From contig NC_018002.1 of the NCBI RefSeq assembly GCF_000265295.1, positions 1 through 64,000 on the forward strand: a stretch of 64,000 nt of DNA. The letters are read 5' to 3'. Every line of letters begins with the position of its first letter. Within the stretch, counting starts at the first letter, position 1. A program made the position numbers and the translations under genes. Origin of the DNA: Sulfurospirillum barnesii SES-3 (GTDB taxonomy: Bacteria > Campylobacterota > Campylobacteria > Campylobacterales > Sulfurospirillaceae). The notes under the pieces are model-generated. The model had not been told where the DNA came from. It saw nothing but the letters and a program-made list of their open reading frames with translations, and made no database searches. Shown in pieces: positions 1 through 64,000 of this stretch.

Positions 1-3
1 AAC

Positions 4-23
4 TTATTCACAGGTTATTCACA
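4..23 (+). promoter_or_regulatory. Two DnaA boxes upstream of dnaA (part of oriC)
   Basis: Two exact copies of TTATTCACA lie at 4-12 and 15-23, in the same orientation and 11 bases apart, just ahead of dnaA. They match the classical DnaA-box consensus TTATNCACA. They probably form the downstream edge of an origin region that continues to the left of the window, and may also let DnaA regulate its own gene. Confidence 0.8.
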
Positions 24-49
24 GGGTGAAACTTTTTTAAGGAGTCTGT

Positions 50-1378
50 TTGTTAGCTGATACTGTCATAGAACTTTTAAAAGAAGAGATCTCTTCTTTA
101 GAATATGATCGCTATATTAAACAACTCAAATTCAACGAAAAGACTTCTAATTCTGACCAAATGATTTTTATTGCCCCTAATATTTTAATTGCCAATTGGG
201 TAAAAACAAAATATGCCGATAAAATGGCGCATCTCTTTGAACTCAAAACAGGTAAAAAACCAGAAGTAAAAATTATTTTAAAAGAACATCTCAAAAGTAC
301 AAAATCTAAAACAAATGTTTCTACTGAAATCCTTGAATCCATTAAAAGCACAAAAAACACCATTTTAAATCCTTCCTATACGTTTAATAGCTTTGTTGTG
401 GGAAGCTCAAACCAGTATGCCTATACCGCTGCAAAATCGGTGGCTGAAAAACCAGGGGTTATGTACAACCCTGTGTTTATTTATGGACCTACAGGGCTTG
501 GAAAAACACACCTCATTCATGCCATTGGCAATCATGTCCAAAGCAAAGGCAAAATTGTTATTTATGCCACCATTGAGCAATTTATGAACGATTTTACCTA
601 CAATCTACGCAATCAATCCATGGAAAGATTTCGAGAAAAATACCGAAGCTGTGATGTTTTACTCATTGATGATACTCAATTTTTATCCAATAAAATTCAA
701 ACACAAGAAGAGTTTTTTCACACCTTTAATGAGCTTCATTCTGCGGGTAAACAAATTGTTCTTACCTCTGATAAACCGCCTAAAATGATTAACGGCTTAG
801 AAGAGCGTCTTAAGAGCCGTTTTGAGTGGGGATTGATTGCAGATGTAGGTTTACCTGAGTTAGAGACAAAAATAGCCATTATTAAAAAGAAGTGTGAACT
901 TGATGGTATTAATTTAAACAGTGATATTGTAAATTATATTGCTTCAAATATGGGTGATAATATTCGAGAAATTGAAAGTGCTATTATTAACCTCAATGCC
1001 TATGCCTTACTTATGCGTCAAGAAATCACCTTAGATTTTGCTAAAAATGTTATGCGTGAACAAATTAAGGAGCGAAGAGAAAATATAAGCCTTGAAGATA
1101 TTATTCAAATCATTGCCAAAGATTTAAATATAAAACCCAGTGAAATTAAATCCACCAAGCGCAGTAAAAATATTGTTGAAGCAAGGCGCATTGGTATTTA
1201 TTTGGCTCGAACACTCACACCCAATTCCATGCCTTCTTTAGCATCTTATTTTGGTATGAAAGATCATACCGCTGTATCGCATAATATTAAAAAAATTAAT
1301 GAACTTATTGAAACCAATGAAAGCTTTAAACTCAAAGTAGAAGATCTAAAAAATAAAATTTTAACCAAAGAAAAATAA
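50..1378 (+). CDS. dnaA: Chromosomal replication initiator protein DnaA
   Basis: This is the ATP-dependent initiator that binds DnaA boxes and melts the origin. The protein is 442 residues, a normal family length. The N-terminal domain is followed by the AAA+ core with Walker A GPTGLGKTH (about residues 145-153) and Walker B LLIDD (about 204-208). The C-terminal domain IV carries the DnaA-box recognition signature DHTAVSHNI near residue 405. The start is a TTG at 50, chosen because AAGGAG lies at 39-44 with good spacing and no ATG fits. The two DnaA boxes immediately upstream and dnaN downstream confirm the origin context. Confidence 0.97.
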   Translation: MLADTVIELLKEEISSLEYDRYIKQLKFNEKTSNSDQMIFIAPNILIANWVKTKYADKMAHLFELKTGKKPEVKIILKEHLKSTKSKTNVSTEILESIKSTKNTILNPSYTFNSFVVGSSNQYAYTAAKSVAEKPGVMYNPVFIYGPTGLGKTHLIHAIGNHVQSKGKIVIYATIEQFMNDFTYNLRNQSMERFREKYRSCDVLLIDDTQFLSNKIQTQEEFFHTFNELHSAGKQIVLTSDKPPKMINGLEERLKSRFEWGLIADVGLPELETKIAIIKKKCELDGINLNSDIVNYIASNMGDNIREIESAIINLNAYALLMRQEITLDFAKNVMREQIKERRENISLEDIIQIIAKDLNIKPSEIKSTKRSKNIVEARRIGIYLARTLTPNSMPSLASYFGMKDHTAVSHNIKKINELIETNESFKLKVEDLKNKILTKEK

Positions 1379-1405
1379 AAAGTTTTGATAAAAAATGTGA
1401 CGAGA

Positions 1406-1434
1406 TGTGAAAAAACCCTTGCCTTTTTTTCACA
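1406..1434. promoter_or_regulatory. Inverted DnaA-box-like repeats between dnaA and dnaN (possible second origin part)
   Basis: TGTGAAAAAA at 1406-1415 and TTTTTTCACA at 1425-1434 are exact inverted copies. The core resembles the TTTTCAC-type DnaA boxes described for Epsilonproteobacteria. The sequence around it is AT-rich. A TATAAT at 1456-1461 probably serves the dnaN promoter. In this group part of the origin can lie downstream of dnaA, so a bipartite or downstream oriC is plausible. The same structure could also act as a weak dnaA terminator. Confidence 0.5.
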
Positions 1435-1534
1435 CGAGTTCCCCCTAGTTTTAGCTATAATGTTGATGTTTTCACAATTTCAACTCAAGCTACTACTTCA
1501 ACTATTTTTAATTAAATAACAAAAAGGAGACTCC

Positions 1535-4934
<3,400 letters not shown>

Positions 4935-4935
<1 letters not shown>

Positions 4936-6347
4936 TGCTCTATTCTGAGAAAAAAGAGAGAGAAAATCGATTTGTTATTGCTCTTAAAATCGCTTTTCCT
5001 CTTTTGCTTCTCATCGCTATTTTTTTTTATGCGTTTTCACTTTTCCCTGACACATCTTTAAATCTATTTTTACTCATTATATTTATTCCTATTTATGTCT
5101 ATTACACGGTTTATCTCATTTATCATAGCTTTCAAACAAGCCTGATTGATTCTGTGACAAAAACATTTACATGTAATGAAATTCTCTCAAAAATAAAAAA
5201 AGTAAAAAATAAAAAAAGCATGATTATTCTTTTACATGTAAACAATTTGGAAGATATTAATGAACGTTATGGAATTATAAACGGCAATAGCGTTTTACAA
5301 GAGCTCATGAAAGAGTTAGCACTTTTTTTGGAAGAACACCATTTTAAAAACACACCCATAGGTCGTTACAACCACAATACATTTTTACTCATTTTAGATG
5401 CCTCTTTGGAAGAACTAAACCATCTTTTAACCATTTTTACAAAACGTATTCAAACAAAAGGCTTACACAACATTGAAGTCATTCTCTCTTTTTCATCACT
5501 TGAAGCGCATTATGATACCAATCCCTCTCACACGATAGAGCGACTTTTTATGTTGATAGATAAATCACAAACAAATGAAAAGGCCCTTCCAGATATTCAA
5601 TTAAATACCTTTAAAAAGAGCCTGAACAGTGCTTTTTTAAACGATGGTATTTTATTTAAGTATCAACCCTCTTTACATGTAAAAGAGCAAAAAATAGCCC
5701 TTGTGGAGGTTTTAACACGTATTTATACCGATGCACACGGACTGTTTACAAAACAACACATTCAACCAATAATTAATCGTATGGGCTTAGAAAGAGCCTT
5801 AGATAAAATGATTTTTACAGCCTTAGCAGAAAAAATTAAGCCTTTGCTTCAACAAAAATTGTTTATTAGCATCGAAATTTCACCCGTAACACTTCGAAAT
5901 AGTAAATTTAAACACCACCTTGTCTCGTTATTTAAAGAAAAAAACCTTGACCCTCACTCTTTTATTCTTGAAATTGTTGAAGAAAAAAGTTATGAACAGA
6001 TGCATCGCTTTAAAGAAATTATTGAGAGCTATAAAGAAATGGGGTTTAAAATAGCATTGGGAAATTTTGGAGGCAATAACTGTGGCTTTGAATACCTCAA
6101 ATGTTTACCCATTGATTTGATTAAATTTGACATTGAATTTACCAAAAAAATTGAAGATGTGAAGTATCAAAAACTTTTAAAATCTTACATTGACCTTGCC
6201 AAAACGCTTCAGGTGCAAAGTATGGTAAAATTCGTGGACAAAGAGAGTACATTGGCACTTATTCAAGCCTGTGAGCCTGATTTTATTCAAGGCTTTTGTA
6301 TCTCAAAACCAAAAAGTATAAAGGAATTGAGTGATGAAATACGGTGA
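4935..6347 (+). CDS. Membrane-anchored degenerate GGDEF-EAL protein
   Basis: The 470-residue protein has two membrane helices in the first 65 residues. A GGDEF-like domain follows without a recognisable GGDEF motif, then an EAL-like domain. In the EAL domain the signature reads EVLTR instead of EALxR, and the metal-binding DDFG is replaced by GNFG (about residue 375). LIKFD is retained where active enzymes usually have xxKID. It is therefore probably not an active cyclic-di-GMP synthase or phosphodiesterase, but could bind the nucleotide or a protein partner. It overlaps gyrB by 1 base and queF by 14. It contains three copies of the TTACATGTAA palindrome. Confidence 0.8.
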
Positions 6348-6729
6348 ACAAATTATTAAAGAGTTTGATGTTGAAAAAGATTTGGAAATTTGGCCCAACC
6401 AGCATAAAAAAAATTATGTGATTAAGCTTATATTGCCTGAGTTTTGTTGTTTATGTCCACGCAGTGGCTATCCTGATTTTGCGACAATTTATATTGATTA
6501 TATTCCTAATGAACTCGTTGTAGAGCTTAAAGCCATCAAACTCTACATCAACAGTTTTATGAATCGCAACATCAGCCATGAAAATTCAGCCAATGAAATT
6601 TATGACCTTTTGGATTCTAAACTCAAACCAAAATGGCTCAAAGTGGTAGCAGATTTTAACCCACGAGGCAACGTGCATACGGTGATTGAGATTGATTCAA
6701 AATTGGTTCGAAACGAAACGTCATGTTAA
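6334..6729 (+). CDS. queF: NADPH-dependent 7-cyano-7-deazaguanine reductase QueF
   Basis: QueF reduces preQ0 to preQ1 in queuosine biosynthesis for tRNA modification. The 131-residue protein matches the short type I family. CLCPRSGYPDFA carries the catalytic Cys41 and Asp48, and ELKAIKLYINSFMNRNISHE matches the NADPH/substrate motif. I chose ATG 6334 because AAGGA at 6321-6325 is 8 bases upstream; GTG at 6331 is an alternative. It overlaps the EAL-like gene before it and, by 7 bases, the HD-domain gene after it. The three are probably translationally coupled. Confidence 0.92.
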   Translation: MKYGEQIIKEFDVEKDLEIWPNQHKKNYVIKLILPEFCCLCPRSGYPDFATIYIDYIPNELVVELKAIKLYINSFMNRNISHENSANEIYDLLDSKLKPKWLKVVADFNPRGNVHTVIEIDSKLVRNETSC

Positions 6730-7934
6730 ACCCAAAACTTATTGAGCAGTTCTTTGGAGCTGCTTCCATTCAGCGTTGGAATGATTATCCACGCATGGTG
6801 GAGTTGGTGGAGCTTGATAAACAAGCACACAAGTTCATCATCGCTTATTTTATTGCTAGAATGGAGCCTGAGGGCAGTGTCAATATGCGCTCCTTAATTG
6901 AAGCAGGCATTTTTGAATTTTTACGCCGTGTGGTGGTGACGGACATTCGCCCCGATGTGTTTCGAAAAGCGCTTCAAAAAAAAGAGAAAGAGATTAATTC
7001 GTGGGTGCTTTCACAACTCTATGATTCACTCAGTGAAATTGAAGAGGGCGCTTTTTGCAAGCGTTTTGAGGCTTATATTAACGATAGTTCTATGTATAAA
7101 AAAGAGCGTTTTATCCTCAAAGCGGCTTCGTACATGGCAACACGTTGGGAGTTTTCTATTGTCTATCAAACGAGTCAGTTTTTAAGCAACATTGACCGTG
7201 TGAAAGAAGCGGTGGAAGAAGAGATTGAAGATTATTACGAGCTGATTAGTGTTCGTAAAATGGCGATGAATAAAAAAATCTCTAAAATTATTGATTTGAG
7301 CGGACGACTTCGTTTTCAAAAGCGTTGGGCGCAAACGCCTCGTATTCCTGAGACTTCCGTGCTTGGGCACATGCTGATTGTCGCCATTTTAGGTTATTTT
7401 TACTCTCTTTTTTCCAAAGCGTGTGATGGGCGATTGGTCAATAACTTCTTTTGCGCTCTTTTTCACGACTTTCCTGAAGCACTCACACGTGACATCATCT
7501 CCCCTGTTAAGTATTCGGTGAGTGGGTTGGATGATATTATCAGTGAATTTGAAATTAAGATGATTGAAGAAGAGATATTGCCATACCTTCCTGAGGGGCT
7601 TGTTAAAGAGTTTAAGTACCTGCTTGGACTTTACGGGGATAATCAAAAAAATGAGTTTTTAAACCGCATTAATGAGCATGAAATTGTGGTCGTGGAAGAT
7701 GTAAGCGCCTACAATGAAGATAAATTTAATGCCATTGATGGAAAAGCCTTGAAAAATTGCGATAATTTAGCAGCATTTATTGAAGCGACCCTTTCTATTT
7801 CGCATGGGGTGAAGTCTAAAGAGCTCATTCAAGGCAAAGAACATATTTTAAAGAAGCTCAAAGAAAAAGGGCAAATGGGAAAAGCTGATTTTTACAAATT
7901 AGCGTTGGAGTTAGAAGAATATTTTGGAGTATAG
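6723..7934 (+). CDS. HD-domain phosphohydrolase (YfbR/HD_3-like)
   Basis: The 403-residue protein contains one HD domain with LGH (His216) and FHDFPE (His248-Asp249), ordered as in metal-dependent HD phosphohydrolases. The segment ETSVLGHMLIVAIL...ALFHDFPEALTRDIISPVK resembles the YfbR/HD_3 group, whose characterised members act on nucleotides. The substrate here is unknown. The N-terminal 200 residues are not recognised. ATG 6723 overlaps the queF stop by 7 bases, making it the last gene of the gyrB-EAL-queF run. Confidence 0.7.
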   Translation: MLNPKLIEQFFGAASIQRWNDYPRMVELVELDKQAHKFIIAYFIARMEPEGSVNMRSLIEAGIFEFLRRVVVTDIRPDVFRKALQKKEKEINSWVLSQLYDSLSEIEEGAFCKRFEAYINDSSMYKKERFILKAASYMATRWEFSIVYQTSQFLSNIDRVKEAVEEEIEDYYELISVRKMAMNKKISKIIDLSGRLRFQKRWAQTPRIPETSVLGHMLIVAILGYFYSLFSKACDGRLVNNFFCALFHDFPEALTRDIISPVKYSVSGLDDIISEFEIKMIEEEILPYLPEGLVKEFKYLLGLYGDNQKNEFLNRINEHEIVVVEDVSAYNEDKFNAIDGKALKNCDNLAAFIEATLSISHGVKSKELIQGKEHILKKLKEKGQMGKADFYKLALELEEYFGV

Positions 7935-7976
7935 AGTAAGTTCTGCCTCGTATGAGGCTAGCTTCAGTGCCTAGTG

Positions 7977-8012
7977 CAACGTAGCTTTTTTGGCTTTGCT
8001 AAAGAAGCGTGT
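7977..8012. repeat. Structured hairpin element, copy A
   Basis: This 36-base element has an 8-pair stem (GCTTTTTT with AAAGAAGC, one G-U) around the loop GGCTTTGCT, flanked by AACGTA and CGTGT. A second element of the same length lies at 47997-48032 with the same loop and flanks but a different, still paired stem. It sits just beyond the 3' end of the SRP RNA gene on the minus strand. Its function is unknown. Confidence 0.6.
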
Positions 8013-8032
8013 AAAAATAGTTTTTGTAAAAA

Positions 8033-8137
8033 CCCTCTTCCAGATGACTGCGGCACACACCTAATAAAAGTGCTCTGCTGTGTTCCCACCCTGAAGCGAT
8101 GCTCTTAAAAGACATTGCACAGGTCTAGAAGAAGGCG
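8033..8137 (-). ncRNA. ffs: Signal recognition particle RNA (4.5S/ffs-type, small bacterial form)
   Basis: On the minus strand this gap encodes the conserved SRP domain IV hairpin. CAGG is followed by GTG, a GGAA tetraloop (8086-8083), CAC and AGCAG (8079-8075), the binding site for Ffh. The ends pair: CCTTCTTCTAGA at the 5' side matches TCTGGAAGAGGG at the 3' side over 12 pairs, counting G-U. A T run follows the 3' arm, and TAAAAT at 8149-8144 is a plausible -10 for the 5' end. The roughly 105-nt length fits the small SRP RNA of Gram-negatives. The exact ends are inferred. Confidence 0.87.
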
Positions 8138-8182
8138 AAGCGTATTTTACCCAAAAATGCTTAAAGAAAATAGAGGATGTTT

Positions 8183-8857
8183 ATGATAGACCCAAAAATT
8201 GAAGAGAGTTGGAAAAAAGTTCTGTTGGAAGAGTTTCAAAAACCCTATTTTGAAACGCTGAAAACTTTTTTAGTGGAAGAAAAAAAATCACATACAATTT
8301 ATCCCAGCGGGGCGAATATCTTTGCAGCGTTTAATCATACTCCTTTTGAAAACGTTGAAGTGGTTATTTTAGGGCAAGACCCCTATCATGGTGCAGGGCA
8401 AGCACATGGGCTTTCATTTTCGGTGCAAGAAGGGGTACCTCATCCACCCTCGTTGCAAAATATTTTTAAAGAGTTACGGGATGATTTGGGGTGTGCCATT
8501 CCCAAAAATGGTACGCTAAGCGCATGGGCAAAACAAGGTGTTTTTTTACTCAATACCGTTTTAACCGTGCGTGCAAGTGAGGCCAATTCACACCGCAATC
8601 AAGGCTGGGAAAATTTTACCGACACGGTGATTAAGCTTTTAAGCGCTCAAAAAGAGCATCTGGTTTTTATTCTTTGGGGAAGTCCAGCAGGTGCAAAAGC
8701 CAGCCTTATTGATGGTAAAAAACATCTCATTTTAAAAGCACCTCACCCCTCACCGCTCTCTTCGTACCGTGGTTTTTTTGGCTCAAAACCGTTTTCAAAA
8801 AGCAACGAATACCTTGTTTCTAAAGGTAAAAAACCGATTGAGTGGTGTTTGGCTTGA
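8183..8857 (+). CDS. ung: Uracil-DNA glycosylase
   Basis: Family 1 Ung removes uracil from DNA in base-excision repair. GQDPYHG holds the catalytic Asp66, and HPSPLSSYRGFFGS near residue 187 is the second signature with the active-site His. Length (224 residues) is normal. I chose ATG 8183 because GAGG (8173-8176) is 6 bases upstream; the ATG at 8177 abuts that site too closely. The stop overlaps the likely mutY start, so ung and mutY form a small repair operon. Confidence 0.95.
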   Translation: MIDPKIEESWKKVLLEEFQKPYFETLKTFLVEEKKSHTIYPSGANIFAAFNHTPFENVEVVILGQDPYHGAGQAHGLSFSVQEGVPHPPSLQNIFKELRDDLGCAIPKNGTLSAWAKQGVFLLNTVLTVRASEANSHRNQGWENFTDTVIKLLSAQKEHLVFILWGSPAGAKASLIDGKKHLILKAPHPSPLSSYRGFFGSKPFSKSNEYLVSKGKKPIEWCLA

Positions 8858-9795
8858 AGGTAAAAGAGGCAATTTTTCAGTGGTATCAAGAAAATGGTCG
8901 TCATGATTTACCGTGGCGACAAACCAGCGATGCCTACAAAATTTACCTCAGTGAAATCATGCTGCAACAAACGCAAGTTAAAACGGTGTTGGAGCGTTTT
9001 TACTTTCCCTTTTTAGAGCGTTTTCCCACCCTTCAAAGTGTGGCGGAAGCTCCTTTGGATGATGTTTTGAAGATGTGGGAGGGTTTGGGGTATTACACAA
9101 GGGCTAAAAATCTGCACCATACCGCCATTACATGTAAAGGTATTTTGCCTCGTAGTCCTGAAGAGTTAGGCGGACTTAAGGGCATTGGAAAAAGTACGGC
9201 ACACGCCATTTGCGCCTTTGCATACCATGAGCCACTCCCCATTTTAGATGCTAATGTGAAGCGGGTTTTGTGTCGTTATTTTGCAATAAGCGTAAAGAAT
9301 GAAAAAGTGCTTTGGGAAAGGGCATGGGAACTCTTACATGTAAAACACCCTTATGCGCATAACCAAGCAATGATGGACATTGGTGCGATTCTTTGCACGC
9401 CTAAAAATCCCCACTGTAATGCGTGTCCTTTGAGCTTTACATGTAAAGGTAAAAGTGCCCCTGAAAATTATCCAAAGCCCATCAAAAAAGCCAAAGTTCT
9501 TACCAAAAAACGTTTTGCTTTGGTGTGTGAGCATGAGGGGAAATTAGGGCTAATTCAGCGCCAAGAAAAGCTTTTGCATGGTCTTTGGGGATTTATGCAA
9601 GTGGACGAAGTGCCAGAGGGAATTTTTTTAGGCAAGGTAATGCACACGTACAGCCATTTTAAATTAGAATTAGAAGTCTTTAAACCCTTTTTACATGTCA
9701 AAATAAAAAACTATTTTACATGTAAGGAGATAGAAAAATTAGCCCTTTCCACAGTCGATAAAAAAATCCTAAAGCTATTAAATTTAAAAAAATAA
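8854..9795 (+). CDS. mutY: A/G-specific adenine glycosylase MutY
   Basis: MutY removes adenine mispaired with 8-oxoguanine. The HhH-GPD fold is visible as SEIMLQQTQV (catalytic Glu), LKGIGKSTAHAI and ILDANVKRVL. The [4Fe-4S] loop has Cys spacing C-x6-C-x2-C-x5-C (CTPKNPHCNACPLSFTC). A Nudix-like C-terminal domain follows. I favour TTG 8854, which overlaps the ung stop by 4 bases (TTGA) and gives the family-like start KVKEAIFQWY; GTG 8842 is also open. Four TTACATGTAA palindromes lie in this gene, one of them encoding the last cluster cysteine. Confidence 0.92.
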   Translation: MKVKEAIFQWYQENGRHDLPWRQTSDAYKIYLSEIMLQQTQVKTVLERFYFPFLERFPTLQSVAEAPLDDVLKMWEGLGYYTRAKNLHHTAITCKGILPRSPEELGGLKGIGKSTAHAICAFAYHEPLPILDANVKRVLCRYFAISVKNEKVLWERAWELLHVKHPYAHNQAMMDIGAILCTPKNPHCNACPLSFTCKGKSAPENYPKPIKKAKVLTKKRFALVCEHEGKLGLIQRQEKLLHGLWGFMQVDEVPEGIFLGKVMHTYSHFKLELEVFKPFLHVKIKNYFTCKEIEKLALSTVDKKILKLLNLKK

Positions 9796-9960
9796 CCTTT
9801 TATGTTACTTTTTTACTCAAAAAACTATTTTTTTTCTTTTATGCCTTAAAACTTTCTAAACTACCGCCCTACAGTACCTCACACGCTTTTTGTGTTTATT
9901 TAAACTTAAGACAATTTTAAGAATTTCCAAAATTTTAAGTTTCATATAAGTATTTTTTGT

Positions 9961-10011
9961 TAAGGTGAAAAAGAGAGAAAAATCTCTATTAACTTAATTT
10001 TACCTTAGGAG
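9961..10011 (+). promoter_or_regulatory. Nested inverted repeat over the proV ribosome-binding site
   Basis: TAAGGTGAAAA (9961-9971) pairs with TTTTACCTTA (9998-10007), leaving one bulge. An inner AGAGA/TCTCT stem lies between them. The 3' arm runs into the Shine-Dalgarno TTAGGAG (10005-10011) of proV, so folding could limit ribosome access. The 221-base gap upstream is very AT-rich and holds nothing else I recognise. Confidence 0.4.
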
Positions 10012-10016
10012 TAACA

Positions 10017-11219
10017 ATGAAAGAGGTCAAAATTGAGCTAAAAAATGTGTATAAAATTTTTGGAAATTCACCTAAAAAAGCACTCTCACTTTTAAAAAAG
10101 GGAATGCAAAAAGAGGAAATTTTTAGGCATACAGCTCAAAGTGTAGGCGTTTGCGATGCAACATTTCAAATCTACAAAGGCGAAATTTTCGTCATTATGG
10201 GGCTTTCTGGTTCTGGAAAGTCTACTTTAGTAAGGCTTATCAATCGTTTGATTGAGCCCTCTGGTGGTGCCATTTTAATTGATGGCGAAGATATTACTAC
10301 GATGAAGTCATCTTCTTTGCGTGAGGTTAGGCGCAAAAAGATGAGCATGGTGTTTCAGTCTTTTGCACTTCTTCCACATTTATCTGTTCTTGACAATGTT
10401 GCTTTTGGTTTGGAACTTGGCGGTATAAGCAAAACAGAGCGCCATGAAAAAGCCAAAGAAGCCCTGTTGCAAGTAGGACTTTTAGATTATGTAAATGTCT
10501 ATCCTGACGCACTTAGTGGTGGTATGCAACAGCGTGTGGGCTTGGCACGAGCCCTTGCCAATAACCCTGATATTTTACTGATGGATGAGGCATTTTCAGC
10601 CTTAGACCCACTTATTCGCTCTGAAATGCAAGATGAACTTTTAAAATTACAAAGTGAGCAAGAACGCACCATTGTTTTTATCTCCCATGATTTGGATGAG
10701 GCGATGAAATTAGGCGATCGTATTGCTATTATGCAAGGGGGAGAGGTTGTTCAAATTGGCAGTTCAGATGAAATTTTAAAAAATCCAGCCAATGATTACG
10801 TGCGTTCTTTTTTTAAAGGCGTAAACGTTGGAGGTATTATTAGTGCCAAAGATATTGCCAGTACGCAACAAGTAACTATCATTCAAAAAGATGGGCAAGG
10901 CACACTGATGGCACTGCAAATTTTAAGAGAGCATGATCGAAATTTTGGTTACATCGTCGATAGAAAAAAACGTTTTTTAGGTATTGTCTCGGTTGATAGC
11001 CTTCGAGAAAAACCCAAACGTGACAGCATTGATGTAGCATTTTTAAAAGAGACGCCCGTCATAGAAGCGGATGCATGTTTAAATGATATTGTAGGGATTG
11101 TTGCAAATACGCCCTACTCTGTGCCTGTGGTTGATGAAAATCAAAAATATTTAGGGGCTATTTCGAAGGCGAGCCTTTTAAAGGCACTCGATTATCAATG
11201 GGAGGATGAACATGAATAA
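10017..11219 (+). CDS. proV: Glycine betaine/proline betaine ABC transporter, ATP-binding protein
   Basis: This 400-residue ATPase powers the osmoprotectant importer encoded with the next two genes. It shows Walker [10 protein letters not shown], the ABC signature LSGGMQQR, Walker [13 protein letters not shown] and the H-loop FISHDLDEA. Two CBS domains at the C-terminus, typical of ProV/OpuAA, may sense ionic strength. The start ATG follows TTAGGAG. The stop overlaps proW by 8 bases. No TTACATGTAA palindrome occurs in this operon. Confidence 0.93.
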
Positions 11220-12243
11220 GACATCAAATCCATGGGGAAGTGCTGAAGTGGTGGCAAAAGAGCAAAGTTGGCTTGAGCATTCACAAGAGATAGTAGAACA
11301 AAATCATTTTGATTGGCTCAATCCCTTTGATGAGACGATAATTCCACTTGAGCGCTATGTTGAATTGGGTGTGGCGTGGGTTGTGGAACATTGTCGTGAA
11401 TTTTTTCAAATGATTCGCATGCCTATTGATACCGTTCTTAGTAGCATTGAAAACTTTTTTCAGAGCATTCCTGCTTCCATTTTTCTGATTTGTTTTACAT
11501 TACTTGCATGGCAGTTGGCAGGGCGAAAAATTGCACTGGGAAGTTTTATTTCACTGGCAATCATTGGGTTAATTGGAGCATGGAGTGAGACAATGGTGAC
11601 CCTATCACTGGTTTTTACTTCTTTATTTTTTTGTTTGATTATGGGAATTCCCTTAGGTATTTGGATGTCTCGTAATGAGGGTTTTGCTTTGGTGATGCGT
11701 CCTATTTTAGATGCCATGCAAACCACACCTGCTTTTGTCTATTTGGTTCCTGTGGTGATGCTTTTTGGAATTGGAAATGTTCCTGGTGTTGTGGTGACCA
11801 TTATCTTTGCTTTACCTCCATTAATTCGTCTTACCAACTTAGGAATCAGACAGGTACCTAAAGATTTAATTGAAGTGTCACAAAGCTTTGGAGCCACCCC
11901 TTGGCAAATGCTTCTTAAAGTACAACTTCCTGTGGCAATGCCCACCATTATGGCAGGGATTAATCAAGCGTTGATGCTCTCCATTTCTATGGTGGTGATT
12001 GCTTCGATGATAGCAGTAGGTGGCTTAGGTCAGATGGTGCTTCGAGGCATTGGAAGGCTTGATATGGGCTTAGCCGTTGTAGGAGGTGTGGGCATTGTCC
12101 TTTTAGCAGTGGTTTTGGATCGCATCACACAATCTTTGGGTGAAAAAAATGTGCATTCCCACCTTCATTGGTTTGAAAAGGGTCCTATTGGGCTGGTGTA
12201 TTCTATCTTAAAACAAAGGAGAAATTATGAACCAAAAGTTTAA
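11212..12243 (+). CDS. proW: Glycine betaine/proline betaine ABC transporter, permease
   Basis: The permease has a hydrophilic N-terminal stretch of about 85 residues and then several membrane helices, the ProW layout. The EAA-type loop that contacts ProV is visible as [31 protein letters not shown] 11212 is preferred over ATG 11206, because GGGAGG ends directly at 11205 and fits only the later start. It overlaps proV upstream and proX downstream, so all three are cotranscribed. Confidence 0.92.
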
Positions 12244-13234
12244 ACAGATACTCATAGGAGCAATGTGTTTTGTGGCATTGGGCGGCAGTAGTTTTGCCAA
12301 TGAACTTCCTGGAAAAGGAATTAAAGTGCATCCTATGCAAAGCTCTATCGCTGAGGAGCGTTTTCAAACGGTTATTATCAACGAAGCTTTAAAAGCGTTA
12401 GGGTATGACGTGATGCCTATTGATGAAGTAGCGTATGCTGTTGCTTATCAAACCATCGCACAAAATAAGTCTTCTAAAGATATTTATTTTACCGCAGTCA
12501 ACTGGACACCACTTCATGATGCAATGTTTGAAAAAGTGGGTGGTGAGAAGACGATGTACCGTAAAGGTGTTTTTGTAGAAGGGTGTGCACAAGGGTATTT
12601 AATTGATAAAAAGACAGCACAAAAATACAATATAAAATACATCAATGATTTAAAAGACCCCAAAATTGCAAAACTGTTTGACAGCAATGGCGATGGTAAA
12701 GCCGATTTGGCGGGATGTAATCCTGGTTGGGGATGTGAAAAAGTGATTGAGCATCAACTGGATGCCTTTGGTCTTAGAGGAAACATTACCCACAATCAAG
12801 GGGAGTATTCAGCCATTATGGCAGAAACCATGACACGCTATAAAGAAGGAAAGCCTATTTTATACTACACGTGGACACCGTACTGGGTGAGTGGGATTTT
12901 AGTGCCAAATAAAGACACCGTATGGCTTCAGGTTACACACTCTGCGCATCCTATTACGAAAGATACTGCATTAGCCAATGGTCAAAATTACGGATTTAAT
13001 GTGAATGCCATGAAAATTGTTGCTAATGGGGATGTGGTCAAATACAATCCAACTGCGGCTAAACTTTTTGAAATAGCAAAACTTGATATAAACGACATTA
13101 GTGCTCAAAACATGTTGATTAATCAAGGTGAAAAAAGTGAAAAGGCAATTGAAAATCATGCAAAAGCGTGGATAAAAGCACATCAAAAAATATTTGATGG
13201 ATGGATTGAAGAGGCTAAAAAAGTCAGTCAATAA
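12227..13234 (+). CDS. proX: Glycine betaine/proline betaine-binding periplasmic protein
   Basis: The 335-residue substrate-binding protein begins with a signal peptide ending near SSFA-NE. It has the tryptophans expected of the betaine-binding aromatic box, in [18 protein letters not shown] and [11 protein letters not shown]. As in ProX, these would cage the quaternary ammonium group. AAGGAG precedes ATG 12227, which overlaps proW by 17 bases. A strong hairpin follows at 13239-13269. The system would protect against osmotic stress. Confidence 0.92.
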
Positions 13235-13238
13235 ACTA

Positions 13239-13269
13239 AAGGGTAGCGTAAAAATTTTACGTTACCCTT
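13239..13269. terminator. Bidirectional terminator between proX and the MFS gene
   Basis: AAGGGTAGCGTAAAA (13239-13253) and TTTTACGTTACCCTT (13255-13269) form a 15-pair stem with one G-T. It separates convergent genes. The restored stop codon of the MFS gene (13257-13259, minus strand) lies within the stem. Confidence 0.8.
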
Positions 13270-14442
13270 CCATGATGGGGAATATACCCTCTGCTTCCTA
13301 GAAAAAGTAAAAGTACGCCACAAAGACTTACTACCATCATCACTCCTACAATAGGAAAGAGTGTGCCATCGTGAAAACTGCTCGCAACAAAACCCATTAA
13401 TGCTCCCACACTGTATTGCAAAACGCCAATAATCGCATTGGCAGAAGCACTAATTGTCGGAAAAAAATTCTAAGGTTAATGCAATGGAGTTGGAAAAAAT
13501 AAAGCCTAAAATGCCAATGTAAAGTCCAATAAGAGGGGCTACAACATAAATGGAGGCATTTTGAGCAGTAAAGAGCAAAATACCTAAAAGTGCTTGTACA
13601 ATCATTCCAAAACGAAGCAAGGATAAAGGTTCTTTTGTTTTGACAATAGAAGCATTAAGTCGTCCAAAAAACATCATTAACGTTACATTAAGCGCAAAAA
13701 TGAGAGAAAAAGAGGTGGCTTCAAGATGAAAATGTTCCATATAAATAAATGAAGACGAGGTGATAAAGGTGTACATTCCTGAGGTACATAAAATTTGTGA
13801 AACAATAAAAACCATGGCCAATTTATGACTCAAAACGGTTTTATAGTTTTGAAGAGGCGTAATTTTAGTGCGCTCTTTTTTAATGGAAGGAAAGCGAAAT
13901 AAGTAAATACCTAAGGTAAAAAGGGTGTAACATCCAAGTCCAATAAAAATAGCTTCCCACTCAAAAAATTTTAAAATAAATGAACCCAATGAAGGGGCTA
14001 GAAGTGGTGCCATCAGCATAATCATAGAAATCATTGAAAAAATACGTGCACTCTCTTTTCCCTCAAATCGATCACGTACAATAGCAGAAACATTAACCGT
14101 TGCAACACCTCCACCAAAAGATTGGATGGCACGTAGTACCCAAAACATCTCAATACTGTTGGTGATAGAGAGCATAAAACTACTCAGAGCAAATACGCTT
14201 AAGCCTATAAGAATCATTGGGCGCCTACCATAAGCATCAGAAATAGGCCCTCCAAAAAGTTGTCCCATCGCCATTCCAAAAAAGAAAAGGCTAAGGCTAA
14301 TTTCAACCTGAGGAATAGCACTTCGAAGGTCAAGCGCAATGGCAGGAAATGCAGGAAGGTACATATCAATTGCTAAAGGAGTAATGGCAGAAAGTGAAGC
14401 CAATGTTAAAATAATTTGGCGTTCGGTTAGTGTATGGGACAT
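13257..14442 (-). pseudogene. Bcr/CflA-family MFS drug transporter, frameshifted near the C-terminus
   Basis: The first 330 residues read as a Bcr/CflA multidrug transporter: DMYLPAFP in helix 1, GPISDAYGRRP in loop 2-3 and about ten membrane helices. The frame then stops at 13450, just after LTLEFF. Dropping one T from the T7 run at 13467-13461 (minus strand) restores the frame. It continues as PTISASANAIIGVLQYSVGA through two more helices to a stop at 13257, giving about 394 residues, the normal family length. The break could be genuine, phase-variable or a sequencing error. The 3' end shares a terminator with proX. Confidence 0.85.
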
Positions 14443-14621
14443 ATATTTCTCATCAATAAAGGATAAATGAAATTATAGGCAATTAAGGTAAATTCGATGT
14501 AAATAAAATGAATTAAATAATTTTTTATTACCAAAGTTTTTTTGAGAACTTTATTTTTGACAAGATGATTAATTTTATAAAATATATTATATACTTTATC
14601 ACAGATTTTAAAGGAGAAAAG

Positions 14622-15521
14622 ATGGCGACGTTTGGACAAACCACACAAATGGTTGATGTCATAGGAAAATTTGTGGATTTAGTTTCTAAAAAATTGCCCG
14701 ATGATGTTATGGCAAAACTAACAGAGCTTCGTGCGGAAGAGAAAACGCCCTTAGCAAAAGCCATTTACGACGTTATGTTTGAAAATATGCAAAAGGCACT
14801 TACTCTCAATCGCCCTACCTGTCAAGACACAGGGGTAATTCAGTTTTTTGTGCGCTCAGGTGCAAAGTTTCCTCTTTTGGGAGAGCTTCGTGGTATTTTA
14901 CGAGAGGCAACCATCATGGCAACAAAAAGCGCACCGCTTCGTCTCAATGCGGTAGAGGTATTTGATGAAAAAAATACAGGTACCAATGTGGGGACAGAGG
15001 TTCCGTTTATTGAATGGGAAATCGTGGATGATAGCTCAAATATTGAAATAGAAGTCTATCAAGCGGGTGGTGGCTGTTCTCTTCCTGGTCGAAGTATCGT
15101 CTTACCTCCTTTGGCAGGGTATGAGGGTGCGATGAAATTTGTTTTTGATACGATTGTGGATTGGGGGATTAATGCCTGTCCTCCTTTGGTGGTGGGTGTG
15201 GGCATTGGTACCTGTTCAAACTCCGCTGCTCTGCTCTCTAAAAAAGCGATGCTTCGGCCTGTTGGGACATCGCATCCGCATCCAAAAGCAGCTGAAATGG
15301 AGAAAAAAATTGAAGAGGGTCTTAATGCCATTGGTTTAGGACCTCAGGGGATTTCAGGTAAAAAGAGTGTGATGGCAGTTCATGTTGAAGGTATGGCGCA
15401 CCATCCTTCGGTTTTAGGGGTAGGTGTCACGGTTGGGTGTTGGGCAAATCGCCATGGGGTCATTCGTTTTGATGAGCATCTAAACTACGAAATTATCTCT
15501 CACAAAGGAGTGAGTTTATGA
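14622..15521 (+). CDS. Class I fumarate hydratase/tartrate dehydratase, alpha subunit
   Basis: This is the N-terminal half of an oxygen-sensitive [4Fe-4S] fumarase, which interconverts fumarate and malate. The cluster cysteines are likely those in RPTCQDTG, GGGCSLPG and GTCSNSA. ATG 14622 is chosen because AAGGAG is 6 bases upstream; an earlier in-frame ATG at 14565 lies in the AT-rich promoter region. The gap upstream contains TTGACA at 14557-14562, a possible -35. The stop overlaps the beta subunit by 4 bases (ATGA). L-tartrate as substrate cannot be excluded from sequence. Confidence 0.88.
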   Translation: MATFGQTTQMVDVIGKFVDLVSKKLPDDVMAKLTELRAEEKTPLAKAIYDVMFENMQKALTLNRPTCQDTGVIQFFVRSGAKFPLLGELRGILREATIMATKSAPLRLNAVEVFDEKNTGTNVGTEVPFIEWEIVDDSSNIEIEVYQAGGGCSLPGRSIVLPPLAGYEGAMKFVFDTIVDWGINACPPLVVGVGIGTCSNSAALLSKKAMLRPVGTSHPHPKAAEMEKKIEEGLNAIGLGPQGISGKKSVMAVHVEGMAHHPSVLGVGVTVGCWANRHGVIRFDEHLNYEIISHKGVSL

Positions 15522-16132
15522 AAAAAGTATTGACAACCCCAATTTCTGATGAAGCGATCAAATCACTCAACGTGGGAGATATTGTGTATCTAAGCGGTAC
15601 ACTGGTAACGTGTCGTGATGAGGGTCATCGAAGGGTCATTGTTGAGGGTATTATGCCAGAGCTTCCATTAGAAAAAATGGCTATTTTTCATGCAGGACCC
15701 ATTGTCAAAGATGTTGAGAGTGGGTGGGAGATGGTCTCCATAGGACCTACCACGAGTATGCGAATGGAGCGTTACGAGAAAGAGTTTTTAGCCAAAACGG
15801 GTGTGAAACTGGTGATTGGTAAAGGGGGTATGGGAGCAAAGACGGCGGAAGGTTGCCAAGAGAGCATAGCCGTTCATGCGGTTTTTCCTGGAGGTTGTGG
15901 TGTGGTAGCAGCCGAACAAGTTGAAAAAATAGAGGGTAAAGAGTGGCCAGAATTTGGTATGCCAGAAGCCTTTTGGATTCTCAAAGTTAAAGAGTTTGGA
16001 CCTTTGATTATCTCTATTGATACGCAGGGAAACAATCTGTTTGAGAGCAATAAAATAGGCTTTCATGAAAAGAAAGAAATTGCCTTAGAAGAGACAGCCA
16101 AAGCAATTGTTTCTATGATTGCAAAGAGTTAA
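15518..16132 (+). CDS. Class I fumarate hydratase/tartrate dehydratase, beta subunit
   Basis: The 204-residue protein is the swivelling C-terminal half of the two-subunit class I fumarase. It includes the substrate-site segments CRDEGHRR, GPTTSMRMERY and GKGGMGAKTAEGCQE. It overlaps the alpha gene by 4 bases (ATGA), as expected for a 1:1 complex. The GntR regulator downstream is convergent and may or may not control it. A hairpin at 16139-16157 ends the transcript. Confidence 0.88.
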   Translation: MKKVLTTPISDEAIKSLNVGDIVYLSGTLVTCRDEGHRRVIVEGIMPELPLEKMAIFHAGPIVKDVESGWEMVSIGPTTSMRMERYEKEFLAKTGVKLVIGKGGMGAKTAEGCQESIAVHAVFPGGCGVVAAEQVEKIEGKEWPEFGMPEAFWILKVKEFGPLIISIDTQGNNLFESNKIGFHEKKEIALEETAKAIVSMIAKS

Positions 16133-16138
16133 AAGAGG

Positions 16139-16157
16139 AGGCACAACCGTGCCTTTT
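16139..16157. terminator. Terminator between fumarase beta and gntR
   Basis: AGGCAC-AACC-GTGCCT followed by TTT forms a short hairpin with a T run on the plus strand. It ends at the stop codon of the convergent gntR gene. Confidence 0.65.
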
Positions 16158-16813
16158 CAATGTGTTTTATAATTTTCTAGGGTGCTGTTCATGCTATAAA
16201 TAATATGCTGACGCATGGTCTCACATGCTCTCTCATACTCTTTTTTTTCCAATTGTTCTATAATTTTTTCATGGTCGCTAAGAGAAATCGCCGCATACTC
16301 TTGTGCCGTAACCAGACGATTCATCGACAAACCATTCCAAAGTAAAGAGAGAAAGGATTTGAGTTTTTCGCTCTTTGCAGCTTCCCAAATGCTCATATGA
16401 AAGGCTTGATTGGCAAGATTGTAAGCGTGGGTATCACCTTTTTCTTTTGCGTATCGGCCTTGTTCATTGACTTTTTTAATGGTTTTGAGTGTCTCATCGT
16501 TCATACGCTCACATGCTCGCCTTAGTGCTTCCGTCTCAAGCAAAATGCGCATCTCATAATGGTCTTTGATCGCATCAACCGAGATGCCTTTGACAATCGC
16601 ACAACGATTTTGACGAAGTTCTAAAAGCCCCTCAGAGGCTAAAATATGAAACGCCTCACGTACGGGTGTGCGTGACATGCCTACTTGTTCACCGATGCTA
16701 TCAAGGGTAATGGACTGACCTGGGGCAATGCCTCCTGAGAGAATGGATGAGCGTAACATGGAAGCGACTTGCTCACGAGCAGGGAGCATTTGGACTTTTT
16801 GAAGATTGATCAT
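16157..16813 (-). CDS. GntR-family transcriptional regulator (FadR/FCD subfamily)
   Basis: The 218-residue protein has an N-terminal winged helix-turn-helix (REQVASMLRSSILSGGIAPGQSI then QVGMSRTPVREAFHIL). An all-helical FCD effector domain follows, with the acidic and histidine residues that bind metal in this family. FCD members usually sense organic acids, so the neighbouring fumarase is a possible target, but no operator was identified. It is convergent with fumarase and divergent from the lipoprotein gene. Confidence 0.85.
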   Translation of the reverse strand: MINLQKVQMLPAREQVASMLRSSILSGGIAPGQSITLDSIGEQVGMSRTPVREAFHILASEGLLELRQNRCAIVKGISVDAIKDHYEMRILLETEALRRACERMNDETLKTIKKVNEQGRYAKEKGDTHAYNLANQAFHMSIWEAAKSEKLKSFLSLLWNGLSMNRLVTAQEYAAISLSDHEKIIEQLEKKEYERACETMRQHIIYSMNSTLENYKTH

Positions 16814-16948
16814 AAAAACTCTTTGGCATTCAATTTTATTTAGTATAGCACGACAAAGCTATCATTTCAAGAAGAGGTTTATGGCACTGCTTTACATGTA
16901 AAGATTTTATAGCTTCATAGGTGTATAATACACTCAAAGGAGTGTCAC

Positions 16949-17620
16949 ATGAAGTACCTAATAAGTAGCGTATTTGTCTTAGCAATCTTTTTAGGATGCG
17001 AAAATCGTTCAACACACAATGATGGCACTGCCGTATCAGCATCAACGGTTGAAGGGGTGTATCAAAATGCTATCAAAGAAGCTCTTTTTAAAAGTAAACA
17101 TCCTCCACAGTCGTATCAAGAATTAGCATGGCAAAAAATGAAAAGCAGTGAAAATGTTTCCAAACGCATTGGGAAAAGAGTACTTTTTATTCGGCATCGT
17201 TTTCAAGAGAAAAACAACTACAAAGGGGCTATTCAGCGGGAATATATCTATTTTATTGGCGATACTAAACCCTCGTTGATGATTGATTTTGATGTGAAAA
17301 AAGCTTTTGGGGAATTTATTGACAATCAGAGTGTTCAAGAAATATTTTCTTCATCCATTTGGAATCTATCCTCTTTACATGTAAACTATCAGCAAAGTTT
17401 TCAAGATGCCTCCTCAAAACAACTTGTGAAAGATTTTATCTACTCGATAAGACGTTACAGCAAGGAAGACCAATCCTACCTAGAAGAGGCAATCTCTAAA
17501 GCATATACCCCTTTGTCTATTGCCAATAATGTTGCACTCTTTATGACCATGCGCCTCTTTCCAGAGCTTTTAGAAGAGTTGTTGTTTGATGAAGTGATCT
17601 ATGAAGGAACGTATAAATAA
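16949..17620 (+). CDS. Putative lipoprotein of unknown function
   Basis: The 223-residue protein starts with a lipoprotein signal ending in FLGC (Cys at about residue 17), so it should be anchored to a membrane. I do not recognise the mature part. Upstream, GTGTATAATACAC (16921-16933) is a palindrome containing a TATAAT -10, and a TTTACATGTAAA lies at 16891-16902. The next gene follows 10 bases later, so the two probably form an operon. One more palindrome lies inside the gene at 17375. Confidence 0.7.
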   Translation: MKYLISSVFVLAIFLGCENRSTHNDGTAVSASTVEGVYQNAIKEALFKSKHPPQSYQELAWQKMKSSENVSKRIGKRVLFIRHRFQEKNNYKGAIQREYIYFIGDTKPSLMIDFDVKKAFGEFIDNQSVQEIFSSSIWNLSSLHVNYQQSFQDASSKQLVKDFIYSIRRYSKEDQSYLEEAISKAYTPLSIANNVALFMTMRLFPELLEELLFDEVIYEGTYK

Positions 17621-17630
17621 AGGAGATATT

Positions 17631-18257
17631 ATGCGAAAAAGAGTCTGTTTTTTGATCTGTTTTTTAAGTGCATCCTTTGTGTACGCCAACGATTTGTTGC
17701 AAGGTTTGGCAGCATACGAACGGCAAGAGTACGGCATGGCAGTGGAATTGTTTGAGTCTTCGTGTGCCACTGGAAATGCAGAAGCGTGTTATAACCTTGC
17801 CAATATGTACGATGCAGGCATGGGGGTGTATAAAAACGATGTAAAAGCCGTTGAACTTTTAACTAAAGCGTGCGAGGGTGATTTTAGCGATGCGTGTTAT
17901 AACTTAGGTATGATGTACGAGAGCGGTGAGGGTGTTCAAAAAGATACCATTAAAGCCTTTACCCTTTTTTATAAAACCTGCGAAAATGGGCACACGAGAG
18001 GATGTTATAACACGGCTTTGATGTACTATAAAGGAAATGGCGTTCAGCAAAATTACGCAAGAGCGTTTGAGTTGTTCCAAAAAACCTGCAACGAGGGGTA
18101 TGAAAAGAGTTGCTATAATTTAGGGGTGATGTACCGTAACGGACAAGGTGCTCCAAAAGATTTAAATAAAGCACTTTTACTCTACCAAAAAGCATGTGAA
18201 CAAGGACTTTCTATAGCGTGTGATAAGTATGGAAAATTAAAGAGTGAGATGCAATAA
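17631..18257 (+). CDS. Cysteine-rich Sel1-repeat protein (Hcp-like)
   Basis: The 208-residue protein has a signal peptide (cleavage near VYA-ND) and about five Sel1-like repeats. Each carries a Cys pair, as in KACEGDFSDACYNLGMMYESGEGV. This matches the secreted Helicobacter cysteine-rich protein family, in which each repeat is closed by a disulfide. It is therefore probably periplasmic or secreted. Claims of beta-lactamase activity for this family should not be transferred. ATG 17631 follows AAGGAG; an earlier in-frame ATG at 17601 would overlap the lipoprotein gene and hide the signal peptide. Confidence 0.85.
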   Translation: MRKRVCFLICFLSASFVYANDLLQGLAAYERQEYGMAVELFESSCATGNAEACYNLANMYDAGMGVYKNDVKAVELLTKACEGDFSDACYNLGMMYESGEGVQKDTIKAFTLFYKTCENGHTRGCYNTALMYYKGNGVQQNYARAFELFQKTCNEGYEKSCYNLGVMYRNGQGAPKDLNKALLLYQKACEQGLSIACDKYGKLKSEMQ

Positions 18258-18267
18258 GAATAATATA

Positions 18268-18355
18268 TGGCAGAGAGGAAGGGATTCGAACCCTCGGTGA
18301 GTTGCCCCACACACGCGTTCCAGGCGTGCTCCTTCAACCGCTCGGACACCTCTCT
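18268..18355 (-). tRNA. tRNA-Ser(GGA)
   Basis: The minus strand reads AGAGAGG acceptor, a D arm, the anticodon loop CTGGAAC (anticodon GGA), a long variable arm typical of serine, TTCGAAT in the T loop and CCTCTCT-G-CCA. The CCA is encoded. Confidence 0.96.
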
Positions 18356-18399
18356 ATAATTGAAGAGTGGAAGTATAACGATTTTGTGCTTATTTGAGG

Positions 18400-18429
18400 A
18401 TTAATAGCGTTACATGTAACGCTATTAAT
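18400..18429. terminator. 30-base perfect palindrome (terminator) centred on TTACATGTAA
   Basis: Two 15-base arms, ATTAATAGCGTTACA and its exact complement, meet at the iterated palindrome. CTCTTTTT follows on the plus strand. It lies between tRNA-Ser and the 3' end of the chemoreceptor gene and probably works as a terminator. It is one of two cases where the iterated palindrome forms a terminator apex. Confidence 0.65.
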
Positions 18430-18435
18430 CTCTTT

Positions 18436-19509
18436 TTAGGATTTGCGAATCGCTTTAAAACCCTCAATAAGTTTCTCAAAGCCTATTTTACTTGCATTTT
18501 CTACAGATTTAAAGGTTTGAATCCCCTCTTGTTCATTGCCCCCTGTTGCAAAAATCTCAATTGCTTTTTTGAGCCCATCGTGGACTTTCATATGGTGCTC
18601 ATTTACTTCATTGGCAATTTGTGTATTCAAGCGTTGATTGATGGTACCAAACCATTTTCCAAAACGGCATGCAGTATGTCCCAAAATATCGGCTTGTTTA
18701 TGGGATAATACGGCATTGTAGCCTTTAAGTTTGAGTAAAATATGGTCAATTTTCCCATTGCTAATAGAAATTTCACTGGTGACATTGTCGCATTTATTGG
18801 TGATGCTTGTTGAATTTGAGAGCATGCTATGAATTTCCTGTGAGAAGGCATTGAGTGTTTGCATAGAGCTTTGTGACTCTTTTTGAAACGTTTCGCTAGT
18901 ATCTGCCATGGAGCTTGTATTTTGCTTTAAAATACTAATATTTGTCTCAACTTCAAGCGTTGCTTTTTGGGTGCGTTCTGCTAGTTTTCGAACCTCATCG
19001 GCAACGACGGCAAACCCTCGTCCATGCTCTCCCGCACGAGCTGCTTCAATCGCCGCATTAAGTGCTAAGAGATTGGTTTGATCCGAGATGTCTTTGATAA
19101 GGTTGATGATGTCAGAAATGGCTGAAACACTGCTTGAGAGGTGTTCAACATCGTGGGTAAACTTTTGGGTTAACGCTTGTACGTTTTCAAGTGAGCGGAC
19201 AATATCACTTGTTTGTTTTTCAATTGTTTGTCCTCCTTGCGCTGAGGCGTTATTGAGGGTATTGATTTCATTTAGCATGCCCAAACTCTCTTCAACGGTA
19301 TTTTGTAAAAAGTTCATACCATCTTCATAACTTGCAAGCAAAAGCGAGAGTAAGGCTTCTTTGGTAACGTCTGTTTTTATTTCTTGAACACTTTGCAGTG
19401 TTTTTTGTTCATTGCGTAGGGATTGGAGCTCTTTTTCTTTATCAAGAAGGGTTATTTTGAGAGCTTCATTTTCACGCTCTAGTGTTGCGATACGTTTTCC
19501 ACCAAACAT
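18436..19509 (-). CDS. Soluble methyl-accepting chemotaxis protein with C-terminal CZB domain (TlpD-like)
   Basis: This cytoplasmic chemoreceptor of about 357 residues has no membrane helix. A coiled-coil N-terminus leads into the signalling hairpin [20 protein letters not shown], followed by a chemoreceptor zinc-binding domain ([10 protein letters not shown], then [10 protein letters not shown]) supplying Cys and His ligands. Length and order match Helicobacter TlpD, which is linked to energy or redox taxis. ATG 19509 is chosen because AAGGAG precedes it and TlpD proteins also begin MFG; an upstream in-frame ATG at 19572 lacks such a site. Confidence 0.88.
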
Positions 19510-19553
19510 GGGATTCTCCTTGCTAAAATAATGCGTGATTATAGCAAAGAAGT

Positions 19554-20030
19554 TTAGTAATAGCCTACGCAAATACCATTACTAAGTTGAATTTTTTTTT
19601 CAAAGGGTGAGGGTCCGAAGTATTTGCATTTTTCGATGTAGATGTGGTAGTTATAGCTTAGGTTTAAGTCATCGTAAAATTTTTTAAGATTGACAAATTT
19701 GACATCACACACATCAATGATTTCTAAAGCTTTGTAGATACAGGAGTTGTTGTGTTCAATAAGATGCGAGGGCGCAAGACCTGTGTATTTGCAAAAGGCT
19801 TGAGACTGCACCATACCCGTGAGGTCGGTGCACTCTTTGATAAGTGTTTTGTAACGAGGTAAGATGCTCTCTTTGCGTAAGAAAACCACCCGTGCGTCAT
19901 CAAATTTTGCCGCTTCCACACCTTTCCAGTAACGATAAGCGTTGGATGAAATCCCAGCAAGAAGACTGAACTCTTTGTTTAACACATAGTTGTTCAGCCA
20001 ATGATTGTGCGTGAGGATTTGCATCTGCAT
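19554..20030 (-). CDS. Hypothetical protein, 158 aa
   Basis: I do not recognise this protein. It is rich in aromatic residues and Lys and has five Cys but no signal peptide or membrane helix. The N-terminal part ([20 protein letters not shown]) could be a MerR-like helix-turn-helix, but that is only a resemblance. It starts one base after the stop of the AspT/YidE-type transporter (TAA then ATG), so it is probably read from that transcript. The TlpD-like gene follows in the same direction. Confidence 0.6.
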
Positions 20031-21614
20031 TTACATAATCTTCATACCTAATTGTGCAAGAACAATGACTAAGACTAAGCCTAGTGGATAAACCGCTGCG
20101 TAAGCAATAGAAGGGTAATCGGTTTTGGTCATATTGTTTGCCATGGTTAAAGAAGGTGTCGAGGTCATAGCTCCCGAGAGAACACCCAAAATATCGATAA
20201 AATTCATTTTCAACACAACTTTACATGTAAAGGCAACAAGGCCCAATGAGATAATAAGTGCACCAAGGGCGATGGCGATGGGTAAAAAGCCGTTATTGTG
20301 CAGGGATTCGAGTAGGTATTTTCCCGCATTGGTGCCAAGTGTGGCGATAAAAATGAGCTGTCCCAATGTTTTTAACAGGGTTGTGGAGTGTGGTGAAAGG
20401 TTCCAGACGATAGGTCCAACACGTCCCAAACGTCCCAGTACCAACGCCGTAATCAAAATACCCCCCACAAAGCTGAGTTTAATGGCTCCCACTCCTGGAA
20501 TGTAAAAAGGAATGCTACCAAGCAAAATACCCAAAACAACCCCCAAAGAGATAGGTAAAAAATCCGCCGCTGGGTATTTTAAAAGGTCATTACCAATAAA
20601 TTTAGTCACTTTCTCAACGTAAATTTCAGGAGCTACCACATAGAGTTTATCGCCAAGGCGCAAGGTTAAATTGGGATAAGAGGGAATGTCAATACCCGCA
20701 CGTCGCACTTTGGTAATAACCGTACGTAAAGACTTAAGCTCTTTAATCATACCAATTTTTTTGCCGACAATTTCTTTGTTTGTGGTCAGCAATCTAAGAA
20801 CACTCATGTCGTCTTTAAAGACGTGTTCCTCGCCAATCTCTTGCCCTAGAACAATGCTGAGATTTGCCAGTTGCTCCTCGGTTCCTGCCACACGAATGAC
20901 ATCGCCAAAGCGTAAAATAACATCTTCATCATCGTGTTCTACCTTGCCATCAAGACTCATACGTTCAATGACCGTAGCCGTCATACTTTCTATTTTAGAT
21001 TTTTTGATTTCACTGGTTTTGAAATTTTCATTGGTAATGCGAAAATTTCGGGTGTAAATATCGGGAAAACGGGTCTTTTGTGCCGCTTCATACGCTTCAA
21101 CTTCTTTTTGCAAATCGACACGAAAGAGTACAGGCAAAAGACGCATCAATAATACTGTCACCACAATGCCAAAAGGATAGACCAAACCAAACATAACCGA
21201 GGTGGTTGCGGTGTGTTTAATTTCAAGTGCGGCGGCTAGTGCTGGAACGGAAGTTAAAGCTCCTGCAAAAATACCATCGGTAATGGTGCGAGGCATTTCA
21301 AAGATATACCCACACGTAAAAATAATCCCAAAAATTAACAGCAAAAGCACAACAGCAATGAGGTTGAGTTTAAGCCCTTCATTTTTAATCGTGTCAAAAA
21401 AACCAGGACCCGATTGAAGCCCGACCGCATAGATAAAAATTGCCAAGCCAAAGTATTGAAACGCATCTGAAATAACCATACCATAATGCCCTGCAATGAG
21501 CGCTACGATCAGCATCGCTGTCACATCAAGCGAGAAGCCTCTGATTTTAATATTGCCTAAGATGTAGCCAACGGAGATGATGGCAAAAAGATAAAAAATT
21601 TCGTTGTGAATCAT
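20031..21614 (-). CDS. AspT/YidE/YbjL-family transporter with two RCK_C (TrkA-C) domains
   Basis: The 527-residue membrane protein has two similar blocks of about five helices flanking a cytosolic region. Two TrkA-C-like domains are visible near residues 205-265 and 275-345 (VILRFGDVIRVAGTEEQL and LTLRLGDKLYVVAPE). This is the layout of the aspartate:alanine exchanger family and its YidE/YbjL relatives. Repeats such as GAMTSTPSL and GALTSVPAL fit. The substrate is unknown. Its ATG overlaps a TTACATGTAA palindrome at 21614-21623, and another lies within the gene at 20221. Confidence 0.82.
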   Translation of the reverse strand: MIHNEIFYLFAIISVGYILGNIKIRGFSLDVTAMLIVALIAGHYGMVISDAFQYFGLAIFIYAVGLQSGPGFFDTIKNEGLKLNLIAVVLLLLIFGIIFTCGYIFEMPRTITDGIFAGALTSVPALAAALEIKHTATTSVMFGLVYPFGIVVTVLLMRLLPVLFRVDLQKEVEAYEAAQKTRFPDIYTRNFRITNENFKTSEIKKSKIESMTATVIERMSLDGKVEHDDEDVILRFGDVIRVAGTEEQLANLSIVLGQEIGEEHVFKDDMSVLRLLTTNKEIVGKKIGMIKELKSLRTVITKVRRAGIDIPSYPNLTLRLGDKLYVVAPEIYVEKVTKFIGNDLLKYPAADFLPISLGVVLGILLGSIPFYIPGVGAIKLSFVGGILITALVLGRLGRVGPIVWNLSPHSTTLLKTLGQLIFIATLGTNAGKYLLESLHNNGFLPIAIALGALIISLGLVAFTCKVVLKMNFIDILGVLSGAMTSTPSLTMANNMTKTDYPSIAYAAVYPLGLVLVIVLAQLGMKIM

Positions 21615-21682
21615 TACATGTAAGCCTTAAAAAAGTTGACTTATTATATCGCATTTGTTTTTAAGCTTACATGTAAAAGCGA

Positions 21683-22219
21683 TTAGAAATCTTTTTCGAT
21701 TTTAAAGGTATCAAAGATGATGTCAATGGCGCTCATACGTGCACCGTGATTGGTTGCATCTAAAATCTCTCCATCGTTATAACCAAGCTCACGCAGGGCT
21801 TGAATATCTGATGCATTGACATCGTGTGGGGTGCGTACGGCTTTGAGGACAAAAAGAAGCATCGCTTTTTCTTTGGTATCTAGCTTAGCATCATTGGGAT
21901 TGGCACGTATGGCTTCAACATCTTTGGGACTCCAACCTAGCATATTGATGAGGATTGAGGCGTTAAAATCGACACAATAGCTACAGCTATTTTTATCAGA
22001 AATCAACATACGAATGCTTGCTAAAAGCGGCATCGAGAGGGCTTTTTGTTTGACCATGTAGTATTCGATAAATGCCATTTGCTGTTTGATGAGCTCTGGG
22101 CTTGCGCTAAAGATTTGTGCTGAGTTACTCACACGTCCACGCATGGCTTCTATTTTTCCATAAAGCTCAGCGAGCTCACCTGTGGCGTTTTCGGGTTTGA
22201 CGGTATTGATTAATGGCAT
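21683..22219 (-). CDS. Carboxymuconolactone decarboxylase/AhpD-like protein
   Basis: The 178-residue protein has an AhpD-type core, with the CxxC-like redox pair in KNSCSYCVDFNASILINMLG. Such proteins are peroxidase-like or decarboxylase-like; the reaction here is not known. It is the last gene of a three-gene minus-strand operon (isochorismatase-like, 2-hydroxyacid dehydrogenase, this gene) facing a TetR regulator. A redox or electrophile-detoxification role is plausible but inferred. Confidence 0.8.
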   Translation of the reverse strand: MPLINTVKPENATGELAELYGKIEAMRGRVSNSAQIFSASPELIKQQMAFIEYYMVKQKALSMPLLASIRMLISDKNSCSYCVDFNASILINMLGWSPKDVEAIRANPNDAKLDTKEKAMLLFVLKAVRTPHDVNASDIQALRELGYNDGEILDATNHGARMSAIDIIFDTFKIEKDF

Positions 22220-22228
22220 AGTATCTCC

Positions 22229-23161
22229 TTAGTGATTTAGAAAGTTTTGAATGTTTTGGGCAACCAAGTTCATAAGAGCCGTACGTGCTTCAACGCTTGA
22301 CCATGCGATATGCGGCGTCATAAGGAGACGCTCTGGATGCTTTACATGTAAAAGTGGATGATCTTTTTGCATCGGCTCAGTTTCTAGCACATCAAGTCCC
22401 ACATAGAGCTCTTTTCCGTCGATGATCTTTGCAAGGGCGACTTCATCGATGATGCCGCCGCGTCCGACATTGACAAGCACGGAACCCTCTTGCATTAGGG
22501 TAAGTGCGTTCATGTCTATAAGCCCTTTGGTTTGGGCATTGAGCGGTGCGTGAATGCTGATAACCGAGCAGGTTTGAAGCATCTCTTCCAAGCTAAGTCG
22601 TTGAAAGAGCGCATCATTGTTGGCGCCACTGGTGGAAAAATAAACGACCTCCGATCCAAATGCCGTCGCAATCTTCGCCACCTCTTTACCAATCGTCCCA
22701 AGTCCGATAATCCCCCATCGTTTGCCTTTAAGTTCCCAAAAAGGACGCTCGATATGCGTAAAGGTTGGCGCTTCAACCCACCCACCTTTTTTAACAAAAT
22801 CGTCGTAATAACCGCAACGACCGATGAGACTAAGGGCTAGCATGATCGTCGTTTGCGCCACAGAAGCTGTGGAGTAGCCTGCCACGTTTTTCACCACGAT
22901 GCCCTTTTGGCTTGCATGCACCAAGTCAACATTGTTCGTTCCCGTTGCTGTGACGCAAATGAGCTGAAGCTGTGGGCACGCATCCATCGTCGCGGCATCA
23001 ATGAGTACTTTATTGGTTAAAACGATGTTTGCATCTGCGATATGCGCAACACACTCTTCGGGTGACGTGGTCTCGTAAGTGCGAAACTCCCCAAACGATT
23101 TAAAGAGGCTTAGGTCAATATCTTTTCCCATCGTTTGGGCATCTAAAAAAACGATTTTCAT
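22229..23161 (-). CDS. D-isomer 2-hydroxyacid dehydrogenase, NAD-binding
   Basis: The 310-residue enzyme should interconvert a 2-oxoacid and its D-2-hydroxyacid, in the glycerate/hydroxypyruvate reductase style. The nucleotide fold shows GLGTIGKEVA. Catalytic positions are visible in NVGRGGIIDE (Arg), LDVLETEPM (Glu) and MTPHIAW (His). It lies 3 bases downstream of the isochorismatase-like gene and 9 bases upstream of the AhpD-like gene. A palindrome at 22342 encodes LLHVKHPE in a surface loop. Confidence 0.87.
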   Translation of the reverse strand: MKIVFLDAQTMGKDIDLSLFKSFGEFRTYETTSPEECVAHIADANIVLTNKVLIDAATMDACPQLQLICVTATGTNNVDLVHASQKGIVVKNVAGYSTASVAQTTIMLALSLIGRCGYYDDFVKKGGWVEAPTFTHIERPFWELKGKRWGIIGLGTIGKEVAKIATAFGSEVVYFSTSGANNDALFQRLSLEEMLQTCSVISIHAPLNAQTKGLIDMNALTLMQEGSVLVNVGRGGIIDEVALAKIIDGKELYVGLDVLETEPMQKDHPLLHVKHPERLLMTPHIAWSSVEARTALMNLVAQNIQNFLNH

Positions 23162-23164
23162 ACA

Positions 23165-23722
23165 TTAATCCTTTTTAAGTAATGGTATCCATTCGTTTAG
23201 CGTTAAAACGCGACTAAATCCAAACGCCTGCGCGACTAAAAAGGCTCGGTGTAACGCTTCCGCACTCACGCTTCCTGCATTGTTCTCAAAATCCAGTGTG
23301 CCATTGGCATCGCTGAGAAATTCAACAGTATAGCCAAGCTGTGAAGCATCGCGTGCAGTGGCATCACAACAGTTTTGGGTCATGTATCCGATGATGGAAA
23401 CCGTGTCAATACCAAGAGCTCTAAGCCTGTAGTTCAAGTCCGTTCCCACAAAAGAGCTCGCATGGTTTTTTTCGATATAAAGATCAGGCTTTATAGCTTT
23501 GATCGCATCGTGAAATTCCCACAGATGACTTCCTCTCGCAAATGCACCTGCATTTTCTTTGAGACTCGTGTGTTGCACAAAAACGATCATTTCACCCACT
23601 TTTTGTGCTTCAGCAATGGCGGTTTTGATATTCTCAAAACTGTTCGGCGGATAGCTAATGGGCAATGCCCCACCTTCAAAATACTCATTTTGAACATCCA
23701 CAACGATAAGGGCTCGTTTCAT
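23165..23722 (-). CDS. Isochorismatase-family cysteine hydrolase
   Basis: The 185-residue protein has the triad of the cysteine-hydrolase (nicotinamidase/isochorismatase) family: Asp in VVDVQNEYF, Lys in EKNHASSF and Cys in GYMTQNCCDATARDA. The substrate cannot be told from sequence. It is the first gene of the operon. GGAGG lies 4 bases before the ATG, and a TetR operator palindrome abuts that site. TTGACT (in the second operator) with TAAACT 17 bases on could be its promoter. Confidence 0.85.
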   Translation of the reverse strand: MKRALIVVDVQNEYFEGGALPISYPPNSFENIKTAIAEAQKVGEMIVFVQHTSLKENAGAFARGSHLWEFHDAIKAIKPDLYIEKNHASSFVGTDLNYRLRALGIDTVSIIGYMTQNCCDATARDASQLGYTVEFLSDANGTLDFENNAGSVSAEALHRAFLVAQAFGFSRVLTLNEWIPLLKKD

Positions 23723-23731
23723 AAAACCTCC

Positions 23732-23782
23732 TTGACTGTTTGGTCAAGCAGAAGTTTAACCAAAATTGACCGTTTAGTCAAG
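23732..23782. promoter_or_regulatory. Twin TetR-type operators between divergent genes
   Basis: Two palindromes share the form TTGACYGTTTRGTCAA: CTTGACTGTTTGGTCAAG at 23732-23749 and TTGACCGTTTAGTCAA at 23767-23782, with centres 34 bases apart. They lie between the isochorismatase operon and tetR. One covers the likely -35 of the operon, the other its leader next to the ribosome site. TATAAT at 23800-23805 probably drives tetR. This is the expected pattern for repression of both directions. Confidence 0.8.
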
Positions 23783-23828
23783 AGGTGCAAAATTATGTTA
23801 TAATTGAATCAATAAATTGAGGAAAAAA

Positions 23829-24395
23829 ATGGAAACTACACGAGAAAAGCTTATAAGAGCAACATTTGACGAGGTCTTTTCACACGGCTATCAAGGTGCA
23901 TCGCTTGCCGACATCCTAGCCAAAGCAGGCGTGCACAAAGGTTCCATGTACCACTTCTTTGCCAATAAAAAAGAGATGGCACTTGCTGCGATAGAAGAAA
24001 CCATACTCAAAAAAAATCTGGAAAAATACAGCTACGTCGAAACCTACACCAGTGGCTTGTTAGAAGCGTTTTACACCCAACTAAAAGACACCTCCGTGCG
24101 AGACTTCAAACGAGGCTGCCCCATCGCCAACGTCGTCCAAGAGATGTCCAACATCGACGAGGAGTTCAACACCTTGATGAAGTCCATTTACGGCGCATTT
24201 CGAGCAAATATCAAAGCTATTTTCGACAAAGCGATTGAGGTGGGAGAAATGAAACCCTGCGATACGACGAAACTGGCTCTTTTTACGACTTCAACCATTG
24301 AAGGCGCTATCTTGGCGGCTAAGGCGAGTGGAAATGCGCAGGATTATAGTGATGTGATTGAGGAGTTGATAGCGCATATTGAGGGGAAGAGATAG
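23829..24395 (+). CDS. TetR/AcrR-family transcriptional regulator
   Basis: The 188-residue repressor has an N-terminal HTH (FSHGYQGASLADILAKAGVHKGSMYHFFANK) and a helical ligand domain containing Cys in FKRGCPIANV. ATG 23829 follows GAGGA; an in-frame TTG at 23817 is less likely. It faces the three-gene oxidoreductase/hydrolase operon across two operator palindromes, so autoregulation and control of that operon are likely. The ligand is unknown; an electrophile or quinone inducer (NemR-like) is speculation. Confidence 0.88.
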   Translation: METTREKLIRATFDEVFSHGYQGASLADILAKAGVHKGSMYHFFANKKEMALAAIEETILKKNLEKYSYVETYTSGLLEAFYTQLKDTSVRDFKRGCPIANVVQEMSNIDEEFNTLMKSIYGAFRANIKAIFDKAIEVGEMKPCDTTKLALFTTSTIEGAILAAKASGNAQDYSDVIEELIAHIEGKR

Positions 24396-24448
24396 TATAA
24401 TCAAATTTATTGTTTTTGTATTACATTTTTTCATAAAGGCATAAGTTG

Positions 24449-27355
24449 ATGGGTGTAGATGATAACCAATACATGTGGTATGAATTGTATGGTGAATTAG
24501 CCAAAGGTTTACATGATTTTTATCAAAAGTACAAAAATGATAAAGAAAAATATGTTGGTGAACTTTTTTATGATTTATGTTTGACTAAAGAGTTTGAGTT
24601 TCATAGATTATTCAATTGGTCAAACAATATAACAGAAAAAAGTTTAGATCCTTTTCATGTGTTTGCTTCGTTTAACAATAGTTCAACGACTATGGATAAA
24701 AAATGGGAAAGACTACAATTTTATTTTGATATTTTAGAGATTAAAATCAATGCAAAAGAAGCGTTACAGGATAATCGCTTTTCTGTTCCACATATAGCTA
24801 TTATTTATGCTGTCTCCAATAGAGACAAAAAAACACAAAATGAAATTTGGAAGTTTTTTGATGCTGTTTTATTAAATAATAGCAATAGTATTCAAAGCGG
24901 ATTTGAAACATCGGTTAACTGGTTTGGTATCGGATTTACACTTTTAACAGAATTTTTATTTTGGGTTGATTCAGATAAATATCTTTCACTTGATAAGAAT
25001 ACCATTGCTTTGCTCAAAAAATATAACTTCCCCATACCTAAAGATTATCAAACATACAATAATTTACTTTTGAAAATTACAGAATTCACAAACAACCAAA
25101 ATATCTTTAGATTATTAATTGAATATGCGTATCAACAAAAGGAGTTTTTAGATAAGCAATCCAACAAATCTCTTTTTACAGTTCTAAATCAAAAAAATGA
25201 GTCAATAAACGAAAATAATGAATATATTGAGGAAAATTACGTTGAGTCTGGATATGTTCAAGAGGCAAAGGAAGATATAAAATTTCAACTTATCGCTTTG
25301 AGAGTTTTGAATAATTGTTGGGATAAGTACTATAAAAGACTGAATAAAAATCTATATATCTTTAGCGATAAATTTCAATTTTCGCCTAATCAAGAAACAA
25401 TTATTTATATCAAAAAAAATGATTTAAATTTGTTTGAAATCAAACAAATTACAGGTACAGATAATTTAAAAATTAATATTAATGTCATTGTTGGTAAAAA
25501 TGGTTCAGGTAAAAGTACGCTTGTTGAACTTGCTTTTATGGCAATTAATAATCTATATATCGCATTAGAAAAAGAAGAAATAACCAATGATCAAATTGCT
25601 CCTAAATTAATAGAAGATGGTTTACATGTGGAGTTGTTTTTTATGACGGACAATCTCTATAAAGTCACAGTAGAAAATAAAAATATACTGATTGAGCAAT
25701 ACCAACAAGTTGATATTGCAAAAGACATTGTTACGTATGGAAAGAAAAAAGATGTTTCAACGCAGTTTTCAATAGATAACCTTTATTATACGATACATCT
25801 AAATTATTCTCTGCATTCACTCAATGAAAATTATTTTGGTAATTGGTTATTTCGCCTTTTTCACAAAAACGATGGATATAAAACACCCATTGTTTTAGAA
25901 CCCTATAGAAAAGATGGCAATATTGACATCAATAGCCAAATGAGCTTAACGCAAGATAGGCTATTAGCTGATTTATTAGTGATGGAACCAGACACGCATG
26001 ACAGACTATTAACAAAAAAACTTAAAGCAAAAAGTTTATCTCTAAGGCTTAATTATGAAAAAATGGATAAATACAAAGAGCCAACTGTATTTGTTATGCG
26101 TGAATTGCGTCAACAAATCAATAAAAAATTTGATCTTCTACTAGAAGACTTTTCAGAAGATATTTTAAAAAAATTTAAAAAACGTAAAAAAGTTTATTCT
26201 TTGCCTTTTCGTAATATTTCACTTTACGAAGAAGCAAAAAAAATATATCAAGAGTTTTCAATAGAGTTTTTAACGTTGATGTATATTTACAATAAATTAT
26301 TAAGTATGATAAAAAATTATACATACTATAAACAATTTAAAAATAAATTAGGATTGCACAATATAGAAGAAATTTTTGAGTTTGTTGTAAAAGATATTAG
26401 CCATAAAGCATTTAAAATTAAACGTGCAATTTATTTTTTAAAATTTTATAATCAAAAATTTAGAAGGAGAGATCAAACTATAGATTTAAAGAAATTATCA
26501 GATGAGGTTTTGAGAATTCAAGCGACAAATCAAGAGTTAGGAATTCTTGAATTTTTGCCCCCATCTATTTATACACAAGAGATTATTTTTGATAATGGTC
26601 AAAAATTCGATGGATTGAGTTCAGGAGAGAAACAAAAGATATTTGTTCTCACAGCTATTACTTACCATCTTACAAATCTTGCTTCAAGTGAAAATTTTGA
26701 AAATATCAATATTGTTTTAGATGAAATAGAGCTTTATTTTCACCCTGAAATGCAAAAAGATTTTATTAATGACTTGTATCATAATTTAAAAGAAAATGCT
26801 TATATCCGAAACAAATTAAGACAATTAAACTTTATCTTTGTCACACATTCGCCATTTATTTTATCAGATGTTACGCACCATGAATTATTGGCTTTAGATG
26901 AAAATGCTATGCCTAAGCCAGACTTAAAACCCACTTTTGGAGCGAATATTTATGAATTGCTTCAAGACAGTTTCTTTATGGAGTCCTTTTGGGGAAATTT
27001 TGCCAAAGAGAAAATAGAAGAAATAGTTAAAATTGTTAGGCTTTATGAGTTATGTAAAAAAGAAAGTCGTCCAGATGAATTTGATGAGTTTACCGAACTT
27101 TATCGAAAAAAATATAATATAAAAGAGAAAGTTGAAATTAACTGTTTTGAAATAAAAAAGAAAATTGAACAAGACAAACCTAATTTAGTTCTTTTGGTAG
27201 AGTCTGTAGGGGAAAAAATCATTCGATATGAGTTACTACAGCTGTTGGATAAAATCGGTAGCTTGGATGAAAATTTAGCTTATAAACTTGCAAAACATGA
27301 TGTAAAACTTTTAGAAGAAGCCTTAAAACTTGCACAAGAAAATCAAAATGATTAA
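24449..27355 (+). CDS. Large SMC/OLD-like ATPase, Septu PtuA-like
   Basis: The 968-residue ATPase has Walker A VGKNGSGKSTL (about residues 348-358), the ABC signature LSSGEKQK (about 723), Walker B INIVLDEIELYF (about 753-764) and the H-loop FIFVTHSPF. About 340 unrecognised, mostly helical residues precede Walker A. The HNH gene overlaps it by 8 bases. An ATPase plus HNH pair is the layout of the Septu defence system, but most PtuA proteins I know are much shorter. The gene is visibly richer in A and T than its neighbours and has no TTACATGTAA. ATG 24449 is chosen over TTG 24446; AAGG is 9 bases upstream. Confidence 0.8.
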   Translation: MGVDDNQYMWYELYGELAKGLHDFYQKYKNDKEKYVGELFYDLCLTKEFEFHRLFNWSNNITEKSLDPFHVFASFNNSSTTMDKKWERLQFYFDILEIKINAKEALQDNRFSVPHIAIIYAVSNRDKKTQNEIWKFFDAVLLNNSNSIQSGFETSVNWFGIGFTLLTEFLFWVDSDKYLSLDKNTIALLKKYNFPIPKDYQTYNNLLLKITEFTNNQNIFRLLIEYAYQQKEFLDKQSNKSLFTVLNQKNESINENNEYIEENYVESGYVQEAKEDIKFQLIALRVLNNCWDKYYKRLNKNLYIFSDKFQFSPNQETIIYIKKNDLNLFEIKQITGTDNLKININVIVGKNGSGKSTLVELAFMAINNLYIALEKEEITNDQIAPKLIEDGLHVELFFMTDNLYKVTVENKNILIEQYQQVDIAKDIVTYGKKKDVSTQFSIDNLYYTIHLNYSLHSLNENYFGNWLFRLFHKNDGYKTPIVLEPYRKDGNIDINSQMSLTQDRLLADLLVMEPDTHDRLLTKKLKAKSLSLRLNYEKMDKYKEPTVFVMRELRQQINKKFDLLLEDFSEDILKKFKKRKKVYSLPFRNISLYEEAKKIYQEFSIEFLTLMYIYNKLLSMIKNYTYYKQFKNKLGLHNIEEIFEFVVKDISHKAFKIKRAIYFLKFYNQKFRRRDQTIDLKKLSDEVLRIQATNQELGILEFLPPSIYTQEIIFDNGQKFDGLSSGEKQKIFVLTAITYHLTNLASSENFENINIVLDEIELYFHPEMQKDFINDLYHNLKENAYIRNKLRQLNFIFVTHSPFILSDVTHHELLALDENAMPKPDLKPTFGANIYELLQDSFFMESFWGNFAKEKIEEIVKIVRLYELCKKESRPDEFDEFTELYRKKYNIKEKVEINCFEIKKKIEQDKPNLVLLVESVGEKIIRYELLQLLDKIGSLDENLAYKLAKHDVKLLEEALKLAQENQND

Positions 27356-28433
27356 GGTTGATAATTCTGCAAAAAGAAGAATTTTTACGGAAAGTAAAAC
27401 TCAAAAAGTTTTAAGTCTTAAAGCACAAATTGAAAAAAAAATTGAAACTCTTGAGGCAAATAGAACTTACAATTATGATAAGGCGCTATGTAAATTTGAA
27501 AAAGAGCTAAATTCAAAAAATCTCTCCGTTTTCAAATTTAAAAATGCCATAGAATTAAAAATTGATGAGCTGTTGCAACCGCAGCAACAACTATCCGAAT
27601 CATTTAAACGAGAATTGCAAAAATTGAAAAAATCACTCTATCTTATTCTTGTTGGAGATATATCACAAATAAGATTTTTTATTAAGCAGCTACGCGATAA
27701 TGGGTCTTTATTGATACATCTTTATTGTGATGAAACAAATCATCCAAAATCTAATGATTATAAAAAATTTCAAGAAATATTTGAAGATTTATATAAAAAA
27801 GAACTAAGTAATCACTCTATAAAAAAATCATTTTTTGAGATGTTTGAAGATATTAATGTGTGCCCTTACTGTAACCGTAATTTTATTAATCCAATTTATA
27901 AAAAGACTAAAATCGGTTGTGACAATGAAACACAATCTCCAGATATTGAACACTTTTTTCCAAAATCAATGTATCCTTTTTTATCTCTTAGTATTTCAAA
28001 TTTATTGCCATCTTGTAGTTTTTGTAACAAAATTAAAAGTAATGTCGATACATTTAATAATTGCAAAAGTCCTTATGAAATTGACAATAAAATAGATTTT
28101 CTTTTTGAGTTTAACCAAGATGCACAAGATATAAATAAGCGGAATGTTACAGTAAAGACAAAGCTCAATAATTCTGAAATATTGCATCTTGAAAACCTTT
28201 ATAACGAAGTACATTTACACTATATCAACGATATTTATTTTGATGTTTTTAGTCATCCTGAAAAATATTTGAATGAGCTTTCTAGTACTTTAAAGGCAGA
28301 TGAATCTGAACAGAGAAAATGGTACAAAAGCTTTTTCAGAAATTATGCCGACGAAGCAGATTTTAATAAGCATCCTTTGTCAAAATTAACTAAAGATTTA
28401 TTTAATCATTTAAATTCAGTTAAACAAACTTAG
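27348..28433 (+). CDS. HNH endonuclease, Septu PtuB-like
   Basis: The 361-residue protein has a zinc-bound HNH fold. CPYC (Cys172, Cys175) is followed by DIEHFFPKS (catalytic His202), NLLPSC, then CSFCNKIKS (Cys223, Cys226). This matches the HNH nucleases paired with ATPases in Septu and in PtuAB-type retrons. The first 165 residues are helical, rich in Lys and Glu, and unrecognised. ATG 27348 overlaps the ATPase stop (ATGATTAA), so translation is coupled. No reverse transcriptase is nearby, arguing against a retron. A terminator follows at 28438. Confidence 0.82.
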   Translation: MIKVDNSAKRRIFTESKTQKVLSLKAQIEKKIETLEANRTYNYDKALCKFEKELNSKNLSVFKFKNAIELKIDELLQPQQQLSESFKRELQKLKKSLYLILVGDISQIRFFIKQLRDNGSLLIHLYCDETNHPKSNDYKKFQEIFEDLYKKELSNHSIKKSFFEMFEDINVCPYCNRNFINPIYKKTKIGCDNETQSPDIEHFFPKSMYPFLSLSISNLLPSCSFCNKIKSNVDTFNNCKSPYEIDNKIDFLFEFNQDAQDINKRNVTVKTKLNNSEILHLENLYNEVHLHYINDIYFDVFSHPEKYLNELSSTLKADESEQRKWYKSFFRNYADEADFNKHPLSKLTKDLFNHLNSVKQT

Positions 28434-28437
28434 CAAT

Positions 28438-28466
28438 ATCGGAGTAGTTTTATCTCCCCGATTTTT
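28438..28466 (+). terminator. Terminator of the ATPase-HNH operon
   Basis: ATCGGAG and CTCCCCGAT form an imperfect stem around TAGTTTTAT and are followed by TTTTTCT. It lies directly after the HNH stop codon, closing the island. Confidence 0.65.
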
Positions 28467-28501
28467 CTACAATACCCAAAGCGAAAAGCAAAAGAGGTGC
28501 G

Positions 28502-29347
28502 ATGAAAGCGAGTACTCGTGAGGATTATGTTCGGTTGGTGTATAAAGTTGTTTTTTACATCGAGCAAAACGCCGACAAGGAGCTTAGCCTTGAAGAGTTA
28601 GCCAAGGTAGCTGGGTTTTCGAAGTACCATTTTCATCGCATTTTCAAAGCTGTTACGGGAGAAAATATTGGTGATTTTATCGCTCGGGTGCGGTTGGTTT
28701 ATTCGGCGTGGAAGCTCAAAACTGAACCCAAAATCACCAATGTAGCGCTCTCGTGTGGATTTGAAACCAACGCCTCTTTTTCTAAAGCGTTTAAAAACCG
28801 TTTTGGCATGAGTCCACGTGCGTATGCGACGATGCTCAAAGCGAAAAAAGGAGTTGTGATGTTAAAACCTACCATTGTCGAGTTTAAACCTTTGAGCGTT
28901 TTTTATGTGCGAAAAACAGGAGCGTACGAAACCTCTTCGTGTGAGGCGTGGAATGTCTTGATGGCGTTTGCGTATGAGCAGAGAATGAAGTTTCGTAAAA
29001 ATATTATGGGCAAAGAGACGATGCACTTTGGCATCGGGCACGATAACCCTAGCTTAGTTGAGCAAAATTTACTGCGTTACGATGCGTGCATCACCTGCGA
29101 GGACGAGAGCATTGAGCTCAAAAGTGAAGTCTTTAAAAAGGTGCTTGAGGGTGGAAAATGCGCCGTGTTTTTACATAAAGGGGCGTATGAAAATCTAAAA
29201 GCGACCTATGCTCAGATTATGGATTGGGTGGTTGCTGAGGGTATTGGACTTCGTGATGCACCTTTGTTTGAGAAGTACCTCAACCGTGATCCTAGGCGCA
29301 CGAAGCCTGAGAATTTGCGTACGGAGATTTATGTTCCTATCGCATAA
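28502..29347 (+). CDS. AraC-family regulator with GyrI-like effector domain
   Basis: The 281-residue protein has an N-terminal AraC DNA-binding domain with two HTH motifs (LSLEELAKVAGFSKYHFHRIFKAVTG and ITNVALSCGFETNASFSKAFKNRFGMSPRAY). A C-terminal GyrI-like small-molecule domain begins near residue 120. This Rob-like order is typical of regulators of drug efflux or stress genes. No obvious target is adjacent. It starts at ATG 28502 after AGAGGTG and lies directly downstream of the ATPase-HNH island. Confidence 0.85.
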   Translation: MKASTREDYVRLVYKVVFYIEQNADKELSLEELAKVAGFSKYHFHRIFKAVTGENIGDFIARVRLVYSAWKLKTEPKITNVALSCGFETNASFSKAFKNRFGMSPRAYATMLKAKKGVVMLKPTIVEFKPLSVFYVRKTGAYETSSCEAWNVLMAFAYEQRMKFRKNIMGKETMHFGIGHDNPSLVEQNLLRYDACITCEDESIELKSEVFKKVLEGGKCAVFLHKGAYENLKATYAQIMDWVVAEGIGLRDAPLFEKYLNRDPRRTKPENLRTEIYVPIA

Positions 29348-29399
29348 TTATCTTTACATGTAAAGCTTTTTATGGACATGATTATTTGAACTTCTATGT

Positions 29400-29420
29400 T
29401 ATAATACGTGTAATAACACG
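29400..29420 (+). promoter_or_regulatory. Promoter and putative operator of the toxin-antitoxin operon
   Basis: TATAAT at 29400-29405 is followed at once by the palindrome CGTGT-AATA-ACACG (29407-29420), located where the transcript would start. Antitoxins of the Phd/YefM type usually repress their own operon through such a site. A TTTACATGTAAA lies about 35 bases upstream. Confidence 0.55.
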
Positions 29421-29448
29421 GATTTAAATACGCATAGGAGAAAATAAA

Positions 29449-29751
29449 ATGGTAGCATACACACAACAAGAGATGGTAGGAGCCACGGAGTTAGCCAAAT
29501 CGCTGGGTGGTTTTATAGACAAAGTAGTATCTCGAAGTGTCGAAAAACTCGCCATCGTTCGCCACAATAAGCCCGAAGCCGTTATCTTGCCCATAGCAGA
29601 ATACGAGCGGATGAAAGCCATTGCGGACTATGTGGAAGATATGGAGATTTTACACATCATCGAAGAGCGTATGCCTGAGGGAAAAGAGCTTAAAACCGTA
29701 CCGCTGGAAGAGATGATGGGGCGTTTGCGCAAAAGAGGGTTAGATGTATAG
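29449..29751 (+). CDS. Phd/YefM-type antitoxin
   Basis: The 100-residue protein has the antitoxin layout: an N-terminal DNA-binding fold with VGATELAKSLGGFIDKV, the strand KLAIVRHNKPEAVILPIAEYERM typical of Phd/YefM, and a charged C-terminal tail to neutralise the toxin. AGGAG precedes ATG 29449. It overlaps the toxin gene by 8 bases, as in most type II modules. Confidence 0.88.
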   Translation: MVAYTQQEMVGATELAKSLGGFIDKVVSRSVEKLAIVRHNKPEAVILPIAEYERMKAIADYVEDMEILHIIEERMPEGKELKTVPLEEMMGRLRKRGLDV

Positions 29752-30055
29752 TATCGAAACCCTTGAAGAGGTAGAAGATGATTTGTTGCTTTTGCCCAAA
29801 GAGGTGTTGGTGGAAGCGTTAGCGTATTTTGACAAATACAAAACAAATCCCTTTCAATACTCCCAACCCCTAGAAAATAAAGGCGGTCGAGATCTAAGAG
29901 GTTGTCGCAAAACCTATATTGCTAATGCCACATACCGAATTATCCTTCAAGTGGAAAAAGGCGTGGCAAAAATCGTCAGCATTATCTGTGTAGGTGAACG
30001 CAACAATATGGACGCTTACAACACAGCACATGCAAGATTGAATCTTCAAAAATAG
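29744..30055 (+). CDS. RelE/ParE-superfamily toxin
   Basis: The 103-residue basic protein matches RelE/ParE folds: an N-terminal helical hairpin, then LENKGGRDLRGCRKTYIANATYRIILQVEKGVAKIVSIICVGERNN, which contains the family RxxY.IxxY..R.I pattern. RelE-type members cut mRNA and ParE-type members poison gyrase; the sequence does not decide between them. It forms a module with the Phd-like antitoxin, next to a defence-candidate island. Confidence 0.85.
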   Translation: MYSIETLEEVEDDLLLLPKEVLVEALAYFDKYKTNPFQYSQPLENKGGRDLRGCRKTYIANATYRIILQVEKGVAKIVSIICVGERNNMDAYNTAHARLNLQK

Positions 30056-30102
30056 CAATTCTTACGCATTTTTAACATCATCATTATCTTTACATGTAAA
30101 GC

Positions 30103-30130
30103 CCTTTGGGTGGCGCAAACCACCCAAAGG
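30103..30130. terminator. Terminator between the toxin gene and GDPD gene
   Basis: CCTTTGGGTGG (30103-30113) and CCACCCAAAGG (30120-30130) form a perfect 11-pair stem with a 6-base loop between two convergent genes. A TTTACATGTAAA lies directly beside it at 30089-30100. No long T run is present. Confidence 0.65.
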
Positions 30131-30138
30131 AAGATGCT

Positions 30139-31365
30139 TTATTTCACCAAACCTTTGCAGTTGGCGTAGTAGGTTGTTGTGGCTGGCCAGTCGGAGAAGA
30201 CGCCTATGACGCCGACATCTTTGGCTAGAACATCCAAAAGGGTGTAGGTGTCGCCGTCGTTGTTGGTGACATCTTTGATGCTCTGGTAGTACCAGCCGCC
30301 ACCGTCTTTAAGTAACCCTGAGCGCTCAAGTGACCATGTGATGATTTTGAGTCCTTTTTGCTTCAGCGCTTTAGCGTACGGGGAAGGAACGAGGTTTTTA
30401 TTGGCATCGACGCTGACCAATGCAAAAAGCGGTGGTGCTACGATTTTGACGCCGTCTTTCACAAAACCATCTAACTCCGCAATGTCTTTAGCATAGTTAT
30501 CTTTGAGGTCAAACGTTTCATCTAAAAAGACCGCTTGTTTGCCAAATTCGGGGTTTTTCTTGATCCAGTAGAGAATGTCGGCGTATTCAAAGGATTGGGC
30601 AAAGACTAAGCTTGGTTTCACGCCTGCTTTTTTGTACTCTTCTATCATCTGTTGGGCGTATTGCTCTTGGGTGTAGGTTCCATTAAACGGCATGGTGACA
30701 CTTGGTGCTTTAAGCTCAGGCGTCATTTTAACACCCAAACTTTTAAACAGCTCAATGCTCTCCGCATGGGTCATCAGTGTGCCCGTAGAAGCGTAACGGT
30801 CGGTTCTCCAGCTTGGCGTTGCATTCATGTACTCTTTGAGATTGGTTGCTTTTTCATTTTCAGCGTCCATCTTGCCTTTGAGGGTTCTAAACTCGGCTAA
30901 GGTAATGTCGCTGGTACAACATTTTGCGCTTGCTTTTTTGCCTGTGCTCGCATCAGCTGGGCTAAAAGGCTCCGAACATTTTGCGGCTAATGGCGTGTCT
31001 AAGATGTTGGTGGTGGTGTGCAAGTCGCACTGAGAGTGTCGGCACACAAGTTGCAAGTCTTTGGTAAAGGTCACATCGCACTCGATGATACCAGCCCCCA
31101 TACGAGCTGCTGCTAGGTAGGATTCTTTCGTGTGTTCGGGAAACTGCATACTTGCCCCTCGATGACCGATGGAGAAGTCTGAGGGTTTAAACGAGGTCAC
31201 TTTGCACTGTTTTAAAGACTCCTTGAGTTTCCCCTCGTCCATATCGTCCACAAGATAATACGGTCTTACACCCACTTGTACAGTGACATTCTGCGTTTTT
31301 GCTTCATTGGCATACACACTAAGTGCCAACAAAGCAACACTTGAAAAAACAGCTAAATGTTTCAT
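30139..31365 (-). CDS. Periplasmic glycerophosphodiester phosphodiesterase
   Basis: The 408-residue protein has a signal peptide (cleavage near VYA-NE) and the GDPD TIM-barrel start [33 protein letters not shown], with the metal-binding Glu and Asp. It should split glycerophosphodiesters into glycerol-3-phosphate and an alcohol in the periplasm. There is an insert with extra Cys (CSEPF, KCCTSD) relative to short GDPDs. A porin gene lies upstream in the same direction, with a terminator between them. Confidence 0.88.
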
Positions 31366-31469
31366 ATGTTTTCCTCTGAGATGATAAATTTATAATCTAT
31401 TTTGCCATGGGTTCATAACAAAAAAGCTACATCGCAGAAAATATACTATAAAAAAAGCATTGAAAAGAA

Positions 31470-31496
31470 GCGTGCACCGTGTGTTATGGTGCACGC
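31470..31496 (-). terminator. Terminator of the porin gene
   Basis: GCGTGCACC (31470-31478) and GGTGCACGC (31488-31496) form a perfect 9-pair stem. On the minus strand it is followed by CTTCTTTTCAATGC and a T7 run. Confidence 0.8.
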
Positions 31497-31503
31497 TAGA
31501 AGA

Positions 31504-32697
31504 TTAAAATTTGTAAGAGCCTCTAAAGCGGAATTGATCGCCATCACCATCTTTGCCTATGGTTTCGTATTGCGCTGAAACACTTAAGCCTTTGAGTTCA
31601 CCACTAAAGGTATACGAGGCGTAGAACCCTGTGTAAGAGACCTCTTCATTTTTAGTATTGGTATAGGTATAAACCGTTCCAATCGTAGAAGCAGGCGTTA
31701 TTTTATAGTCCAAACCACCTGCATAGGCTTTCATATCAGGGGTGTAGTTGTAAGAGCCAATGATAGAATTGGTGTAAATAAGGTCGCTTCCATTGCCCGC
31801 ACCATGCACTAATTGTCCTGCAGGAGTGTTGTCATCTGAAATTTTTGAATACGCAACATAAGCGCTTATATCTGCATAACTTGCCCCAGCTTTTAAACCA
31901 TAACCATCAATAGTATCGTCTTGTCCTGCCGCAACGGAACTATGGTGGTTAAACCAGTATTGACCTGAGAGGTTGTACCCAAATGCGCCCATTTTATTGG
32001 CATACACGACTTCTGCATTGTAAATATCAAGGTCTGAATGGCGTGTGGCAACATAATCATTAATTTTTGCCCATGCACCTGTGAGGGTTAAGCCTGCAAT
32101 GGATTTGTTAATGGCATAAAGAGAGTACATACCATCAAAGTAACTATCAAACTCACCAATGTCACCATCTCGGTTGGTACGTGCTTGAAACTTGTTGATG
32201 TACACAGCGCCTAAGGTTGTGTCAGGAATATCTTTGTTGGTAATTAAAGCACCCTCAAACGATTCACGAATCAGGCGTGAACCACTCCCTGCAATCAGTG
32301 GCGTTCCCATATACATACGTCCCACTTTCACATCGGTTTTACCTAACGTGTATGCAAGATAGGCTTCAGAGAGTTGTGCCCCTTGCGCCCACATATCTCG
32401 TGTAAACATCGCTTTGCCATCATCGTCTGCAAACGGGGTTGCGCTTGATTGGAAAGTAGCACCTGCTCTAAATCCCATAAAGCTATCGGTGACGTAATTG
32501 AGCATCAAACCTGTGGCAAAAATATCTTCATGCCCTTTGTGGTCATTGGGTATATCCCTACTAAAATAGTATGCACGAATTTCTCCTGCTACTTTACCGT
32601 TTTTAAACGCATCAGCAAGGCTATCTGCCGCAAAAGCGTTACTTGAAAGCGTAGCAAGTGCCGCCATTGCTACTAAACTTAAACGTGAAAATTTCAT
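31504..32697 (-). CDS. Outer-membrane porin
   Basis: The 397-residue protein has a signal peptide (cleavage near AFA-AD) and alternating strands ending in an aromatic residue (RGSYKF), the signature of a beta-barrel. Segments such as VKVGRMYMGTPLIAGSGSRLI resemble OprD/Opr-family porins found in Epsilonproteobacteria. Substrate selectivity cannot be predicted. It is divergent from the nickel-transport operon across 177 AT-rich bases and has its own terminator. Confidence 0.85.
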   Translation of the reverse strand: MKFSRLSLVAMAALATLSSNAFAADSLADAFKNGKVAGEIRAYYFSRDIPNDHKGHEDIFATGLMLNYVTDSFMGFRAGATFQSSATPFADDDGKAMFTRDMWAQGAQLSEAYLAYTLGKTDVKVGRMYMGTPLIAGSGSRLIRESFEGALITNKDIPDTTLGAVYINKFQARTNRDGDIGEFDSYFDGMYSLYAINKSIAGLTLTGAWAKINDYVATRHSDLDIYNAEVVYANKMGAFGYNLSGQYWFNHHSSVAAGQDDTIDGYGLKAGASYADISAYVAYSKISDDNTPAGQLVHGAGNGSDLIYTNSIIGSYNYTPDMKAYAGGLDYKITPASTIGTVYTYTNTKNEEVSYTGFYASYTFSGELKGLSVSAQYETIGKDGDGDQFRFRGSYKF

Positions 32698-32796
32698 ATA
32701 TTCTCCTATAAATTGATAATAAAAATCAGAATACTACACGACAAGGGCTTAATTTTTCTTTTTATTTTATTTTTTTATTAAATAAAAATATTACGT

Positions 32797-32826
32797 TTGA
32801 CTTGATAATCGTTTTTATGTTATGAT
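32797..32826 (+). promoter_or_regulatory. Predicted sigma70 promoter of nikA
   Basis: TTGACT (32797-32802) and TATGAT (32821-32826) are separated by 18 bases, about 50 bases before the nikA start. A TTGATAA/TTATCAA inverted pair (32802-32808 and 32842-32848) straddles the -10. It could be a regulator site, but I could not match it to a known NikR operator. Confidence 0.55.
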
Positions 32827-32874
32827 ACTATTTGATTTTTGTTATCAAAAAATATTTCGTGACAAAGGGTTTTT

Positions 32875-34497
32875 ATGAAGAAAATTGGTTTAGTGCTTTT
32901 GATTGTTTTAGCCGTGGGTTTAGGGGTCTATTTTGTAGCTCCAAAACAAGAAAATACTCAAGCGGAGGCTCCAAAAAAGAGTGAACAAACCGTGGTATTT
33001 GCTAACTTTAGAGATATAAGGGATTTGAATCCGCATCTATACGCTGGTGAATTGTACGCACAAAATATGTTGTTTGAATCGTTGGTACACATTGCCAATG
33101 ACGGTAAAATTGAGCCGTGGTTAGCGACGGAGTGGAAGATTTCAGAAGATGGAAAAACCTATGTGTTTAAATTGCGTGAAGATGTCTCATTTTTTGATGG
33201 TGAAAAGTTTAATGCCAAAGCTGCCAAAGCCAATTTCGATGCGATTTTAAGCAACATTAAACGCCACGGATGGTTAGAGTCTGTCCGTCTTATGGACGCC
33301 ATCAATCAAAAAGGTGAAGAAGCGGTACAAGCTACTGGCGAATACGAACTTACCCTAAAACTTGACGCTCCGTATTACCCACTTTTGGTAGAACTTGGTG
33401 TGATTCGTCCGTTTCGTTTTATCTCTCCAAAGGCATTTATCAACGGTACAACCAAAGATGGTGTGAGTGCTCTTAGTGGAACAGGGCGTTATATGCTAAA
33501 AGAGAACCGAAAAGATGAGTATGCGGTGTTTGAAGTCAATCCAAATTATTGGGGTAAAAAGCCAGAACTTCAAAAAGTAGTGGTGAAAGTCATTCCTGAC
33601 AATCAAACTCGTTTGATGGCGCTTGAAAAAGGTGAGATTGACCTTATTTTTGGGGTCAATATGGTTGATTCAGCGTCTTACAACAAATTTGCAAACCTCA
33701 AAGGCTTTAGTGGCGCTATGTCTGAGCCTCTTTCCACCCGTATGATTTTGCTCAATACCACCGATGCCATCACGGGTGATCTCAATGTACGTCAAGCGAT
33801 TCAGCACGCCACCGATAAAGAGACGATTTCTAAAGCGATTTTTGCAGGCATTGAAAGTCCAGCAGAGTTGTTGCTCTCTAAAAACACGCCCTACTCTAAC
33901 ATTGGTTTAACGCCTTACGCTTTTGATAAAGCCAAAGCAGAATCCCTTTTGGAAGCTTCTGGATGGATGAAAGTTGAGGGTAAAAAATACCGTCAAAAAG
34001 AGGGTCGTGAGCTTGCTATTACGCTTAATTACAACAGTAACAATGTCACGGATAAAACCATTGCAGAGTTTTTACAAGGTGAGTTTGCGAAAATTGGGAT
34101 GAACCTGAACATCGTCGGTGAAGAAGAACAAGCCAATCGTGACCGTATGAAAGCGGGAACGTTTCAGATGGTCTTTAACATCTCATGGGGTATGCCTTAT
34201 GATCCACAATCCTTTTTAGCGGGTATGCGAAAAGTGGTGTATGGAGATTATGTGGCACAACAAGGACTTCATGATAAAGCCTTGATTGACGATACAATTT
34301 TGCATGCGCTTGAGAGTACCGATGAGACCAAACGTCAAGAACACTACCGTTTTGTTTTAACACGTTTGCACGATGAAGCGGTCTATTTGCCATTGACGTA
34401 TGAGCGAAACCGAGCGATTTTCAATCAAAAAGTACACAATGTAGGTTTTGATGTCTCCAAATACGAAGTCCCTTTTGAGAAAATGAGTATTCAATAA
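32875..34497 (+). CDS. nikA: Nickel ABC transporter substrate-binding protein (NikA/NikZ-like)
   Basis: The 540-residue protein is a family 5 extracellular solute-binding protein. Stretches such as LNPHLY, WLATEWKISEDGKTYVF, ENYWG-like NPNYWGKKPEL and TRLHDEAVYLPLTY closely follow E. coli NikA and Campylobacter NikZ. The N-terminus is a single hydrophobic segment without a clear cleavage site, so it may remain membrane-anchored. Nickel would feed hydrogenase or urease. The four genes downstream encode the rest of the importer, separated by a hairpin. Confidence 0.87.
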   Translation: MKKIGLVLLIVLAVGLGVYFVAPKQENTQAEAPKKSEQTVVFANFRDIRDLNPHLYAGELYAQNMLFESLVHIANDGKIEPWLATEWKISEDGKTYVFKLREDVSFFDGEKFNAKAAKANFDAILSNIKRHGWLESVRLMDAINQKGEEAVQATGEYELTLKLDAPYYPLLVELGVIRPFRFISPKAFINGTTKDGVSALSGTGRYMLKENRKDEYAVFEVNPNYWGKKPELQKVVVKVIPDNQTRLMALEKGEIDLIFGVNMVDSASYNKFANLKGFSGAMSEPLSTRMILLNTTDAITGDLNVRQAIQHATDKETISKAIFAGIESPAELLLSKNTPYSNIGLTPYAFDKAKAESLLEASGWMKVEGKKYRQKEGRELAITLNYNSNNVTDKTIAEFLQGEFAKIGMNLNIVGEEEQANRDRMKAGTFQMVFNISWGMPYDPQSFLAGMRKVVYGDYVAQQGLHDKALIDDTILHALESTDETKRQEHYRFVLTRLHDEAVYLPLTYERNRAIFNQKVHNVGFDVSKYEVPFEKMSIQ

Positions 34498-34506
34498 ATA
34501 GACAAA

Positions 34507-34536
34507 AGAGATGTGCGCCACAGCGTGCACATCTCT
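34507..34536 (+). terminator. Intra-operon hairpin between nikA and nikB
   Basis: AGAGATGTGC (34507-34516) and GCACATCTCT (34527-34536) form a perfect 10-pair stem followed at once by TTACATGTAAAG. A partial terminator or 3' stabiliser here would make more binding protein than permease, a common arrangement in ABC import operons. Confidence 0.65.
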
Positions 34537-34559
34537 TTACATGTAAAGCAAGGAAGTGA

Positions 34560-35495
34560 ATGAGAAATTATGTATTAAAGCGCCTGTTGTTCACCCTCCC
34601 CATGATGCTAGCCATCTCGTTTATCGCATTTGTTCTTATCAGTTTTATTCCCTCTGATCCTGCAGAAGTGGCACTGCGTGTCAATGAAATTATTCCTACC
34701 CATGAAGCCGTGGCTGCGATGCGAGAGAGTTTAGGTTTGAATGATCCTTTTTTAGTGCGTTATGTGAATTGGTTGTATGACTGTTTGCGTTTGGATTTTG
34801 GAAGCTCGTACATTCACCATAACCGTTTGGTGTTTGATGAGATTATGCGCAGTCTGCCTGCCACGCTTAAATTGGCATTTTTCTCCTTTGTCATTGTGAT
34901 TGTGGTGAGTTTCCCCATTGGTATTTTAAGTGCGGTGTTTAAAGACTCTAAAATAGACAAAGCCGTGCGGGTCTTTATGTTTTTATTTACCGCTATTCCT
35001 AATTATTGGTTAGGGTTGATTTTGATGTGGGTGTTTGCGATTTATTTTAATCTCTTGCCCACCAGTGGAGCGACCAGTTTTGCGCACTATATTTTACCTG
35101 CCATCACGCTTTCCATGACCTATGTTTCAACGTACATTCGTCTCATTCGTAACTCCATGCTTGAAAACATGCAAGAGAATTACCTCTTTTATGCGAGGGT
35201 TCGAGGCATTAGTGAGGTGGTCATTGTGCTGAAACATCTTTTTACCAACTCCTTGCAATCGACGATGAATGCGCTTGGGATGAGTTTTGTACAACTCATT
35301 GCAGGTACCTTTGTGATTGAAAATATTTTTGCGATTCCTGGCATTGGAAGGCTGTGTATTACGGCTATTTTTAACCGTGATTATCCGATTATTCAAGCCT
35401 ATATTTTAATGATGGGGCTTTTGTTTGTCTTTTGCAATCTCTTTATTGACATTCTTCAGACCTATTTAGACCCAAAACAGCGACGGAGTATGTAA
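34560..35495 (+). CDS. nikB: Nickel ABC transporter permease NikB
   Basis: The 311-residue permease belongs to the dipeptide/nickel (DppB/OppB) family. It has an N-terminal helix, then FIPSDPAEVALR..., and about five further helices. The coupling loop is visible as YARVRGISEVVIVLKHLFTNSL. RBS AAGGAAG precedes ATG 34560. It forms the channel with NikC, encoded 3 bases downstream. Confidence 0.88.
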   Translation: MRNYVLKRLLFTLPMMLAISFIAFVLISFIPSDPAEVALRVNEIIPTHEAVAAMRESLGLNDPFLVRYVNWLYDCLRLDFGSSYIHHNRLVFDEIMRSLPATLKLAFFSFVIVIVVSFPIGILSAVFKDSKIDKAVRVFMFLFTAIPNYWLGLILMWVFAIYFNLLPTSGATSFAHYILPAITLSMTYVSTYIRLIRNSMLENMQENYLFYARVRGISEVVIVLKHLFTNSLQSTMNALGMSFVQLIAGTFVIENIFAIPGIGRLCITAIFNRDYPIIQAYILMMGLLFVFCNLFIDILQTYLDPKQRRSM

Positions 35496-35498
35496 GCG

Positions 35499-36320
35499 AT
35501 GAGACGATTTGTGGAGGATAAGTTAGGACTTTTAGCGCTTGCTATTTTGTGTACCGTGATGATTATGGGCATTTTTGCGCCTGTGTTTAGTTTACATGAC
35601 CCTTTGGAGCAAAACATTGCTTTTAAGTTTGCAGGGATGTCATGGGAATACCCGTTTGGAACCGATCATTTAGGGCGTTGTATCTATGCACGTCTTATTT
35701 TTGGGATTCGCAATACCGTCTTTTTAGCGGTCTTAACGATGGTGTGTACCATAAGTATCGGGGTTTTTATTGGTGTTATCTCTGGGTATTACAAAGGCGT
35801 GGTCGATGAGATGATTATGCGTTTTTGCGATGTCATGCTCTCTTTCCCTAGTCAAGTGATGATTTTAGCCATTGTGGGTGTTTTGGGTGTGGGGATGGAA
35901 AATATCATCATCGCCAATATTGTCATTAAATGGACATGGTATGCGAGGATGATACGAGGTATGGTGGCAGGGTATAACTATAAAAATTATGTGCTTTACG
36001 CCAAAACCATTGGTAAGAGTGATCGTTTTATTATCTCTCGTCATCTTCTTCCCAATATCTCCTCTGAAATTATTGTTTTGGCAACCTTGGATATGGGCTG
36101 GGTGATTATTAATATCTCCATGCTCTCCTTTTTAGGCCTTGGCATTCAGCCACCGTTTCCAGAATGGGGTGCGATGCTGAATGAAGCCAAAAATGTGTTG
36201 ATGTCTAACCCCTCACAAATGATAGCCCCAGGGGTTGCCATTTTGGTGGTGGTGGCTAGTTTTAACATTTTGGGCGATTCTTTGCGTGATATGTTAGCGC
36301 CTAAAGGAAGTATGAAATGA
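35499..36320 (+). CDS. nikC: Nickel ABC transporter permease NikC
   Basis: The 273-residue permease belongs to the DppC/OppC family. It shows the N-terminal helix, the family motif FGTDHLGRCIYARLIFGIR and the ATPase-contact loop YAKTIGKSDRFIISRHLLPNI. It partners with NikB. The stop overlaps nikD by 4 bases (ATGA). Confidence 0.88.
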   Translation: MRRFVEDKLGLLALAILCTVMIMGIFAPVFSLHDPLEQNIAFKFAGMSWEYPFGTDHLGRCIYARLIFGIRNTVFLAVLTMVCTISIGVFIGVISGYYKGVVDEMIMRFCDVMLSFPSQVMILAIVGVLGVGMENIIIANIVIKWTWYARMIRGMVAGYNYKNYVLYAKTIGKSDRFIISRHLLPNISSEIIVLATLDMGWVIINISMLSFLGLGIQPPFPEWGAMLNEAKNVLMSNPSQMIAPGVAILVVVASFNILGDSLRDMLAPKGSMK

Positions 36321-37135
36321 TCATTGACGTTAAAAACCTGAGTGTGTATGCCCGTAGTAAATCAGGAGGCTTTCCGCTGGTCAAAGAGGTCAATTTTTCG
36401 CTTCATGCCAATGAATGCTTAGGCATTTTAGGAGAATCTGGTAGTGGAAAAAGCATTACATGTAAAGCGGTGATGGGATTGTTGGATGAGCGTTTTGAGG
36501 TTCAAGGTGAAGTTTTTTTTAATGGCAGAGATATTTTAAAAATGTCCGCGAAAGAGAAATCGCTTCTACGAGGAAAAGAGATGTGTATGATTATTCAAAA
36601 TCCTATGACGGCGTTTAATCCACTCTTTAGCATCGAAAATCAACTCCTAGAAACACTCTCTACGCATTTACATGTAAAGGATAACAAGAGCCTTTTAGCA
36701 CTGATTTTAGAGGCGTTTGAAAAGATGAATTTGCATGAGGGTGAAGCGATTTTGAAAAAATATCCCCATCAGCTCAGCGGTGGAATGTTGCAACGCATTA
36801 TGATTGCTTTGTGCATTGCACTGAATCCCTCTGTCATTATTGCCGATGAGCCTACCACGGCGATTGATGTGATTAATCAAGTGGAAGTGATTAATGAGCT
36901 TAAAAAAGTAAGAGAGCTGTTTCACACGGCGATGATTTTTATTTCGCATGATTTAAGTATTCTCAGTCAAATATCCGATAAAATGATGGTCATGCATCAA
37001 GGCAGTATTGTGGAGAGAGGTGTGGCAAAAGAGATTATTTTTAATCCCAAAGAAGCCCCTACCAAAGAGCTTATCTCCACACGTTTAAAGCTCATTGAGG
37101 CATTTAGAGGATGTGTACAGGAGTGTGTATGTTAG
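36317..37135 (+). CDS. nikD: Nickel ABC transporter ATP-binding protein NikD
   Basis: The 272-residue ATPase has Walker A GESGSGKSIT, the signature LSGGMLQR, Walker B VIIADEPTTAID and H-loop FISHDLS. It powers nickel import with NikE. Two TTACATGTAA palindromes lie within it, one directly after Walker A (encoding ITCKAVM) and one encoding LHVKDNK. It overlaps NikC and NikE genes on both sides. Confidence 0.88.
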   Translation: MIIDVKNLSVYARSKSGGFPLVKEVNFSLHANECLGILGESGSGKSITCKAVMGLLDERFEVQGEVFFNGRDILKMSAKEKSLLRGKEMCMIIQNPMTAFNPLFSIENQLLETLSTHLHVKDNKSLLALILEAFEKMNLHEGEAILKKYPHQLSGGMLQRIMIALCIALNPSVIIADEPTTAIDVINQVEVINELKKVRELFHTAMIFISHDLSILSQISDKMMVMHQGSIVERGVAKEIIFNPKEAPTKELISTRLKLIEAFRGCVQECVC

Positions 37136-37893
37136 TGGTTGAGGGCATTGTCAAAGGGTACAAAGAGTCTCATGGGCTTTTTAAAAAGAGTCACAAAGCG
37201 GTTTTAAAAGGGGTCTCTTTAGCGGTAAAACAAGGTGAATGCGTTGGGCTCATTGGTGAGTCTGGCAGTGGCAAAAGCACACTGGGCAAGATTATTTTAG
37301 GCATTGAAACCGCTGATGCAGGCACCATCTCTTTCAATGGTAAAACCTCAAAAAAAGCCTATGAAAAAGAGATAAGTGTCGTTTTTCAAGATTACACCAG
37401 CTCGGTAAACCCTCGCTTTCGTGTGACAGATGTCATTGGGGAAGCCCTGGGTGAGAGCATTACATGTAAGAACGAAAAACGTGCTTATATACTCTCTTTG
37501 CTTGAAGAAGTGGGGCTTTCTGAAGCGTTTAGTGAGCGGTATGCGCATGAGCTAAGTGGCGGTCAGCTTCAAAGAGTCTGCATTGCCCGTGCAATTGCTA
37601 CTAAACCAAAATTTATTTTACTCGATGAAGCGGTGAGCTCTTTGGATGTTTCCGTGCAATTGCAAATTTTAGAATTGCTTAAAAATTTGAAAGAAAAACA
37701 CAACCTCTCTTATCTTTTCATCACGCATGATGTGATGTGTGTGACTTATTTGTGCGATAGGGTCATCTTTTTTAAAGAGGGCGAATGTGTGGAGAGTGTG
37801 GAGAAAATGGAAGATTTAAAGCATATTTCCCATCCCTATTCGGTTTCACTCTTAAAGGCGGTAGAAGCGCTTGAAATTCCTGATTTTTGTTAA
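37129..37893 (+). CDS. nikE: Nickel ABC transporter ATP-binding protein NikE
   Basis: This second ATPase (254 residues) has Walker A GESGSGKST, signature LSGGQLQR, Walker B FILLDEAVSSLD and H-loop FITHDV. I chose ATG 37129 because CAGGAG is 5 bases upstream; the ATG at 37111 lacks a site. It overlaps nikD by 7 bases. A MATE gene begins 10 bases downstream and may share the transcript. Confidence 0.88.
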   Translation: MLVVEGIVKGYKESHGLFKKSHKAVLKGVSLAVKQGECVGLIGESGSGKSTLGKIILGIETADAGTISFNGKTSKKAYEKEISVVFQDYTSSVNPRFRVTDVIGEALGESITCKNEKRAYILSLLEEVGLSEAFSERYAHELSGGQLQRVCIARAIATKPKFILLDEAVSSLDVSVQLQILELLKNLKEKHNLSYLFITHDVMCVTYLCDRVIFFKEGECVESVEKMEDLKHISHPYSVSLLKAVEALEIPDFC

Positions 37894-37902
37894 GGGTTTG
37901 AT

Positions 37903-39216
37903 GTGAATTATAAAGAGTATTTAACGATTGCGATTCCCTTTGTCCTCTCAACCGTGACCCAGCCACTTTTAGGTGCGGTGGATACGGCGGTGATTGGGCG
38001 TTTGGGCGATGCCTCGTATGTGGGTGGCGTTGCCATTGGTACGGTTATTTTTAACACGATGTATTGGTTGTTTGGGTTTTTACGTGTGGGAACTTCAGGC
38101 TTTTCGTCACAGTCTTTGGGCAGTGGCAGTGAAAAAGAGGCGCATTTTGCTTATTTTCGACCTGCTGTGATTGCGGTGTGCATCAGCGCTGTTTTTATGC
38201 TTTTACAACGCCCCATTATTGAGGGTGCTTTTTCCTTATATGCACCAGATGAAAGGGTATTGCAAAGTGCAAACGACTATTTTGATGTGCTGATTTGGGG
38301 TGCACCGTTTGTGCTGTTGGGGTATGTGAATTTAGGCTGGATTATGGGGCGAAAGCTTATTAAAGAGACGATGATTTTACAAATTTCAACCAATGTTATC
38401 AATATTGTCTTGGATATTCTCTTTGTGTTTTATTTCGATATGGGCGTCAAAGGTGTGGCGTACGCAACCTTGATCGCTCAGAGTTACGGGTTTGTGCTTG
38501 GAGGATGGATTATTTTGACACACCTCTCTTTCAAACGCCTTTTGCTCTTCAAAGCGGAGATCCTCAATAAAGCAGAGCTTAAAAAAATCATGGGGGTTAA
38601 TGCGGATTTGATGATTCGCACCGTCTGTTTATTGGTCATGACCAATATGTTTGTGGCACGAGGCAATCGTTTTGGGGTTGATATTTTAGCGGCAAATGCC
38701 ATTTTATTTCAAATCCAATACATCATCTGTTATCTATTTGATGGTTTATCCAATGCTTCGAGTATTTTTGCAGGGCGAGCCATTGGGGCAAAAAATGTGT
38801 CACAGTTTAAAGAAACCTTTCATATCTCCAACGTGATGATAGCAGGATTGAGCGTGCTTTTAGCCCTGCTTTTAGCCTTGATTCCTGAGCCAATTGTCGG
38901 GCTTTTCACCGATATAGAAACGGTAAAGCGCTTGTGCATGGACTATATGGCGTGGCTCATTCTTTTCCCTTTTACCATTGGTATTGGGCTTGTCTACTAT
39001 GGTATTTTTACAGGCGCAACCTTTACCCATCCTATTCGTGATTCGATGGTTGCGGCATTGGTGGTCTTTTTAGGCGCTTATTTTCTTTTTATTCCCTATT
39101 TTGACAATCACGGCTTATGGTTAGCGTTTATTCTTTTTAGCATGACACGAAGCCTCTATTTGTATCAGGCACAAAAGCGTTTGCAAGAACGCTATTTTCC
39201 CTCTTTAACAGCTTAA
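37903..39216 (+). CDS. MATE-family efflux transporter (DinF-like)
   Basis: The 437-residue membrane protein has about 12 helices in two related halves (FVLSTVTQPLLGAVDTAVIGRLGD begins the first). Such proteins export drugs or metabolites in exchange for Na+ or H+. The start is GTG 37903; no ATG fits, and AAGGG lies upstream. It follows nikE closely, but a role in nickel handling is not implied. A terminator containing the iterated palindrome follows. Confidence 0.87.
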   Translation: MNYKEYLTIAIPFVLSTVTQPLLGAVDTAVIGRLGDASYVGGVAIGTVIFNTMYWLFGFLRVGTSGFSSQSLGSGSEKEAHFAYFRPAVIAVCISAVFMLLQRPIIEGAFSLYAPDERVLQSANDYFDVLIWGAPFVLLGYVNLGWIMGRKLIKETMILQISTNVINIVLDILFVFYFDMGVKGVAYATLIAQSYGFVLGGWIILTHLSFKRLLLFKAEILNKAELKKIMGVNADLMIRTVCLLVMTNMFVARGNRFGVDILAANAILFQIQYIICYLFDGLSNASSIFAGRAIGAKNVSQFKETFHISNVMIAGLSVLLALLLALIPEPIVGLFTDIETVKRLCMDYMAWLILFPFTIGIGLVYYGIFTGATFTHPIRDSMVAALVVFLGAYFLFIPYFDNHGLWLAFILFSMTRSLYLYQAQKRLQERYFPSLTA

Positions 39217-39222
39217 AAGAAT

Positions 39223-39254
39223 CTCAAACATCGTTACATGTAAGGGTGTTTGAG
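39223..39254 (+). terminator. Terminator with TTACATGTAA at its apex
   Basis: CTCAAACA (39223-39230) pairs with TGTTTGAG (39247-39254). The self-complementary TTACATGTAA (39234-39243) forms the top of the hairpin, and TCTTTAAG follows. The remaining bases up to 39408 are AT-rich and hold only the likely yedE promoter. Confidence 0.7.
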
Positions 39255-39408
39255 TCTTTAAGACCGTGCGTTTATTTGGCATGTATTCAAGTTTCATTTA
39301 GTAAAAATAGTATATGATTTGGTATTTAATAATCTTCATTAATAAAGTGCTAAGGTTTAGCAAACACGCTTACTTCAATGTAAAATTCACATTTTTAAGG
39401 TTTTTAGT

Positions 39409-40473
39409 ATGGTTAGAAAATTGGCGTATTGGCCTATCGTGGCTGGTGTCATTTTTGGTGTTGTAGCACCCTTATTGGCAAAATTTGGCAATCCTGGCAA
39501 TATGGGTATGTGTGCGGCGTGCTTCTTGCGTGATATTTCAGGTGCCCTTGGCTTTCACAGTGCGGCGATTGTGCAGTACATTCGTCCTGAAATTATCGGG
39601 CTTATTTTGGGGGCATTTGTCTCCTCCTTTTTGTTTAAAGAGTTTAAGCCTCGTGCAGGTTCTGCGCCCTTAGCTCGTTTTTTCTTAGGTGTTTTTGCGA
39701 TGATAGGTGCTTTGGTCTTTTTGGGGTGTCCGTGGCGTATGTTTTTACGTCTCTCTGCAGGGGATTGGACAGCACTTGCTGGACTTGCGGGGCTAATTGT
39801 AGGCATTTTAATAGGTATCTACTTTTTCAAAAAAGGCTTCTCTCTTGGACGTAACCGCCCAGCTCATCCTCTCGTAGGTTACATCATGCCTCTTTTTGGT
39901 GTGGTGCTTTTTGCACTATTGCTGTGGGGCATGTATGGTGAAGCGACTCCTGTGAAATTCTCTACCAAAGGGCCAGGCTCAATGTACGCTCCTTTACTTC
40001 TTTCACTGGGTGCGGGACTTCTTTTGGGATTTGTCTTTCAAAAAAGCCGTTTTTGTACCATCGCAGCTGTTCGTGATACCGTGCTTCTTAAAGAGACGCA
40101 TATTTTACAAGGCTTGCTAGCGTTTGTCCTCTTAGCGTTCATTACCAACATGCTTTTGGGTCAGTTTCATGCGGGATTTGAAAAACAGCCTATCGCACAC
40201 AACGATGCCTTGTGGAACTTTTTGGGTATGGTACTCTCAGGTTTAGCACTGACTTTGGTGGGAGGTTGTCCTGGTCGTCAGCTGGTTTTAAGTGGTGAGG
40301 GTGACAGCGATGCGGGCGTTTTTGTGATGGGTCTTTTAGTGGGTGCGGGTGTTGCACACAATTTTGCCCTAGCGAGTTCACCTGCTGGTATTGGTGCGAA
40401 TGCGCCGTTTATGGTTTTTGCGGGATTGATTTTTTGTATCGTTTTAGGCGTTTTTGCCAAAGAGAGGAGATAA
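39409..40473 (+). CDS. yedE: YedE-type putative selenium/sulfur transporter
   Basis: The 354-residue membrane protein has about ten helices in two YeeE/YedE halves, with the conserved motifs FLGCPWRMFLRL and VGGCPGRQLVL. The Cys in each half is thought to relay sulfur or selenium species. It heads a tight four-gene run (TusA-like, class V aminotransferase, DUF3343), a set repeatedly seen in genomes that use selenium. Transport of selenium is an inference from this context. Confidence 0.82.
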   Translation: MVRKLAYWPIVAGVIFGVVAPLLAKFGNPGNMGMCAACFLRDISGALGFHSAAIVQYIRPEIIGLILGAFVSSFLFKEFKPRAGSAPLARFFLGVFAMIGALVFLGCPWRMFLRLSAGDWTALAGLAGLIVGILIGIYFFKKGFSLGRNRPAHPLVGYIMPLFGVVLFALLLWGMYGEATPVKFSTKGPGSMYAPLLLSLGAGLLLGFVFQKSRFCTIAAVRDTVLLKETHILQGLLAFVLLAFITNMLLGQFHAGFEKQPIAHNDALWNFLGMVLSGLALTLVGGCPGRQLVLSGEGDSDAGVFVMGLLVGAGVAHNFALASSPAGIGANAPFMVFAGLIFCIVLGVFAKERR

Positions 40474-40476
40474 GTT

Positions 40477-40689
40477 ATGCAAACCATTGATGTACGAGGG
40501 CTCTCATGCCCTTCGCCTGTATTAGAAGTCAAACAAGCCATGGATAGAGGCGTTAAGAGCCTCAAGGTTTTAGCCGATTGTGGTACCGCAACGGAGAACA
40601 TTACCCGTTTTGCACACAATACTAACTACAGCGTGGATGTCAAAACATTGGATGATGGTACGACAGAGTTTACATTAAACGCTCAATGA
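40477..40689 (+). CDS. yedF: TusA/YedF-like sulfurtransferase
   Basis: The 70-residue protein has the TusA fold signature VRGLSCPSPVLEVKQAM, with the CPxP cysteine that carries persulfide or perselenide, and a second Cys in LADCGTA. It starts 3 bases after yedE and overlaps the aminotransferase by 4 bases (ATGA). It would accept sulfur or selenium from one neighbour and pass it on. Confidence 0.85.
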   Translation: MQTIDVRGLSCPSPVLEVKQAMDRGVKSLKVLADCGTATENITRFAHNTNYSVDVKTLDDGTTEFTLNAQ

Positions 40690-41828
40690 TTTACCTCGAT
40701 AATGCCGCTACTACGTTTCCAAAGCCTCCTGATGTGACGGAGGCTTTGGTTTCTTTTATGACCCACTCGGGTGCTAATCCAGGGCGTAGTGCGCACACAC
40801 TGTCCATCGAATCAGCAACGATTATGTTTCAGTGTCGTAAAGCGCTCTCAAAGCTTATTGGGCAGAAGGATTTTTTGCGCACTTTTTTTACCATGAATGC
40901 AACCATGGCAATCAACACCTGTTTGTACGGACTCTTAAAAGAGGGAGACGTGGTCTTAACCACCTCTTTGGAACACAATGCCTTGATGCGCCCTCTTCGT
41001 ATGTTGGAGAAAACCAGAGGCATTAAACTTCGCTTCATTCCCTCAGATGTTACATGTAAACTCGATACCAAAACCGCCAAAGCCTTATCGCATGGGGTGA
41101 AGCTCATTGCCTGTGTGCATGGAAACAATGTTACGGGCGCTCTGATGCCTTTGGATTTTTTTGCTACATTAGCGAAGGAATCAGGGGCGTATCTGCTGGT
41201 AGATGCTTCGCAAAGTGCGGGTTTGGTGGAAATAGATATGGAGAAAGAGGGCATTGATATGCTCTGTGCTTCGGCGCACAAAGGACTTTATGCTCCCATG
41301 GGACTTGGTTTTTTCTCGCTCTCTTCACGCATGGATGCGTTAGAGAGTTTTATGCAAGGAGGCACAGGCAGTAGAAGTGAAGAGGAGATACAGCCTGAAC
41401 TTTTCCCTGATAAGTATGAGAGTGGCACACCCAATATGCCAGCCATTGCGGGACTTTTGGGCGCACTGAAATGGAGAGAAAGTATAGGGTATGAGGCGAT
41501 GTATGCCCATGAGATACGCCATAGAACACAGCTTAAAGAGGCACTGAAAGCTTTAGATTCTGTGGTTGTATGCGATGTGTATGAAGCATATGCCACCACA
41601 GGCGTTTTGTCGTGGTATCCTAAAAATGAGAGCCTTTCACGTGTCGCCCAAACACTCAATAACCAGTATGGCATTTTAACCAGAGTGGGTCTGCACTGCT
41701 CCCCTGCGACGCACAAAAGCATCGGCACCTTGCCACAGGGTGGAACCATTCGCTTTTCACCCTCTTTTTTCACCACCGATGAAGAGATAGAAAGCGTTAT
41801 TTGGGCGATACGGGAGATGGGGCTGTGA
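40686..41828 (+). CDS. Class V aminotransferase (cysteine desulfurase/selenocysteine lyase-like)
   Basis: The 380-residue PLP enzyme has the lysine motif SAHKGLYAPMG, YLDNAATTFPKP at the start and the catalytic-loop cysteine in GLHCSPATHKSIGT. It resembles the cysteine-desulfurase-like family usually found beside YedE and YedF. It probably releases sulfur or selenium from an amino acid and charges the TusA-like partner. It overlaps both neighbours by 4 bases. A palindrome at 41050 encodes VTCKLD. Confidence 0.86.
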   Translation: MIYLDNAATTFPKPPDVTEALVSFMTHSGANPGRSAHTLSIESATIMFQCRKALSKLIGQKDFLRTFFTMNATMAINTCLYGLLKEGDVVLTTSLEHNALMRPLRMLEKTRGIKLRFIPSDVTCKLDTKTAKALSHGVKLIACVHGNNVTGALMPLDFFATLAKESGAYLLVDASQSAGLVEIDMEKEGIDMLCASAHKGLYAPMGLGFFSLSSRMDALESFMQGGTGSRSEEEIQPELFPDKYESGTPNMPAIAGLLGALKWRESIGYEAMYAHEIRHRTQLKEALKALDSVVVCDVYEAYATTGVLSWYPKNESLSRVAQTLNNQYGILTRVGLHCSPATHKSIGTLPQGGTIRFSPSFFTTDEEIESVIWAIREMGL

Positions 41829-42043
41829 GAGGTTATTTTTTGCTGTTTACTACCTCAAGTGCGCTGTATGCCCATGAACTTTTAAAAGAGATGGAAGCAT
41901 ACAAGGTCGCATTAGTCCCCACACCCAGAGAATTTTCCAGCGACTGTGGCATGGCAGTTTACATCGAGGGAGAAAGTATTGAGGCGGCGATGTACTGCTT
42001 GGATGAACACCGCATAGAGTACGAATTTAACGATGCTAAATAA
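41825..42043 (+). CDS. DUF3343 protein
   Basis: The 72-residue protein matches the small DUF3343 family (FLLFTTSSALYAHELLKE...PTPREFSSDCGMAVYI), often the last gene of selenium-related clusters. A conserved Cys lies in SSDCGMAV. I chose GTG 41825, overlapping the aminotransferase stop (GTGA), since the family begins near here. An in-frame ATG at 41801 would add eight residues. Its function is unknown. Confidence 0.78.
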   Translation: MRGYFLLFTTSSALYAHELLKEMEAYKVALVPTPREFSSDCGMAVYIEGESIEAAMYCLDEHRIEYEFNDAK

Positions 42044-42053
42044 AAAGTGTTTT

Positions 42054-42668
42054 CTAAGGTTTTTGTGCTGTTAATAAGAAAACAGGATACTCTCCATAAG
42101 GTTTCTTCACCACATTCACAATTTCAATGCTGACATTTTCAAACCCCGCTTTGTGTGCAAGACTTGCAAATTCGCTTTGGTCAAATCCAAAATGAAAAAC
42201 GCCTGTGTCTTCCGTGTGAAAACTACCATCTTCTTTATCTAAGTCAGCTAAGGCAATCATTCCTTTGTTGTTTAAGAGGCGATGAAATTTATGAAAAAGG
42301 GCTTGTACATCTTCCACATGATGAATGGTCATAGAGGAGACAATGCCATCAAAACGCTCTTCAAGCTCTGTATTGACCAAGTCCAGTTCTAGCATCGCAA
42401 GTTCACATGCTAGTTTTTCTTGTTTACTACGGAGGACTTGATTCATGGACGCAGAAATATCAACCGTTGTAATTTTGCGAACAAAGGGAGCTATTTGCTC
42501 TGTCAAAAGCCCTGTACCTGAGCCAAAATCCATCACGTGTGTTTGTGTTTTATCAAAGGGGAGCCTCTCCAAAATCGCTTCACCAATATTCTTGACATTA
42601 TTGGTGCGTGAAGCTTCCTTTTCATACTGATGAGATTTTTTATGAAAATAATCTTTTTTAACGTGCAT
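42054..42668 (-). CDS. Class I SAM-dependent methyltransferase
   Basis: The 204-residue protein has the SAM-binding motif VMDFGSGTGLL, an acidic post-strand residue in TTVDIS, and SSMTIHHVED. The target molecule is unknown. ATG 42668 is chosen because AAAGG precedes it; a longer in-frame start exists at 42731. A TATACT -10-like box lies further upstream. It is convergent with the selenium module and in the same direction as the AmmeMemoRadiSam genes. Confidence 0.78.
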   Translation of the reverse strand: MHVKKDYFHKKSHQYEKEASRTNNVKNIGEAILERLPFDKTQTHVMDFGSGTGLLTEQIAPFVRKITTVDISASMNQVLRSKQEKLACELAMLELDLVNTELEERFDGIVSSMTIHHVEDVQALFHKFHRLLNNKGMIALADLDKEDGSFHTEDTGVFHFGFDQSEFASLAHKAGFENVSIEIVNVVKKPYGEYPVFLLTAQKP

Positions 42669-42782
42669 AAACAACCTTTGAGACAAGATGTTGGAGTATA
42701 ACATAGGCCAATAAGGAAAAAAATTAACCACACAAGGTAGATGGAAGACTTAATAACTTTATGTGCTTTGGTATTAACACTT

Positions 42783-43586
42783 TTATGTGGCGCATCCCAG
42801 TACAAAGGAGGTATAACCTACGACACGACTGGCATCGCCACTGCGTGCATAGCTGGTACGGTAATCTAAAAAATAAGGCTTAAATGCGTGCAGACGTGCA
42901 CTGTGTACCAATGCTTTAACGCCTAGCTTTCCGCAGGCTTCACAGTTTTCAAGCGCATGAAGGTCTAAGGTGTTGATAGCGTTGATGCAGAACGTATCAC
43001 GTCTATTGGCTTCTTCTTCGGTATGAAAGTGACTCAGGTCTGTACTGATGACAATGAGTGTTTTGTCATCCTTAAGCACCTCGTTAATTAAAGAAGAGAG
43101 CTCCCCATAGGTAATATCTCCATAGACGATTTCAACGACGTTTGCCTTTTTAAAGTAGTGATGAATGAAGGGCATTTGTACTTCAGTGGAGTGCTCTTCG
43201 TGCGCATTGGGGTGAAAGTCTAAAAAGGCAAATTTTTTTTGAAGCGCATGCGCATAACTTAGGTCTATGGTGATGTCACCGCAGGGCGTATGGTATGCAT
43301 CAAAAAAGGCGATGGAAGCGCCCGCTATGTAAACACGATGGCTTGGGCCAATAACAACCACTCGTTCAATATCACAGCGCCTTGAAGCTGTATAGGCATA
43401 CGCAAGATTCGCAGTGTATCCACTGTAAATGTAGCCAGCATGCGGAACAATGAGCGCACGAGGGAAGAGATCCTGTGTGAATGTGGGAGTTGCTTTATCA
43501 AAATGGCTAATGTAGTGTTTCAGTTCGCTGCAATTATCAGGGTAAAACATGCCAGCAACCGAGGCTTTTCGGTATTTATGCATCAA
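42783..43586 (-). CDS. amrB: AmmeMemoRadiSam system protein B (Memo family)
   Basis: The 267-residue protein is a Memo-like member of the extradiol-dioxygenase superfamily. Metal-site motifs are visible in VPHAGYIYSGYTANLAY, GPSHRVY and VISTDLSHFH. It overlaps the radical SAM gene by 11 bases and is the last gene of the three-gene AmmeMemoRadiSam operon. The reaction is not established. Confidence 0.88.
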   Translation of the reverse strand: MMHKYRKASVAGMFYPDNCSELKHYISHFDKATPTFTQDLFPRALIVPHAGYIYSGYTANLAYAYTASRRCDIERVVVIGPSHRVYIAGASIAFFDAYHTPCGDITIDLSYAHALQKKFAFLDFHPNAHEEHSTEVQMPFIHHYFKKANVVEIVYGDITYGELSSLINEVLKDDKTLIVISTDLSHFHTEEEANRRDTFCINAINTLDLHALENCEACGKLGVKALVHSARLHAFKPYFLDYRTSYARSGDASRVVGYTSFVLGCAT

Positions 43587-44565
43587 AGACTCCTGCGAGT
43601 TTGGTGTTGCAAGTAGGACAGTGCCCCTCTACGAGATGGTTTTCCATCACCTCAAACCCTCTTCGTTCTATCAAAACAGCATTACATGTAGCGCACCGTG
43701 TTGGATTCTCACGTCCGACATTACCGAGGTAGATGTGTTTGAGTCCTGCTTTATAACCGATAGCTTCGGCACGTTTTAGTGTTTCGATGGAGGTTGAGGG
43801 AAGTCCTTGCTCATGATAATCAGGGTGAAAGGCGCTGATATGCCATGGTGTTTCGTTGCCTAATTCCTTTGCAATAAAGGAAGCAATAGCGCCCAGCTCT
43901 TCGTCGGAGTCGTTTTTGGTAGGAACGATAAGCGTGGTGATTTCCAACCAAATGTCATTGCGCTTGAAGTACTTGAGGTTTTCTAAAACGGTTTCAAGAT
44001 TGCCGCCTAAGACTTTCTTGTAGTAGTCGTGGTTAAAAGATTTTAAATCAATATTGACCGAATCCATGATGCCTACCATATCATCCATAACTTCGTGCGA
44101 TGCAAATCCGTTGCTTACAAAAATATTTTTAATACCGCTTTTGTGTGCTAAAAGCGCTATATCGTGGGCATAAGGATAAAAAATAGTGGGTTCATTGTAG
44201 GTATAGGCAATAGACGCACAGTCGTATTTAAGTGCCATCTCGACAACGTTCATAGGGGCTACATACTCTTTTGTATGAAGGTTTTTTTCTTGTGAAATGC
44301 GCCAGTTTTGGCAAAAAGGGCACACAAAGTTACAGCCAATTGTTCCTAGAGAGAGTGCTCTGGTGTCGGGCAAAAAATGATAAAGCGGTTTTTTCTCCAC
44401 AGGGTCTACATGTAAAACGACAGGATGTGCGTATACGAGATTTTCAATGTGCATGCCCACACGTTTATTGACACCGCATATGCCACACTGCCCCTCCTTC
44501 AAGCGACAGTAGTGTGCACACAGTAAGCAAACCAGACGTGAGCCCTCTGTTTTAAAATAGTCCAT
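43576..44565 (-). CDS. amrS: AmmeMemoRadiSam system radical SAM enzyme
   Basis: The 329-residue protein carries the radical SAM cluster motif CNFVCPFCQNW (C-x3-C-x2-C). Extra cysteines lie at the N-terminus (CLLCAHYCRLKEGQCGICGV) and C-terminus (CATCNAVL, CPTCN), probably binding further metal. The order is A-S-B on the minus strand with one-base and 11-base overlaps. Its substrate is unknown, though it resembles pyruvate-formate-lyase activating enzymes. Confidence 0.88.
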   Translation of the reverse strand: MDYFKTEGSRLVCLLCAHYCRLKEGQCGICGVNKRVGMHIENLVYAHPVVLHVDPVEKKPLYHFLPDTRALSLGTIGCNFVCPFCQNWRISQEKNLHTKEYVAPMNVVEMALKYDCASIAYTYNEPTIFYPYAHDIALLAHKSGIKNIFVSNGFASHEVMDDMVGIMDSVNIDLKSFNHDYYKKVLGGNLETVLENLKYFKRNDIWLEITTLIVPTKNDSDEELGAIASFIAKELGNETPWHISAFHPDYHEQGLPSTSIETLKRAEAIGYKAGLKHIYLGNVGRENPTRCATCNAVLIERRGFEVMENHLVEGHCPTCNTKLAGVFDA

Positions 44566-45107
44566 TACTCGACCTTTTCAACCTTGTAACGCCAAATATT
44601 CGGATGCTTTTCTAGGCACAAAGCATCCAGCCCAGCTTTTTGACATAAATGTGAAAAAAAGTGTTCAAAGCTAGGAAGTTCTTCCCAAACTTTGGGTAAA
44701 AATGTGGCTTTTTTCCCATTTTTTTCTAAGATAATCCCATCTTCACCTATGATGATTTTCGACTTTAAATCATCAATAGTACTGTATTCAATAATTTCTG
44801 GGGTACTTAAGAGCGAAACTTCTATCTTTACATGTAAAAACTCTTCTGAGTTTAAAGGATGAAAGCGTGCGTCATCAAAGGCTGCTGCTTTGGCATTATA
44901 AATGATGTCATCTAGCAACGAGCGATGCGCAATCAGTGAGCCAATACACCCTCGAAGTTCTCCGTACAAGCTCAGTGTGACAAAGGTGGCTTTGGGATTA
45001 GAGAGTTGAGGAAAACGCTCAAGAAGAGACTCTTTATCTAAGGTTGACGTATAATTTAACCCATCGTAAATCGCTTGTTTGGCAATGGTGAGAATAATCT
45101 CTTTCAT
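44565..45107 (-). CDS. amrA: AmmeMemoRadiSam system protein A (AMMECR1 domain)
   Basis: The 180-residue protein is an AMMECR1-domain protein with the hallmark LRGCIGSL and DDARFHPL. AAAGGAG precedes ATG 45107; a longer in-frame start at 45215 would cross the promoter region. It is the first gene of the operon. TATAAT in reverse near 45130 is a likely -10. A palindrome at 44828 encodes FLHVKIE. Confidence 0.87.
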   Translation of the reverse strand: MKEIILTIAKQAIYDGLNYTSTLDKESLLERFPQLSNPKATFVTLSLYGELRGCIGSLIAHRSLLDDIIYNAKAAAFDDARFHPLNSEEFLHVKIEVSLLSTPEIIEYSTIDDLKSKIIIGEDGIILEKNGKKATFLPKVWEELPSFEHFFSHLCQKAGLDALCLEKHPNIWRYKVEKVE

Positions 45108-45143
45108 GGTAACTCCTTTGGTAGGATTATTATAGAACAAAGT

Positions 45144-45172
45144 TTTACATGTAATGCTAAAAATGGTACACT
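45144..45172 (+). promoter_or_regulatory. Promoter whose -35 lies in the iterated palindrome
   Basis: TTTACA (45144-45149) and TACACT (45167-45172) are 17 bases apart, ahead of the lipoprotein gene. The -35 is the left half of TTTACATGTAA at 45144-45154. A protein bound to the palindrome would block this promoter. Confidence 0.5.
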
Positions 45173-45198
45173 TTGCCTTTCTTTTAAAGGAGTTTTGA

Positions 45199-45597
45199 AT
45201 GAAACATTTCAGCATTTTAATACTTTTCGCTACCCTTTTTTCAGGGTGTAGTATGAGCTTTAATTACACATTTTGGAGTCAAAAAGCACCTGAGCCAACA
45301 GTAGCAGTGGTGAAAGAGATGAAAATAGCGCCTGCCAATCCTTTGTTAATGTACGAGCTTGACATCACAGACCGTCCGTACACCAGTTTAGGTGAAATAG
45401 AAGTAAGTCTCACTAAACTTAATCCATGGGGCAAAGAACCCACCAAAGAAGAAGCTGAAGCCAAACTCAAAGAAGAAGGCTTGAAAAAAGGAGCCGATGC
45501 GCTTATTTTCGTACGGTATGAAAAAGTTGGCGTCTCTTACAATCGTTGGAGTGGGATAGCAGCACACGCACACGCAGTCAAATTTACACGCTATTAA
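45199..45597 (+). CDS. Putative lipoprotein, 132 aa
   Basis: The protein starts with a lipoprotein signal ending in LFSGC (Cys17). The mature part resembles small lipoproteins with a YbjQ/DUF4156-like heavy-metal-binding fold (YTSLGEIEV...ADALIFVRYE), but this is a loose resemblance. AAAGGAG precedes the ATG. It is divergent from the AmmeMemoRadiSam operon. Confidence 0.7.
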   Translation: MKHFSILILFATLFSGCSMSFNYTFWSQKAPEPTVAVVKEMKIAPANPLLMYELDITDRPYTSLGEIEVSLTKLNPWGKEPTKEEAEAKLKEEGLKKGADALIFVRYEKVGVSYNRWSGIAAHAHAVKFTRY

Positions 45598-45648
45598 AAG
45601 CGCAATTTTGTACTATTTTTACATGTACAGTTGTGTTAGACTGATTCC

Positions 45649-46449
45649 ATGAAAGCTTCTCTTTTACGTGATACTATTTTTGAGAACATTACAAACTCAA
45701 ATGGGCAGTTTAGCAACCATTTTCATGATACGTATACGATTGGACTTACGCATGATGGCATGTTTAAGTCTATTCGTGCGCACAAGGCTTCTTTAGCCTA
45801 TTCGTATTCTACACGCATTATTAATCCTGGTGAAGTGCATTGTGGCGATTCTCACGCATGGCAGTACACGAACTTTTATCCTAGCGTTGCGCTTTTAACC
45901 AATCTTTATGAGCAGATGTATGGTGAGACGAAAATACCAATGTTTGAAAAGCATATTATTCAAGATGATGAGCTGTATCAAAGATTGGTTCTTTTCTTTC
46001 GCAGTGTATATCAGCACGAAGAGCCTTTACTGATTGAGTCAAAACTTATTGATGCACTGAGTTATCTTATAGCGCATTACACTCAAAAATCTCTGCCTTC
46101 TCTTTTTACATGTAAAGATAAAAAGAGCTTTTCTATGGTGGTAGACTATATCCATGCTCACTTGGATGGTGATATTTCTCTTGATGATCTCTCTTATGTT
46201 GCAAAGATGAGCAAGTACCATTTTTTAAGGCTTTTTAAAAATCATATAGGCTTGAGTCCGCACCAATACATTATGGCAGAACGTACGTATAAAGCAAAAA
46301 CACTGATACTTAAAGGTGAATCACTTTCGCTTGCGGGACTTCAAGCAGGCTTTAGCGACCAGTCCCATTTTATCCGCTCGTTTCGTAAGATTTATGGCTA
46401 TTCGCCCAAAACGCTCCTTCAAAAAAGCAATTTTATTCTATACCCTTGA
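45649..46449 (+). CDS. AraC-family transcriptional regulator
   Basis: The 266-residue regulator has an N-terminal cupin-like effector domain (HDTYTIGLTHDGMF...NPGEVHCGDSH) and a C-terminal AraC domain (ISLDDLSYVAKMSKYHFLRLFKNHIGLSPHQYI). The EamA exporter follows 37 bases later in the same direction and is a likely target. No strong ribosome site precedes the ATG. The palindrome at 46106 encodes LFTCKDK in the linker. Confidence 0.85.
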   Translation: MKASLLRDTIFENITNSNGQFSNHFHDTYTIGLTHDGMFKSIRAHKASLAYSYSTRIINPGEVHCGDSHAWQYTNFYPSVALLTNLYEQMYGETKIPMFEKHIIQDDELYQRLVLFFRSVYQHEEPLLIESKLIDALSYLIAHYTQKSLPSLFTCKDKKSFSMVVDYIHAHLDGDISLDDLSYVAKMSKYHFLRLFKNHIGLSPHQYIMAERTYKAKTLILKGESLSLAGLQAGFSDQSHFIRSFRKIYGYSPKTLLQKSNFILYP

Positions 46450-46486
46450 GTCAAAAAAGAGTACACTTTCGCTTCAAGGAGTCCTT

Positions 46487-47383
46487 ATGAACAACAAAAA
46501 TATTTTTTATGTTTTACTCTTTTTTGGCATGATAGCATGGGGTGGTTCATGGGTGAATGTGAAAGTTTTGGGAAGCTATATCAGTGCGTATGAGATGATT
46601 TTGATGCGTTTTGGCATTACCGCACTTACGATGGTTCCCATTATCATCTGGTTAAAGCACTCCTTTAAAATCGACCTTAAAAGTTTGGGCTTGGTCACCC
46701 TCGTCTCCATCACGCTCATTTTTTATAACAAATACTACTATTTGGGAACAAAGTTTGGCACAGCCTCCCTGGGTGGTGCGATGGTGACGACACTCATTCC
46801 TATTTTAACCTTTGTTTTTTTAGCGCTTTTAGGCAGTAAAAAAGTGAGTAAAAAAGATGCCATAGCTCTCTTCATCGGAGCGATTGGGGTACTTACAATG
46901 ATGCATATTTGGAGTTTCGATAGTACACGTATCTTTGTGATTCACAATCTTTACTTTTTACTTGCAGCGATTTTATGGGCGATTCTGACCATTATTAGTT
47001 CCAAATCAACCAAGATTTCGCCCATTGTTTTTACCTTTTACATGTACATTATCACGGTGGCTTTGGATTGGCTCTTTTTTGTGGATGTGCAAGCAATTGC
47101 CTTTGAGACGTTTGATGGCATTTTTTGGCTCAATATGGCGCTCATCTCCATCGCCGCTTCTACGTTTACCAATACCATCTACTTTTTGGGCATTGAAAAA
47201 TTGGGTGCGGCAGAGGTGAGCTCCTTTGTCTTTTTGGTTCCTTTTTCAGCCATCATTTTAAGTGCTATTTTTCTAGGTGAAAAGCTTGATGTGTTTATTA
47301 TTTTAGGAACGATTCTGACACTCTTTGCGGTGAAGATGCTTAATAATATTAGAGTGTTAAAGCGACGCCCAAAAAGCGTTTAA
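46487..47383 (+). CDS. EamA/DMT-superfamily exporter
   Basis: The 298-residue membrane protein has ten predicted helices in two EamA halves (WGGSWVNVKVLGSYISAYEMILMRF starts the first; AAEVSSFVFLVPFSAIILS is in the second). Such proteins export amino acids or metabolites. ATG 46487 follows AAGGAG; an earlier in-frame start at 46316 would run inside the araC gene. Its 3' end overlaps the convergent YqiA-like gene by 35 bases. Confidence 0.85.
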   Translation: MNNKNIFYVLLFFGMIAWGGSWVNVKVLGSYISAYEMILMRFGITALTMVPIIIWLKHSFKIDLKSLGLVTLVSITLIFYNKYYYLGTKFGTASLGGAMVTTLIPILTFVFLALLGSKKVSKKDAIALFIGAIGVLTMMHIWSFDSTRIFVIHNLYFLLAAILWAILTIISSKSTKISPIVFTFYMYIITVALDWLFFVDVQAIAFETFDGIFWLNMALISIAASTFTNTIYFLGIEKLGAAEVSSFVFLVPFSAIILSAIFLGEKLDVFIILGTILTLFAVKMLNNIRVLKRRPKSV

Positions 47384-47921
47384 TACTCTCAAAGTGGCGC
47401 TCAAGTCCCTCAAAACCGTGGGTGCCACCCTCTTCTAAGATGAGCTTTGCTCCTTCTAAAACATCAAGGGCTTCTTCGTAGTCTAAGACCTCATCGCCTT
47501 TTTGCAACAAAAGTAAAATATTTTCCACATTGGGCTCTTCGATTTCATAGCTCTCTAGCATCTCAAGATGCGATTCATTCCATTCGTAGCTGGAGTTATC
47601 GTAGTAGTTGACACCATGCCCAATGGCTCTCTCTAGCGTCTCAGGCGCATTGATGGCTGGGTTAATCAGCACGGTTTTAAGCGCGTACTTATCACCTAAA
47701 TAAAGCGCATAGTAGCCACCCAGTGACGCACCAATAAGATAAACAGGCTCGCTGTCTTGATACGACTCGATAAGCTCACTGAGTGTTTTAATCGCCAAAT
47801 CGGGAATGGTAGGCAGTGAGGGTGCAATAAAACGAATCTTATTCTCTTGGCAATACGCACGAAGCAATTTCGCCTTACTCGCCTCTCCGCTTGAGCCAAA
47901 TCCGTGAATGTAAATAATCAT
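47349..47921 (-). CDS. YqiA/YcfP-family alpha/beta hydrolase
   Basis: The 190-residue protein is a small alpha/beta hydrolase. YIHGFGSSG forms the oxyanion region, GASLGGYYALYLG holds the nucleophilic Ser, and GTHGFEG holds the catalytic His. The substrate is unknown; E. coli YqiA has esterase activity. The last 35 bases overlap the end of the EamA gene. Confidence 0.83.
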   Translation of the reverse strand: MIIYIHGFGSSGEASKAKLLRAYCQENKIRFIAPSLPTIPDLAIKTLSELIESYQDSEPVYLIGASLGGYYALYLGDKYALKTVLINPAINAPETLERAIGHGVNYYDNSSYEWNESHLEMLESYEIEEPNVENILLLLQKGDEVLDYEEALDVLEGAKLILEEGGTHGFEGLERHFESIKRFLGVALTL

Positions 47922-47996
47922 GTTGAGCCTTTAAAAATTAACCAATAAATAAAGCACCAAAGGTGCGCGGGCTTTCTGCCAAAGAAAACTCAGTGT

Positions 47997-48032
47997 TAAC
48001 GTAGTTTTCGAAGCTTTGCTTTGAAAACGTGT
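47997..48032. repeat. Structured hairpin element, copy B
   Basis: This 36-base element has a 9-pair stem (GTTTTCGAA with TTTGAAAAC, one G-T) around GCTTTGC, flanked by AACGTA and CGTGT. It matches copy A at 7977-8012 in length, loop and flanks, while the stem bases differ in a compensating way. It lies in the 198-base gap between divergent genes. The rest of that gap holds a TATAAT at 48088-48093 for the next gene. Confidence 0.6.
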
Positions 48033-48119
48033 GGAGTGTTCGATTAAGAACTCTTCTAAATGGAGTATAGCAAAAGTTTCGTTAGGCTATAATACGCATA
48101 ATTACTTAAAGAGGTTAGT

Positions 48120-48404
48120 ATGAAATTAGAAGAATTGGAAGCTCGAAAAATCATTTTAATGGTGATGGGTGATAAGCGAACGATCACAAAAACCGATGCC
48201 GAGTTAGGGCTGATTTTGAAAAAAAGACTCACGAAAAAAGAGTGTGCTATTTTAAATGCAGAAGCCACAAAAAGCGATAAAAACGCTCTGATGAGTGAGC
48301 TTAAAATCGACGAAGCCCGTTATGAAGCCCTTAAAGCCAGTGCCATTAAAAAAATGAAAAATGAGTCTGTGCATGGAGATTTTTACTATACAAAGGGTGA
48401 ATAA
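48120..48404 (+). CDS. Small conserved-looking protein upstream of formate dehydrogenase
   Basis: I do not recognise this 94-residue, Lys- and Glu-rich, mostly helical protein. It has a good ribosome site (AGAGG), a TATAAT at 48088-48093, and its stop directly precedes the formate dehydrogenase ATG (TAA-ATG). It is therefore the first gene of that operon. A role as accessory or regulatory subunit is possible but not shown. Confidence 0.65.
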   Translation: MKLEELEARKIILMVMGDKRTITKTDAELGLILKKRLTKKECAILNAEATKSDKNALMSELKIDEARYEALKASAIKKMKNESVHGDFYYTKGE

Positions 48405-50489
48405 ATGGAACATGTGGATGTGATTGATAGCGTGTGTACCTATTGTGGGGTTGGATGTGATATTAGTGCGAGTGTGAAAGAGAATAAAATCGTTGATATT
48501 TCAGCGCATCCTGAGGGAGTTGTGTCGCAAGGCAATTTATGTGTAAAGGGCAAATACGGGTATGCGTTTTTAGATGCGCATGACCGCTTAAGAGTACCTC
48601 GTATACGCAAACGGTTTTTAGAAGATAACCCTAAAATTTATGAAGCCATTGCGTTACATGTAAAAGAATTGGACTCTACATGGGTTGAAACCACGCTCGA
48701 TGCTGCCACCACAGCGGCAAGCATGAAACTTCAAGAGATTCAAGAAAATTATGGGGCAAAAAGTATCTGCTCCATTGGAGGAGCTCGAACCTCGTGTGAG
48801 AGTTCGTATTTGCTTCAAAAATTCACCCGCCAAACGCTAGGCTCTCCACACGTAGACAACTGTGCACGCATTTGCCATGCACCAAGCCTTAAAGGGATGC
48901 GAACGACCATTGGTGAGGGGGCGGCAACCAATCCGTATAATGACATCTACAATGCCGAATTTATGATCGTGTTTGGTTCAAACACCACCGAAGCCCATCC
49001 TATTATTGCCAATCGTATTGTGGATGTGGCGGGTAAACATGATAATCTAGCTGTATTTGATGTGCGAGAAATTACCCTGCACCGCTTTGCTAAATACAAA
49101 GGGATTATTCCGCATGAAGCCAATTTACTCGTTTTAAATATGATGGCGTATGTCATCATCACCGAAGAGCTGTACAATGAGCACTTTTTAGCAGATAGAA
49201 CCAAAGGATTTGAGGATTTTAAAGCAAAAATTCTAAATGATCCGTATGCGAATCCTAGCTATTTTGAGAAGCTTGAGGGGTATGAAAGCTTAAGTAAGCT
49301 TATTCCTAAAGTTGCCCGTGAGTATGCTCTGAAAAAGTCGATGATTTTTTGGGGTTTGGGTGTTACCGAACACATTGATGGCTCGTATGCAGTTATGGCG
49401 ATTACCCATTTAGCCTTGATGACAGGTAATGTGGGAAAACAAGGTGCTGGGCTTATGCCCCTTCGTGGACAAAATAATGTTCAAGGTGCCTGTGATATGG
49501 GCATGCTTCCTTACTATGAGCCTGATTATCAAGTGCCAAAAGAGATAGGCTTAATGACCCCTCAATTGGTGGATGAAATGTTAGAGGGACGTATCAAAGC
49601 GGTGATGAATATGGGTGAAGATTTGACCCATGTTCACCCTAATAGCAATAAAATGAATCATGCACTCGATAAGGTAGAGTTCTTAATGGTGCAAGAACTT
49701 TTTATGACCGATATTGCCAAACGTGCGGATATTGTCATTGGAGTAAAATCAGCCTATGAAAAAACGGGCGTGTATGTGAATGCCATGCGCCGACTTCACC
49801 TTTCTCAACCGCTTGTTACATCGGATTTGCCTGATGATTGGGAAGTGATTAAGCTGGTGGCAAACAAAATGGGTGCCGCATATGCTTACGAAGATTCTAA
49901 GCAAATTTGGGATGAGGTGCGAGAAGTAGCGTACCGACGTTTTTCAGGTGCTAGCTATAACAGACTCGAGCGTCACCGCATTCGTGGGCTTCAATGGCCC
50001 GTTCACACGGAGGATACGCCTATTTTACATCAGCTAGACTTTAGAACGGAAGATGGTTATGGAGAGTTTCATTACCATCAATATGAACTAAGAGGGATGG
50101 TAGAAGAGTTACTAGAGAAGCGCTTAAGAGGGTATTATCTCACCACAGGCAGAACCCTATCTCAGTACAATAACGCTTCGCAGACCAGTCGCTGTGAAAA
50201 ACTCAACAAACGCTATGATGAGACCATTTTACTTGTGCATGAAGATGACGCAAAAGATTTTACGAGTGATCGGGTGATGCTAAAAACTGCTTTTGGACAA
50301 AGCGCACCCATTAGCATTAAATTTACCGATAAAATAAAACCCAAAACACTGTTTTGTACTTTTCATCATGGAAAATCAGGCATTAATCGCCTCTTTGGCG
50401 ATAAAAGCGATGTCTTTACGATGACTGCTGCATTTAAGTCCATTAAAGTGGAAATTATGAACGATGAAGATCCTAAAGATACTTTTTAA
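48405..50489 (+). CDS. Molybdopterin formate dehydrogenase, catalytic subunit (FdhF-like, Cys form)
   Basis: The 694-residue oxidoreductase binds an N-terminal [4Fe-4S] cluster (CTYCGVGC...CVKG) and a bis-molybdopterin cofactor. The active-site segment NCARICHAPS corresponds to CARVUHGPS of E. coli FdhF, with Cys157 in place of selenocysteine. There is no signal peptide, so it is cytoplasmic. No electron-transfer subunit follows, only tRNA genes, so its partner must be elsewhere. A palindrome at 48654 encodes LHVKEL. Confidence 0.85.
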   Translation: MEHVDVIDSVCTYCGVGCDISASVKENKIVDISAHPEGVVSQGNLCVKGKYGYAFLDAHDRLRVPRIRKRFLEDNPKIYEAIALHVKELDSTWVETTLDAATTAASMKLQEIQENYGAKSICSIGGARTSCESSYLLQKFTRQTLGSPHVDNCARICHAPSLKGMRTTIGEGAATNPYNDIYNAEFMIVFGSNTTEAHPIIANRIVDVAGKHDNLAVFDVREITLHRFAKYKGIIPHEANLLVLNMMAYVIITEELYNEHFLADRTKGFEDFKAKILNDPYANPSYFEKLEGYESLSKLIPKVAREYALKKSMIFWGLGVTEHIDGSYAVMAITHLALMTGNVGKQGAGLMPLRGQNNVQGACDMGMLPYYEPDYQVPKEIGLMTPQLVDEMLEGRIKAVMNMGEDLTHVHPNSNKMNHALDKVEFLMVQELFMTDIAKRADIVIGVKSAYEKTGVYVNAMRRLHLSQPLVTSDLPDDWEVIKLVANKMGAAYAYEDSKQIWDEVREVAYRRFSGASYNRLERHRIRGLQWPVHTEDTPILHQLDFRTEDGYGEFHYHQYELRGMVEELLEKRLRGYYLTTGRTLSQYNNASQTSRCEKLNKRYDETILLVHEDDAKDFTSDRVMLKTAFGQSAPISIKFTDKIKPKTLFCTFHHGKSGINRLFGDKSDVFTMTAAFKSIKVEIMNDEDPKDTF

Positions 50490-50525
50490 AAAAAGAGATA
50501 ATTAAAGTGATTATTTTTAAAGGAG

Positions 50526-50613
50526 TGGCCGGGAGAGAGGGATTTGAACCCCCGGAGGTATTACCCTCAACGGTTTTCAAGACCGCCGCATTAAGCCGCT
50601 CTGCCATCTCCCG
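50526..50613 (-). tRNA. tRNA-Ser(TGA)
   Basis: CGGGAGA acceptor, anticodon loop CTTGAAA (TGA), a long variable arm and TCTCCCG-G-CCA on the minus strand. It is the last of four tRNAs read from one promoter. Confidence 0.96.
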
Positions 50614-50645
50614 ACAGATAAAGTAGTGATTGTAAAATTTTAAGG

Positions 50646-50722
50646 TGGAGGCGACACCCGGATTTGAACCGGGGATCAAGGCTTTGCAGGCCCATGCCTT
50701 ACCGCTTGGCTATATCGCCGCC
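50646..50722 (-). tRNA. tRNA-Cys(GCA)
   Basis: GGCGGCG acceptor, anticodon loop CTGCAAA (GCA), T loop TTCAAAT and TGTCGCC-T-CCA on the minus strand; the CCA is encoded. Confidence 0.96.
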
Positions 50723-50739
50723 GAATCCATATAAAGTGG

Positions 50740-50827
50740 TGGTGCCCGGAGCCGGATTTGAACCGGCACAGGAAAAACTCCCGAGGGATTTTAAGTCCCT
50801 TGCGTCTACCAATTTCGCCATCCGGGC
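50740..50827 (-). tRNA. tRNA-Leu(TAA)
   Basis: GCCCGGA acceptor, anticodon loop CTTAAAA (TAA), a long variable arm and TCCGGGC-A-CCA on the minus strand. Confidence 0.96.
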
Positions 50828-50851
50828 GACGCTTTTCTTTTTTATAACGTA

Positions 50852-50926
<75 letters not shown>

Positions 50927-50944
50927 ATCTAAAAAAGAGATGAG

Positions 50945-50973
50945 AGTATATCAATTTTTTTTTAAAATGTAAA
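50945..50973 (-). promoter_or_regulatory. Predicted promoter of the tRNA array
   Basis: On the minus strand TTTACA (50973-50968) and TATACT (50950-50945) are 17 bases apart, with an A/T-only spacer core. The first tRNA begins about 20 bases downstream. Confidence 0.7.
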
Positions 50974-51055
50974 GCTATTTTGAGAAATTCTTTTACATGT
51001 AATGTTTTTTAGGGTCGTTTTGCTATACTTTTGAAAAATTTTTAAGGATAAAATG

Positions 51056-52735
51056 ATGCGTAGTGATCAGGTAAAAAAAGGGTATAACAGAGCGCCTCAT
51101 CGAAGTTTGTTTCGAGCAACGGGGTTGAAGGATGAAGATTTTAGTAAGCCATTTATTGGGGTTGCCAATTCCTATATTGATATTATTCCTGGACACTTTT
51201 TTTTACATGAATACGGAGTGATTATTAAAGACGAGATTCGCAAAAATGGCTGTGTTCCCTTTGAATTTAACACCATTGGGGTAGATGATGGCATTGCAAT
51301 GGGGCATGATGGCATGCTTTATTCACTTCCCAGTCGTGAGATTATTGCCAATTCAATTGAAACGATGATGAACGCACACAAGCTTGATGCGATGATTTGT
51401 ATTCCAAACTGCGATAAAATTGTTCCAGGTATGATTATGGGTGCATTGCGTGTCAATGTTCCTACGGTTTTTGTGAGCGGTGGACCGATGAAAAAAGGGT
51501 ACACCAAAGGGGGCAGTCCTATTGATTTAGCCACAGCATTTGAGGCTGTTGGAAAATTTGAAGCGGGTGAGATGAGCGAAGCAGAACTCAGTGACATTGA
51601 GTGCAATGCCTGTCCAAGTGGTGGTTCATGTTCGGGGATGTTTACGGCTAATAGTATGAATACACTCATGGAGGCGATGGGTATAGCATTACCTGGCAAT
51701 GGAACAATTCCTGCCTTAACGCCTGAGCGTGAAGTGCTTATCCGTGCGGCAGCAAAACGTGTGTGTGAAATTGCCTTAGATGAGCGATTTAACATTCGTA
51801 ACATTTTAAATGAAAAAGCCGTACGTAATGCCTTTGCAATCGATATGGCAATGGGTGGAAGTTCTAACACGGTGTTACATATGTTAGCCATTGCAAAAGA
51901 AGCTGGGGTGAACTTTAACATTAAAGATATTAACGAAATCAGCAAAAATATTTCACATATTGCAAAAATTTCTCCATCCCTTTCAACCGTGCATATGGAA
52001 GACATTAACCGAGCTGGCGGTGTGAGTGCGGTAATGAAAGAGGTGAGCCGTCGTGAGAATGGTATTTTGCATTTGGATAATTTAACGGTAACGGGCGAGA
52101 GCATGGGTGAACGCATTGCGCATGCAGAAATTAAAGATACCACGATTATTCATACCCTCGATAACCCCTATTCTAAAGTGGGGGGACTTGCTATTTTATT
52201 TGGTAATTTAGCCTTAGAGGGATGTGTGATTAAGACAGCAGGAATCACAGGTTCTCGTCATTTTATTGGTAAAGCGGTCTGTTTTGATTCGCAACAAGAG
52301 GCTATTTCTGGCATTATTGGTGGAAAAGTGCACAAAGGGGATGTGGTTGTGATTCGCTATGAGGGACCTCGTGGAGGTCCAGGTATGCAAGAGATGTTAA
52401 CGCCTACAAGTTTAATTATGGGAATGGGTTTAGGTGCAGATGTTGCCCTCATTACTGATGGTCGTTTTAGTGGTGCTACCAGAGGGTTAAGTATTGGGCA
52501 TGTGAGTCCTGAGGCGGCTGAGGGTGGACTGATAGGTTTGCTTAAGGATGGTGACACCATTCAGATTGATGTGGATGCCTATACCATTGAAGCACTCATT
52601 GATGAGGATGAACTTGCAAAACGTAAAGCGGTGTTTAAACCACACGTCAAAAAGATCGAGGGAAGTTGGTTAAAACAGTACCGTCAACTTGTGAGTAATG
52701 CAAGTCATGGGGCTGTGTTAAAGACGGGCGAATGA
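51056..52735 (+). CDS. ilvD: Dihydroxy-acid dehydratase
   Basis: IlvD converts dihydroxy-acids to 2-oxoacids in valine, leucine and isoleucine synthesis. The 559-residue protein has the Fe-S cysteines in CIPNCDKI and [17 protein letters not shown], and [17 protein letters not shown] binding Mg2+. I chose the second of two adjacent ATGs (51056) for its 7-base spacing from AAGGA and the family start MRSD. A palindrome lies upstream at 50993; TATACT at about 51023 may be the -10. It overlaps marC by 4 bases. Confidence 0.95.
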
Positions 52736-53373
52736 TGGTCGATTTTTTTAATCTCCTGCTTCAATACACGATCACTATTATTGCTATTGTTGATCCTTTG
52801 GGGGTGAGTGCAATTATGCTCTCCCTTCTGCCTCAAAATACCACCAAAGAGCATATTAATAAGATTGCAGCCAAAGCGACGATGACTATTATCGTCGCTT
52901 TTTTTGTTGTCTTATTGAGTGGAAATTTTTTACTCAATCTTTTTGGCATTGAAATTGATTCGCTTAAAGTGATGGGTGGTATTATTTTGCTTTTAACGGC
53001 GATTAAAATGGTGCAAGGCTCTATGGAGTCTAAAAATCAAACGGAAGAAGAACGCCAAGAGGCAATTAAAAATGATGAATTTTCTATTATTCCTTTGGGC
53101 ATTCCCATTACGTTTGGACCAGGTGTGTTTGCAACGATTATTATTTTGCGGGGAGAACATTTAGAAATGCTCTCTTTAAGTGCGTTAGTGTTAGCCTATT
53201 TGATTGTGGCATTAAGTGTCTATCTCGCCTTTAAAAACAGTATTTATATTCGTAAATATTTGGGTATCACGGGGCAGAAAATTGTGAGTCGTTTAATGGG
53301 GCTGATTGTAGGGGCTATTGCTGTGCAGTTTATTGTAGGTGGTGTGAGTGTGTTAGTGAAGCATTACATGTAA
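52732..53373 (+). CDS. MarC/NAAT-family membrane protein
   Basis: The 213-residue protein has six predicted helices and the MarC motifs [12 protein letters not shown] and [17 protein letters not shown]. Despite the name, no drug-resistance role is established for the family. It overlaps ilvD (ATGA). Its final codons, Tyr-Met-stop, lie within a TTACATGTAA palindrome. Confidence 0.85.
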
Positions 53374-53385
53374 ACAGGAGAAGAG

Positions 53386-53598
53386 ATGAATCAAGGCGGT
53401 TGGAGCTGTCCGCACGATAGAGATGGGCTTTGTCATATCATCAAACAAGAGTGCGATCCTGGGCATAAAGGGTGCGTTTTGTATGGAAAAGTGAAATTTT
53501 CTTCACAAGAGAGTCCTTCGAATGAGGCATTTGAAAAACGAATGGAGCGTAGAATGCGTCAGTTTCTCAACAAAGAGGCACCGACACAAGAGCCATAA
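53386..53598 (+). CDS. Small cysteine-rich protein, 70 aa
   Basis: I do not recognise this gene. The first 33 residues contain four Cys (SCPHDRDGLCHIIKQECDPGHKGC), spaced as in small zinc- or cluster-binding proteins, and the rest is charged and helical. AGGAG precedes the ATG, 12 bases after marC, so it belongs to the ilvD-marC transcript. Confidence 0.7.
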   Translation: MNQGGWSCPHDRDGLCHIIKQECDPGHKGCVLYGKVKFSSQESPSNEAFEKRMERRMRQFLNKEAPTQEP

Positions 53599-53607
53599 TG
53601 GGTATCT

Positions 53608-55281
53608 CTAGCTATTAGGATTTGGTTTATACCCAATACGATACCCACCCCAATGACGCCCTTTGACATAAATAGGCATCGAAATATCGTGCATAACATT
53701 TCCATCTTCTCTACGATACGTTTGAAGCAGTACACGTTTTTCATGGTTTGCCCCTCGTACACCTTGGTCGGTGAAAATACGTTTTGAACGGTTACCAAAG
53801 AGGTCTTTTTGATAATCTCCCGTAAGCGCTGCACGTGCGTTATGAGTCGAGATATAGCCAGATTTATGTTGTGCAACCGAATAATAGGTATTGGTGTGCT
53901 CTTTGACAATTTTATCGACAATTTCAGGAAATGTTTGGTCAGTAAACGCATCGTAGCGTGTAGTGTATTTTTGTGGATTGGTGTTAGCGATGGGTTTAAA
54001 GTTGGTATCGAAAATATCATCAACACTTAGTTTACCACTTTCAATAGCACTTTCAAAAATCGCTTCAATACTCTTTTTTGCCCACAAACACAGTGTGTAC
54101 ATTTTTTCATGGTACTCATCCATCGCAAAGGCACTCAAGCTCTCATGTGCCGCTTCTGCCCCCGTGATGATGGCTTTGGTTTGCCCCGATATCTCTTTCA
54201 TCTCTTTGGTGCCAGATTCGAGTTGTTCACTGATTTTGCCAATGGCATCTCGAATGGTTAAGAGTTGCTCAGAGTTGTAGTCCGAACTTTGAGCGATGGC
54301 GGAGATTTGTTCTTCAATTTTCTCGGCGTTGGTGATAAACAGTTTGATTTCATCACCGACGTGTTGCACTTTTTCACTGGCATGATTGACCTCATTTCGT
54401 AAGGCTTCAATGCTTGAAAAAACATCGTTGGTGTCTTGTTGAATCTGTTTGACAATGATGGTGACTTCGCCTGTGGATTTGGACGTACGCTCTGCCAAAC
54501 TTCTCACCTCATCGGCAACAACAGCAAAGCCTCGCCCATGCTCCCCTGCACGTGCGGCTTCAATGGCGGCGTTGAGGGCTAACAGATTGGTTTGATCAGC
54601 AATATCATCAATGACGGTGGTGACATTTTGAATCGTGATAGATTTTTCACGTAAATCATTCACTTTTGAAGAGGCATCGGCGGTTTGGGTATTAATATTG
54701 CCCATCTTTTGGATGATTTCATTAAGCTCTTCAATGCTTTTTTTGCTCTCGCTCATGGAGAGTTTCGCAAAATTTGAAGCCTCTTGTGAATTAGTACTGA
54801 CACGATTAACGTGTTCAAAAATATTTTGCGCTGAGGCTGAGATTTCTGAGATGCCTTGAGCTTTTTCTTCCAGTTTTTTTGACATGGCATCGATGGAAAA
54901 CATCAGCTGTGCGGTCGCAATGGAGTTTTTACCTGCACTTTGGGAGTAGTTTTCGCTTAAGTGGGTGAGAATGCCGATGAGGTTGTAAATTTTTTGAAAT
55001 AAAGCAGCGATAAAAGGGTAATTTTGACTTACATGTAAAAAGGTTTGTTTGCTTGCTTCACGTTCACTTTTTTCACGGACTTCTAGGTTTTCAATGGCTT
55101 TAAAAGCATTCTGCAAAGGTTTGAACAGTAAAAAATAAACACTCCCAAAAGCGCTTAAAAGAACTAGAAAACCTAGAAGTGCGATGATTGTAGTGTTGGA
55201 AATAAAATATGAAAGAGCAATCAGCCCTAAAAAAAGAAGACTAAAAAAGATAATGAGCTTTACAAAGTAGGCGTGTATCAT
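53608..55281 (-). CDS. Membrane methyl-accepting chemotaxis protein with C-terminal sensor domain
   Basis: The 557-residue receptor has two membrane helices in the first 55 residues and almost no periplasmic loop. A coiled-coil signalling domain with [20 protein letters not shown] follows. A cytoplasmic C-terminal domain of about 150 residues then shows [51 protein letters not shown] in short segments. The sensor is thus inside the cell and after the signalling hairpin, an uncommon order. The ligand is unknown. Confidence 0.85.
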
Positions 55282-55464
55282 GGTGTGAAACCTTTACATG
55301 TAAAAGTAGTTTAGGAATTTTCAGCGTATCAAATTTCGTATGATAATGGTATGAAATGACAAAACTAGACCCTCTTTTAAAGCAAAAAATGCGTATTTTT
55401 TACACGCATAGAAAAAAGCGAAAAATTAGGCTAAAATTTCACATAAAATTTTTAGGAGAATCGA

Positions 55465-56334
55465 GTGTCAAGTGCCTCAAAATACAGCAAAATTAATAAT
55501 CTAAAATCCGTTAAAAAATGCCTCTTCCCAGCAGCAGGCTATGGAACACGTTTTCTTCCCGCAACCAAAGCAATGCCAAAAGAGATGTTGCCTGTTTTAA
55601 CTAAACCTCTTATTCAATACGGTGTGGAAGAAGCTGTGAGTGCAGGTATTGACACGATGGCTATTGTAACAGGTCGTGGTAAAAGAGCCATTGAAGACCA
55701 TTTTGACGTGAGCTATGAGCTTGAGCATCAAATTAAAGGAACCTCCAAAGAGAGTTACCTCACTGAAATTAGAAATTTGATTGATAATTGTACCTTTAGT
55801 TACACAAGACAAGTGGAGATGAAAGGATTAGGACATGCGATTTTAACGGGTAAAACACTGATTGGCGATGAACCATTTGCCGTTATTTTGGCAGATGATT
55901 TGTGTGACAATAATGAGGATGATCCTGTCTTAAAACAGATGGTTGAAGTGTATGAAAAATACCGTTGTTGCGTGGTCGCCATTGAAGAAGTGCCTAAAGA
56001 AGAGACCAATAAATACGGTGTGATTGATGGCAAAATTGTCGATGGCAATGAATCTGTGCTTCGTGTCTCTAACATGGTGGAAAAACCAGACCCAAAAGAT
56101 GCACCCACCAATTTAGCAATTATTGGACGTTATATTTTAACCCCTGATATTTTTGAAGTGATTGAAAACACAAAGCCAGGCAAAGGTGGAGAAATCCAAA
56201 TTACCGATGCTCTTTTGGAACTTGCCAAACAAGGCAAAGTCATTGCGTATAAATTCAATGGAAGACGATTTGACTGTGGTTCTATTGAAGGATTTGTTGA
56301 AGCGACTAACTACTTTCACAGCAAAACCAACTAA
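55465..56334 (+). CDS. galU: UTP-glucose-1-phosphate uridylyltransferase
   Basis: GalU makes UDP-glucose for envelope polysaccharides. The 289-residue protein shows the nucleotide-binding start FPAAGYGTRFLPATKAMPKEMLP and the sugar-site Lys in NMVEKPDPKDAP. The start is GTG 55465 after AGGAG; no ATG fits. It precedes pyrG, whose promoter carries TATAAT at 56366-56371. Confidence 0.94.
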   Translation: MSSASKYSKINNLKSVKKCLFPAAGYGTRFLPATKAMPKEMLPVLTKPLIQYGVEEAVSAGIDTMAIVTGRGKRAIEDHFDVSYELEHQIKGTSKESYLTEIRNLIDNCTFSYTRQVEMKGLGHAILTGKTLIGDEPFAVILADDLCDNNEDDPVLKQMVEVYEKYRCCVVAIEEVPKEETNKYGVIDGKIVDGNESVLRVSNMVEKPDPKDAPTNLAIIGRYILTPDIFEVIENTKPGKGGEIQITDALLELAKQGKVIAYKFNGRRFDCGSIEGFVEATNYFHSKTN

Positions 56335-56390
56335 GCAGATAAACCCTTTATTATCTTAGTTGAGATATAATCTTTCCAAAAAAATAATAG

Positions 56391-59622
<3,232 letters not shown>

Positions 59623-59628
59623 GGCTTC

Positions 59629-60288
59629 TTAATACTCTCTTCCTTCTTTGACAGGAACAAAAAGACAGGTATCTAGATTTTCTTGAATAATGCCTTCTTC
59701 GGTTTTAAGGAATCGTGTGATAATTTGCTGCTCCTCTTTTTCAATGGGTGCGACTAAAATGCCCCCAATTTTAAGCTGTTCGAAGAGCTTTTGGGGTACA
59801 TGGGGTGTTGAGGCTGAAAATAAGATACGATCATAGGGTGCAAATTCTCTCCATCCATTTTGACCATCGTCAAATCGTGTGTGAATGTTGGTGATTCCTA
59901 ATGTTTTAAAACGCTCTTTGGCTTCTTGTAGCAGTCTATCAATACGCTCAATGGTAAAAACACGGCGAATAAGTTTACTTAAAATAAGCGCTTGATACCC
60001 ACTTCCACATCCAATTTCCAAGACACTGTCCGCCCCTTTACATGTAAGCGCTTCTGTCATCTTCGCTACGGTCAGCGGTGAGCTAATCCATTGGTTGGCA
60101 GCAAGGGGAAGTGCATCGAGTTTATAAGCATGCAGACCCATTCCTTGTGGAACAAAAAGTTCTCGTTCACTTTGGCAAAAAGCATCATAGACGCTTGAAG
60201 AGAGAGGAATGATTTTGGCAATTTCATCGGCCATGCGTTTATGTTTTTGGAAGTTAATTTTTTCTCTAAAGTGAGTCGATTGAGACAT
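59629..60288 (-). CDS. pcm: Protein-L-isoaspartate O-methyltransferase
   Basis: Pcm methylates damaged isoaspartyl residues so that they can be repaired. The 219-residue protein shows SPLTVAKMTEAL, the SAM motif VLEIGCGSGYQA and the typical DGQNGW and RILFSAS segments. Its start lies 23 bases inside the nitrilase-family gene, so the two are coupled. A palindrome at 60038 encodes ALTCKGAD. Confidence 0.92.
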   Translation of the reverse strand: MSQSTHFREKINFQKHKRMADEIAKIIPLSSSVYDAFCQSERELFVPQGMGLHAYKLDALPLAANQWISSPLTVAKMTEALTCKGADSVLEIGCGSGYQALILSKLIRRVFTIERIDRLLQEAKERFKTLGITNIHTRFDDGQNGWREFAPYDRILFSASTPHVPQKLFEQLKIGGILVAPIEKEEQQIITRFLKTEEGIIQENLDTCLFVPVKEGREY

Positions 60289-61006
60289 TATGGTTTATTC
60301 CTACATCAAGGTATCGTCGCATCTTTTTGATTTCAAATCTATCAAAAGGATACATTATCAGGCTTTGTGCATCATCGCTTGTGACATGACCAAACGCAGA
60401 GATGATGGCACTGCTCTTTGCCATCGTTTCGTCTGCACTGTTGGCACATAAGACGAAGGCTTGATTGGCAATGGCAAGTGCTCTTGTAAGCACTTCAAAA
60501 TGCATCTTACGCTCTTTCCCCCAATACGCAGGGATAAGAATAAGGTCTGCTCCTTTGATCTGTTCCCAAAGGTTTGTAAAGCGAAGCTCAAAGCAAATAA
60601 GCACAGCAATTTTTATTCCATTAAGTTCAACGATACCAATGTTATCAGGAACTCCTGCCCTAAAATGGTGCTCTTCTTTTCCAAGTGGAAATAATTTTGT
60701 TTTGGCTTGTGTGTAAATAAGCTTTCCATCATGAAAGAGTTTGAAGTTATTGAGGTATCCAAGTTGTGTTTTTTCAATTAATGTTAGTGCCAGTGTTTTA
60801 CATGTAGAAAGTTTTGCTAGCTCTGGAAGGGTGCGCTCTGAAAACTGAGCTGCTTCTTCCATTCTCTCATAAGGGTAAGCGCTTAAACACAATTCAGGGG
60901 CTAAGACAATACTCTTATGAGGTGTTTGCGCCACAAGATGCTTTAGGGTTTGAAAATTCTCATCAAACGAGTGCTTCTCATAAGCAAATTGTAGGGCGCA
61001 GAGCAT
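60266..61006 (-). CDS. Carbon-nitrogen hydrolase (nitrilase family)
   Basis: The 246-residue amidase-like protein has the Glu-Lys-Cys triad in APELCLSAYP, AKTKLFPLG and VLICFELRF. The natural substrate is unknown; omega-amidase or N-carbamoyl hydrolase roles are possible. ATG 61006 is chosen because the family starts here; the longer in-frame start at 61147 would lie inside nrdB. It begins a few bases beyond the nrdB stop and overlaps pcm. Confidence 0.82.
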   Translation of the reverse strand: MLCALQFAYEKHSFDENFQTLKHLVAQTPHKSIVLAPELCLSAYPYERMEEAAQFSERTLPELAKLSTCKTLALTLIEKTQLGYLNNFKLFHDGKLIYTQAKTKLFPLGKEEHHFRAGVPDNIGIVELNGIKIAVLICFELRFTNLWEQIKGADLILIPAYWGKERKMHFEVLTRALAIANQAFVLCANSADETMAKSSAIISAFGHVTSDDAQSLIMYPFDRFEIKKMRRYLDVGINHNVSIDSL

Positions 61007-61010
61007 AGGA

Positions 61011-62051
61011 TTAGAAGTCATCAAACGAGAGGCTTCCTTTACTGTAGTTAGAGACATTGCCCTCAAAAAAGTTTGTTTTTTGGTCATTGAATTTTGAGAA
61101 ATCATCGACCCACTTGATAGGATGACTGGCATTGTAAAGTTTATCAAAACCTACAGCACTCAAGCGATCATCAACAAGGTAATGAATATAGGTTTCGATA
61201 ATATCATCGGTAAAACCCATAATTTGGTTTTGTGTGATGTATTTTCCCCACTCAATCTCTAAATCACCCGCTTTTTGAAACATTTCATACACTTTTTCTT
61301 TTAAGTCATCCGTGAAAAGCTCAGGACGCTCTTTTTTCGTACTGTTAATCATATTTTGGAAGAGTAACAAGTGCGTAATTTCATCTCGTTGGATAAAACG
61401 AATCATTTGGGCACTTCCGAGCATTCTACCTGTGCGTGCAAGGGCGTAAATAGCGGTAAATCCAGAGTAAAAGTAGATACCTTCTAAGATTTGATTGGCA
61501 AACATGGCAAGCACAAGCTTCTCTTCGGTCACATCTCCTGCTAATTCTTCATACACACTTGAAATATAATCATTTTTACGGCGCAATACCTCGTCGTGTT
61601 TTTCCATTTCATAAATTAAATCGGTGTTGTCACAAATCGCCTCAACCATTACGGCGTATGATTTTGAGTGATTCGCCTCTTCATAAGCTTGGCGTGAGAG
61701 GCATGCGTTAATTTCAGGTGCTGTGATATAGGGGTTGATGTTATCGGCTAAGTTGTTGGTTTGGAAGCTATCCATGCTAATAAGTTGTGACCACACAAGA
61801 TCATACATGCGTTTTTCAGCATCGGTGAGATTTTTGTTGTAATCAATAACATCTTTTGTGGTGTCAACCTCTTTGGGAAACCATGTGTTACCCTCCATCA
61901 TATCCCAGAGTTTGAGTGCCCATGTGTATTTTGCTTTGGTAAAATTTAAAATACCATGAGGATTTCCACCAAAAATTTTGCGATCATTTAGGCTTTCACA
62001 TGAGCTTGGATTATAGATTTTTTTGCGATCCACGAGGATTCCTTGTATCAT
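61011..62051 (-). CDS. nrdB: Ribonucleoside-diphosphate reductase class I, beta subunit
   Basis: NrdB holds the di-iron centre that starts radical chemistry in aerobic ribonucleotide reduction. The 346-residue protein shows the iron ligands in [17 protein letters not shown] and [14 protein letters not shown], and the radical Tyr region [13 protein letters not shown] 62051 is chosen since homologues begin near here. No alpha subunit gene is adjacent. It lies next to the anaerobic nrdG-nrdD genes, so both oxygen lifestyles are served from one region. Confidence 0.92.
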
Positions 62052-62137
62052 TTTTATTGTAAAATTGACGTTACCAACAAAGTTTATAAGCAGCGTTACA
62101 AGAGCTTTGGTGGTTTGAGCTGTAAGCAATTATTGTA

Positions 62138-62833
62138 TCAAAAATTTCTTAATTCTATGGGGATAATGGAGGATAATTCACTGATTTTAAACTTATTTTG
62201 TTGCTCTTTTGTTTCACCGAGGGTTTGGCTTACATGTAAATAATTTTGAAGGTAGTAAATACCGCAATACCCCTTTACATGTAAATCATTAATGATAGCA
62301 TTGAGGTGTTTGGGTGTTAGAAAATCACTGTGCAATGTGGTACGTACTTCAAAAGGAAATTGGCTGTGAATTAGGTAGTTGAGGCTCTCTTCAAAGTCTT
62401 CAAAATGGGCATGGTGTGTTAAAGTGCTGTAGTACTCTTTGGGTGCTTTGTAATCCAGCGCAATGTAATCAACAAGCTTTTTTTCAATTAATCGTTTCAG
62501 TACATGAGGATGTGTACCATTGGTATCAATTTTGATTTTGTAGTCTAACGCTTTAACGGCTTCACAAAAGCTTTCAAGATGAGGGAACAAAGTACACTCC
62601 CCTCCACTTAGAACAACAGCCTCAAGCCGACCTTTACGATTTTTAAGAAATTCAAGGGCTGATTCAAGGCTTATCTCACCTTTTCCTCTTACGATCTGTG
62701 GATTGTAGCAATAAGGACATGCCATATTGCATTTAGTAAACCAAAAAATAGACGCTAGATGACCTTGATAATCCAGCGTCGTAAATTTGGTAATGCTGTG
62801 AATTGGCTTATTTGCAAGCACATTTTTCAACAA
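62138..62833 (-). CDS. nrdG: Anaerobic ribonucleotide reductase activating enzyme NrdG
   Basis: The 231-residue radical SAM protein has the cluster motif CNMACPYC and the SAM motif LSGGECTLFP. It should generate the glycyl radical on NrdD. The start is uncertain: TTG 62833 gives a 26-base overlap with the small glycyl-radical gene, and GTG 62821 is an alternative. Two palindromes close to the 3' end encode DLHVKGY and YLHVSQ. Confidence 0.88.
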   Translation of the reverse strand: MLKNVLANKPIHSITKFTTLDYQGHLASIFWFTKCNMACPYCYNPQIVRGKGEISLESALEFLKNRKGRLEAVVLSGGECTLFPHLESFCEAVKALDYKIKIDTNGTHPHVLKRLIEKKLVDYIALDYKAPKEYYSTLTHHAHFEDFEESLNYLIHSQFPFEVRTTLHSDFLTPKHLNAIINDLHVKGYCGIYYLQNYLHVSQTLGETKEQQNKFKISELSSIIPIELRNF

Positions 62834-62972
62834 ATTGAATACGCTCTTTGTGCTCGCCCGTTTTGCCTACATTAAAACTCTCTACGGGTCTGTGGTAGCC
62901 CATAACACGGGTATAAACAATGCATTTGGTACGTCTATCTTTTAAATGCTCTAAAATCTCAGTTTGGCTCAT
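62808..62972 (-). CDS. Separate glycyl-radical tail of class III ribonucleotide reductase (54 aa)
   Basis: This 54-residue protein matches the extreme C-terminus of NrdD. CIVYTRVMGYHRPVESFN contains RVxGY, whose glycine (Gly25) should carry the radical, and NVGKTGEHKER follows as in full-length NrdD. It begins by a 4-base overlap (ATGA) with the larger nrdD part and has AAAAGGAG upstream. So the reductase appears to be made as two polypeptides. The -1 frame is open across the junction, so a fused product by frameshifting is possible. Confidence 0.85.
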   Translation of the reverse strand: MSQTEILEHLKDRRTKCIVYTRVMGYHRPVESFNVGKTGEHKERIQFVEKCACK

Positions 62973-64000
62973 GATACTTCTCCTTTTTTGAATTGTTCAA
63001 GTAACTCTTCGTCACATTTTGGGCAAAATTCATGTTCTCCACTAATGTAGCCATGTTTTTCACACACAGAAAAAACAGGTGTGATAGTAAGGTATGGCAT
63101 ACGGTAGTTCGTAATCACATTTTTCACCAACTTTTTGCATGCTTCAGATGAGCTAATACGCTCTTTCATATAAAGATGCAATACGGTACCGCCAGTATAC
63201 GAACACTGCAAATCGTCTTGTAAATCTAAGGCTTCAAAAGGATCATCGGTAAAATTTGCAGGCAACTGAGAGGAGTTTGTGTAGTACACATTTCTGCCTG
63301 TACCTGCTTGAATAATTTCAGGGTATCGCTTTTTATCTTCTTTCGCAAAGCGGTACGTTGTTCCCTCCGCTGGTGTAGCTTCAAGGTTATAAAGGTTGCC
63401 TGTTGCTTCTTGATACGCCACCATTTTATTACGTACAAATTCTAAGATTTCGTGAGCAAATTCCATTCCATATTCATCAGCAATTGTGTGTTTATCATCG
63501 GTGAAATTGCGAATCATCTCATTGATACCATTGACTCCTATGGTAGAAAAATGGCTATTAAATCCTGGTAAATAGCGTGCGGTATAAGGATAGAGCCCAC
63601 GGTTATACATCTCTTGTACAAAGACGCGTTTTTTTTCTAGAGTTGATTTGGCTAAATCGAGCAAGTACTCAAAACGCTCCATCAACTCTTTTTTATTCCC
63701 TTTGTGCAGGTATCCAAGACGTGCCATATTGAGTGTGACAACACCAATACTCCCTGTCATCTCTGCACTTCCAAAAAGACCTCCACCACGTTTTAAAAGC
63801 TCTCTTAAATCGAGCTGCAAACGACAACACATGCTTCTTACATGCCCTGGTTTGTAGGCTTTTGGATTTTCAACCAATTTCCCCTCAGTATCTCTGACAT
63901 ATTGGCTTCCAATAAAATTTTGAAAATAGGATGAGCCGATTTTGGCAGTGTTTTCAAAGAGAAGTTCGGTATTTTCTCCATCCCAATCAAAATCTTCGGT
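62969..64000 (-). CDS. nrdD: Anaerobic ribonucleoside-triphosphate reductase, large part (partial, lacks glycyl tail)
   Basis: The C-terminal 343 or so residues of NrdD are present; the frame is open to the window edge at 64000. RSMCCRLQLDLREL includes an active-site Cys, and GSIGVVTLNMARLGYL and FSTIGVNGINEMI are typical class III segments. The C-terminus ends shortly after the zinc motif CEKHGYISGEHEFCPKCDEEL, where other NrdD proteins continue into the glycyl-radical loop. That loop is encoded by the next small gene. Confidence 0.9.
   Translation of the reverse strand, partial: TEDFDWDGENTELLFENTAKIGSSYFQNFIGSQYVRDTEGKLVENPKAYKPGHVRSMCCRLQLDLRELLKRGGGLFGSAEMTGSIGVVTLNMARLGYLHKGNKKELMERFEYLLDLAKSTLEKKRVFVQEMYNRGLYPYTARYLPGFNSHFSTIGVNGINEMIRNFTDDKHTIADEYGMEFAHEILEFVRNKMVAYQEATGNLYNLEATPAEGTTYRFAKEDKKRYPEIIQAGTGRNVYYTNSSQLPANFTDDPFEALDLQDDLQCSYTGGTVLHLYMKERISSSEACKKLVKNVITNYRMPYLTITPVFSVCEKHGYISGEHEFCPKCDEELLEQFKKGEVS

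Follow-up and report, generated by a model that had tools for sequence, protein, structure and literature searches.

An ATPase-HNH gene pair inserted between tetR and araC

The window analysed here is the first 64,000 nucleotides of the Sulfurospirillum barnesii SES-3 contig NC_018002.1, and contains on its forward strand two overlapping genes that encode an ABC/SMC-type ATPase and an HNH nuclease. The first gene (24449..27355, + strand) encodes a PDC-M62A/PtuA-like ATPase of 968 aa, starting from an ATG at 24449, with an in-frame TTG at 24446, and the second (27348..28433, + strand) encodes a PDC-M62B/PtuB-like HNH nuclease of 361 aa that starts from the ATG at 27348 and whose stop codon ends at 28433. 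These coordinates bear out the 8-base overlap of the two frames (27348-27355) reported in an earlier note on this DNA. The ATPase comprises an N-terminal domain (residues ~8-232; 24470..25144, +), a linker of low pLDDT (residues 233-279; 25145..25285, +) and a core (residues 280-968; 25286..27352, +), delimited by its profile match, its motifs and region-by-region identity to relatives, which amounts to 29-36% in the N-terminal domain, like much of the ATPase, and 14-23% in the linker. All ATPase motifs are intact, namely Walker A (GKNGSGKS, 349-356), the signature (LSSGE, 723-727), Walker B (IVLDE, 755-759) and the H-loop (THSP). The nuclease carries CPYC (172-175), DIEHFFPK (199-206), NLLPSC (218-223) and CSFC (223-226), and an alignment of the nucleases of 10 pairs revealed that residues C172, C175, H202, N218, C223, C226 and N227, which include the zinc cysteines and HNH residues, are invariant.

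Alignment of the flanks with eight genus relatives identifies the pair as inserted cargo (24394..28425, no strand assigned). Homology to the relatives ends at ~24393 and restarts at ~28426 (28538 in the most diverged relative), and the intervening ~4 kb has a GC content of 26-27%, compared with 44-45% in the two resident genes that border it. These are a tetR-family regulator on the left (23829..24395, +), which is orthologous in all genus relatives compared, and an araC-family regulator on the right (28502..29347, +), with orthologues of 72-95% identity in the genus; the stop codon of the nuclease falls within a flanking AACTTAG common to the relatives. The slot is empty in one of the eight relatives (G020) and holds other cargo in the remaining seven: a PDC-S31/DUF2971 gene in G014, PDC-S31 being a candidate defence gene, an HNH_5 gene in G008, GNAT-type genes in G016, G019, G021 and G023, and genes for a 1116-aa and a 133-aa protein in G011 (L118 2178-5917). 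Neither of the latter two proteins has a Pfam or PADLOC match, the 1116-aa protein also has no NCBIfam match, and both are possible defence cargo.

The earlier note had both genes end at one terminator. A terminator-like hairpin with a T-run is evident by eye at ~28437..28465 (+), but it belongs to the resident host sequence, being conserved in relatives both where the slot is empty and where it holds alternative cargo; it was not picked up by a simple terminator scan. With tetR immediately before the cargo and this resident hairpin after it, the pair is likely to be transcribed together with tetR; a promoter scan performed no better than chance. Just downstream, at 29449-30055 of the window, a small overlapping gene pair resembles a Phd/RelE-type toxin-antitoxin module.

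Relationship to PDC-M62, Septu and retron systems

The best and longest PADLOC matches of the two proteins, near full-length in each case, are to PDC-M62A for the ATPase (PDLC04737, 1.9e-38, residues 291-863) and to PDC-M62B for the nuclease (PDLC04743, 9e-35, residues 52-357), so that, judged on E-values, the locus has the PDC-M62 layout of an ATPase gene adjoining its nuclease gene. The earlier note considered the pair Septu-like and proposed a profile search against PtuA, PtuB and the PADLOC models. The kind was right, since the PtuA and PtuB profiles do match, but only partially and below PDC-M62, with 4.9e-16 for the ATPase lobes and 6.7e-11 for the HNH core, the best stretches spanning no more than residues 720-880 (PtuA) and 195-266 (PtuB). 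The pair shares with Septu the two-gene layout of an ABC/SMC-type ATPase and an adjacent HNH gene, together with the Walker, signature, H-loop and HNH motifs; it differs in an ATPase of about twice the size, the extra N-terminal domain, a longer nuclease and low similarity beyond the ATPase lobes. Both proteins had also been described as carrying extra N-terminal residues. In the ATPase, residues up to ~280 indeed lie outside the PDC-M62A profile, and the PDC-M62 profiles (597-746 positions, among the matches seen) lack this region. The ~165-aa extension of the nuclease, in contrast, lies mostly inside the PDC-M62B profile and is ordinary for PDC-M62B; consequently, only the ATPase extension is unusual.

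PDC-M62 is an unpublished PADLOC phage defence candidate. DefenseFinder often calls it Septu, and in a census of Bacillus cereus 203 PDC-M62 calls coincide with Septu calls (PMC11811056); our literature search on PDC-M62 returned a census only and no defence experiment for any such system. The type I-A retrons (Ec78/Eco7 PtuAB) encode a related ATPase and HNH protein (NF041760, 1.7e-10; NF041761, 9.8e-6), but these scores are far under the NCBI cut-offs, the ORFs neighbouring the pair include no reverse transcriptase gene, as noted earlier, and there is no Rfam match in 23000-30000, which rules out a retron of this type for want of both reverse transcriptase and non-coding RNA. A housekeeping ABC or repair ATPase was likewise rejected, as no family gave a near full-length match. 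With the McrB protein of McrBC type IV restriction, the ATPase shares its N-terminal domain, but its motor is of the ABC/SMC type rather than AAA+, with Pfam matches of the AAA_21/AAA_15 type, and its neighbours are tetR and araC, with no adjacent McrC. A phage-borne origin was also discarded: single-protein scans of viral contigs detected no relative of the ATPase or the nuclease, and phage records gave one weak partial match. A scan of genome contigs with the ATPase found one weak locus only.

In a quick tree, the ATPase falls on one branch with the three other ATPases that carry the N-terminal domain (SH-aLRT 96), together with a Segatella (Bacteroidota) ATPase that lacks it, in agreement with the earlier suggestion of a distinct subtype. 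The nuclease clusters with its counterparts in G457 and G345 (100), to which it is 54% and 46% identical, whereas the ATPases of these two genomes are on a different branch from the window ATPase. These discordant groupings suggest that the ATPases have exchanged nuclease partners, although the branches are long and the inference is thus not firm. The nucleases closest to that of the window accompany PDC-M62A-like ATPases of 824 and 828 aa on a separate branch (L094 4506-8025, L095 4856-8358). The pair in G314 (L035 868-8567), whose ATPase carries the N-terminal domain, lies between sbcD-like and sbcC-like genes, with frames that overlap or nearly touch. The S. barnesii genome itself contains a second PDC-M62 pair without the domain (G000:C1 ~1624719-1628700; L097 6714-10695), in which a 400-aa transposase-like gene splits the ATPase; two members of the genus (G012, G014) have uninterrupted ATPases and an HNH gene at the corresponding site.

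Occurrence and predicted fold of the ATPase N-terminal domain

The extension of the ATPase had been thought to contain no recognisable domain. This does not hold: residues ~8-232 form a domain that recurs in McrB, FRG and leucine-rich repeat (LRR) proteins, and for which an HhH-GPD-like fold is predicted, although no Pfam model covers it. Within PDC-M62 it is present in three ATPases besides that of the window, the open frames being 972 (window), 1026 (G314), 1287 (G326) and 816 aa (G423); those of G314 and G326 are full-length ATPase homologues that are likewise paired with an HNH protein, and two further long ATPases (827 and 833 aa) lack the domain. When other genomes were searched with a profile of five ATPase and LRR rows (A2), McrB-type proteins were recovered (G065, 1.1e-12; G147, 6.8e-9; G029, 6.4e-7), as was a stand-alone piece of the domain in G401 (5.2e-7). 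Plasmid searches extended this distribution to McrB proteins encoded beside mcrC in Proteus pR997 and in Deinococcus radiodurans, AAA proteins of Rhodococcus and an FRG-domain protein of Bacteroidales. In G127 the domain is followed by leucine-rich repeats within which the contig ends (L034 2-1513), and matching repeats on another contig of this genome (L147) lead into a Roc-like GTPase region; the two are probably parts of a single LRR-Roco protein split by the assembly. Comparison of the ATPase/LRR group with the McrB/FRG group using hhalign aligned 208 columns with an E-value of 6.9e-15.

To predict its structure, as the earlier note had proposed, AlphaFold models were built for the window domain (mean pLDDT 80) and for an McrB version (mean pLDDT 89) from an alignment of window, genome and viral-contig rows, and both were searched against the PDB. 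For both models nearly every listed match is an HhH-GPD DNA glycosylase and spans the whole domain, led by Ogg2 enzymes with Z 5.5 for one model (149 residues aligned, rmsd 4.3) and Z 4.3 for the other (135 residues, rmsd 4.2). Individually these matches are weak (Foldseek E >= 0.1, Z <= 5.5), and the HhH-GPD reading relies on the match lists agreeing and on two divergent members of the family giving the same result. Compared with a profile of MagIII-type glycosylases, the domain aligns around the HhH motif, GIGFTLLTEFLFWVDSDKYLSLDKNT in the window domain against GIGQETADAILCYVCFREVMVVDKYT in L128, with Asp182 on the conserved Asp of the profile. The conserved Asp that follows this motif is catalytic in the HhH-GPD superfamily; in the domain, 10 of 13 rows have Asp at position 182 and the other three have Asn or Ala. 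Column shuffles scored as high against MagIII in 0 of 200 cases with A2 and in 4 of 200 with profile A4, and the McrB-side profile A3 did not score above chance against MagIII. The match to an EndoIII profile was not above shuffles and was rejected, and marginal sequence-profile matches in the PDB (DciF, 0.012; internalin, 0.27) were judged to be chance. Although the domain resembles the Ogg2 and MagIII glycosylases in its predicted fold and in a putative HhH-like motif with an Asp, the scores are weak and family-level sequence similarity is absent: no member of the alignment has a Pfam glycosylase-family match, and a sequence-profile search of the PDB with the domain returned no glycosylase. 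Searching a viral fold library gave nothing convincing. On balance, we judge that the domain quite probably adopts an HhH-GPD fold, as modelled, and regard the sensing of bases by it as a tentative proposal.

A candidate sensor for a Septu-type system

Taken as sequence, the locus combines intact active-site motifs in both genes, overlapping frames, insertion into a cargo slot and an N-terminal domain common to McrB, FRG and LRR proteins. The best reading is that the pair is a variant of Septu/PDC-M62 with a portable recognition domain, and we assign a probability of about one half to its being an anti-phage system of this kind in which the ATPase bears a recognition domain common to McrB-type restriction proteins; that the two proteins form a complex, sense infection, act on a particular target and defend the host is what we infer. 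According to this proposal, the two proteins would associate and stay inactive in the absence of infection. On infection, the N-terminal domain, with its predicted glycosylase-like build, would bind to the incoming DNA at a particular feature, for which a base that is modified or flipped out, or DNA damage, is the most likely candidate; binding would alter the ABC-type ATPase and release the HNH nuclease, which would cut nucleic acid (tRNA or DNA) so that phage production stops. By analogy with tested relatives, the ATPase would act as a switch for the HNH effector: in the Septu and retron systems tested, PtuAB cuts or depletes tRNA-Tyr and defence is lost when the ATPase or HNH motifs are substituted, Septu EcB88 requiring the motifs of both (PMC13096335, PMC11555353). 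Since the N-terminal domain is the main difference from ordinary PDC-M62 and is also found in McrB proteins of modification-dependent restriction, recognition is the leading interpretation of its role. The earlier idea that the pair has its own sensor is plausible, with this domain as the candidate, and its distribution suggests, rather than proves, a portable sensor of foreign DNA.

A possible alternative is that this is an ordinary Septu/PDC-M62 system, triggered as in members without the domain, and that the domain serves assembly or partner binding. PDC-M62A-type matches occur in 75 of 397 Campylobacterota genomes, and most of the open frames are ~500-700 aa long and lack the domain, so the ATPase core can presumably do without it. 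Moreover, one McrB has the domain where a connector would be expected, with an EVE-like domain on one side and the AAA+ motor on the other; next to a separate EVE-like domain, it might be a connector or assembly part rather than the reader. Nor is it an obvious DNA binder from its composition, as it is not basic but neutral to acidic in several rows (pI 5.9 in the window). However, its attachment to motors and effectors that are unrelated to one another (ABC ATPase, AAA+, FRG and LRR proteins) fits a portable recognition module better than a connector specific to one partner.

It is improbable that the domain is instead an active enzyme that excises a modified phage base, after which the ATPase and HNH protein act at the abasic or nicked site. 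The HhH-GPD-like model with an Asp at the catalytic position would be compatible with excision, and one Septu PtuAB is reported to act on nicked DNA in work cited in PMC11555353, but the loss of the Asp in 3 of 13 rows and the weak fold match argue against it. Antiphage glycosylases do exist: Brig1 and Brig3 share the idea of a glycosylase-type protein that reads a phage DNA modification, though they belong to the UDG superfamily and have no ATPase-HNH partner (PMC11078745, PMC13160076). That the pair is a selfish or housekeeping nuclease module and not a defence system is very improbable. Low GC and insertion, which indicate acquisition only, would be compatible with such a module, but both genes are homologous to Septu and retron effectors, and in relatives PDC-S31 and a further HNH gene are among the contents of the slot.

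Returning to the recognition reading, the trigger of Septu-type systems is poorly understood, and a removable domain common to modification-dependent restriction proteins is a direct, testable candidate for it. We put forward, as a speculative extension, that a glycosylase-like, base-interrogating domain may serve as an exchangeable sensor of modified phage DNA across Septu-type pairs, McrB motors, FRG proteins and LRR-Roco GTPases. If true, one recognition module without a Pfam model would tie type IV restriction to ATPase-nuclease immunity.
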